Below are positions 1 through 34,852 of a stretch of 34,852 nucleotides of DNA, in pieces. Made by a program: the position numbers and the translations under genes. Under the pieces are notes generated by a model, which did no database searches, had not been told where the DNA came from, and saw only the letters and a list, made by a program, of their open reading frames with translations. Numbering within the stretch: position 1 is the first letter of the stretch; each line of letters opens with the position of its first letter. This DNA comes from Verrucomicrobiales bacterium (GTDB taxonomy: Bacteria > Verrucomicrobiota > Verrucomicrobiia > Limisphaerales > JAQGOY01). The DNA lies in NCBI GenBank assembly GCA_028293375.1, contig JAQGOY010000139.1, positions 1-34,852 on the forward strand. The letters run 5' to 3'.

Positions 1-1742
1 ACCGCGTACAGAGGCACACCTGCCGCTGCAAACTCGCGTGCCAGGGGCTCGATAACCGCCTTCTTTGAACTTACGAGTATTGCAATGTCTTCAAATTTCA
101 CCGGTCTTGAGCTGCCATCGCTTTCAAAAATGGGGTAACCACTTTGGACAAGGCCCCGAATGGTTTGGGCCACATTTCGCGATTCCACAATCAGTTCGCC
201 CGGGTTCTCAGTCTCCTCACCAGTTTCAGGATCGGTCACCGGTCCACTTTTATCCTTTGCCCAGGTCTGGATCTGGACTTCTTCGGGGAAGATTCTCTTT
301 TTAAAATGGGACCGATTTCCACCATCCGAAAACCTTAACTCTGCGTCCTGATCATACTCGATCCCACCAACCGGGCTTTTCATGAAGTGCTGGAAAATGT
401 CATTCACAAAATGGAGAATGGTCTCGTGACTGCGAAAATTCTCCTGGAGGGAAATGACTTTCCCATGCTGGGAATCCAATGTTTTCCAATGGTCTTGATA
501 ATCCAAAAAGATCGTAGGATCGGCCAATCGAAAACGGTAAATGCTTTGCTTCACATCACCCACCAGGAAGAGGCCTTTGCCAGTTTCTGGAATCGAAATA
601 GCGCGAATGATGGTATCCTGGACTTTGTTTATATCCTGGAATTCATCGACAAAGATTAAGTCGAAATCATTTCTCAGTTCGCAGGCAAGTTCCGAAGGTT
701 TCTTTCGATCGTGATCCCATAGCAATTGAAGCGCATATTGCTCCAGGTCGCTGAAATCAAGAAATCCCTGTTCCCGCTTCGCCTTTTGATACAACTTGTG
801 AAAAGTGAGACAGATTTTTGTGACTGCTCGAATGGATTGGGAATGAAGCGCGTAATCCTGGCTGAGTTGTTTGAAATCGTCCCCCTCGCTGCCCGTCAGT
901 TGATAGATGAATGCTAAATCCTGGCAAGCTCGAGTGTAAGACTTCCCAACTCTTATGTCTGTTGGCGCTTCTTTGGTTAGTTGATCCAAATGACAGACTG
1001 CCGCACTCCAGGAACTCAGATCGGACGAGTCCTGGACCTTGTTTAAAGCGTTATAAATGTCAGTGGATTTCGGTGAATCGTAACGCCTGGCTAAATCTCT
1101 CCAAACTTCTCTTTGTTTTAGCCATTGATCTTTCAGGAGGTTTTTCCAGGTCTCCAACGACTGAATATTTTCCTGAAGGCCCTTCAACCATGCCTCGGGA
1201 AAGGGTTGGCTTTGCGAATAGAAAAACAGTTTCAGGATCAATGACTTGAAAGTCTTTTCGCCCCCTTCGCAATATTGGGTGAAGAACGGTTCGGACTCCG
1301 GATCGCCTTCCAATTCTTCAAAAAGGCTCTCGAAGGTTTTCTCAATGATCGATTGTTGGGTCTTATCCGTGCAAATTCGAAACGAAGGGCTTAAGTTCAA
1401 GTCCAGGATATACTTTCTCACCAGGTAGTTGCAAAACCCATGCAGGGTGGAAATATGTGCCTGGTCCAGCTTCGCAAGTTGTTCCTGTAGGTGTTGCGAA
1501 CCTTGGTCAAGGTTGAGCCTGGACTCCAGCATTGCCTGGATTCTTTCCCGGACTTCTTTGGCAGCCGCTTCGGTAAAGGTGACCATCAGAACGCGATCCA
1601 GCGAACCTTTGTTTTTTTCATCCGTCAGGTAGCGAATGCACTTCTCCACCAGCGTTTTTGTTTTGCCCGCGCCTGCCCCCGCGACCAAAAGCACGTTTCC
1701 GGTGCTCTCTATGGCCTGGTTTTGTGCCTCGGTAAAACTCAT
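1..1742 (-). CDS. addA: AddA-type helicase-nuclease subunit, partial (runs off left edge)
   Basis: N-terminal 580 residues of a UvrD-like superfamily 1 helicase; the rest lies outside the window. Directly visible are a Walker A motif (AGAGAGKT, residues 21-28), a motif Ia region (VTFTEAAAKE) and a Walker B/motif II DEFQD at residues 366-370, followed by QSIYRFR and an LQENFRS motif. AddA acts with AddB to unwind and resect double-strand breaks for RecA loading. The nuclease domain expected at the AddA C-terminus is not in the window. The ATG at 1742 overlaps the addB stop as ATGA, with no clear Shine-Dalgarno, so translational coupling is likely. Assignment as AddA rather than RecB or PcrA rests on the addB neighbour and the N-terminal sequence style. 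Confidence 0.93.
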   Translation of the reverse strand, partial: MSFTEAQNQAIESTGNVLLVAGAGAGKTKTLVEKCIRYLTDEKNKGSLDRVLMVTFTEAAAKEVRERIQAMLESRLNLDQGSQHLQEQLAKLDQAHISTLHGFCNYLVRKYILDLNLSPSFRICTDKTQQSIIEKTFESLFEELEGDPESEPFFTQYCEGGEKTFKSLILKLFFYSQSQPFPEAWLKGLQENIQSLETWKNLLKDQWLKQREVWRDLARRYDSPKSTDIYNALNKVQDSSDLSSWSAAVCHLDQLTKEAPTDIRVGKSYTRACQDLAFIYQLTGSEGDDFKQLSQDYALHSQSIRAVTKICLTFHKLYQKAKREQGFLDFSDLEQYALQLLWDHDRKKPSELACELRNDFDLIFVDEFQDINKVQDTIIRAISIPETGKGLFLVGDVKQSIYRFRLADPTIFLDYQDHWKTLDSQHGKVISLQENFRSHETILHFVNDIFQHFMKSPVGGIEYDQDAELRFSDGGNRSHFKKRIFPEEVQIQTWAKDKSGPVTDPETGEETENPGELIVESRNVAQTIRGLVQSGYPIFESDGSSRPVKFEDIAILVSSKKAVIEPLAREFAAAGVPLYA

Positions 1743-4700
1743 AGAGCTTTGGCTTCTTTCTTCCTGGATACCTTCGGCGAAGTAATCTTTTCCTTTTCTG
1801 GTAATTTCTTGAGCGCACGAAATTCGTGGGACAGATCGTCGATCCGGCAAACAGTGAGGTATTTGCAATACTGGCAGGCCGTTACTTTGCCCTCGCGATA
1901 AGGATTGATCTTCACGGAACCGCTGAGGATTTCACGGCCCGCGCTGACCAGGAGATCTTTTGTTTCCCCCAGGAGCCGATTGAAGCCCTCGGTATTCAGG
2001 GAATGATTTTTAGAGCTTTTGAAAGCTGTGCCTGCATTTTCGCTGGAAGGTTCCAGGGATGTCTCTAGGTCATTATTAAATCTGCCGGTCAGAATAAATC
2101 GTTCGCTTTGTTTTTGTTCCATTAACTCACGATTTTTTCCTGAAACACTTTCGCCGCGCAGGTTTCCGTAAAACATCCCGGCCGGGCAGGCTGTTTTGGC
2201 CCCAGCTCGTTCACTGAATTCGGGAATTGCCATAACCGCAGCGAGGTAGGAGGGCAATTGCACTTGCAGGGCGTTGATGAATTTCTTTTCCTCAAATTTT
2301 TTTGCGCTCGATTTGAAATCCAGGATGACGACGTGAAGTTTTCCTGCTTCATCGATCCATCCACCCAGCGAATCGATGACCCCACGCAAGTCGAGCGCCT
2401 TGCCGTCGCCCAAATCCAGGTGCCAGGGGGGGATTTTTAAATCTTTTCGCGTAATATCAATCATTCGACCGTCATCCAGTGAAATCGCATTGTTTTCGCA
2501 GTCGTTTTTCCCGGACAGCCCAAAACCAGTTTCCACGATGAGGGGTTGATAATTGGAGCGCCGAGTCCATTCCGCCAGGAACTGAATGAAAGCAGTTAGG
2601 CGGTCACGGGCCGCTTTGTGTTCCAATCTCGAAAAGGCAGTTTGCCGAACCAGACCCTGTTTGAAGTGCTGGTCGTAATGCTTGAAGAGGTCCCCCAATA
2701 AACGGAGTATCTCCTGATCCGTCACCGTGTTCCATTTAAGATCGAGTTTCCCCAGCAGGTCGTGGAATGCGGAGAGAATCAAATGCTGGTAGGTCCCTTT
2801 GTTACGGGCATCAAATTCTAGTTTTTCCCTTTCGCGCCCTTTGAGCCCGGCATCGACAAAAAACTGGAAGTGGCAGGCAGAAAAGAGTTCCAGTTTGCTG
2901 ATGGAACTTTTGATCACCGAACCGTAGAGGTTGGCGGCCAGTTCCGGGCCTATCGTAGTGCTGGTTTCATCCCTGGAATTGAGCAGAGTGGAAACTCCGT
3001 GGAAGCTGGTGCTCTTCAGTAGCAGGTTAAGTTTTTGAAGATCCTCTTGCGATCCGTTTTGAACAATCCTCCGAATAGGTTCCACCGCGTGCAGATCCTG
3101 ATGCGATAAAAACTCAGCGAAGGACTCTACGGGATTGAGGCGTTTGAGCGGGTACTGGAATTGCGAAGGATTGAGATGGCTCTGGGAATCATCCTGCTGC
3201 GCCCAGGTCACCACGACTTTTTCCCGGCTGCGGGTTACCGCGATATAAAAGAAAAACCGTTCATGGGAACTGAACTCCATTCGACTTTTCTGGAATCCAC
3301 CCAAATGCCGGTTGATTTCCAGGGCCTCTGTTTCAGTGATTAGCCGCGTGTTGGGTGGTGATGCCGGGAATACTCCCTCGTTAAGCCCGAGCACGCAAAC
3401 TAATGAGAGATCTGGATTCCGGGAGCGATCCACCGCCCCGACAAGAACTTCGTCGAGGGTGGGAGGAATAATCCCGACGCTGAGACCGGACAGACCGGCT
3501 TGAAGGAGTCCCACCCATTCGGCCAGGGAGAGTTTCTGCTGTCGAAAAGCCAACCGAACACTCTTTATCCAACTTTCCAATTCGTTCCAGACGGTCTCGT
3601 TAATCTTTTGTAATTTTTCGTCGGAAACGTCGGCGAGTTGCTGCTGAACTTCCAGAAACGACCATAAGGTCTCGAATGCAGTAGCCAGTTCATTGCCGTC
3701 AGGATTTTCCCCAAGTAATCCGTGAAAATGCTTGAGCAATTCCATTTGCCTGGCACGAACTTTATCGGCCGATTCAAGCTCAGGAATCTCGAAGCCTTTT
3801 TTCCAATGGGTTTCCTGCCAGGCGAACCGAAGGGCGAGTGTTTCCAAAGTATCCAGCGAGTAACCGGGCCGGGTCAGATTGGTTTTTAGACAGGCAAACC
3901 ATCGAGCGTGGGTCCATCCGTAGGCAGCCAACTCCAGCGCCGTTTCGGTGAGCCTCACCAGCGGGTGATGACGAATCGGTTTTCGTCGGTCCAGGAAAAA
4001 GGGAATGCCGTATTCGGTGAAAACGCGTGTGATGACGCTGTGATAGGGTTCCAAATTTCGAACCAGCACCGCGCAATCCCGATATTCCCCGCCCGTTTTC
4101 ACGTGGTTGAGGATGGCGCGGGCGGCAACTCTGGCTTCCTCCTCGCGGGTCTGGCATTGCACAAGGGAGATCGCTTGATTCGGCTGGGGCGACACGGGAG
4201 TTGTGGGAACCTCGTTGAGCGCAATGGCACGCTCCAGGATTTGAAGCGCGGGAGCATGGGCAAATCGGTTTTTTGGGTTCGCCGCGCTTAACCATTGAAC
4301 ATCCGGCGCGGTGTTTGTTGCGACTTTAATGCTCTCCAGGCAGCGCAGATAACTGGACTGCGCCACCAGCCATGGGCTAAGCCACGGGGATGTGGTCGTG
4401 GGCGCAGTGTCGAGGCAAAAAGCCAGCACATGTTGTTTCGAACGCTGAAGCACAGCAATGAGAAATTGAAGCTCGCATTGGCTCAGTTCACCAAATCCAT
4501 CCATCCATACGCGTGCGAAGAGCGGTGCGGAAAACGCTGTTTTCAACACGCTTGCCGCAAGGGGCAACAGATCATGGGCATCGGACACTTGGTTCTTTGC
4601 CGTCCATTCGGAGTACAGTTCCAGGATGTGGGCGAGATCAGCAAGCTTATGGGAAAGACGAGAACCGGGCTTATAGTTTTCGGCCAGGGCACGCAGGCTG

Positions 4701-5113
4701 GCGGGGCTCTGATTGGACACTTGTAGTGCACGCAGTTCGTGACTTAGCAACTCTACAAATCCCGGCTGGTTCCAGCATTGAGAGAAAAACTGCAGCTGGG
4801 AATGATGGTTTTTTAACACCGCTGTTAACACCATTTGCCGGGTCGGCTCCGAGAGGAGATCAGGCTGTGGAAGGCCAGCCTGTTCGAAAATGTAGAGCGC
4901 GAGTCGTTCAAAAGAAAGGACCTGTAGACGGGTGTAGCCCTTCACCTCGCCGGTAGCGAGGATTTGCCTTTCGAGCTGATAGGTGGATTGCTTGGGGGCG
5001 AGAAGGAGCAGGGGAGCCCCCTCTGGAGATTTGCGCAGTTCCTCCGCCACTTCAGAAATAATCCTGAAAGTCTTTCCACTCCCTGCAGGTCCTAAAAGAA
5101 ACGTGGTTTCCAC
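1739..5113 (-). CDS. addB: AddB-type ATP-dependent nuclease subunit
   Basis: 1124 residues, close to the usual AddB length. It begins with a Walker A motif (GPAGSGKT, residues 8-15). It carries the family segment ending in LGLNEGVFP, and a RecB-family nuclease core with a DFK signature (Asp932, Lys934). The four cysteines of the AddB iron-sulfur staple are present: Cys747 (in FSACHFQFF) and Cys1080, Cys1083, Cys1089 in a C-x2-C-x5-C array, the spacing known from Bacillus AddB. AddB scans for Chi and cuts one strand during break resection. The start is GTG at 5113, only 4 bases after the preceding permease stop; the Walker motif so close to the N-terminus supports it. All catalytic and cluster residues look intact. 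Confidence 0.95.
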   Translation of the reverse strand: METTFLLGPAGSGKTFRIISEVAEELRKSPEGAPLLLLAPKQSTYQLERQILATGEVKGYTRLQVLSFERLALYIFEQAGLPQPDLLSEPTRQMVLTAVLKNHHSQLQFFSQCWNQPGFVELLSHELRALQVSNQSPASLRALAENYKPGSRLSHKLADLAHILELYSEWTAKNQVSDAHDLLPLAASVLKTAFSAPLFARVWMDGFGELSQCELQFLIAVLQRSKQHVLAFCLDTAPTTTSPWLSPWLVAQSSYLRCLESIKVATNTAPDVQWLSAANPKNRFAHAPALQILERAIALNEVPTTPVSPQPNQAISLVQCQTREEEARVAARAILNHVKTGGEYRDCAVLVRNLEPYHSVITRVFTEYGIPFFLDRRKPIRHHPLVRLTETALELAAYGWTHARWFACLKTNLTRPGYSLDTLETLALRFAWQETHWKKGFEIPELESADKVRARQMELLKHFHGLLGENPDGNELATAFETLWSFLEVQQQLADVSDEKLQKINETVWNELESWIKSVRLAFRQQKLSLAEWVGLLQAGLSGLSVGIIPPTLDEVLVGAVDRSRNPDLSLVCVLGLNEGVFPASPPNTRLITETEALEINRHLGGFQKSRMEFSSHERFFFYIAVTRSREKVVVTWAQQDDSQSHLNPSQFQYPLKRLNPVESFAEFLSHQDLHAVEPIRRIVQNGSQEDLQKLNLLLKSTSFHGVSTLLNSRDETSTTIGPELAANLYGSVIKSSISKLELFSACHFQFFVDAGLKGREREKLEFDARNKGTYQHLILSAFHDLLGKLDLKWNTVTDQEILRLLGDLFKHYDQHFKQGLVRQTAFSRLEHKAARDRLTAFIQFLAEWTRRSNYQPLIVETGFGLSGKNDCENNAISLDDGRMIDITRKDLKIPPWHLDLGDGKALDLRGVIDSLGGWIDEAGKLHVVILDFKSSAKKFEEKKFINALQVQLPSYLAAVMAIPEFSERAGAKTACPAGMFYGNLRGESVSGKNRELMEQKQSERFILTGRFNNDLETSLEPSSENAGTAFKSSKNHSLNTEGFNRLLGETKDLLVSAGREILSGSVKINPYREGKVTACQYCKYLTVCRIDDLSHEFRALKKLPEKEKITSPKVSRKKEAKAL

Positions 5114-5117
5114 AGCG

Positions 5118-5951
5118 TCACGAACTTGCGCTGGTGTAATGTTTCAAGGAATAGCGCCAGCAGATTTCGGAAACTATCAACCAAACCAGGCTCATGGCAA
5201 GCAACAGTACCAGCCCCCACATGTTTTCCATTTTGTGTATCAAGAATCGAACTGGAACATTTACAACCAGGAGCAGGGGAAGACCGAAACTAAAGATTCT
5301 CCTGAACCCACCCTGGAAAGCTTCATCGGGAAGACGGCTAATGTTGAACAGATTGTAGTAACCGAAAATGACTCCCTGTGCGCGCACAGTCCAGAAGCTG
5401 ATGCTGGCGAGCAAAAACATGATGGAGTAGTGAATCATCACGCTGGCTGCGCACAGGATCATAAAACCGATGCAGACGATTGGTTCCAGCGACAGATGCA
5501 TTCTACTGCCTGCGTAGAACATGACCGCTAGCCCTGAACCAGCGGTGAAAAATGCACCGAGATCCACGTTTCGAAGCGAGACCACGAAACGCGTGTTCAC
5601 CGGGAGGAGCAACATGAAATCCATTTTGCCAGTGCGGACAAGTTCAGGCAGCTGGGAACAATTGACGAAAAAGAATCCCTGGAAAACCTGCTGAATGAAA
5701 TGGCTGCATCCCATCAGCATCACGACCTGCCACTTCGTCCATGTGCCAATATTTTCGGTGTGTAGATAAATGACACTGACGAACACGAGTTGCAGCGAGA
5801 ACCATAAGAGTTCGACCACCATCCAGAGAAGAAAGTTGGTTTTGAAGCCCATCTCCCGGATGACGGAATTTTTCCAAAGCGCGCTATAAATCCCTGCGTA
5901 GCGCGAGAATCGAAGGGCTCGGGTTTGAGGAAGTGGTTCGTTGATATTCAT
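5118..5951 (-). CDS. ABC-2 type transporter permease (second of a pair)
   Basis: 277 residues with about six hydrophobic segments, resembling the ABC2_membrane_6 / COG3694 group of ABC-2 permeases. The central stretch with GKMDFMLLLPVN followed by NVDLG is characteristic of this group, where a soluble loop is followed by membrane helices. Its ATG at 5951 overlaps the TAA of the upstream permease gene (TAATG), and a good GGAGG lies just ahead. The pair probably forms a heterodimeric membrane channel for an exporter. The partner ATPase is not encoded next to it. Substrate is unknown. Confidence 0.85.
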   Translation of the reverse strand: MNINEPLPQTRALRFSRYAGIYSALWKNSVIREMGFKTNFLLWMVVELLWFSLQLVFVSVIYLHTENIGTWTKWQVVMLMGCSHFIQQVFQGFFFVNCSQLPELVRTGKMDFMLLLPVNTRFVVSLRNVDLGAFFTAGSGLAVMFYAGSRMHLSLEPIVCIGFMILCAASVMIHYSIMFLLASISFWTVRAQGVIFGYYNLFNISRLPDEAFQGGFRRIFSFGLPLLLVVNVPVRFLIHKMENMWGLVLLLAMSLVWLIVSEICWRYSLKHYTSASS

Positions 5952-6781
5952 TAGCCTCCAACCGCACTGTATTTACGAATTCCACGGGACCATGTCCATT
6001 TGGCGAGACCATACAACACAAACACCCAAAGGGACTGAATAACAAGACCGCGAGCGAGTTCAGCGCCGCTCACTTGTTCCAGGTAGATCGAGACCGGGAA
6101 AAATAATTGATAGGGAAACGGGGTGAAATCTAAAACCTGGACGATGGCTGGGGGCAAAAGATTGAGTGGGAACACGTGTCCTCCCGCCAGGTATTCAAAA
6201 GCGTAAAGGATAAAAATAAAGGTAGAGACTTCAGCTACCCAAAAAGCGAGCAGGGCCATGGTGTAGGAGAGGAAGAATTGCATGGCCCCAGTCAGGCAAA
6301 TGGAGAGCATGAACCAGCCAAGAGTGGAAACGTGAACCGGAATGTAGAAGGAGTGACGGTAACACATGATGAATATTCCCACAGGCAGCAGTGCTACCAG
6401 CGTGTAAACCGCTCGGCCGGAGAGAAAAAGCGTGAAGCGATAGGTGAGATAATTGAGCGGCTTGAGCAAAAATTGGCTGATGTTCCCGTCCTTGATATCT
6501 GCAGCGATTTGCCAGTCGTCCTCGCTTACTGCAGTGAATGCATCGACAATGGTAATTACCAGATAATAGGAAATCATTCCCTGGAGTGTATAGCCGGAAA
6601 TGCTCTCGCCTGCGGCTTTACTTGCGTAGATGGTTTTCCAAAGAAAGATAGTCCCCATCAACGGGATGAATCCGAACAGGATGCGAGTGAAAAAATTAAA
6701 TCGGTAGGCCATCGTATTCTGGAGGCCGATGGTAAAAACGTGCAGATATTTTTTCACTGAGAACGGATATTCAGCTGACAA
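5951..6781 (-). CDS. ABC-2 type transporter permease (first of a pair)
   Basis: 276 residues, polytopic, resembling the COG4587 group of ABC-2 permeases that is usually co-encoded with a COG3694 partner, as here. Residues 1-35 form a cytoplasmic lead-in and first helix. The segment EDDWQIAADIKDGNISQFLL is typical of the cytoplasmic loop before helix 3. It sits 37 bases after the maf stop and overlaps the next permease by one base, so it is very likely in the maf-permease-permease-addB-addA transcript. In many genomes an ATP-binding gene precedes such a pair; none is visible within this window. Confidence 0.85.
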   Translation of the reverse strand: MSAEYPFSVKKYLHVFTIGLQNTMAYRFNFFTRILFGFIPLMGTIFLWKTIYASKAAGESISGYTLQGMISYYLVITIVDAFTAVSEDDWQIAADIKDGNISQFLLKPLNYLTYRFTLFLSGRAVYTLVALLPVGIFIMCYRHSFYIPVHVSTLGWFMLSICLTGAMQFFLSYTMALLAFWVAEVSTFIFILYAFEYLAGGHVFPLNLLPPAIVQVLDFTPFPYQLFFPVSIYLEQVSGAELARGLVIQSLWVFVLYGLAKWTWSRGIRKYSAVGG

Positions 6782-6818
6782 AACGGCTAAATGACAAGCG
6801 GATTTGAAGCGAATAGAT

Positions 6819-7388
6819 TCAGGCTGGTGCGCCCATGAAACTCGTCAATTCCCGCTCCAGCCTCTCCATAGGCAGCCCAACCACGTTGCTGTAACTCCCA
6901 GAGATTTTTTCGACGATATCGTCGCCCTGTTCCTGGATGGCATAGCCTCCGGCTTTATCGAATGGATTGATTTTGGAGTGATATCGGCGAATGGCCTCTC
7001 TCGATAACTCTTTGAACGTGACGTTGGTATTTTCAAAAAAGAGTGATTGGCGGTAGGGCTGAATCTGGAGAATACAGACGGCAGTGACCACGCGGTGGGT
7101 CTTGCCACTCAATTCCAGAAGCATCCGTTCCGCTTCTTCATTCGTGGCTGGCTTACCATAAAGCTTTTGTCCGTCTGCCACCAGGGTATCCATTCCGAGA
7201 ACGATGGCATTGGGATGTTTTTTGGCGATGGATCTGGCTTTTCGGTAGGCGTTGATTTGACACACTTCACCGGCGGTCAGGTTCTCGTCATGGGTCTCTT
7301 CAGCAGCGCTGGGGATGACGTCGAATGGAACGCCTAGTTTCTTAAGAAGTTCGGATCGTCTTGGGGAGGCGGAGGCAAGGATTAGCAT
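6819..7388 (-). CDS. maf: Maf family nucleoside triphosphate pyrophosphatase
   Basis: 189 residues, the normal length. All Maf signatures are visible: SASPRRSELL at the N-terminus, GMDTLV with the putative catalytic Asp67, GKPATNEEAERML, GKTHRVVTAV, DKAGGYAIQEQG and SGSYSNVVGLPMERL. The family hydrolyses non-canonical and canonical NTPs (dTTP/UTP in the YhdE type) to monophosphates, cleaning the nucleotide pool; it is cytoplasmic. The YAIQ segment and the GSYSNVVGLP end favour the dTTP/UTP subtype, but this is inference. It is the first gene of the minus-strand run to addA. The ATG at 7388 has no strong Shine-Dalgarno. Confidence 0.95.
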   Translation of the reverse strand: MLILASASPRRSELLKKLGVPFDVIPSAAEETHDENLTAGEVCQINAYRKARSIAKKHPNAIVLGMDTLVADGQKLYGKPATNEEAERMLLELSGKTHRVVTAVCILQIQPYRQSLFFENTNVTFKELSREAIRRYHSKINPFDKAGGYAIQEQGDDIVEKISGSYSNVVGLPMERLERELTSFMGAPA

Positions 7389-7858
7389 GGCAATACCATT
7401 TTAAAAGTTCCGATTAGCAAAGACGTCGTGAACAGACGTTTCTATAAAGTGGCTCAAATTTTGGGAAGGTCAACCATGGGGTGTGAAAGTCTGAGACCTG
7501 GATCCAAGGTGTAGGGAGGGGGCGGGAATTCGTCAAGATGGGATCCGATGATGGACAAAAGTGGATTCGGCTTTGCTTTGACTATGTGACAAAGACGGCG
7601 ATCGACGCTCTTGTATGGTTAATCGGGCTACCGGCTCGAAGGTTGTTTCCTTAAATATGTCGAAATTTGGATCAACAGCGGCTATCGATCTCTTGTTGGC
7701 TCGACTGAACGCAAACGCGACTCTATTTGCAAACTTCCCATCGTGCATTTATCGGTTAACTAGGTCGCATTGAACAACAGGGTGTGCGTCTTCGTCTTAT
7801 GGACTGGTTCAGGTTGAAATGTTTCAATCACCCCGTTCAGCGATCATCGATCCAAACA
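7389..7858. other. Divergent intergenic region without a convincing gene
   Basis: 470 bases between the divergent maf and beta-helix genes. Short open frames exist on both strands (for example minus 7533-7748), but none has a ribosome site or recognisable product. A TTGACT hexamer near 7579 has no good -10 partner. Promoters for both flanking genes must lie here, but I could not place them. Confidence 0.5.
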
Positions 7859-9889
7859 ATGAAGCGTTCATTTTTGTTCATTTTATTTCTCCTGCTTTTA
7901 TCGGGTAGGGTCACTTCTGCTCCTTTTACTATTTACGTTGCTACCAATGGGAATGATGGGTGGTCTGGCACTTTGCCAGCGCCAGCCTCCAATGATATGG
8001 ATGGGCCTGTGCGTAATGCTTCGGCAGCATTGATTGCCGCAAGAAAATTTCGTCAAAACGCGGATCAGGCTGCTTCGGGGGTTTCGATTGTGTTTCGAGG
8101 CGGGAGGCATGAGTTATCAGAGCCATTGGTGCTATTGCCGGAAGATTCGGGAGCAAGTTCGGCAAACCCATTTACCCTTGCTTCTTATCCAGGCGAAAGG
8201 CCGATCATCAGCGGCGGAAGGGCTCTTCGAGGTTGGGCTCCTGTGCCCGGTAAACCGGGTTTATGGCAGCTGGAAATTCCCAGGGTTCGAGAAGGGAAAT
8301 GGTATTTTCGGACTCTTTTTGTAAATGGACACAGGGCTCAGCGGGCGCGAACCCCGAACTCCGGGTTTTATCGCATTCAAGGAGGAAGTCCACAGGACAA
8401 ACCAGTTAAAATCCATTTCACTCCAGGCGACATCAAGAAAGAATGGGCGGAGGACGGCGATGTGGAATTGATCGCTTATTTGGCCTGGGCAGATTTACGG
8501 ATGCAAATCCGGGCGGTGGATGAGCAGGGGCGTGTAGCGACATTGTCTGGAACGGCGCGTCCTTCCAACCAGGAGAGCAATGCGCAGTATTATATTGAGA
8601 ACGCACCTGACGGCTTGGACCAGCCGGGGGAGTGGTATTTGAACAAACGCACGGGGATCGTGACCTACTGGGCCAAACCTGGTGAGGATATGAAGGCGGC
8701 AGAAGTCATCGCTCCCGAGTTGGAAGATTTATTGATTATGCGCGGAGATTTTGCGGCGAAACATTCCGTGCACGATGTGGTGATTCGCGGCCTGACTTTT
8801 AGCCACACCGATTGGTCTTTGAGTCCACAAGGTTATGCGGATACCCAGGCAGCGGTGGCTACTCGAGGCGATTTTCTGGCCGAGGGAGCCGTCGATTGCC
8901 GAATTGAAGGCTGCAGTTTTACGGGTCTTGCTGGTTATGCATTGGAGCTTGGTCGTGGATGTCAGCGAATACAAGTGGTAGGAAACGAGATGTCCGATTT
9001 GGGGGGTGGCGGGATCCGAATTGGTGAAGCGGGTAAACGCACGGAACCGTTCGAAGAAAACAATAGCCACACGATTACCGATAATCACATTCATCATGGA
9101 GGTTTGATTTATCCTCCGGCTATTGGCATTTTTGTTTTGCAAAGCGGAACCAATCGCATAGCTCACAATCACATTCATGATTTATATTATACCGCTATCT
9201 CGCTTGGCTGGAATTGGGGATATCAGGAAACGCCGTGCTGCGAAAATATAGTGGAATTCAACCACTTGCATGACATTGGCCAGGGCAGACTGAGTGATAT
9301 GGGAGCCGTTTACACGCTGGGTATTCAGCGGGGGACAATCATTCGAAACAACCTGATTCATGACGTGGACTCTTTCACCTATGGCGGGTGGGGGCTTTAT
9401 ACAGATGAAGGAAGCTCCAACATTTTGCTGGAAAATAATGTGGTTTATCACTGTAAAAGTGCCGGGTTTCACCAGCATTACGGTCGCGATAACATTGTTC
9501 GAAACAACATTTTTGCATTCAACCGCGAAGTGCAGATCATGCGCACGCGGGCTGAGGATCACTCCTCGTTTATTTTCACCAACAACATTGTCCTGTTCGA
9601 CACGGGCGGCTTATTGGGTAGCAATTGGTCAAACGATCATTACGTGATGGAGCGGAATGTGTACTGGGACACGCGGTTGGAGGGAGTGGATAAATGGAAA
9701 TTTGCCGATGGGAATTGGGATCAATGGCACTCGCGAGGCCACGACACGAATTCCATCATTGCCGACCCGAATTTCGTGAACGGGCAAAAGTTTGACTTTC
9801 GGCTGAAGGCGGAATCGCCCGCTCTAAAGCTTGGGTTTAAACCAATCGAATTAGGAACCGTCGGAGTGCGTGCCGAACGGGATCGATAA
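7859..9889 (+). CDS. Secreted right-handed beta-helix protein (GH141-like)
   Basis: 676 residues from the ATG at 7859. I prefer this to the upstream in-frame start at 7784 because it places a clean signal peptide at the N-terminus (KR, then a run of Leu/Phe, then VTSA). The opening IYVATNGNDGWSGT and the following DGPV segment are typical of secreted beta-helix carbohydrate-active proteins. The middle and end carry repeated HNHIHDL, NNLIHDV and NNVVYH rungs, as in Beta_helix (PF13229) proteins. The architecture resembles glycoside hydrolase family 141 (fucosidase/xylanase-type), which is an inference from style rather than catalytic residues. A role in periplasmic or extracellular polysaccharide breakdown is likely. 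It stands alone, with no TonB receptor or sulfatase beside it. Confidence 0.85.
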   Translation: MKRSFLFILFLLLLSGRVTSAPFTIYVATNGNDGWSGTLPAPASNDMDGPVRNASAALIAARKFRQNADQAASGVSIVFRGGRHELSEPLVLLPEDSGASSANPFTLASYPGERPIISGGRALRGWAPVPGKPGLWQLEIPRVREGKWYFRTLFVNGHRAQRARTPNSGFYRIQGGSPQDKPVKIHFTPGDIKKEWAEDGDVELIAYLAWADLRMQIRAVDEQGRVATLSGTARPSNQESNAQYYIENAPDGLDQPGEWYLNKRTGIVTYWAKPGEDMKAAEVIAPELEDLLIMRGDFAAKHSVHDVVIRGLTFSHTDWSLSPQGYADTQAAVATRGDFLAEGAVDCRIEGCSFTGLAGYALELGRGCQRIQVVGNEMSDLGGGGIRIGEAGKRTEPFEENNSHTITDNHIHHGGLIYPPAIGIFVLQSGTNRIAHNHIHDLYYTAISLGWNWGYQETPCCENIVEFNHLHDIGQGRLSDMGAVYTLGIQRGTIIRNNLIHDVDSFTYGGWGLYTDEGSSNILLENNVVYHCKSAGFHQHYGRDNIVRNNIFAFNREVQIMRTRAEDHSSFIFTNNIVLFDTGGLLGSNWSNDHYVMERNVYWDTRLEGVDKWKFADGNWDQWHSRGHDTNSIIADPNFVNGQKFDFRLKAESPALKLGFKPIELGTVGVRAERDR

Positions 9890-9924
9890 CGGATGAGGAA
9901 AATGATTTGAGTCGGTAATTCCTG

Positions 9925-10509
9925 ATGAACTATTTAGCGCATGCTTTTTTATCGAATCAAAACGCGGCTCATTTGGTTGGGAATTTCATGGCCGATCATT
10001 GGAGAGGGAATAATTTTCAAAATTTGCCCATGGAGGTAGTTGAAGGGATTCGACTTCACCGGAAGATTGATTCTTTTACTGATTCCCATCGGGAGTTCAA
10101 AAAAAGCAAACGTGTTTTCTATTCTGGTTTTGAGAAATATAGCGGGATCCTGGTGGACATCTATTTCGACCATTTATTGGCCAGGCAGTTTCTGCGTTAT
10201 TCATCCACTTCACTGGAAGTATTTTCCGAAAAAGCATACTCGATCTACCTGGAGCATCGTGAAATTCTTCCAGAAAGCGGGGCTGAATTCCTGGATCATG
10301 TGGTGATGAACAATCTTTATGAGGCTTATGCGAAACTGGAGAATGTGGAACTTGCCTTGAAGCGACTGTCACTTCGGACGAAACATGGTGTGCAACTCGA
10401 AAATTCTCTACGGTTGTTTACCGAGAAGGAAACTGAACTCGTGAGAAACTTTGAGGTGTTTTTTGAAGAGGCAATGCAATTATTCATGCCTGCAACGCGA
10501 AGCTCATAA
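9925..10509 (+). CDS. acpH: Acyl carrier protein phosphodiesterase
   Basis: 194 residues matching the AcpH/DUF479 (PF04336) family. It begins MNYLAHAFLS, followed by VGNFMADHWRG, EGIRLHRKIDSFTDSH and DIYFDHLLA, which hold the conserved metal-binding His and Asp residues of this HD-like fold. The known activity is removal of 4'-phosphopantetheine from holo-ACP. It follows the beta-helix gene by 35 bases and converges with the nucleotidyltransferase gene, with only 7 bases between stops. No terminator hairpin is visible there. Confidence 0.92.
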   Translation: MNYLAHAFLSNQNAAHLVGNFMADHWRGNNFQNLPMEVVEGIRLHRKIDSFTDSHREFKKSKRVFYSGFEKYSGILVDIYFDHLLARQFLRYSSTSLEVFSEKAYSIYLEHREILPESGAEFLDHVVMNNLYEAYAKLENVELALKRLSLRTKHGVQLENSLRLFTEKETELVRNFEVFFEEAMQLFMPATRSS

Positions 10510-10516
10510 ATTCTGA

Positions 10517-11458
10517 TTAGGAGATTTGGCGTGCCATCGAACGCCTGGCTTTTACGAGGAAACTGTTCGCTGCTTCATAGTTAGGTCTTTCCGGGAGCTT
10601 TGTTTGCGTCAGTGCCAATTCAAAATCGTGGTGCAGCTCCTTTCGCCATGCGTCTACTTGCGTCCAGGGCACAACGCCTGATTTGACTTCCAGCAATCGA
10701 TCACGATGAAGCTGAACTGGTACCTGGATGTTACTCTCCCTCAGGGCAGTCGCGCCAGTTATGAGAAGGCGCAGAAGATGCATGGCATGTTTCCATCGAA
10801 CCTCGCCCTGATTGCGAATGTCTTGTTCGATTTTTTTGAACTGTGACATGGCGTATCCATTGAAGGTTTGGAAAATCATCTGACTTAAAAATTCCTGCCG
10901 CATGGCGACAAGTTCGTCGGCCAGTGGTGAGGTTTTCTCCACAAGCGGAGAGTAAAGGCATTCCAATATGTTTGGGTTGGCTTTAAGCGCCATGGTAATG
11001 AACTTTTGCAATTCCCAATAGCAACTTTGCCGGACGTTGTCTTCGAATTGCTCCGGGGCGCCGAACAGTGACCATTGCAGTTCGGAAGGGGCGAGATAAA
11101 TGCCGCGCCGATCGGTGTCGGACTTATCATGCTCAAGGCCATAAGCACGCGATCCCACCACGCAACGGTAAATAATGAATTGTTCGAGATCGAAGTCCGG
11201 ATCAGTTGCGCGACTGTCTGCAGCCGCATGGCTTAGGCCATCTTTAAAATGCTTGAGCACTTCCAGTTGGGATTGTTTGAGCGTTGCTTCAAACCCATCG
11301 GGAAACCGAACCAGGAATTTTTCGCCTGGCACCGCAGGAGTGCGTGTGACGACGCCGACGGCGCCGCGAGGATGAACCAGGGAATTGTTTGTGCCATGAA
11401 CCTCCACCAAAGACACGACCTGGGTTCCAGCAAAAATGTTGTTGGGTTGGTGTGACAT
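10517..11458 (-). CDS. RlaP-like nucleotidyltransferase with N-terminal SH3-like domain
   Basis: 313 residues from the ATG at 11458; an in-frame TTG at 11488 would add ten residues and is less likely. Residues about 94-300 form a DNA polymerase beta superfamily nucleotidyltransferase of the RlaP/YcgL type (PF10127). The motif is GSRAYGLEHDKSDTD, with Gly102-Ser103 and the metal-binding pair Asp114/Asp116 intact. Residues about 12-70 look like a small KOW/SH3-like barrel (GAVGVVTRT, then KFLVRFPDGFEATL). RlaP proteins are associated with RNA repair in some bacteria, but here no RNA ligase or kinase neighbours are seen. The substrate is unknown; the N-terminal barrel suggests nucleic-acid or protein binding (inference). 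Confidence 0.82.
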   Translation of the reverse strand: MSHQPNNIFAGTQVVSLVEVHGTNNSLVHPRGAVGVVTRTPAVPGEKFLVRFPDGFEATLKQSQLEVLKHFKDGLSHAAADSRATDPDFDLEQFIIYRCVVGSRAYGLEHDKSDTDRRGIYLAPSELQWSLFGAPEQFEDNVRQSCYWELQKFITMALKANPNILECLYSPLVEKTSPLADELVAMRQEFLSQMIFQTFNGYAMSQFKKIEQDIRNQGEVRWKHAMHLLRLLITGATALRESNIQVPVQLHRDRLLEVKSGVVPWTQVDAWRKELHHDFELALTQTKLPERPNYEAANSFLVKARRSMARQIS

Positions 11459-11522
11459 ATTTCGCCAATATTTTCCACGGCACTCCAATCTGCCAATGTG
11501 GCAGATGTCAGCGGAATCGACG

Positions 11523-13103
11523 CTAATGTTTCACGGATTCTTCGATGAGGAAGAGGTAGCGATCGCGATGTTGCTCGGTTTCGAGTTTAGTTTCCGTGTC
11601 GATGTGCATGAAATCAGCCGGTTTGTTGGCTTTGACCGGATTCCATTTTGGCAGGTTTTTGCCATTAGGGTTGGCCTTCTTAATGAAATTCGCGAAGTAA
11701 GTTTGCATGATGTCGGAAACTTTAAAGTCATCCGGAGTCCAGGCATAAACGTTGTTTTTGTCCAGATTGCCCAGGGCGTATTCAATCTCCGATGCGTGAG
11801 GAGCTCCTTTGGGTAGCCCGGTATTGTTTCCTGTTGCTGATTTCATGGCGGGTCGAGCGTGAGAGAAATAGTAGCGGTAAACTGGCTTGCCTCCAGTTTG
11901 GCTATGAGCATCAGCCCAACGCCAGGTGCCGAAGGCAATGAATCTGTCGCTCGCCAAATCGGTTGCCAGTGCCAACACCTCGTCATCAGTGACCGGGTGA
12001 TAAACTTTGAACGCCTGGTCACCGTTTTTTGGATAAAGTCGTTTTACAGCCTTTTCAAAGTTGGCAACGGTTGGTTTGTCCTGGCCAAGGACGCCACGGG
12101 CGTTTGATTCTTCTGAATTCCATCCAACCAGGATTGGAACTTTAGCTTGTTCACCAGCGGCAAAAAGAGCGAATGGATCTTTCTGGAGAAAATAACCATC
12201 AATAGTTAAAGAAAACCAGGGAGCCCCGCGCTTGCCAATGAATTCAAGCAGTTTCGCCGCAGGCAGTCCGCGAAGTTCAGCGAGTGAATTTACGCCGTTG
12301 GTGGTGGCAAATCTTGTTCCCGCAGCTTCGGCTTCAACCAATGTGACGGGAGTGAGCGCACCCATGAGAGAGCCGCTCTCTCCGATGGCTCCGCTGAAAA
12401 GTTTCTTGGAAAGAGGGGATGCCATTTGTGCTGAAACAGCTATGGAGCCTGCCGATTCCCCGGCAATGGTTACTTTCTTTGGGTCTCCGCCAAAAGCAGC
12501 GATGTTTTCACGAACCCAGAGCAGGGCAGCGTATTGGTCAAGCAAACCATAATTTCCGGAAGCATGATTAGGCGACTCTTTGGTCAGCTCCGGATGTGCC
12601 ATGAAACCAAAAACATTGAGGCGATAGTTCACGGTGACGGCAACGATGCCTTTGCGAGCCATGCTCTCTCCATCGTAACGACCTTCGGATCCATCCCCGG
12701 CCTGGAAACCGCCACCGAAGAAATAGACCAACACCGGCAAACTCTCCCTGCTGGACTTGGCAGGAGTCCAAACATTCAGGTACAGGCAATCCTCACTCAT
12801 GCCCTCGGAGCGAAAGGCCATATCGCCGAAAATAGGGTTCTGCATCGCGCGAGGGCCAAACTTGTCGGCTTTTCGCACGCCCTGCCAATTCGCAGCAGGT
12901 TGCGGTGGCTTCCAGCGAAGCTCACCAATGGGCGGTGCAGCAAAAGGAATTCCTTTGAACGAACGAATCCCCGAAGGTTCGGTGATTCCTTCCAGCGTGC
13001 CGTTCGCCGTTTTTGCGCGGTTATCCGAAAGCGCTTGGCCGTGGGCCTGCACCCCCATCAGAGTGACGAATCCAAGCGCGATGAAGTAAAAATATCGATT
13101 CAT
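11523..13103 (-). CDS. Secreted type-B carboxylesterase
   Basis: 526 residues from the ATG at 13103, chosen over the longer frame (13172) because it begins a signal peptide (NRYFYFIALGF, then VQAHGQA). It is a carboxylesterase family B alpha/beta hydrolase (PF00135). The EDCLYLNVWTP signature is present, as are the nucleophile Ser217 in GESAGS, an acidic residue in WNSEES, and a His in KGAPHASEIEYALG. The oxyanion segment reads FFGGGF, where HGGGF is more usual. Likely role: periplasmic or secreted hydrolysis of an ester substrate. It is separated from the hemoglobin gene by 160 bases and probably has its own promoter. Confidence 0.93.
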   Translation of the reverse strand: MNRYFYFIALGFVTLMGVQAHGQALSDNRAKTANGTLEGITEPSGIRSFKGIPFAAPPIGELRWKPPQPAANWQGVRKADKFGPRAMQNPIFGDMAFRSEGMSEDCLYLNVWTPAKSSRESLPVLVYFFGGGFQAGDGSEGRYDGESMARKGIVAVTVNYRLNVFGFMAHPELTKESPNHASGNYGLLDQYAALLWVRENIAAFGGDPKKVTIAGESAGSIAVSAQMASPLSKKLFSGAIGESGSLMGALTPVTLVEAEAAGTRFATTNGVNSLAELRGLPAAKLLEFIGKRGAPWFSLTIDGYFLQKDPFALFAAGEQAKVPILVGWNSEESNARGVLGQDKPTVANFEKAVKRLYPKNGDQAFKVYHPVTDDEVLALATDLASDRFIAFGTWRWADAHSQTGGKPVYRYYFSHARPAMKSATGNNTGLPKGAPHASEIEYALGNLDKNNVYAWTPDDFKVSDIMQTYFANFIKKANPNGKNLPKWNPVKANKPADFMHIDTETKLETEQHRDRYLFLIEESVKH

Positions 13104-13263
13104 ATAAAACAAGATAGTTGCGATGACTCGATTGCTTGCGCCCCAAATCAAACCTGGGGGAGCGATCAGCAAGGGAAGTCAGGCGAGGCTGACAATGTCC
13201 TTTTCTTTGCCAGGATGCAAGTCACTCAGAAAAGGGTAAGGAACTGGATCAATTTCTGTTTTC

Positions 13264-14007
13264 TCAACGTTCCACCACAATCTGCGGTCTCGTGCTTTCC
13301 GCGATGGCTAAAAGCTCCTTTTGCTCCTTGTTGGGGATTTGGAGTTTATCCAGCGAGGCCTTGAGATCCCCCACCGTAGCATCGAACTCGGCGTTTGAAA
13401 TGTGCATTGCCGCGTGTGAGGATTTTATCTCTTTGCCGTCGTAGTGGGCGGGTCCTCCAGTGGCCAAAGCCAGAAATTGGACGAAGTGCTTTTTGAGGAG
13501 AGCGATATTCGCCGGTGTCCCGTCCCACGTTACCGGTTGGCTGCGCTTGAAGGAGAAGCCACCTCGCGTCACTCCTTTTCGCTGCCAGTTCACGCGCGGA
13601 TCCTGCAATGCGCGGGGAATGAAATCATCGACAATTTTCGTTAATCCCTCGTCTCCGCCAAGGCGATCAAACAGCGAAAGTTTTCCTTCCACGACCGCGG
13701 CCTTGTTCGTGCTTGCGGGATTTTCTTTATCGGCGATTTTGGCTTGCTTTACGTTTTTCTGACCCGCCCCTTCGCCGCCCCCGCTCAGCTGCTCTTCTTT
13801 GGCCATGCGTTGACTGGCGCGCTGGTCGGCATCTTTGCTTCCGGAGGTAAAGAAATCGGTATTTTTCGCTTTTTGTTTTTGGGTCCCGCAACCTGCAAGA
13901 AGTGAGATCATCAGCGAGAAAACAACCAGGGGAACGATGGTGAGCAATCGAATCCCCGGAACGATCATCATTGCCTGTGATTTATTTTGTTTCAGTGGTC
14001 TTTTCAT
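13264..14007 (-). CDS. Lipoprotein-anchored group 1 truncated hemoglobin
   Basis: 247 residues. Residues 1-40 are a long lipoprotein signal ending in LLAGC (Cys40). Residues 41-108 are a low-complexity Lys/Gly/Gln-rich linker. Residues 111-245 match truncated hemoglobin group 1: LFDRLGGDEGLTKIVDDF, FVQFLALATGGPAHYDG, and the SSHAAMHISNAEFD segment with the expected proximal heme ligand His198. The usual B10 Tyr in the FY pair appears as Ile130, and the region between the B and E helices is longer than in typical members. Known truncated hemoglobins bind O2/NO and are usually cytosolic; here the signal predicts an envelope location. It starts 15 bases after the DUF748 gene stop, so the two are likely co-transcribed. 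Confidence 0.87.
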   Translation of the reverse strand: MKRPLKQNKSQAMMIVPGIRLLTIVPLVVFSLMISLLAGCGTQKQKAKNTDFFTSGSKDADQRASQRMAKEEQLSGGGEGAGQKNVKQAKIADKENPASTNKAAVVEGKLSLFDRLGGDEGLTKIVDDFIPRALQDPRVNWQRKGVTRGGFSFKRSQPVTWDGTPANIALLKKHFVQFLALATGGPAHYDGKEIKSSHAAMHISNAEFDATVGDLKASLDKLQIPNKEQKELLAIAESTRPQIVVER

Positions 14008-14022
14008 AATTCAATTCTCATT

Positions 14023-15189
14023 TTATAAAGCATCGCCTGAAATGGCGTCCGAAACCTGGGGCGACTCAAACTGGATACTCTCCACGCCGCCTGGGCTCGC
14101 TTCCAGGCGTGGCAAATAAGCCCGGATGAAAGCGTTGTAGAGAACGTTTCCAAGTGTCGCGAGGATGTCTGTCGAAGTTTTATCCGGGTTTCCGCTGAAC
14201 GGAATAATAGTGCCCAACTGGTCGCGTGGCTGATTCTTGAAAATCTTCACTACTCCCCCAATCAGGGCCTGCCAAAAAAATTGGAGAACGTTATCATCCT
14301 GGAGATCTTTGGTGAGGCTGAAAACTTTGAGATTTCGAAAGAGTGGCTTCACATAACCGACTACCTGGCCTTCTTTGGAATCGGTTTCGATTACCAAATC
14401 CAGCCAGCCGCGTTTGAAATCGAACTTTCCGTAAGCAAGTGCGAGGGCATTGATTTCCGTAAGATCGAGGCCGAGGAGCCTGGTCGCCATGTGGAAAGTG
14501 GGGCGATATGAAAAAGGATCGAGAGTCATGTTGAATTCAAGTTTTGCTTTGTCCATGACCATTGCTTTGGCGGTGACGGTGGCGGGCAGGGGAGTCTTGA
14601 GGTCCTGGATGTTCCCGAGGTTATCGATACTGCCTTCCACTTGAGATAGGTAGATGTCCACCGGGACTTGTTTTTGGTAGGTGCGGAAATGAACCATCCC
14701 ATCCTGGATAACAGCGCTGTTAATTTTGAAAGGAAATAAATCTTTGATGATTTGCAGCCACGGCGCGCCGGCGCCGGTTTGAGTTTCGTCATCGCTTTCG
14801 GCATCCACGAAATTGATTTCGGGTTTGATCATTTTGACACGGCCGACAATGCGACGGTGGAGGAGGGCTTTGCCGGGAATGGCAAATTCAACAGTTTTCG
14901 CCGAGAAAAATGGCACAGGCACGCTTCCCGTGGTTTTATTCAGGACAATATCCTGAATGGCATATGCCCCGCGCCAAAGATTGATGCGAAGGCCTCCAAT
15001 CCTGCCTGTGTACATCTGGCTGTGCGAAAGTGTGCGATTGATGTAGTCGCGCAATGCCCATGGCAAAATCGCGCGGCCAATTCCCAGAACGATGGCCATG
15101 ACGAGGAAGGTCCAGCAAATCACTCGCCAAAGCAGATGACGCTTGCGCGAAGGCGTTGTTTTGGATTCGCTGGCTGGGCTGCTTTTCAT
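14023..15189 (-). CDS. DUF748 (AsmA-like) envelope protein
   Basis: 388 residues with a single N-terminal membrane helix (about residues 20-45) after a basic cytoplasmic tail. It is followed by a large periplasmic region with the DUF748 look: RIGGLRINLWRGAYAIQDI near the start, FKINSAVIQDGMVHFR in the middle and LLGLDLTEINALALAYGKFDF later. DUF748 proteins belong to the AsmA-like group, thought to bridge the envelope or handle lipids; the exact role is unknown. It is the first gene of a pair with the truncated hemoglobin lipoprotein. The ATG at 15189 lacks a clear Shine-Dalgarno and is preceded directly by a hairpin. Confidence 0.85.
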   Translation of the reverse strand: MKSSPASESKTTPSRKRHLLWRVICWTFLVMAIVLGIGRAILPWALRDYINRTLSHSQMYTGRIGGLRINLWRGAYAIQDIVLNKTTGSVPVPFFSAKTVEFAIPGKALLHRRIVGRVKMIKPEINFVDAESDDETQTGAGAPWLQIIKDLFPFKINSAVIQDGMVHFRTYQKQVPVDIYLSQVEGSIDNLGNIQDLKTPLPATVTAKAMVMDKAKLEFNMTLDPFSYRPTFHMATRLLGLDLTEINALALAYGKFDFKRGWLDLVIETDSKEGQVVGYVKPLFRNLKVFSLTKDLQDDNVLQFFWQALIGGVVKIFKNQPRDQLGTIIPFSGNPDKTSTDILATLGNVLYNAFIRAYLPRLEASPGGVESIQFESPQVSDAISGDAL

Positions 15190-15190
15190 T

Positions 15191-15212
15191 CAAGTGTGCC
15201 TGTCCACACTTT
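15191..15212 (-). promoter_or_regulatory. Hairpin immediately upstream of the DUF748 start codon
   Basis: A 7-bp stem (AAGTGTG at 15192-15198 with CACACTT at 15205-15211) around a six-base loop. It extends by three more pairs, TTC with GAA, across one bulged base. On the minus strand it ends two bases before the ATG at 15189, where a ribosome site should be. It could limit translation or be a protein-binding operator; this is inference. Confidence 0.4.
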
Positions 15213-15316
15213 TGAATTTATCCCTTTTGATTTTAGGGAGCACCGGGGGAACTCACTAATGCGCAACCGTGGAACTCGCTGAAAGGAAGGAAGCTAAAAC
15301 CCGAGATAGTTGAAGA

Positions 15317-15328
15317 CGTTGATCAACG
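15317..15328. repeat. Perfect 12-bp palindrome, possible operator
   Basis: CGTTGATCAACG is a perfect inverted repeat lying between the DUF1802 and DUF748 genes. It could be a transcription-factor site for the DUF748-hemoglobin pair. Only one copy was noticed, so it may be chance. Confidence 0.25.
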
Positions 15329-15378
15329 GGATCTCAACAAAGAGCGACTCGATGCATTGCTCACGGAGCGTTGTCATC

Positions 15379-15951
15379 TCAATCGCGCTTTGATTTTTCG
15401 AGAACTTTTCGGAATGATTCCAGTTGTAGCTCGAAGGTTTCATCACCCAGAACCGTCATGCTGCCTTCAGTATCGAAATTTTGTTCCAACTGAATCCAAC
15501 TCTTGCAACCGGCATAACTCGGGATCAGAGGAACCAAAACCGGTCTCGGAAGCCGATGGACTCGCAACGCCATCACATAAATCCCTTTATCGCGCCCCCA
15601 ATCGAATCGCTCCTTCAAAACAGTCTCACTCCAAATATGCTGGCCATTGAACCGGAGCGCATCCTCCTCGTTTTCCAATATCCGCCAGTCCACCACCTTG
15701 CACCAATACTGAATAGGGACCTCCTCCGGCTTGTGCAGTGAACCTTCGAGTCCTTCGTAATAACCTTTGGCCGACTCTGCCAGACCATTCTTTTGTTGAT
15801 GAAAAAGGGTGGGAAATAAAAGAAACTCCTCATGCTCGACTTTAAAACCTCCCCGCGCTTCTCGAATGCCTCCCTTTCGAAAAATGAGGATTTGTTTTCC
15901 AGCGCCAAGCGCTTCGACAATCACTGCCCAATCTTTAAAAGCTGTCCGCAT
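15379..15951 (-). CDS. DUF1802 family protein
   Basis: 190 residues. The N-terminal part is the DUF1802 (PF08819) signature: AFKDWAVIVEALGAGKQILIFRKGG, then GFKVEHEEFLLFPTLFHQ. This fits a soluble cytoplasmic protein of unknown function found in cyanobacteria, deinococci and PVC bacteria. The start at 15951 is supported because the domain begins at residue 3. It is divergent from the nucleoside transporter gene, with about 100 bases between starts. Confidence 0.88.
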   Translation of the reverse strand: MRTAFKDWAVIVEALGAGKQILIFRKGGIREARGGFKVEHEEFLLFPTLFHQQKNGLAESAKGYYEGLEGSLHKPEEVPIQYWCKVVDWRILENEEDALRFNGQHIWSETVLKERFDWGRDKGIYVMALRVHRLPRPVLVPLIPSYAGCKSWIQLEQNFDTEGSMTVLGDETFELQLESFRKVLEKSKRD

Positions 15952-16052
15952 GGGGACAAAATCACCGGAGTTGGGAAATTGGGCAACCTGGAAAATCGAG
16001 ATGCTAAACGCTTGCTGCTCAATTGTTTCTTTGCTTAGGTTGTAAAAACCCT

Positions 16053-17288
16053 ATGAGTCCCTCAACCAGAATTCGGCTCTCCTTCATGATGTTCCTCCAA
16101 TACTTTGTGTGGGGAACGTGGTACGTGACGATGTTTACTTATCTCTCGCAGACTCGAGGATTCACCGGAGGACAAATTGGCTGGGCTTACGCCGCAGTGA
16201 ATATTGGGGCCATTGTTGCTCCATTCTTTGTGGGTATGATTGCCGATCGATTTTTTGCCACAGAAAAGATCCTGGCTGTTCTGCATATTCTTGGGGGGGG
16301 ATTCCTTTATTGGGCATCAACCGCAACTACCTTCCCCGAATTTTTGTCCGCCTTGCTGTGCCATACCCTTTGTTACATGCCGACAATGGCTTTAACCAAT
16401 TCGCTTTCGTTTCATCATGTTTCGAATCCCGGAAAAGATTTTCCGTTTATTCGCGTGCTGGGTACTATTGGATGGATTGCGGCAGGATGGTTGATCGGTT
16501 ATCAGGCAATCTGGGGGAAGAGCATTGAACCTACCGATTTACCATTTAAGATTGGCGCGGCATCCTCTGTGGCTATGGGGTTATTCTGCTTGTGCTTGCC
16601 ACATACGCCACCCAAAGCCAAAGGCTTGAAGGTGGACGTAAAGACAGTGCTCGGGTTGGATGCGCTGCAACTTTTAAAAGACCGGTCCTTTCTGATTTTT
16701 ATTGTTGGATCATTGTTGATCTGCATTCCACTTGCCTTTTATTTCAGCGGGGCTAATGGCTTCCTAAATGAAATCGGAGTAACGAACGCCGCTTCGAAGA
16801 TGACATTTGGACAAATGTCCGAAATTATTTTCATGCTGGTCATGCCGTTCTTCTTCTCCAGGCTGGGTGTGAAGAAAATGTTGCTTTGCGGCATGCTCGC
16901 CTGGACCGCTCGTTATGTTTTGTTCATGTTCGGCAATCCTGGTTCCGGAATGTGGATGCTGTATGGCGGTATCGTTCTCCACGGGATTTGCTACGACTTC
17001 TTTTTCGTTACTGGACAAATTTACGTCGATCGGCAGGCTAACATTTCCATTCGGGCAGCAGCTCAGGGATTCATTGCCTTTATCACTTACGGGCTGGGAA
17101 TGATGATCGGCTCCTTGGTGCAGGGCAAGGTGGCCGAGACTTACGCCATCAACAACACTTCGCATCACTGGGACAAAATCTGGTTGATTCCTGCCGTGAT
17201 GTCGGGAGCCGTGTTCCTTCTGTTCGCACTATTCTTCAAAGAATCAGATGCAGCGAAGGGTAAAAGCGCGATCCACGAAGCAATGTGA
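16053..17288 (+). CDS. Nucleoside:H+ symporter, MFS (NupG-like)
   Basis: 411 residues from the ATG at 16053; the longer in-frame TTG start at 16023 adds only an unlikely ten-residue leader. About twelve membrane helices are visible. The opening RLSFMMFLQYFVWGTWYVTM and the following GWAYAAVNIGAIVAPFFVG are typical of the nucleoside H+ symporter family (PF03825), whose E. coli members NupG and XapB are 418 residues. It imports nucleosides across the inner membrane. It converges with the zinc-ribbon/PH gene, with 17 bases between stops. Confidence 0.88.
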   Translation: MSPSTRIRLSFMMFLQYFVWGTWYVTMFTYLSQTRGFTGGQIGWAYAAVNIGAIVAPFFVGMIADRFFATEKILAVLHILGGGFLYWASTATTFPEFLSALLCHTLCYMPTMALTNSLSFHHVSNPGKDFPFIRVLGTIGWIAAGWLIGYQAIWGKSIEPTDLPFKIGAASSVAMGLFCLCLPHTPPKAKGLKVDVKTVLGLDALQLLKDRSFLIFIVGSLLICIPLAFYFSGANGFLNEIGVTNAASKMTFGQMSEIIFMLVMPFFFSRLGVKKMLLCGMLAWTARYVLFMFGNPGSGMWMLYGGIVLHGICYDFFFVTGQIYVDRQANISIRAAAQGFIAFITYGLGMMIGSLVQGKVAETYAINNTSHHWDKIWLIPAVMSGAVFLLFALFFKESDAAKGKSAIHEAM

Positions 17289-17305
17289 TCAAGCGAATTT
17301 GCTGA

Positions 17306-17923
17306 TTATTGCGAAGCAGTCTGGGCTTGCACTTGCTTTCTAAATTCGAGGGGATTAGCGATATTATCGAACTCCTCCCGGCTGCCACCTGTTCCTATGA
17401 CGACGATAGTGCCGTAGCCAAGCATTCGACCCAGGACACTTTGATCCACGAGAACGCTTTCAACCTGGCGCAAAAGCAATTCAAGGGAGATCCTGCGGAT
17501 GAAACCCGTCTTGATAAGAACGCGCTTGTTCGTGACCGCAAACTCTGAGGTTCGGTAGACTACGATGGCGGGGAGTAGGCAGCCGCCAGCAATCAACAGG
17601 GCAGCTATCCCTGCATAGTTCAAAAAGGCGTTCGCAGTTTTTGATCCGAAAATAAAACAGCCCACAGCTATTCCGAGAAAGAGCATGGCTAAGAGGATGG
17701 TTCCGAAAAAGCGCGACCAGTGAACATTGGTGCGGAAAGTAATCGTTTCACCAGGAAGCAGCTCTTTATCCACGTAACTGCCTGGTTTGGGCTGGACCCC
17801 TTCCTCGGCCACAGTGGGTGTCGACGGGACAGATCCCGGAAGATTTGGAGCGCCACAATTGGGACAAGCAGCCGCGAGGCTGCTGATTTCCCGTCCACAT
17901 TCCCTGCACTTGATTAATGCCAT
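17306..17923 (-). CDS. Zinc-ribbon and bacterial PH-domain membrane protein
   Basis: 205 residues from the ATG at 17923; the longer frame to 17971 adds sixteen unconvincing residues before the zinc ribbon. Residues 6-23 form a zinc ribbon with Cys6, Cys9, Cys20 and Cys23 (CREC, CPNC). A Pro/Ser-rich linker is followed by two membrane helices and then a bPH_2-type domain (PF03703). Its signatures are YRTSEFAVTNKRVLIKTGFI, then QVESVLVDQSVLGRMLGYGTI. The family is membrane-bound and of unknown function. Confidence 0.87.
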   Translation of the reverse strand: MALIKCRECGREISSLAAACPNCGAPNLPGSVPSTPTVAEEGVQPKPGSYVDKELLPGETITFRTNVHWSRFFGTILLAMLFLGIAVGCFIFGSKTANAFLNYAGIAALLIAGGCLLPAIVVYRTSEFAVTNKRVLIKTGFIRRISLELLLRQVESVLVDQSVLGRMLGYGTIVVIGTGGSREEFDNIANPLEFRKQVQAQTASQ

Positions 17924-18009
17924 AAGCCCGGACCATGAATAATCCTTATGCTCTCCAGACGCAACCGTCATGTTGCTGAGCCTGCGGGCGGGAAAAGCTT
18001 AGACCAGGA

Positions 18010-18144
18010 TTACTTGCTGGTTCGAGAGTCGCCCAAAACCACTTTGAATGGAATTTTGCCCGGATGGACGGATCTGGAGCGGCGCACCACTTTATAAGAG
18101 CGGCGATATAAAAGCTGGCTTTGCGTTCTGGTAGTGGTTCTCAT
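18010..18144 (-). CDS. Possible 44-residue basic small protein
   Basis: ATG at 18144 is preceded by a strong AGGAAGG six bases upstream and opens a 44-codon frame ending in TAA. The product is very basic (RRSYKVVRRSRSVHPGK), with a C-terminal PFKVVLGDSRTSK. I do not recognise it. A competing plus-strand frame (18098-18373) with a hydrophobic start overlaps it, so at most one is likely real. The ribosome site favours this one. Confidence 0.4.
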   Translation of the reverse strand: MRTTTRTQSQLLYRRSYKVVRRSRSVHPGKIPFKVVLGDSRTSK

Positions 18145-18287
18145 ACTTTTCCTTCCTATGCTATGGTTGGTATGGAGAGGAGTGGGCAACCAAATTGACC
18201 CAATCTCGGGCTCGGTGAGAACATACACTGAATCCCACAGCCAGACAAATCGGGCCGGGCTCATCGCCGTTGAAACTTTACAACCTG

Positions 18288-18298
18288 TTGATAATCAA
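18288..18298. promoter_or_regulatory. Short palindrome upstream of the GTPase gene
   Basis: TTGAT-A-ATCAA is an 11-base inverted repeat ending 16 bases before the COG0523 GTPase start. Metal-responsive repressors often control this gene family, but this sequence does not match the classical Zur box. It is only a candidate operator. Confidence 0.2.
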
Positions 18299-18314
18299 GC
18301 ACTATTAAATCGAA

Positions 18315-19328
18315 ATGAAAACACGCGAACGCCTCCCGGTAACCGTCCTGACTGGTTTCCTCGGGGCAGGTAAAACGACTCTATTAAACCATTTGCTGAC
18401 CCAAAAGCACGGATACAAATGTGCCATCATCATTAACGAATTTGGTTCAATCAGCATCGATAACCAGTTGGTGGTTGGCGCCGACGAGGAAATTATAGAA
18501 CTGAATAATGGCTGTCTTTGTTGCCGTGTTCGTGGCGATCTCATCAAATCGTTGAACAATCTGTTTCAGAAACAAAAACGTTTCGATTACGTCGTTATAG
18601 AGACCACCGGATTGGCTGATCCAGGTCCCATTGCTCAAACATTCGGCCAAAAAGAGTTGGCCGACAAACTTCGATTGGACGGGATCATCACGGTAGTCGA
18701 CGCGCGGCATTTCGAAAAGGAGTTGAACACGGCCCCTGAAACCCGCCAACAGGTCGCTTTTGCCGACGTTTTACTGCTGAACAAGGCAGATTTGGTTGAA
18801 AGCGCTGAACTGGAAAAACTGGAAGGGACACTTCAACGAATGAATCCATTGGCGAAGATTTACCGCACCCAGAAGTCGCAAATCGACGTCGCCAAAATCC
18901 TGAACATCAAAGCACGGGAAGCGACCACTCCATTGCCGGTATTTCCTTCCCGTGGCGGTTTCAAAATTTTAAACAACCCGCCCCCCGTTCCCCATTCGGA
19001 AGTGGAACATCACCACCATCATCATGATGACGACGTCTCTTCGTTTTATTTTACGGAAGATCGTCCGCTGGATCTCAATAAGACAGAAGCGTGGCTTGGT
19101 AATGTAATCAATACGCTGGGAGATCGAATTTACAGGTGCAAAGGGATTCTTTACGTGAAGGGTCAACCGAAACGATTGGTGTTCCAGGGTGTCCAAATGA
19201 TGTTCGAAGCCTATCCGGACCGATTCTGGAATGTAGGTGAACAGAAACAAAGCCAGCTTGTCTTTATTGGTAAAGAGTTGAATCAAAAGGAAATTCAGGG
19301 CACGTTTGAAAGCTGCCTGGCTACTTAA
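18315..19328 (+). CDS. COG0523 (CobW/ZNG1-type) metallochaperone GTPase
   Basis: 337 residues of the G3E GTPase family. The Walker A motif GFLGAGKTT covers residues 14-22. The family metal-binding CxCC motif is at Cys67-Cys69-Cys70. A TTGLADPGP segment and the guanine-specificity motif NKADL follow, then a His-rich loop of six His (232-237) with acidic residues, and a CobW_C domain (LDLNKTEAWL to the end). Such proteins deliver zinc or other metals to client enzymes using GTP. The specific metal cannot be read from sequence; the His loop favours zinc or nickel (inference). It is followed after 16 bases by an FmdB-type zinc ribbon gene. Confidence 0.93.
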   Translation: MKTRERLPVTVLTGFLGAGKTTLLNHLLTQKHGYKCAIIINEFGSISIDNQLVVGADEEIIELNNGCLCCRVRGDLIKSLNNLFQKQKRFDYVVIETTGLADPGPIAQTFGQKELADKLRLDGIITVVDARHFEKELNTAPETRQQVAFADVLLLNKADLVESAELEKLEGTLQRMNPLAKIYRTQKSQIDVAKILNIKAREATTPLPVFPSRGGFKILNNPPPVPHSEVEHHHHHHDDDVSSFYFTEDRPLDLNKTEAWLGNVINTLGDRIYRCKGILYVKGQPKRLVFQGVQMMFEAYPDRFWNVGEQKQSQLVFIGKELNQKEIQGTFESCLAT

Positions 19329-19344
19329 AACCGACAGCTTGATT

Positions 19345-19587
19345 ATGCCTATCTACGAATATGAAATAGAAGGTGGGTGCAAAGCATGCGGACCCACGTT
19401 CACCCTGCGTAGGCCGGCGAGCGCCCCTGATCTGACCAAATGCCCGGCTTGCAAGAAACCAGTCAAAAAAATCATTTCCGGATTTTCGACCCCAACACAC
19501 TTAAAACCACTTTCCATTGTCGATGCGAAAAAGGCAGGGTTTACCGTCCTGAAGCGCGTGGGCAAGGGCGAGTACGAGAGGCAATAA
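19345..19587 (+). CDS. FmdB family zinc-ribbon protein
   Basis: 80 residues from the ATG at 19345, which gives the family N-terminus MPIYEYE. Two CxxC pairs (Cys12/Cys15 and Cys33/Cys36) form a zinc ribbon. The C-terminal half (LKPLSIVDAKKAGFTVLKRVGKGEYER) is a longer tail. Members are called putative regulatory proteins after FmdB, but the function is not established. It lies between the metallochaperone GTPase and the coiled-coil membrane protein in one plus-strand run. Confidence 0.82.
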   Translation: MPIYEYEIEGGCKACGPTFTLRRPASAPDLTKCPACKKPVKKIISGFSTPTHLKPLSIVDAKKAGFTVLKRVGKGEYERQ

Positions 19588-19625
19588 GCCTTGAGTTTTT
19601 AATAGGAAATCATCAAATTCTCATT

Positions 19626-21563
19626 ATGAGCGATCTGCAGCTGATTCAGAACAAATTGGAGGCTATCTCTCGACGTATAAGATTATTTAAAGGATGGCAG
19701 GCTCTCTGGAATGGATTGTTGCTGGCCAGTATCGTTTACCTGGTAACCCTCGCGGTCTACAAATTTCTCCCTGTCTCTTCGACAGTTTTGGTTTGGGGCT
19801 TTGGGTCAGGCACCGCTCTCATGATTTTCAGTTTTGTTTTTGGGCTGCGACGAACTCGTTCTCTTCCCGAGGTTGCCCGATGGGTCGATATTCAGGGAAA
19901 CCTCAAGGAAAGATTAAGTACCGCTCTTGACCTGCAAAAAGACAGCGTTCAGACCCCCTGGTCAGAGTTGGTTTTAAAGGATGCTGCTGAACAGGCGCGC
20001 AGGCTAGATACTCATAGATTGGTGGGATTTCATGTTCCCCGTATCTCCAGGGTTATCCTGGTTTTGTTGGCTGCTGCCTTCTCCCTTGGTTTTATCAAAG
20101 AATATCGAACTCCTGCGCAACTCCAGGCGAAGGTGGATAAAGAAAATATCAAGGAAACGGGCAAACAGATCGCTTCCTTTGTCAAACGATCTCTGGACCA
20201 ACATCCAAAGTTGGACCAGGAATCCAAGGAAGCATTGCTCAATGCCGAGGATTTGGGGCTAAAGCTGGCGAACTTATCTCCCGGAAAAAGCGAAGCCTTA
20301 AAGGGCCTGGAAAACGCGTCCAAAAAATTGGAGGACCAATTAAAGAAAATGGACCAGACAGCAGCCGTAAAACAGCTTCAGAAAGCCGCCCAGGAACACG
20401 GAGCCAAAGATGCCTCTCAAAACCAGACACAACAGGGGAGCAAAGAGCAGTCAGCACAGAATGGTTCCCAGGGAGCGAATGTCGATTCCAAAAAAATGGA
20501 AGAGATGCAAAAGCAGATGGCTGATTTGAAACAGCAAATGGCGAAGATGGGCGAAAAAACCGGTCCCGAAGCCGATGCTGCTAAAGAATCGGTTAAAAAT
20601 GCACTTTCCAATCTTTCCAAACAATCAGCGGAGATGGGCCAACAAGTAAAAGGATTGGATGAGGCTATTGCAGCATTGCAAGCCAACCAAACAGATTTAT
20701 TCATCAAGAACATGGATGTAGCCGTGCAGGACATGGAGAAGATGAAGGACCTGGCGCAGGCCATGGCCAATCAGCAGAGTTCCAGTGAGAAACAGGCTAA
20801 GGATCTAGCCGAACAATTCAAATTTGGGCAGGGAGAACTAGCCAAGGCGAGTCTGGATAAAATGATCAAGGATTTGAAAGATGGCAAAATATCCGCTTCA
20901 GATTTGGCCAGGATGAATCAGGAGCTCAAAAAAGCTCTGGATCCCGCAAAGCCTTACGGCGGAGTTTCGTCAAAACTGGACAAGGCCCTGCAAAAGCTGG
21001 GGAAGGGTGACAATAAGGAAAGTTCCGCTGCGTTGCAGGAAGCGTCCGATGAGTTGAAGAAATTGCTTGATCAAATGGATGATTCGCAGGCGCTAATGGC
21101 CTCACTGGAGGCCTTGAAGAAAGCAGAACAGGCGCTGGCTTCCGGGAAATCCTTTGGCACTGGGGAATGCAAAAATCCTGGAGGGGTGCCGGGAGATAAA
21201 TCCGGCCGTGGAGTGGGTACATGGACTGATGAAAACAGTTGGATCTATCCCAAACAAACACCGTTGGAAGATAACTCCTTGGTTAACCGTCCGGACAGGG
21301 ATCCCAAAGCCAATCTCGACAATGGTGACGGCCAGTTGGCAGATAATTTGGCTCCAACCAAAATCAAGGGAAAATTTTCTCCTGGAGCTTCCATGCCGAG
21401 CGTCACTCTAAAAGGGGTGAGCATAAAGGGCACAAGTTCCGTCAGTTATAAGGAAGCCGCTGCAGCAGCTCAATCCGACGCTCAGAGCGCCTTGAACCAC
21501 GATCAGGTTCCTCGGGCTTACCAGGCGTCCGTCAAAGACTACTTTGATGACATGAAAAAGTAG
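19626..21563 (+). CDS. Membrane-anchored coiled-coil protein of unknown function
   Basis: 645 residues from the ATG at 19626; the longer frame overlaps the zinc-ribbon gene and is rejected. Membrane helices lie near residues 27-47 and 52-72, and a third near 135-155. Between them is ARWVDIQGNLKERLSTALDL, a segment typical of DUF4175-like proteins of planctomycetes and proteobacteria. Residues about 160-560 are Gln/Lys/Ala-rich coiled coil with repeated MAKMGEK, MADLKQQ and KALQKLGKG units. The C-terminus ends in QVPRAYQASVKDYFDDMKK, a tail seen in related proteins near MoxR/BatA clusters. No MoxR gene is nearby. It may be a scaffold in the envelope. Confidence 0.75.
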   Translation: MSDLQLIQNKLEAISRRIRLFKGWQALWNGLLLASIVYLVTLAVYKFLPVSSTVLVWGFGSGTALMIFSFVFGLRRTRSLPEVARWVDIQGNLKERLSTALDLQKDSVQTPWSELVLKDAAEQARRLDTHRLVGFHVPRISRVILVLLAAAFSLGFIKEYRTPAQLQAKVDKENIKETGKQIASFVKRSLDQHPKLDQESKEALLNAEDLGLKLANLSPGKSEALKGLENASKKLEDQLKKMDQTAAVKQLQKAAQEHGAKDASQNQTQQGSKEQSAQNGSQGANVDSKKMEEMQKQMADLKQQMAKMGEKTGPEADAAKESVKNALSNLSKQSAEMGQQVKGLDEAIAALQANQTDLFIKNMDVAVQDMEKMKDLAQAMANQQSSSEKQAKDLAEQFKFGQGELAKASLDKMIKDLKDGKISASDLARMNQELKKALDPAKPYGGVSSKLDKALQKLGKGDNKESSAALQEASDELKKLLDQMDDSQALMASLEALKKAEQALASGKSFGTGECKNPGGVPGDKSGRGVGTWTDENSWIYPKQTPLEDNSLVNRPDRDPKANLDNGDGQLADNLAPTKIKGKFSPGASMPSVTLKGVSIKGTSSVSYKEAAAAAQSDAQSALNHDQVPRAYQASVKDYFDDMKK

Positions 21564-22790
21564 TCAATTGCCGCGCAAATCCAGGCAGACCAGCTTTCTT
21601 TTATCGCGCGCCAGGTAAAATCCGTCTGAAAGTGCGGCATGCGCTCTTACCCCCGTTCCCAGTATCTGCCTGCGTCCCATTTCGGAATACCCTGTGGCAT
21701 TCGCTTTCACTAGAACAAGTTCTCCTTGTTCCGAGAGGATTAATAACAGGCTGCCAGCCGAGATAATGGTGCCAGTCCCAAACCCTGCTTTTTCCCATTG
21801 GACTTTTCCGGTCTTGAAATCGATGCAACGAAGCGCAGCTCCTTGTTCCTGCCGCCCGTGAAAACCGTAGAGAAAACTATCGTGCAAAACCGGTGTTGAA
21901 TAGTGGCTGGAAAGAAAATCGTCGGAAGCCCAGATCGCCGAGACTTTGTCTTTTTCCACCCGCAAAAGTGTGGCGCCAGTGTCGTAACTCGAGGTCAGGA
22001 AGACCATGTTGGACTCGACCAAAGGCGTGGCGGCATTCACCGAGGCGTGAGACGCGGAGCGCCAGTGTTTATCGAACTTCACTCGTCCATTCTCCGGATC
22101 GATGCCTGCAAGTCCCTCACGGGTAAAAGCAATGATACGCGACTGGCCGTCGAATTTCGCGACCACAGGGGATGAATAACTGGCTTCATCAGCGGTTGCT
22201 TTCCAGCGGACCTTGCCATCCTGTTTATCCCAACTAACAACCCCCGCATTATCTCCGCCGATGTTAAGAATAACGTTTTTTTCGAAAACCAAAGGGGAAC
22301 ATGCCATTCCAAAAAATCCATTTTTCGCGTCAAACATCTTTTGAGAATTGACGCTCCAAATCTCCTTTCCATCTTTAAGAGCGAGGCAAGTCAAAGTGCC
22401 TTCGGCCCCAAAACAATAAACCTGTTGCTCATCTATTGCAGGCGTCCCCCGGGGGCCTTCTTCAAATCCGAAGGAATCGCGGTAATGTGTCGGATACGAA
22501 TGCGTCCAGATCTTTTTTCCATTGGTCAAGTCCAGGCAATCCAGCGTTTCCTTGTCGTCTTTCCGATAAAAAATAAAGGCTTTTTTTTGGCTGACTACCG
22601 GCGCGCTCCACCCTTCACCTATATCGTAGTCCCAAACTTTTTTGGGCAGCTCGCCTGTAAATCGGGAAAGCAGGTTGGTTTCCATGGACACGCCATTTCT
22701 GGAAGATCCCAAATGCTGATTCCAGTCGGCCCCACTGGACTCGATAACCTGGATCGATGCAACGGCCAAAAACAATAATCGTGGAAACAT
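21564..22790 (-). CDS. PQQ-like beta-propeller protein
   Basis: 408 residues from the ATG at 22790, preferred over the longer frame (22850), which overlaps the upstream gene. A short hydrophobic N-terminus (FPRLLFLAVASIQVI) suggests export. The mature part begins DWNQHLGSSRNGVS, the usual opening of PVC PQQ-propeller proteins. It then has repeated blades with LDLTNGKKIWTH, LALKDGKEIWSV, DKQDGKVRWKA, DPENGRVKFDK and DFKTGKVQWEK. No catalytic dehydrogenase motif is evident, so a binding or scaffold role like BamB is likely. It is 7 bases downstream of the membrane protein gene, and its stop directly abuts the stop of the plus-strand coiled-coil gene. Confidence 0.88.
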   Translation of the reverse strand: MFPRLLFLAVASIQVIESSGADWNQHLGSSRNGVSMETNLLSRFTGELPKKVWDYDIGEGWSAPVVSQKKAFIFYRKDDKETLDCLDLTNGKKIWTHSYPTHYRDSFGFEEGPRGTPAIDEQQVYCFGAEGTLTCLALKDGKEIWSVNSQKMFDAKNGFFGMACSPLVFEKNVILNIGGDNAGVVSWDKQDGKVRWKATADEASYSSPVVAKFDGQSRIIAFTREGLAGIDPENGRVKFDKHWRSASHASVNAATPLVESNMVFLTSSYDTGATLLRVEKDKVSAIWASDDFLSSHYSTPVLHDSFLYGFHGRQEQGAALRCIDFKTGKVQWEKAGFGTGTIISAGSLLLILSEQGELVLVKANATGYSEMGRRQILGTGVRAHAALSDGFYLARDKRKLVCLDLRGN

Positions 22791-22797
22791 GCCTTGC

Positions 22798-23547
22798 TTA
22801 AGACTTCGACACTTTCCCAACGATACCCAGCCGGGTCCACACATACTCATCCAGCGAAAGAGGATCTACGCTCCATTTTGCAGCAAGGCGATTTACTTTT
22901 TCGGTGTTGTTTTGGACAGGATCCTTTTGCCCGTAACCTCGTGGTTCACTAAAGTAATCGGGGCATTTCATCTGCAATTCCTTCTCAACGGCGGTCAGAG
23001 GGCCTTCGTTCCAAATTGTTTGCCCGCACCAGGCAAATGCGCGGAACACGGATCCCTTTTCCAGGATGCCCCACGAATGATAGCCGAGCACTTTATTGAG
23101 TCCAAAAAACTGCACGTGCCCCAGTTTGGAGCTGATCTGCCGAAGGAAATGAAAACATTTGTCGACATCCTCGTTGGGGTCGGGCAAACCGGAACCGACG
23201 ATCAATATCCAGCCCTCGACTGGCGGAGAAATAAAAAGCTTTCTTTCACTGGCTTCCTGCAACCCCTCTTCCCAAGTGCAGGGGACTGGAGCATCCAACC
23301 CCAACGCCTGCTGCACCGGCCACAAATCTGTGCCCTTGACGGCCAGCCAAAATGAAGGCTGAGCCAGAAGGTGATTCTTCATGGAGAAACCGGAGGATTC
23401 TGAAGTCGCTTCGAGTTGTTGGCGGTGGCGTTGCCTAGCCCATTGAAAGGTAAAAAAACAAAAAAGAACTAAAACAACAAATAAAGGGAAAACCATGAGC
23501 ATGACCATGAGCATGGGAACAATTTGCTTAAACTCTAAGGGGCTCAT
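22798..23547 (-). CDS. Membrane-anchored protein of unknown function
   Basis: 249 residues: one N-terminal membrane helix (about 10-35), a basic Arg/Gln-rich stretch, then a soluble domain. The soluble part contains GWILIVGSGLPDPNEDVDK, QFFGLNKVLGYHSWGILEKGSVFRAFAWCGQTIWNEG and LTAVEKEL. The pattern of Trp-Gly, Arg-Ala-Phe-Ala-Trp and a following Glu-Gly resembles a widespread uncharacterised bacterial family, but I cannot name it with confidence. It starts in a 4-base ATGA overlap with the small gene upstream and is followed closely by the PQQ propeller gene, so the three are probably one operon. Confidence 0.7.
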   Translation of the reverse strand: MSPLEFKQIVPMLMVMLMVFPLFVVLVLFCFFTFQWARQRHRQQLEATSESSGFSMKNHLLAQPSFWLAVKGTDLWPVQQALGLDAPVPCTWEEGLQEASERKLFISPPVEGWILIVGSGLPDPNEDVDKCFHFLRQISSKLGHVQFFGLNKVLGYHSWGILEKGSVFRAFAWCGQTIWNEGPLTAVEKELQMKCPDYFSEPRGYGQKDPVQNNTEKVNRLAAKWSVDPLSLDEYVWTRLGIVGKVSKS

Positions 23548-23678
23548 GCGTCATCCAATCTAATTACTCTCTGCATTTCTTCAATGGTAAAATGCGCGCA
23601 ATTCAATTGTTTGGCAACTTGCCCGCACTCAGTTATTGCCTGTTTCGCAGGCGCAAGGAATCCCGGGAACTCCATCAT
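23544..23678 (-). CDS. 44-residue small protein overlapping the next gene
   Basis: A short open frame beginning with tandem ATG ATG at 23678. The product starts MMEFPGFLAP, then has a helix-like AKQAITECGQVAKQLNC and ends FTIEEMQRVIRLDDA. Two Cys (18 and 27) and Gln/Lys-rich spacing suggest a small soluble helical protein. Its TGA overlaps the ATG of the downstream gene as ATGA, a mark of translational coupling and the main reason to believe it. The ribosome site is weak. The function is unknown. Confidence 0.55.
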   Translation of the reverse strand: MMEFPGFLAPAKQAITECGQVAKQLNCAHFTIEEMQRVIRLDDA

Positions 23679-23742
23679 TGTTTGGCTAAAAACTTGCCAC
23701 CCCGGTTGAACAACGCTAAGCCTTTAATCATCTAATCTGCTT

Positions 23743-24432
23743 ATGCCGAAGCCAATATCTTTACGTCCGTGGATCCTGGGATTGCTGCTGGTCCTGGCCG
23801 GGTGCGCTTCCTCAACCGCACTGCGTGTGAGTTCTTATCCGGGCACGATTCGAATTGCCTGTGTGGGAGACAGCATCACTTACGGGTCCGGCGTGGAAAA
23901 AAGAGAGGAAAACAATTACCCAAAAGTTCTGAACAATCTGTTCGGTCCCAAATTCGAAGTTTCCAATTTTGGGGTCAGCGGCGCCACTCTCCTGAAGCAT
24001 GGCGACAAGCCCTATTGGAATGAAAAAGCTTTCCTCGCTGCCTCGAATTCCAAACCGGACGTGGTGGTAATAAAGCTTGGAACGAACGATACCAAACCGC
24101 AAAACTGGAAATTTGGAAACGAATTTACCTCGGATCTGGAAACTATGATCGACACGTTTCGTGCCCTTCCTTCCCACCCCAAAATTTATCTCTGTATTCC
24201 GGTCCCCGTGTATGCAACTCGCTATGGAATCACTTCCTCGGTGTTAACCAGGGAAATCATCCCTGACATTCAAAAGGCGGCGAAGGCCAAACATGTTCCC
24301 ATCATCGATTTGTATGCTGCCCTGAACAATCACGAAGAGCTGTTTCCAGATAAGATACATCCCAACGCGAGCGGAGCTCGACTCATCGCGGAGACGGTGA
24401 AGGCGGCCCTGACAGGTAATTCAACAAGGTGA
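23743..24432 (+). CDS. SGNH/GDSL hydrolase lipoprotein
   Basis: 229 residues with a lipoprotein signal ending LAGC (Cys21). All SGNH blocks are present: GDSIT with nucleophile Ser44, NFGVSGAT with the block II Gly, GTND with Asn115, and DKIHPN with Asp203 and His206. This matches the PF13472 type of esterases that remove acetyl or other acyl groups from sugars (sialate, xylan, peptidoglycan). The substrate is not readable. It is 4 bases upstream of the giant heme protein, so they are likely co-transcribed. Divergent promoters must lie in the 64 bases between this gene and the small minus-strand gene. Confidence 0.93.
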   Translation: MPKPISLRPWILGLLLVLAGCASSTALRVSSYPGTIRIACVGDSITYGSGVEKREENNYPKVLNNLFGPKFEVSNFGVSGATLLKHGDKPYWNEKAFLAASNSKPDVVVIKLGTNDTKPQNWKFGNEFTSDLETMIDTFRALPSHPKIYLCIPVPVYATRYGITSSVLTREIIPDIQKAAKAKHVPIIDLYAALNNHEELFPDKIHPNASGARLIAETVKAALTGNSTR

Positions 24433-24436
24433 TTTT

Positions 24437-27400
24437 GTGCGAAAATTTGTTATTCTTTTTTTGACGTTGGCGGGTTTGATTCCTGCCGCTCTGGCCGATT
24501 CAAAATTACAAATCACCGACGGCGATCGTATTGTGCTGATCGGAGATACGCTTATCGAAAGAGAGCAGGAGTTTGGCTATTTGGAAACGCACCTGCATAT
24601 TCAGTTTCCAACCAATAAATTTATAGTCAGGAACCTCGGGTGGAGTGCGGATACCCCCGCTGGACTCTCGCGGCTGAGATTTGATTTCAAACAGCCCTCC
24701 AAAGGACTGGAGATTATTCGGGATGAGTTGGCTGCTATCAAGCCGACTATCGTGTTTGTCGGTTACGGAATGGCCAGTTCTTTTGATGCCGCCGAGAAAA
24801 CGAACCAATTCGTCGGGGAATTAAAATCACTGGTGAAGGTCATTCGCGAAACGGGATCCAACGATGTTAAGCTGGTGTTTCTCGGACCGATTCATCATGA
24901 GGATTGGGCGAGGCCCGAAGAAGCCCAAAAGATCGAGAAACATAACAAGGACATTCAACTGTATTCCGACGCAATCAAGGACGTCGCGTCCGAGAACAAT
25001 GGAATTTACATCCCGTTGTTCAAGACCATCGGAGCCTCGCTCATCCGAGACCAAAAATTTGCCATGACTGGAAACGGCATTCACCTGAACCAGTACGGTT
25101 ACGCGGAAATGGCGAATATTATCGATCGCGAATTGGGGTGGGGGATCCTTTCCTGGAGAATTAGCTTTCTTGAGGATGGTTCCCAACGCAGGGGCGGGGG
25201 CGGGATCTCGGTTACCAACAGTTCAAAAACGGGTGTGGAAGTTTCCTTCGACGGGCTGCCTGCAATAATCACTTTGCCTCACCCAAATTTAAAGCGCGAA
25301 ATGCTTCCTTCCTATGTGCAGGCCCCTTTCATCCAGGCATTCGGGATGACAAACCAGCTTTACAATTTAATTATTGATGATGTTCAGTATGATACCATTA
25401 CCGTGACCAATGGACGTATGGATCTGCCATTATTGACCGGACCCGACATTGAACAGGCCGAAAAACTGCGAAAAGCGGTGGTTGAGAAAAACCAGTTGTT
25501 TTTTTATCGGTGGCGTCCACAAAACGAAACCTATCTGTTCGGCTTTAGAAAACAGGAGCAGGGGAAGAACGGCAAAGAAATTCCTATGTTCGATCTCCTG
25601 ATTTCCCAGCTCGAGGATCAAATCCAATCTCTGACCATTCCCCAAAAACATCATTTTTTGGTTACTCCAAAATGGGCTCCGCCGGCGGCTGTCACTCGTG
25701 GCCAGCCTAAAATAAATCCTTTGCCGCCTTCGGAGAGGCCGACCTTCGAAGTGGCTGACGGCTTCCAGGTCAATCTTTATGCCGAGAATCCCTTGCTCGC
25801 CAAACCTATCCAGATGAATTTTGACTCCAGGGGCCGACTTTGGGTTTCAAGTTCGTCGGTCTACCCGCAGATCGAACCCGGCCAGAAAGCCAATGATAAA
25901 ATCATTATTATTGAGGATACAAACGGGAATGGTGTGGCCAATAAATCGACTGTCTTTGCCGATGGCCTTCTGATTCCAAGCGCGGTAATCCCAGGGGATG
26001 GCGGCGTCTATGTGGGACAGAGCACCGAACTTCTTTTTTTGAAGGACCTCGACGGAGATGGTAAAGCCGATCTCAAAAAAGTGGTTTTGAGCGGGTTGGG
26101 CACAGAGGACACACATCACATCGTGCATACTTTAAGATGGGGAATGGACGGCGATCTGTATTTCAACCAATCCATTTACATTCACAGCCATATTGAAACC
26201 CCCAACGGTGTTGTCCGGGCGAACAGCGGCGCTATTTTTAAATATGAGACGGATCGGGATCGTCTCACCATCCTTTTAAAAGGATTTTGCAATCCATGGG
26301 GCACCTCTTTTGATCCTTACGGGCAGATCTTTGTCACGGACGGAGCTGGCTTTCAAGGCATCAGCTACGGTATCCCGGGTGCCACTTATTTTACTTACGC
26401 AGATATGCGGCGCGAAATGAAAAGCGTCAGCCCTGGAAACTATCCCAAGTTCGCCGGCCTCGAAATGATTCAGAGCGAGCAATTTCCCCCAGACTGGCAG
26501 GGCAATTTGATCACTTGCGATTTTCGAGCCCATCGCGTCGTTCGGTTTGGCTTATCCGAAGAAGGGGCAGGTTATGTCACGCGCGAATTGCCGGATCTCT
26601 TGCGCACCACCAACGTCACTTTTCGTCCCATCGACGTCAAGCTGGGTCCTGACGGTGCACTGTACGTGGCCGACTGGTCAAACCCCATTATCCAGCATGG
26701 TGAAGTCGATTTTCGAGATCCACGCAGAGATCACGAACATGGAAGAATTTGGCGTATCACAGCTAAAAATCGACCCCTGGTTAATGTGGAAGGCATCAAG
26801 TCCGGCAACGCCTTGAATATGTTTGCTGGGCTGCTCAGCAGCAACTCCTGGACTCGCGATGTTGCCCGACGCACCCTGATAGAACGCGGCACCAACGTCC
26901 TGGCCCGTCGCGATAAATGGGTTGCAACACTTACCAATGATTGGCAAAAGCTGCAGGCCCTGTGGTTGAAGCAGGGTTCTCGGGAGATCGATACCAACCT
27001 CCTGGCAGCAGTCCTGGCTTCCGAAGATGGAAAAATACGCGCTGCTGGAATTCGAGTTTTGGGGGATTGGCTTCCTTCTCTGCCCACGCAGGACACCGTG
27101 GATAAACTGCTAACGTTTGTTAAGGATTCACATCCCCGCGCCCGCCTCGAGGCAATCCGCGTCCTGGGTCAAATTCAAACCGAGAAAGCCGCCGAAGCCG
27201 TCCTTTCAGCTCTGGATCAGCCCATGGATCCATTTTTGGATTATGCCATGTGGCTCAGCATCAATGAGCTGGCAGAGCCGTGGCTGCAGTCATTGCAAAG
27301 CGGACACTGGAAGCCGGAGGGCCGCGGGAAGCAGCTCGAATTTGCCTTGAAATCAATCGAGCCGGCCATGGCAGAGAAAGTTCTGTCAGGATTGGTCGCA

Positions 27401-29017
27401 AAGATGACACCAGAGCAGCTGATTTCTGGTTCCTGGATTGAATTGATCGGCCTTGCAGGTTCAACAGCTGATCTGGAGCGCCTGAGCGCCTTGCTTTTAA
27501 AGCGAGAAGTAAAGAGCCCAGCCCTTGAATCGAGGATATTGAACGCCTTCGTGGAGGCCTCCAGGTTGAGGAACATCAAGCTTTCGGGCTCGCCGCTCGA
27601 TCTTTTAAATCATTCGAAAACGGCTGATATCGAGGGGCAACTTACAGCCATTCGCCTTATGGGCACTTATAAGGCGAAAGAGTCCGTTCCGATTTTGGAA
27701 CAAATGGCTCAGTCGGGCGACGTCGCCATACAAAAGGGGATCGTTGATTCGCTCCGCTCTATCGCTTCACCCGCAGCTGGGGATTCCCTGGTCAAACTGG
27801 GGAGTTCCATAACTGTCGAAATTCGACAGACAGCATTGTTGGCGCTTGCCTCCTTTGATTTGGGCAAAGCCTCTCAACCCCTTGCTGATTTGCTAAAAGC
27901 CGTGACCGATGAAAATCAGGCACTCCCGGTTTGGAAAACCCTTTTCTCGATTCGCGGAGGTTCCGCGAGGCTCGTTCCTGTAATCTCCAAAAACGGTGTC
28001 AGCGCAGCCTCGGCCAGGGCGGGTCTGCGAGCAGCAAGGGAGAGTAACAAATCTCAGGATCCATTGGCGCTCCTTCTTGCAAAATTTATTGGTGCTCAGG
28101 ATGATCCAAAGGCCCTTTCCGATGACGAAATGAAAAAACTGGCGGCCACCGCCGTTGCTCAGGGAAGTGCGGATTCTGGCGAATCGATATTTCGTCGCGC
28201 CTCCACTGGTTGCCTGGCCTGCCACGCGATAGGAGGCGCAGGTGGAAAAGTTGGGCCGGACCTGACCAGCATCGGAGCCAGCGCGCAGCCGGATTACCTG
28301 GTTGAATCGCTGTTTTACCCAAACCGAAAAATTAAGGAAGGATTCAATTCTGTGGTAGTTCAAACCACGGATGACCAGGAGTTGAACGGTATCCTGGTCA
28401 AGGAAAGCGCGGAGGAATTAGTTATTCGAGATCCGGCAAACCGGGAACTTTCCATCCCTAAAAAAATAATATCCGGCCGCAGAAATGGTGGTTCCTTAAT
28501 GCCATCTGGTTTGATGGAGGCCTTGTCCCCCGGTGAACAATTGGATTTGGTGAAATTTCTATCGGAGTTGGGTAAAGGCGGGCCGTACGATGCCTCAAGA
28601 AGCAGCGTGGCGAGAACCTGGACAATATATGGAGGGGCGCATACCGATGAACAATTTGGATTGGAGAAAATCGTTAGCGGTCAATTTCCGGCTGGGAAAG
28701 AGACAGTAACCTACACCAGCGTTCCCGGTTGGCTGACAGAGTCTCAATTAAAGGAAGTTTTCCCTGCCAACTTGAATACGAGTCTCACGGGAATTTACGC
28801 CGCTGCCCGATTTTCTGTTTCGCGGAACGGAGAAAACGCCTTCGACTTTAATGGCTCGGGTTCCACCGGAATTTGGGTGGACGGAAAGGAGGTAATCGAT
28901 TTGAAGCATGTCTCCCTGACTGCAGGTGAGCACACACTGGTTATCCGCTTTAACGCCAAGAGTTTACCTGCCAGGTTTCGGGTCGCAAGCGAAGGTGCAA
29001 CCTTTATCAATAAATAG
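24437..29017 (+). CDS. PVC-type c-heme propeller/HEAT-repeat protein with SGNH-like front domain
   Basis: 1526 residues starting at GTG 24437 with a signal peptide (RKFVILFLTLAGL, then ALA). Residues about 25-235 are SGNH-like but degenerate: GDTLIE replaces GDS, and NGIHLN replaces the usual DGIH. Residues about 435-773 form the PVC membrane-bound-dehydrogenase propeller (FQVNLYAENPLL, DLDGDGKADLKK, VTDGAG). About 790-1235 carries HEAT-like helical repeats. Then a c-type heme domain has CLACH (Cys1259, Cys1262, His1263) and the likely axial Met1355 in SLMPSGL. A terminal beta-rich domain of about 130 residues closes it. Such proteins are a PVC hallmark and probably oxidise sugars or alcohols in the periplasm; the substrate is unknown. 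The stop is TAG. Confidence 0.92.
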   Translation: MRKFVILFLTLAGLIPAALADSKLQITDGDRIVLIGDTLIEREQEFGYLETHLHIQFPTNKFIVRNLGWSADTPAGLSRLRFDFKQPSKGLEIIRDELAAIKPTIVFVGYGMASSFDAAEKTNQFVGELKSLVKVIRETGSNDVKLVFLGPIHHEDWARPEEAQKIEKHNKDIQLYSDAIKDVASENNGIYIPLFKTIGASLIRDQKFAMTGNGIHLNQYGYAEMANIIDRELGWGILSWRISFLEDGSQRRGGGGISVTNSSKTGVEVSFDGLPAIITLPHPNLKREMLPSYVQAPFIQAFGMTNQLYNLIIDDVQYDTITVTNGRMDLPLLTGPDIEQAEKLRKAVVEKNQLFFYRWRPQNETYLFGFRKQEQGKNGKEIPMFDLLISQLEDQIQSLTIPQKHHFLVTPKWAPPAAVTRGQPKINPLPPSERPTFEVADGFQVNLYAENPLLAKPIQMNFDSRGRLWVSSSSVYPQIEPGQKANDKIIIIEDTNGNGVANKSTVFADGLLIPSAVIPGDGGVYVGQSTELLFLKDLDGDGKADLKKVVLSGLGTEDTHHIVHTLRWGMDGDLYFNQSIYIHSHIETPNGVVRANSGAIFKYETDRDRLTILLKGFCNPWGTSFDPYGQIFVTDGAGFQGISYGIPGATYFTYADMRREMKSVSPGNYPKFAGLEMIQSEQFPPDWQGNLITCDFRAHRVVRFGLSEEGAGYVTRELPDLLRTTNVTFRPIDVKLGPDGALYVADWSNPIIQHGEVDFRDPRRDHEHGRIWRITAKNRPLVNVEGIKSGNALNMFAGLLSSNSWTRDVARRTLIERGTNVLARRDKWVATLTNDWQKLQALWLKQGSREIDTNLLAAVLASEDGKIRAAGIRVLGDWLPSLPTQDTVDKLLTFVKDSHPRARLEAIRVLGQIQTEKAAEAVLSALDQPMDPFLDYAMWLSINELAEPWLQSLQSGHWKPEGRGKQLEFALKSIEPAMAEKVLSGLVAKMTPEQLISGSWIELIGLAGSTADLERLSALLLKREVKSPALESRILNAFVEASRLRNIKLSGSPLDLLNHSKTADIEGQLTAIRLMGTYKAKESVPILEQMAQSGDVAIQKGIVDSLRSIASPAAGDSLVKLGSSITVEIRQTALLALASFDLGKASQPLADLLKAVTDENQALPVWKTLFSIRGGSARLVPVISKNGVSAASARAGLRAARESNKSQDPLALLLAKFIGAQDDPKALSDDEMKKLAATAVAQGSADSGESIFRRASTGCLACHAIGGAGGKVGPDLTSIGASAQPDYLVESLFYPNRKIKEGFNSVVVQTTDDQELNGILVKESAEELVIRDPANRELSIPKKIISGRRNGGSLMPSGLMEALSPGEQLDLVKFLSELGKGGPYDASRSSVARTWTIYGGAHTDEQFGLEKIVSGQFPAGKETVTYTSVPGWLTESQLKEVFPANLNTSLTGIYAAARFSVSRNGENAFDFNGSGSTGIWVDGKEVIDLKHVSLTAGEHTLVIRFNAKSLPARFRVASEGATFINK

Positions 29018-29039
29018 CGAAAACATCCCAATCCAAGCG

Positions 29040-29069
29040 TTGACATCGCTAATGTAACTCCCTTACTGT
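29040..29069 (+). promoter_or_regulatory. Candidate sigma70-type promoter
   Basis: A perfect -35 TTGACA (29040-29045) with an 18-base spacer to a weak -10 TACTGT (29064-29069), lying 30 bases before the ATG of the coiled-coil gene. It suggests that this gene and the following small lipoprotein have their own promoter rather than reading through from the heme protein gene. Confidence 0.4.
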
Positions 29070-29098
29070 TGAGTAAGTTTTCAACCCAGAACAAATAC

Positions 29099-29860
29099 AT
29101 GTTAATTCGTCTTAGTTTAATCATCGCGATTCTTGCAGGCTTAGCCGCTGCCGGGCTTGTCTTCACTCAGGTCAAGGATAAGGTCACTACCACCATCACC
29201 GAGCGTAATGACTTCCACAAGAAAGCGGATAACGAAGCAGCGGCGAAGACCACTGCATTGAGACAGCTTAAGGGGACCAACGAGGTTTTGAAAGCCACTC
29301 AGACCGACCTGGCTTCCACCAAAATGGAGCGCGATTCTGCCGTGACCAAGGCAGCCGAACAGGAAGCGAAAGCCAACACTCTGGTAGCCGAAGTTGCCCG
29401 GCAGAAAACTGACAAAGAGAATGCCCAGGCCAAGCTGGCTCAATGGGACGCAATGAATGTCACTCCTGACCAGGTGAAGACCACCATTGCTGAGCTCAAA
29501 AAGTCCCAGGAGCAAAAAGCTGCTCTAACGGATGAAAATAAGGTCCTTGCTTCCACTTTGAACAAGACACGGGCTCGCCTGAACTATTATGAAGATCCTG
29601 AGAATCGTCCTCCAGTTCTTCCAGCAGGCACCAAGGGATCCGTTATCGCTGTCGATCCCCGTTATGATTTCGTCATCCTCAACATCGGTGAAAAACAAGG
29701 CATTCTTGAACGCGGCGAATTGATCGTCAATCGCAACGGCATCATGATCGCCAAAGTGAAGGTCACTTCTGTCGAAGCGAATCGTTCTGTTGCCAACGTG
29801 ATTCCCCAGACCCGAAAAGCTGGTGCTGAGATCATGGAAGGCGATCAGGTCATCTACTAA
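29099..29860 (+). CDS. Membrane coiled-coil protein with C-terminal beta-barrel-like domain
   Basis: 253 residues from the ATG at 29099; the in-frame TTG at 29069 lies inside the promoter-like region. An N-terminal membrane helix (LIRLSLIIAILAGLAAAGLVF) is followed by about 140 residues of Ala/Lys/Glu/Gln-rich coiled coil. The C-terminal domain (GSVIAVDPRYDFVILNIGEKQG, then GELIVNRNG) resembles small beta-barrels of the MreC or FlgT C-terminal type. The predicted topology places the coil and barrel outside the cytoplasm. The function is unknown; an envelope scaffold is plausible. The small lipoprotein gene follows after 9 bases. Confidence 0.78.
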   Translation: MLIRLSLIIAILAGLAAAGLVFTQVKDKVTTTITERNDFHKKADNEAAAKTTALRQLKGTNEVLKATQTDLASTKMERDSAVTKAAEQEAKANTLVAEVARQKTDKENAQAKLAQWDAMNVTPDQVKTTIAELKKSQEQKAALTDENKVLASTLNKTRARLNYYEDPENRPPVLPAGTKGSVIAVDPRYDFVILNIGEKQGILERGELIVNRNGIMIAKVKVTSVEANRSVANVIPQTRKAGAEIMEGDQVIY

Positions 29861-29869
29861 ATCCTTTGG

Positions 29870-30034
29870 ATGAAGATTGTTCGACTGATTATTGTAGCTG
29901 CTACCCTGGCATCTTTCGCAGGTGCCATGACAGGTTGCAACACGACGGATGCTGAAAACGTTTCCTCTCGTCCCTGGAATACTCCCAAGAATTGGGAAAA
30001 TGGCCTCCCCAGTTCGATGAGCGAAGGAAGATAA
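29870..30034 (+). CDS. 54-residue small lipoprotein
   Basis: ATG at 29870 opens a 54-codon frame ending in TAA at 30034. The N-terminal 22 residues are a signal (KIVRLIIVAATLASFAGAM) ending TGC with lipid-acceptor Cys23. The mature part is only about 32 residues and is rich in Asn, Trp and Pro: SSRPWNTPKNWENGLPSS. Similar tiny Trp-Asn-Pro lipoproteins occur in other verrucomicrobia in my memory, but I cannot name a family. It directly precedes the strong terminator, so it ends a two-gene unit. Confidence 0.75.
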   Translation: MKIVRLIIVAATLASFAGAMTGCNTTDAENVSSRPWNTPKNWENGLPSSMSEGR

Positions 30035-30052
30035 GTCCTCTAAAATACTTTC

Positions 30053-30084
30053 AAAAGCCTGCTTCCCTGGAAGCAGGCTTTTTT
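30053..30084 (+). terminator. Strong bidirectional terminator
   Basis: A 13-bp perfect stem (AAAAGCCTGCTTC at 30053-30065 with GAAGCAGGCTTTT at 30070-30082) around a four-base loop, with a TTTTTT tail on the plus strand. The same hairpin ends in TTTT on the minus strand. It separates the convergent small lipoprotein and rny genes and can serve both. Confidence 0.9.
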
Positions 30085-31645
30085 ATTTGGCAAACTCCAC
30101 GCAACGAGTTTCTCGCATTACCGTAATCCGGATCTGGCCAGGATATTGCAATTCTTCTTCGATCTTGCGGGCTATGGTTCGAGCCAGTTTAAAGGCTTGT
30201 TCATCAGTTATGGTGTCCGGTTGAACCATGACACGGAGTTCTCTTCCGGCCTGCACTGCGTAGCACTTTTCCACCCCAGGGAACGAACAGCCGATTCGTT
30301 CCAGGTCTTCCACCCTTTTAATATAGGTGGTCATTGTTTCCGAGCGCGCTCCAGGCCGGGATGCAGACATGGCATCCGCTGCGCTCACCAGGATGCCAAG
30401 AATGCCGATGTGTGGGACTTCGTCATGGTGGGAGGCCACCCCGTTTACCACCTGCTCCGACTCCCCATATCTTTTTACAAAGTCAGCCCCCACGATGGCA
30501 TGGGCTCCTTCGATTTCATGTCCCATCGCTTTCCCAATGTCATGCAGCAACCCCGCTTTTTTTGCAGATTGAACATCGATCCCCAGCTCCGAAGCCATCA
30601 AACCCATCAGGTGAGAGACTTCAACAGAATGGTTCAATATGTTCTGCGAAAAACTGTGTCTGAATCCAAGTCGACCCAGCATTTTCACGATTTCGATGTG
30701 CAGGGGAGGAATGCCAGTTTTCATGACCGCTTCCTCTCCGAGTCGGATAATGGTCTCGTCCATTTCCTGGGTCACTTTGGCGACTACTTCTTCGATTCTC
30801 GTGGGGTGAATCCGGCCATCGAGAATAAGCCGTTCCATAGCCTCTCGGGCAATTTCGCGTCGAACCGGATCAAAACCCGAAAGGACCACGGCATTCGGGG
30901 TATCATCAATCATGACCGTGACGCCGGTCGCTGCTTCGAATGCTCGAATGTTCCGGCCTTCCCTCCCGATGATTCGACCCTTTATCTCGTCGCCAGTAAG
31001 AGCGACGATGGCGGTCGATGTCTCATTGGTATGTTCTCCGGCATAACGCTGAATGGCAGTGCTGATTATGCGACGGGCTTTTTCTTCTGCACGTAGCTTG
31101 GCGTCATCAAGAATGTGACGAACGAGGTGGCCAGCGTCTCTTTGGGCATCTTCCTGCACCTGTTTTAGAAACGCCTCTTTTGCCTCTTGCTCCGTCATCC
31201 GGGTGATCGCTGCCAGTTGGTCTCTGGCCATCTTTTGGTCAGTATTCAACTGTTCTTTTTCGGTGATCAGATTCGCCAGCCTCTCCTTCAAATCTGTCTT
31301 TTGCTGGCGCAGGGTCTTTTCTTCACCCACCAGATTCTCCAATTGCCGGTTTACAAGCGATTCCCTTTCCGTGACCCTGCCTTCGAGGGATGCTAATTCC
31401 TGCCGCCGCGCCGCAAGCACTTTTTCGTGCTCATCACGCATACGCAAAATCTCTTCCGCTGCCTGGAGTCTGGATTCCCTGGTTTTATTCTCCGCTTCCT
31501 TTAGCGTAGTATCGAAGAGGTTCTTTTCCCTCGCGGCAAACTCTACCTTGAGACGTTTCTCCTTTTTTCTGACGAAATAATAAGACACGCCGAAACTGCC
31601 TCCCAAAAGAAGCGCTCCATCGATTAAGAATCGTTCTAACGACAT
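30083..31645 (-). CDS. rny: Ribonuclease Y
   Basis: 520 residues, the same length as Bacillus RNase Y. It has an N-terminal membrane helix and a long coiled coil (about 30-190). Next is a KH domain with GRIIGREGRNIRAFE, then an HD domain with the catalytic pair His368-Asp369 in LLHDIGKA. RNase Y is a membrane-bound endoribonuclease that initiates mRNA decay and matures RNAs. It is 16 bases downstream of fthC, so rarA-fthC-rny form one minus-strand unit that ends at the bidirectional hairpin. Confidence 0.97.
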   Translation of the reverse strand: MSLERFLIDGALLLGGSFGVSYYFVRKKEKRLKVEFAAREKNLFDTTLKEAENKTRESRLQAAEEILRMRDEHEKVLAARRQELASLEGRVTERESLVNRQLENLVGEEKTLRQQKTDLKERLANLITEKEQLNTDQKMARDQLAAITRMTEQEAKEAFLKQVQEDAQRDAGHLVRHILDDAKLRAEEKARRIISTAIQRYAGEHTNETSTAIVALTGDEIKGRIIGREGRNIRAFEAATGVTVMIDDTPNAVVLSGFDPVRREIAREAMERLILDGRIHPTRIEEVVAKVTQEMDETIIRLGEEAVMKTGIPPLHIEIVKMLGRLGFRHSFSQNILNHSVEVSHLMGLMASELGIDVQSAKKAGLLHDIGKAMGHEIEGAHAIVGADFVKRYGESEQVVNGVASHHDEVPHIGILGILVSAADAMSASRPGARSETMTTYIKRVEDLERIGCSFPGVEKCYAVQAGRELRVMVQPDTITDEQAFKLARTIARKIEEELQYPGQIRITVMRETRCVEFAK

Positions 31646-31661
31646 TTATTAAGCTGCGGGC

Positions 31662-32237
31662 TCAAGTTCCAAAGAGCCTCGCGGGAGTCAAAACCCAATC
31701 TAATTTGACATCATGGGCTTCCACAGGGATGTTCGGCAAGATTTGTTCGTCAAATCCTACCCCGCACCTTAACCCGGTGGCTGCGGACAAAAGTCGATCG
31801 TAGAATCCTTTTCCCCGCCCCAGTCGTCTACCTTGCAAGTCAAAACCTAAACCAGGAACTAAAATCATGTCCAGCTGGTTTATGGGGACACAAGCACACT
31901 CCGGTGAAGGTTCTAGGATCTTAAATTGTCCGTATCGAAGGTCGGAGGTGATATGCGAGATCTTCGCTGCACAATATTGTTGGGTATTGGGATCAAATCG
32001 AGGGAGTGAGATCGATTTTTGGTTGTCGGCAAGGTACCCCATTAATTGGCGGATGTCTGGTTCACTGGGCAACGGCATGAAAAGCAGGATGTTTTTTGCG
32101 TATCTCCATTCTTGCCACGCTTCAATTTTCTCCACCAATTTCCTGGAAAGATACTTTTTCTCTTCGACGGTAAGGGCCGCCAATGTTTGCTTCATCTGCG
32201 CTCGGAGTGCAGTTTTGTCTAATATTTCCCGGGTCAT
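31662..32237 (-). CDS. fthC: 5-formyltetrahydrofolate cyclo-ligase
   Basis: 191 residues. The basic substrate and ATP-binding motif GRRLGRGKGFYDR is present in the second half, with LFMPLPSEPDI and MILVPGLGFDLQ before it. The enzyme converts 5-formyl-THF back to 5,10-methenyl-THF using ATP, in the cytoplasm. Its ATG at 32237 overlaps the rarA stop (ATGA), so it is coupled to rarA. In proteobacteria the equivalent gene (ygfA) is next to the 6S RNA gene, which matters for the RNA candidate upstream of rarA. Confidence 0.95.
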   Translation of the reverse strand: MTREILDKTALRAQMKQTLAALTVEEKKYLSRKLVEKIEAWQEWRYAKNILLFMPLPSEPDIRQLMGYLADNQKSISLPRFDPNTQQYCAAKISHITSDLRYGQFKILEPSPECACVPINQLDMILVPGLGFDLQGRRLGRGKGFYDRLLSAATGLRCGVGFDEQILPNIPVEAHDVKLDWVLTPARLFGT

Positions 32238-33640
32238 TTCTTCTGATTTTCTGTGTCGTCACTGCTTTTCTGCCCGGAGGCTCGCCAGTTTGCCAATCTT
32301 TCTTTTATCTTTTTCTCCACCCCCTGGTCGGTCGGTTTGTAATAGACCTGGGGATCCTCCATGTATTTTTGGGCCACAAAGTGATCGGGGTGATCGTGCG
32401 CGTATTGGTAACCCTCCCCATGCCCAAGTCGTTTTGCTCCCATATAATGGGCGTCGCGCAAATGATTGGGAACCGGTTGGGTCCTTCCTTTCCGCACATC
32501 ATCCAATGCGGCATCGATGGCCAGATAGGCACTATTGCTCTTATGCGCGGTGGCAATATAGATGGTCGCTTCGGCGATCGGGATTCGCGCCTCGGGCCAT
32601 CCCACAAATTCAGAGGCATCATGCGCAGCCTTGGCCAACACCAGCGCCATTGGATCCGCCAAACCGACGTCTTCCGCCGCGCAAATCATGATTCGCCGGG
32701 TAATAAATCGCGGGTCTTCGCCCGCATGAATCATTTTTGCCAGCCAATACAGCGCCGCGTCCGGGTCGCTTCCCCGCATCGATTTGATAAATGCCGAAAT
32801 GGTGTCGTAATGGGCATCCCCGTCACCGTCATAGACCACTGCCTTTTTTTGGATGCACTGTTCAGCCACCTCACGGGTAAGATGAATAATTCCTTCCGCA
32901 TCCGGAGGGGTGGTCAGGGCCGCCACTTCCAGCGAATTCAATGCTTTGCGCGCATCGCCGTCCGCCACCCGCGCAAGATGTTCCAACGCTCCATCAGCAG
33001 CTTGAAGTTTCATCGCCCCAAGCCCTCTTTCCTCATCCTTCATCGCCCGCCTCAACAATTCCAACAGGTCATTCTCAGTCAACGGCTGGAGTTCAAAAAT
33101 CTGGGAACGCGAAACCAGGGGGGAGTTAACAAAGAAAAATGGATTGTGTGTGGTTGCTCCAATCAGTCGGATCACACCGCTTTCCACGTCGGGAAGCAGC
33201 ACGTCCTGTTGGGATTTGTTGAAGCGATGGATTTCGTCGATAAAGAGAAGGGTGGATTTTCCAGTATTTTCCAGGCGATTCACCGCCGCCGAAAGGATGC
33301 GCCGCATGTCAGCCACATTGGATTCCACGCCGCTGAGCCGTTCAAATTTATTGTTGGTATGAGCCGCTATAATCTGGGCCAGGGAAGTTTTGCCGGTGCC
33401 GGGGGGGCCGTAGAAAATGAGAGACTGAATTCGGTCGGCTTCGATCGCCCGTCGCAGAAGTTGGCCGGGGGCTAGGATATGACGTTGTCCTGCATACTCG
33501 TCGAGAGTGCGGGGCCGCATCCTCGCGGCCAATGGACGGACCTGGTAGGGGGAATTAGACGGCGGGAGTGCCACCGCAGGATCACGGTCCGAATCTGGCC
33601 CTGGAAGAGAGCTGGCTCCGAAGAGATCCTGATTCAACAT
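32234..33640 (-). CDS. rarA: Replication-associated recombination protein A
   Basis: 468 residues of the RarA/MgsA AAA+ ATPase family. The Walker A motif GPPGTGKT covers residues 78-85 and Walker B LLFIDEIH has Asp136-Glu137. An HRFNKSQQDVLLP segment is followed by GATTHNPFF and SRSQIFEL (sensor/arginine-finger region). The C-terminal part (AAEDVGLADPMAL, AHYMGAKRLGHGEGY) is the family tetramerisation domain. RarA acts at stalled forks with SSB. The ATG at 33640 has a good AGGAG ribosome site. A terminator-like hairpin lies 21 bases upstream. Confidence 0.96.
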   Translation of the reverse strand: MLNQDLFGASSLPGPDSDRDPAVALPPSNSPYQVRPLAARMRPRTLDEYAGQRHILAPGQLLRRAIEADRIQSLIFYGPPGTGKTSLAQIIAAHTNNKFERLSGVESNVADMRRILSAAVNRLENTGKSTLLFIDEIHRFNKSQQDVLLPDVESGVIRLIGATTHNPFFFVNSPLVSRSQIFELQPLTENDLLELLRRAMKDEERGLGAMKLQAADGALEHLARVADGDARKALNSLEVAALTTPPDAEGIIHLTREVAEQCIQKKAVVYDGDGDAHYDTISAFIKSMRGSDPDAALYWLAKMIHAGEDPRFITRRIMICAAEDVGLADPMALVLAKAAHDASEFVGWPEARIPIAEATIYIATAHKSNSAYLAIDAALDDVRKGRTQPVPNHLRDAHYMGAKRLGHGEGYQYAHDHPDHFVAQKYMEDPQVYYKPTDQGVEKKIKERLANWRASGQKSSDDTENQKK

Positions 33641-33649
33641 ACTCCTAAT

Positions 33650-33683
33650 CTAAAGGCAAAGGGGAGGTTGTGACAACCTCCCC
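33650..33683 (-). terminator. Terminator-like hairpin before rarA
   Basis: A perfect 10-bp stem (GGGGAGGTTG at 33661-33670 with CAACCTCCCC at 33674-33683), TGA loop on the plus strand, followed on the minus strand by TTTGCCTTTA. The tail is an imperfect U-run. Its place right after the structured RNA suggests that it ends that RNA, leaving rarA partly dependent on read-through or its own start. Confidence 0.6.
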
Positions 33684-33684
33684 T

Positions 33685-33855
33685 CGGAAAGAAAACCCCA
33701 CCGTAATGCCGTGACAAACAGTTCCTTTGAACATGAGAGAAACAGGTGGAATCCAAACGTAGGCTAACGACTTCCAGTAAAGGCCTGTCGATTACCGCCG
33801 TAGTCAAGACTCCGCATTGAGTATACTTACGGTCCAAGGACTTAGTTTCTTTGCA
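33685..33855 (-). ncRNA. ssrS: Structured RNA, candidate 6S RNA
   Basis: About 170 nt of non-coding sequence whose ends pair. The outer helix is 33845-33852 with 33688-33696 (8 bp, one bulge) and the inner helix is 33827-33833 with 33700-33706 (7 bp). An apical stem has 33784-33788 with 33742-33746 and 33772-33776 with 33747-33751 (5 bp each). Between them lies a large central bubble. A small hairpin (GTTC-CTTT-GAAC, 33721-33732) falls on the 3' side of the bubble, as in known 6S RNAs. Strand is set by the hairpin that follows it and by the promoter-like region upstream. 6S RNA sequesters sigma70 polymerase. Evidence is by-eye folding plus rarA-fthC context, without a covariance search. Confidence 0.5.
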
Positions 33856-33897
33856 CGAACATGGCAGGGTAAAGTCAAAAATTAAAATTTCAAAAGA
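33850..33897 (-). promoter_or_regulatory. AT-rich promoter-like region for the structured RNA
   Basis: On the minus strand a -35-like TTGACT (33873-33878) is preceded directly by an AT-rich stretch (33879-33897) like an UP element. The -10 is unclear; TGCAAA at 33850-33855 has the right 17-base spacing but is weak. UP-like sequence is usual for highly expressed stable RNAs. Confidence 0.35.
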
Positions 33898-34056
33898 ACA
33901 ACTGCGCCCGACACTCTTCATCATCGGGCATCCTGCTGATTTCTCAAGTCAATCTTGGAAGTTTCTTTCGCCTTTTTTATTGAAACTTTTTTTGCTCCCT
34001 GTCTTACCTCTTGCCTTTGCTCCTCATGTTTAGAACAATTCCCGTTTAGGAAAAAT
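33898..34056. other. Intergenic region before gmd
   Basis: Holds no visible gene. Its T-rich stretch (around 33970-34000) precedes gmd, whose ribosome site is AGGA about nine bases before the ATG. A TTGAAA near 33980 lacks a good -10 match, so the gmd promoter could not be placed. Confidence 0.4.
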
Positions 34057-34852
34057 ATGGCAAAAAAAGCGCTGATTACAGGAATCACAGGTCAGGATGG
34101 CTCATACCTCGCGGAACTTTTGTTGGGCAAGGGCTACGAAGTTCACGGAATTATCCGCCGCGCCAGCACTTTCAACACCGGCCGGCTGGATAGCATTTAT
34201 TCAGATCCGCATTCCAGCAAATCCAGGCTTTTTTTGCATTACGGCGACCTTTCGGATGGAACCAATCTCGCCCGCCTCATTGGAAAAATCCAACCCGAGG
34301 AAATCTATAATCTTGCCGCCCAAAGCCATGTCCGTGTCAGTTTCGACTCGCCGGAATATACCACTGATATCGTGGCCACTGGAACCACTCGCCTGCTGGA
34401 AGCCATTCGCGAAGTCGGCATTAAGCCAAGATTTTACCAGGCCTCCTCCAGTGAGATGTACGGGCTTGTCCAGGAAGTCCCTCAGAAGGAATCCACTCCC
34501 TTTTATCCTCGCAGCCCATACGGGTGTGCTAAAGTATACTCTTATTGGATAACAGTGAATTACAGGGAATCTTATGGCATGCATGCCAGTAACGGCATCC
34601 TCTTCAACCACGAGTCTCCGCGCAGGGGCGAAACTTTCGTTACTCGTAAAATCACCCGGGCGGTCGCCCAAATCCAGGCTGGCCTTCAGGACAAACTCTA
34701 CCTGGGTAATCTGGATGCCAAGCGCGATTGGGGCTACGCCAAGGAATACGTCGAAGCCATGTGGCTCATGCTCCAGCAGGACAAACCCGACGATTACGTC
34801 ATTGCCACCAACCAGACTCACTCCATCCGCGAGTTTCTCGATGTCGCCTTCG
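34057..34852 (+). CDS. gmd: GDP-mannose 4,6-dehydratase, partial (runs off right edge)
   Basis: 265 residues of an open frame that leaves the window; full-length family members are about 340-370. The Rossmann motif [15 protein letters not shown] (NADP binding), [12 protein letters not shown] and [11 protein letters not shown] are near the N-terminus. The catalytic set shows SSSEMYG and the YxxxK pair in [12 protein letters not shown]. The substrate-binding segment [19 protein letters not shown] is intact. The enzyme makes GDP-4-keto-6-deoxymannose, the first step to GDP-fucose or related sugars for surface glycans. The ATG at 34057 has a TTTAGGA ribosome site. Confidence 0.96.

Follow-up and report, generated by a model that had tools for sequence, protein, structure and literature searches.

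A group 1 truncated hemoglobin with a lipoprotein-type signal, a conserved tether motif and a DUF748 gene partner in Verrucomicrobiales

Group 1 truncated hemoglobins are normally regarded as small cytosolic proteins. A 34,852-nucleotide stretch of DNA from a Verrucomicrobiales bacterium (contig JAQGOY010000139.1; the whole stretch is referred to here as the window) contains a gene that appears to place such a globin behind a lipoprotein signal, next to a gene for an envelope protein of the DUF748 type. This raises the question of whether the arrangement is real and, if so, what a heme protein might do at the envelope. A preliminary description of this DNA had proposed O2 or NO handling by an envelope-attached globin, and had considered that unusual. 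Among the matches listed in a search of the open-access literature, we recognised neither a lipoprotein-type truncated hemoglobin nor any account of this family. The analysis described below shows that the window protein belongs to a real, conserved subfamily in which the globin is of a known kind, and the anchor, the tether motif and the fixed partner form a new combination.

The globin domain and its family

The minus strand of the window carries an ATG-start open reading frame encoding 247 residues (13264-14007), of which residues 165-240 matched the Pfam profile Bac_globin (PF01152; E = 2.8e-11, 44.1 bits versus a cut-off of 21). NCBIfam profiles gave weak matches only, far under cut-off, for this protein and none for its DUF748 partner. 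The complete group 1 truncated globin domain comprises residues 108-245 (13273-13686, minus strand), as supported by Pfam, a profile search of the PDB, Foldseek and VIA, and the solved sequences nearest to it are those of the group 1 truncated hemoglobin of Shewanella benthica (PDB profile search, E = 5.5e-18 to 2.8e-17). An AlphaFold2 model calculated from eight sequences had a mean pLDDT of 61; most globin helices were modelled well, with ten-residue blocks reaching 92, and the poor regions were the signal peptide, a large part of the tether and the loop at 149-157. Truncated globins ranked first when this model was submitted to Foldseek (8uzu, E = 1.1e-5, probability 1.00), and VIA-align superposed it on 8ugz with Z 14.2 and an rmsd of 2.4 over 113 residues. 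The Z values for Mycobacterium tuberculosis HbN and Chlamydomonas THB1 were 14.1, tied with the S. benthica protein. The truncated (2-over-2) globin fold was thus recovered in both comparisons, on a predicted model of pLDDT 61.

The S. benthica protein (SbHbN; PDB 8UGZ, 7TT9), a group 1 globin of the TrHbN-2 type that also ranked first with Foldseek, resembles the window protein in having hydrophobic residues at B10, E7 and E11. It differs in that its 116-residue solved chain lacks a lipobox, the tether motif and an insertion, and carries Met at E10 and Tyr at CD1. The insertion lies between helices C and E at about residues 142-163 of the window protein (13519-13584, minus strand) and was located by alignment: window residues 141-173 align with residues 31-43 of the S. 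benthica chain, which leaves about 20 additional residues. It contains an invariant Trp161, whose column is a gap in all 53 of the non-family globins aligned. The extended loop noted earlier is therefore a family-specific insertion that is conserved in the relatives.

A search of an 84,980-species collection with the window protein, a scan that detects close relatives only, returned seven loci in metagenome-assembled genomes titled Pedosphaera or Verrucomicrobiales. Among 320 genomes of the order, 47 matched; 14 of these, the window's own included, did so at E <= 4.5e-80, and 13 encode a full-length protein. The remaining 33 matched weakly (best E 1.5e-12), and those that were read are other globins. 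Across 387 genomes of the phylum the family was found only in the window's own genome, with twelve others matching at E values from 3.8e-15 to 6e-4. The family is narrow in this sample, being confined to one order and to eight genome families by the tool's labels. The 13 full-length members, window included, rule out a chance open reading frame or an artefact, and the low omega in the motif and globin wherever it was measurable also argues against one. A promoter and terminator scan was uninformative.

The family forms one clade (support 100/99) in a tree built from 51 globin domains. It groups with eight N2-like rows and one further row, L057, at 99/96, and the fork without L057 has 93/70; these values come from 51 hand-chosen rows of 67, which include no characterised TrHbN-2, and from a bootstrap that had not fully settled. 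Seven of the eight N2-like rows beside the family are without Tyr at B10, L055 being the one that has it, and L057 is a long-branched plasmid row of the Tyr/Gln type. The table used for pocket residues and signals left out 16 of 83 loci as second copies of genes already present. One further genome, G037 (L033/L075, L076), contains a globin without a signal or motif of its own that looks rearranged, and separate fragments of globin 3' ends occur in G037 and in G129 (G129:C135:27313-27411).

Predicted anchor, tether motif and gene partner

The protein begins with a predicted signal peptide (residues 1-39; 13891-14007, minus strand) in which a hydrophobic core is followed by L-A-G-C, and Cys40 (13888-13890, minus strand) is the residue predicted to be lipidated. 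This Cys is preceded by Gly and stands 13 residues from an invariant FTSGS in 12 of the 13 full-length members and 12 residues from it in the other. The signal peptides themselves vary in length and sequence, with omega values of 0.37-1.27 in four pairs; retention of the Cys spacing while the signal peptide diverges is as expected for a signal peptide in use. A PROSITE-type lipobox rule, scanned across the whole stretch ahead of FTSGS, fits 12 of the 13, window included, the exception being L031 with Pro at -2. A stricter pattern flags six of them, the window protein among these. That figure, together with the fact that the start site is a prediction, would favour a cytosolic globin whose translation begins downstream of the lipobox, an outcome that the preliminary description had singled out as fatal to its proposal. 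However, the fixed distance between Cys and FTSGS in 13 of 13 members makes such a start unlikely, and taken with the diverging signal peptide it leads us to consider the cytosolic explanation barely credible. The lipoprotein-type signal with Cys40 is in this respect borne out by its relatives.

A signal peptidase II gene is encoded in the window's genome. The residue at +2 after the lipobox Cys is Gly in six members, His in three, Ser in three and Arg in one, and never Asp. Under an E. coli-like sorting rule the absence of Asp would indicate an outer-membrane destination. LolA was not detected in this genome, which is 75.6% complete, and sorting to the outer membrane therefore remains a proposal. 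Lipidation of the globin and its target membrane are both what we infer from the sequence.

The stretch between anchor and globin had been described as a linker of about 70 residues. The stretch is present, but the idea of a passive linker does not hold, as about 40 of its residues form a conserved motif. This tether motif occupies residues 52-90 (13738-13854, minus strand; FFTSGS..ADQRASQRMA..EQLSG.GEG.G..), and its consensus, FFTSGS.EADQRASQRMAK.EQLSGSGEGAGEK, is nearly fixed over the roughly 40 residues after the anchor, with 16 of 50 columns invariant in ten sequences. Identity was higher in the motif than in the globin in three of the four pairs compared (1.00 and 0.94 for G102/G100, 0.93 and 0.88 for G123/G124, 0.88 and 0.83 for G129/G128); the window and G125 run the opposite way, with 0.72 in the motif, below the 0.79 of the globin. 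The corresponding omega values were 0.000 and 0.053 for G102/G100 and 0.052 and 0.102 for G123/G124, a comparison limited to these two pairs by saturation of globin dS in G129/G128 and in window/G125.

The motif profile gave one match per genome in all 13 full-length family genomes, and none in G037 or in six genomes that have the DUF748 gene only. Among 58 relatives it matched four, all known family members, and in the 387 phylum genomes it found the window's own copy and three weak matches (E = 0.002-0.007). No globin or lipoprotein was seen in the open reading frames around two of those three, and we take all three as chance. With nothing else outside the family in those 387 genomes, the motif was rejected as a general lipoprotein tether. 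We read it instead as a probable docking element, for which any particular partner is a candidate only.

Directly upstream on the same strand lies a gene for a 388-residue protein (14023-15189, minus strand) that matched the DUF748 profile (Pfam PF05359; E = 1.7e-24, 86.4 bits versus a cut-off of 50) and is AsmA/TamB-related, with a predicted N-terminal membrane helix. Proteins of the AsmA type function in the assembly of the outer membrane and in its lipid supply. A hydrophobic N-terminal stretch was evident by eye in all six aligned DUF748 sequences, and a helix at 14-56 appears in the AlphaFold2 model, which is poor and as a whole unusable (pLDDT 39). PMC4494059 describes the DUF748 profile as similar to AsmA and TamB. 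The two genes are separated by 15 nucleotides (14008-14022), a spacing consistent with co-transcription. The pairing suggested earlier for the window extends to its relatives, as all 13 full-length members have the DUF748 gene immediately upstream. The globin ATG lies -4 to +38 nucleotides from the DUF748 stop in 12 of them and 151 nucleotides away in L032, these starts being candidate positions because some members also have ATGs further up.

This DUF748 type occurs in 19 of the 320 order genomes, namely the 13 with a full-length globin and six others at 36-45% identity. The family globin is absent from all available sequence of those six; downstream of the DUF748 gene, five have no such globin, and in the sixth, G119, the contig ends there. 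Five DUF748 homologues (36-38% identity) thus stand without the family globin, and DUF748 can evidently dispense with it. Within the genomes sampled, a full-length globin is found only with DUF748, and DUF748 is also found alone. Pairwise identities of the two proteins are correlated (Mantel r 0.84, 0 of 5000 permutations), although shared ancestry alone could suffice to explain this.

The outer flanks are mostly unshared. The largest other cluster of neighbours recurs in 4 of 21 loci, as counted on an open reading frame set that left out both genes of L064 and the globin of L072, though they are present, and a larger conserved gene cluster was rejected on this basis. One cluster, c4, immediately follows the pair on its downstream side in L074, is one open reading frame further away in L070 and neighbours a lone DUF748 gene in L077; its position near the pair in two loci means that the flanks are not wholly random. 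Elsewhere in the window, the open reading frame at 18315-19328 (plus strand) encodes what we take to be a COG0523/CobW-type metal-chaperone GTPase with a His-rich tract (HHHHHHDDD).

The heme pocket and its possible chemistry

Pocket positions were assigned by alignment to S. benthica TrHbN, with B13 and E10 taken from PMC11904497. The proximal ligand claimed for the window protein, His198 (13414-13416, minus strand), aligns with F8, where all 14 family members have His. His174 (13486-13488, minus strand), which aligns with Met45(E10) of S. benthica TrHbN, is likewise His in 14 of 14 and is a candidate distal heme ligand. Counting from B13 in PMC11904497 places Ile130 (13618-13620, minus strand) at B10. 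Across the family B10 is Thr in nine members, Leu in three and Ile and Ala in one each, and never Tyr; E11 is Leu in 12, Phe in one and Met in one, and never Gln; E7 is Leu in 13 and Phe in one. The window protein itself has Ile, Leu and Phe at B10, E7 and E11. The B10 Tyr is therefore missing, as had been stated, but its absence is no oddity, since hydrophobic residues at B10, E7 and E11 fit the TrHbN-2 consensus as given in PMC11904497. The family as a whole keeps the hydrophobic E7 and E11 of that pattern in 14 of 14 members, yet has Thr at B10 in nine.

GlbN of cyanobacteria and Chlamydomonas THB1, both of the TrHbN-1 type, carry Tyr at B10 and Gln at E7/E11, and we know of no lipid anchor in either. 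The same combination is seen in the TrHbN-1-type rows of our pocket table, in which E11 is Gln in 30 of 30 and B10 is Tyr in 29 of 30, the exception (L038) being badly aligned at that point. These proteins resemble the window protein in another respect, as a distal residue (His in GlbN, Lys in THB1) ligates the iron according to PMC11904497, which also notes that an E10 residue may coordinate heme iron. A potential E10 ligand of the kind found in hexacoordinate GlbN-like truncated globins is present as His in all 14 family members. PMC4720485 states that His or Lys at E10 may coordinate the iron and urges care with such assignments; a basic E10 residue supports heme binding and may only help to hold the heme. 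On alignment, the invariant E10 His is a candidate for the sixth ligand.

M. tuberculosis HbN and similar group 1 globins are known for NO dioxygenation, and the window protein could likewise be an envelope O2-handling globin or NO dioxygenase, with a ferrous-oxy heme that breaks down NO or supplies O2 there. The fold does match that of HbN (Z 14.1, on a par with the S. benthica entries), and the Y34F variant of S. benthica TrHbN, said in PMC11904497 to be closer to most TrHbN-2, forms an oxy complex. However, the HbN-like set of Tyr B10 with Gln E7/E11 is absent from all 14 members, in which Thr, Leu, Ile or Ala at B10 and Leu, Phe or Met at E11 mean that the Tyr/Gln network is gone. In the same paper such networks are associated with a high affinity for O2 and an enzymatic function, and hydrophobic sets with low affinity; S. 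benthica TrHbN itself is reported not to bind O2 reversibly. A Pfam scan of six window neighbours found no reductase. Given this pocket and the candidate ligand at E10, the O2/NO handling put forward in the preliminary description is disfavoured, and we consider it unlikely.

The same residues bear on three other explanations. In one, a change of ligand or redox state at the E10 His would shift helix E and the insertion loop and so signal to DUF748. The invariant E10 His, the adjacent insertion with its invariant Trp and the fixed partner all suit a heme-based sensor of this kind, as does the presence elsewhere in the order of a truncated globin at the head of a long, signalling-like protein (L020; by reading); Pfam recognised no output domain in either the globin protein or its partner, and we judge this explanation to be improbable. 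Another explanation is a periplasmic store or carrier, that is, a lipoprotein passing heme on, with DUF748 as a hydrophobic path. Truncated globins usually hold heme tightly, which speaks against a carrier, and the neighbour clusters, which are unannotated, recur in at most 4 of 21 loci; on the other side, His at both F8 and E10 would fit heme sequestration and AsmA-like proteins handle hydrophobic cargo. On balance a store or carrier seems rather improbable. The third is a heme-free globin fold serving as a structural lipoprotein, for which the greater conservation of the tether motif than of the globin in three of four pairs could be cited. Retention of the F8 and E10 His in 14 of 14 members argues against it and makes it very improbable.

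Globins with export-type signals and a proposed role at the envelope

The preliminary description considered export of a group 1 globin unusual in itself, and this did not survive comparison with other loci. Fifteen of 21 non-family group 1 loci of the order, a set gathered through resemblance to the family rather than sampled at random, begin with a signal-like stretch: a hydrophobicity script flagged 14 and L036 was recognised by eye, and L040 and L041 carry a lipobox as well. Of the remaining six, the start of L047 is missing and five lack a signal. By comparison, a signal was flagged in 1 of 12 order-level loci of another globin group from the family genomes. Plasmid records gave 44 matches, and four of the seven examined also appear exported: one has a lipobox (Cupriavidus), three are Sec-like by reading (Azoarcus, Caballeronia, Novosphingobium) and three have neither. 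The script flagged three signal-bearing plasmid globins, including those of Caballeronia and Novosphingobium, and L054 was recognised by eye. For the non-family loci examined, 15 of 21 of them signal-like, a cytosolic location can therefore not be taken as the default for group 1 truncated globins.

The Cupriavidus sp. P-10 plasmid globin (L051; Pfam E = 1.9e-17) is similar to the window protein in that a lipobox precedes an N2-like globin. It differs in having a short stretch between anchor and globin, no FTSGS motif, no insertion and Arg at E10. The Caballeronia plasmid globin (L055, 672-2715, plus strand), a Sec-type group 1 globin, lies between genes annotated as DUF3034 and 'methylamine utilization protein'. 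Truncated globins at the cell surface are also described in PMC9536834, where group II YjbI of Bacillus subtilis is reported at the surface without a signal sequence and with a protein-hydroperoxide peroxidase-like activity, and M. tuberculosis trHbN is likewise cited as surface-located; both differ from the window protein in lacking a signal sequence.

A frequent arrangement in the order is a CPISGKP...Y.FA-type (YHS/TRASH-like) segment joined to a TrHbN-1-type globin, in most cases behind a signal peptide (L015-L017, L039, L042-L047, L049, L089); Pfam YHS matched one of three such proteins under cut-off (E = 2.4e-5) and the other two not at all. Three of these, L015, L042 and L043, share with the window protein the order, apparent export by sequence and a group 1 globin. 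They differ in having Tyr at B10 and Gln at E11 and stand apart from the family in the tree, and their genomes (G003, G112, G308) are outside the 19 with this DUF748 type. We know of no DUF748 partner for YjbI.

Group 1 globin domains are also found at the N-terminus of frames of 708-820 residues (L020, about 1435-3348, plus strand; L109, L110 and L088; genomes G037, G197 and G657). L020 continues into what we take to be PAS and chemotaxis-receptor signalling regions, and a truncated globin in the input position of a receptor would be unlike the usual globin-coupled sensors. The window's genome has a second globin of another tree group (L002, 1468-1890, plus strand, 140 residues), beside open reading frames that presumably encode a TetR regulator and GTP cyclohydrolase I.

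The anatomy of the family protein can be stated with high confidence: an export-type signal with a fixed Cys, a globin fold, His at F8 and E10, neither Tyr at B10 nor Gln at E11, the tether motif and a linked DUF748 gene. What the protein does is a more tentative matter. The explanation that we favour, though with somewhat less than even confidence, is an envelope-anchored, possibly bis-His heme protein with an AsmA-like partner, active in redox or peroxide/NO chemistry and not in O2 handling. The lipobox Cys, a site indicated by its conservation, would be the point of lipid attachment, and the residues at +2 (Gly, Ser, His or Arg, never Asp) would direct the protein to the outer membrane if an E. 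coli-like rule applies. The mature, TrHbN-2-like globin would then sit at the periplasmic side of a membrane, where its FTSGS..ADQRA.Q.MA..QL.G motif may dock on a constant partner in the envelope, for which the DUF748/AsmA-like protein is the likeliest candidate. Heme would be bound through His198, and the aligned His174 (E10) would probably supply a second endogenous ligand. With no Tyr/Gln network in the pocket, electron transfer or peroxide/NO chemistry may be favoured over the carriage of O2, and the globin could in this way protect or tune a DUF748-dependent envelope function under oxidative or nitrosative stress.

A more far-reaching version, which we regard as rather improbable, is a heme-controlled envelope switch, in which the globin would be a dedicated subunit of an AsmA-like (DUF748) device for lipid transfer or envelope assembly, docked by way of the FTSGS-ADQRA motif, and the device would be gated by the redox or NO/peroxide state of the His-His heme. 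If this is true, we know of no earlier truncated hemoglobin with a link to the supply of outer-membrane lipid.

PMC11904497 describes TrHbN-2 as a clade that has received little study, and DUF748 is by its very name a domain of unknown function. The lipoprotein-globin gives a handle on both, in the form of a place (the envelope), a partner and a heme chemistry that can be tested.

Follow-up and report, generated by a model that had tools for sequence, protein, structure and literature searches.

In bacteria, 6S RNA blocks RNA polymerase; boxA is known mainly from ribosomal RNA operons. In Escherichia coli K-12, fau (fthC) comes after the 6S gene ssrS, and the pRNA of this 6S RNA starts at U44, the basis on which we placed the corresponding start in the locus described here. 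In lactic acid bacteria and in B. subtilis (Firmicutes), 6S adjoins rarA (PMC8414754). boxA also acts outside rRNA, at suhB, and the E. coli Nus complex, which keeps Rho from terminating transcription, is seen as a regulator of rRNA folding (PMC5725501). Here, we compare these systems with a locus of the order Limisphaerales (Verrucomicrobiota), contained in a 34,852-nt stretch of DNA that we refer to as the window.

The 6S RNA gene and its neighborhood

The gap between the start of rarA (33640, minus strand) and that of gmd (34057, plus strand) spans 416 nt, for which a preliminary description of the window had put forward a candidate 6S RNA gene on the minus strand. Searching the window with the Rfam 6S model RF00013, a check named in that description, returned a full-length match in this gap with 60.2 bits (E-value 1.1e-9 for the whole window), above the gathering cut-off of 46.4 bits. 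The strand agrees with the earlier proposal, while the limits of the RNA are corrected to a predicted 183 nt (Table 1). Canonical pairing was present at 41 of the 48 model pairs, and the RF00013 alignment contains the expected helices and bubble of the rod-like RNA, with paired ends and an open center, that had been described. The folding energy is by itself no evidence for 6S (MFE -51.8, z -1.11, with 24 of 200 shuffles as good); that evidence is supplied by the covariance model, the homologues, and covariation.

Matches to RF00013 were found in 81 of the 97 genomes from this order, in 141 of 189 genomes sampled from the class, and in 76 of 145 sampled from the phylum; as the loci are related, such counts over genomes do not represent independent events. 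The genome of the window yielded a single copy (assembly 76% complete, 281 contigs). We then analyzed covariation in a structure-blind MAFFT alignment of the 81 sequences, using the average-product correction. The six strongest of all covarying column pairs were all 6S base pairs, and 11 structure pairs lay above the 0.1% quantile of the non-structure pairs. The compensatory changes that the preliminary description had proposed to look for in its helices were thus seen across the order (for example, A-U 35 and G-C 34 among the top covarying pairs). Most pairs of the closing and internal stems were canonical in 88-100% of the 81 sequences, and the apical arm aligned poorly in parts. The columns of the pRNA template (TCCTTGAACCGTA) were 72-99% identical, reaching 99% at U45 and A46, and in the predicted structure of the window RNA a large single-stranded bubble adjoins this conserved template. 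We conclude that the window almost certainly contains a 6S RNA gene, which extends a known family by a new member from an order that has been little studied.

A 43-bit match without the conserved ends (G074/L076) was excluded from the alignment; since its distance to the downstream rarA is 29 nt, it may be a diverged 6S. Another genome (G066) carries two 6S-like matches, L018 and L078 (70.1 and 38.6 bits), with a boxA-like site upstream of both, so that a second 6S copy is possible there.

Table 1 Features of the 6S locus in the window.
Feature	Position	Strand	Evidence
rny, RNase Y	30083..31645	-	Pfam RNase_Y_N, E 2e-32; HD and KH domains
fthC, 5-formyltetrahydrofolate cyclo-ligase	31662..32237	-	Pfam, E 2e-40; 4-nt overlap with rarA
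rarA (mgsA), AAA+ ATPase	32234..33640	-	Pfam MgsA_C, E 9e-71; adjacent to 6S, same strand, in 52 of 82 places
Second hairpin, GGGGAGGTTG-TCA-CAACCTCCCC, then TTTGCCTTT	33652..33683	-	Sequence; relatives
U-rich tract TTTTCTTT, directly past closing stem	33688..33695	-	Similar tract in 65 of 81 loci
6S RNA gene, 183 nt	33691..33873	-	RF00013, 60.2 bits, model 1-187; covariation
Central bubble, 3' side, ACCUGUUUCUCUCA	33734..33747	-	RF00013 alignment
Central bubble, 5' side, UAAGUAUACUCAAUGC	33814..33829	-	RF00013 alignment
Predicted pRNA, 5'-ACGGUCCAAGGACUU, start opposite U45	33829..33843	+	Placed from E. coli U44
boxA TGTTCTTTTGAAA, 18 nt before the CCCTGCC end of 6S	33888..33900	-	rRNA-derived matrix, score 16.6
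Predicted 6S promoter: -35 CTTGAGA (33948-33942), 16-nt spacer, -10 GATGAT (33925-33920)	33920..33948	-	Promoter scan

The placement upstream of rarA, fthC, and rny was also borne out: Pfam supports all three genes, which are tightly packed in the window, and the order 6S-rarA-fthC-rny was found again in relatives. The gene directly 3' of 6S on the same strand was rarA in 52 of 82 places, usually at a distance of 15-200 nt, and beyond it came fthC, often together with rny, in relatives with enough sequence for comparison. The adjacency was also seen in other classes of Verrucomicrobiota and is therefore probably old in the phylum. The nearest named records by RarA are metagenome assemblies of Limisphaerales / Verrucomicrobia subdivision 3. 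An open reading frame at 33924-33634 (96 aa, minus strand) overlaps the 6S gene and was judged spurious.

Compared with E. coli ssrS, the locus is alike in its full RF00013 match, its length of 183 nt, the closing stem, the bubble, the predicted pRNA start (U45, corresponding to U44 in E. coli), and fthC/fau downstream. It differs in having rarA between 6S and fthC and a boxA in the leader, which was not seen in the stretch viewed at ssrS. As in B. subtilis (6S-1) and lactic acid bacteria, rarA is a conserved neighbor, but there it lies upstream of 6S (in the opposite direction in B. subtilis) (PMC8414754), whereas in the window it lies downstream, on the same strand as 6S. The locus thus unites both known 6S neighborhoods, that of rarA in Firmicutes and that of fthC/fau in E. 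coli. Each of these was already known (PMC8414754 for rarA), and the significance given to the locus in the preliminary description needs adjusting: the link that it drew between a global regulator, folate repair, and RNase Y is one of gene neighborhood, and any regulation among them would be conjecture.

The leader and the 3' end of the 6S gene

The AT-rich upstream element noted earlier is real, and is better described as a boxA followed by a spacer (33900-33874). We scored it with a matrix built from the 16S/23S sites of the order alone, using as thresholds the scores exceeded by 1% and 0.1% of 7972 control windows. The rRNA sites, of TGCTCTTTGAAAA type, come from six genomes of the order, in which they occupy 16S leaders and 16S-23S spacers, often after a hairpin. 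The score in the window (16.6) was attained by 0.013% of the control windows. Across the order, 62 of 81 6S leaders contained a boxA above the 1% threshold, where 0.8 were expected, and 49 exceeded the 0.1% threshold, with an expectation of 0.08. The upstream flanks of the relatives, otherwise unalignable, have the motif tgyTCTTTGraaa in common, located 4-58 nt (median about 19) ahead of the 6S end.

The motif was present in 40 of 51 leaders with an adjacent rarA and in 22 of 30 without; its frequency is independent of rarA, which indicates that it belongs to 6S. Applying the same matrix to genes for RNase P RNA (30), tmRNA (29), and SRP RNA (28) of the same order yielded none of 87 above the 0.1% threshold and three above the 1% threshold; we therefore rejected the idea that stable RNA genes carry a boxA in general. 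No boxA above the 1% threshold was found in 19 of the 81 leaders of the order, nor at 34 of 63 6S genes in other orders of the class, and it was again found upstream of 6S in other classes (13 of 23). Its absence from those 19 leaders and from many other verrucomicrobial 6S genes shows that it is not essential to 6S. Overall, boxA is very probably a real, conserved element of the 6S leader. A link between 6S RNA and boxA was not found in the literature searched, whose scope did not extend to the main 6S surveys; co-mentions of NusB with 6S looked incidental, as judged by title and abstract.

The rrn leaders of the order present the same 13-nt motif ahead of a structured non-coding RNA, sometimes preceded by a hairpin. 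In contrast to these, the 6S leaders have a weaker hairpin and no boxC-like stretch, and the RNA that follows is about 0.2 kb long rather than several kb. We accordingly rejected a complete nut site with boxB, boxA, and boxC on the pattern of these rRNA leaders: the hairpin just 5' of boxA is weakly enriched across the order (mean z -0.70), and the boxC-like stretch is not conserved in 6S leaders. A boxA as such does not require these flanking elements. This stretch was evident in six 16S leaders (L163-L168), which share TTGAATTGTGCGAT right after boxA, a sequence that the 6S leaders lack. The boxA of suhB in Enterobacteriaceae likewise lies outside rRNA operons; it resides in an mRNA leader and represses, whereas that of the window precedes a regulatory RNA gene (PMC5725501).

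At five loci (L042, L054, L063, L066, and L082), a long spacer between boxA and 6S (36-58 nt) holds an extra GC-rich hairpin, by which the effective distance may be kept. Elsewhere in the genome, exact matches to the boxA pattern occurred at 13 sites, compared with five for the reversed control; they fell mostly inside open frames, and nothing coherent was found among them. One boxA-like site (L268, G000 contig 71, about position 3930), some 64 nt ahead of an open reading frame whose product looks like a secreted repeat protein, may be due to chance.

The predicted promoter stands 5' of boxA, and the leader that it would give in the window is about 40 nt long. Of the 81 loci of the order, 59 have CTTGAG at a distance of 59-143 nt before the 6S gene (2.6 expected), often with a GATAnT-like hexamer 16-18 nt further on. 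Given this conserved promoter upstream of it, boxA is probably transcribed, as far as can be judged from the sequence. A terminator scan reported a hairpin at 33930-33905; it overlaps the predicted -10 and is therefore probably not a transcribed terminator, and for the same overlap it was not used as a boxB. Family f72 (L195, L197, L202, and L205-L207) and other families of the class have a TTTGACG-type promoter that abuts 6S, and no boxA. Sequence comparison thus points to two 6S promoter designs in one phylum: one gives a long leader that includes boxA, and in the other the promoter directly adjoins the mature RNA.

At the other end of the gene, at least six T in the 9 nt after the closing stem were found in 65 of 81 loci, compared with 0.7% of random places, and the U-rich tract together with the closing stem is probably the terminator. 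The terminator-like hairpin that had been noticed after the RNA is real as well, with a perfect 10-bp stem (33683-33674/33670-33661) and TTTGCCTTT next to it. Several relatives show similar hairpins and T-runs, making it a candidate back-up terminator or a candidate hairpin of the rarA leader.

Alternative explanations and a proposed mechanism

The tight packing of rarA, fthC, and rny, and the position of rarA, which mostly begins about 15-200 nt after 6S on the same strand where the two adjoin, would suit a boxA that serves these genes through readthrough of the 6S terminator, with one transcript for 6S and the operon. However, boxA is equally frequent where rarA is missing, and a strong U-tract follows the closing stem of most 6S loci, and we consider such a role quite unlikely. 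TCTTTG could instead act at the DNA level, within a proximal 6S promoter, rather than as an RNA boxA: it precedes the mature RNA by a median of about 19 nt, and the promoter abuts 6S in f72-type loci. Against this, its spacing to 6S varies over 4-58 nt with no -10 at a fixed distance downstream, it matches the 16S/23S leader boxA of the same order, and a separate conserved promoter stands upstream of it; we regard the promoter explanation as improbable.

An ordinary 6S gene might also have retained the motif as a leftover of an old rRNA-like promoter region, with no present function. This would fit the lack or weakness of boxA in roughly a quarter of the order, as well as in several verrucomicrobial families, but less so the retention of its core in very diverged loci, where flanks are unalignable and spacing varies, and its presence in other classes (13 of 23); we judge it unlikely. 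Finally, the RNA itself might be taken for an Ms1-like RNA binding the polymerase core, or for a non-functional 6S relic, given that polymerase binding by the window RNA is itself predicted and that 60.2 bits is a moderate score. Yet this score exceeds the 6S gathering cut-off, the pRNA template and bubble are conserved, and the helices covary, all of which leaves such an identity hardly credible.

Our preferred explanation is a 6S RNA whose leader carries a working boxA. Transcription would start at the conserved CTTGAG ... GATAnT promoter and yield a leader with an rrn-type boxA. NusB, which is encoded in the genome, would bind this boxA together with S10 and join the elongating polymerase, as in rRNA leaders. 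The Nus complex on the leader may keep Rho off the untranslated 6S transcript, and may hold the 5' arm close to the polymerase while about 180 nt more are transcribed, so that the rod closes once the 3' arm emerges; the leader would then be removed. The folded rod, its open central bubble imitating a melted promoter, would bind the housekeeping RNA polymerase holoenzyme and be released as the polymerase copies a short pRNA from U45. Taken as a whole, from the 6S identity, pRNA release, and promoter to the boxA leader, Nus action, and leader removal, we find this explanation likely. For the step in which synthesis or folding of 6S would depend on Nus, we see the case as about evenly balanced.

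What is new here is the boxA in the 6S leader, as the 6S gene and both of its neighborhoods are of known kind. More tentatively, and with somewhat more doubt than confidence, we suggest that in much of Verrucomicrobiota the Nus/boxA machinery of rRNA may help make 6S, that the amount of 6S may thereby be coupled to free NusB/S10, and through these to ribosome synthesis, and that the Nus complex may chaperone the folding of a regulatory RNA outside rRNA. If the boxA leader is functional, it would place 6S RNA and rRNA under one antitermination and folding system, offer a short, testable substrate (about 0.2 kb) on which the Nus complex would act as an RNA chaperone, and directly link ribosome production to global inhibition of the polymerase.
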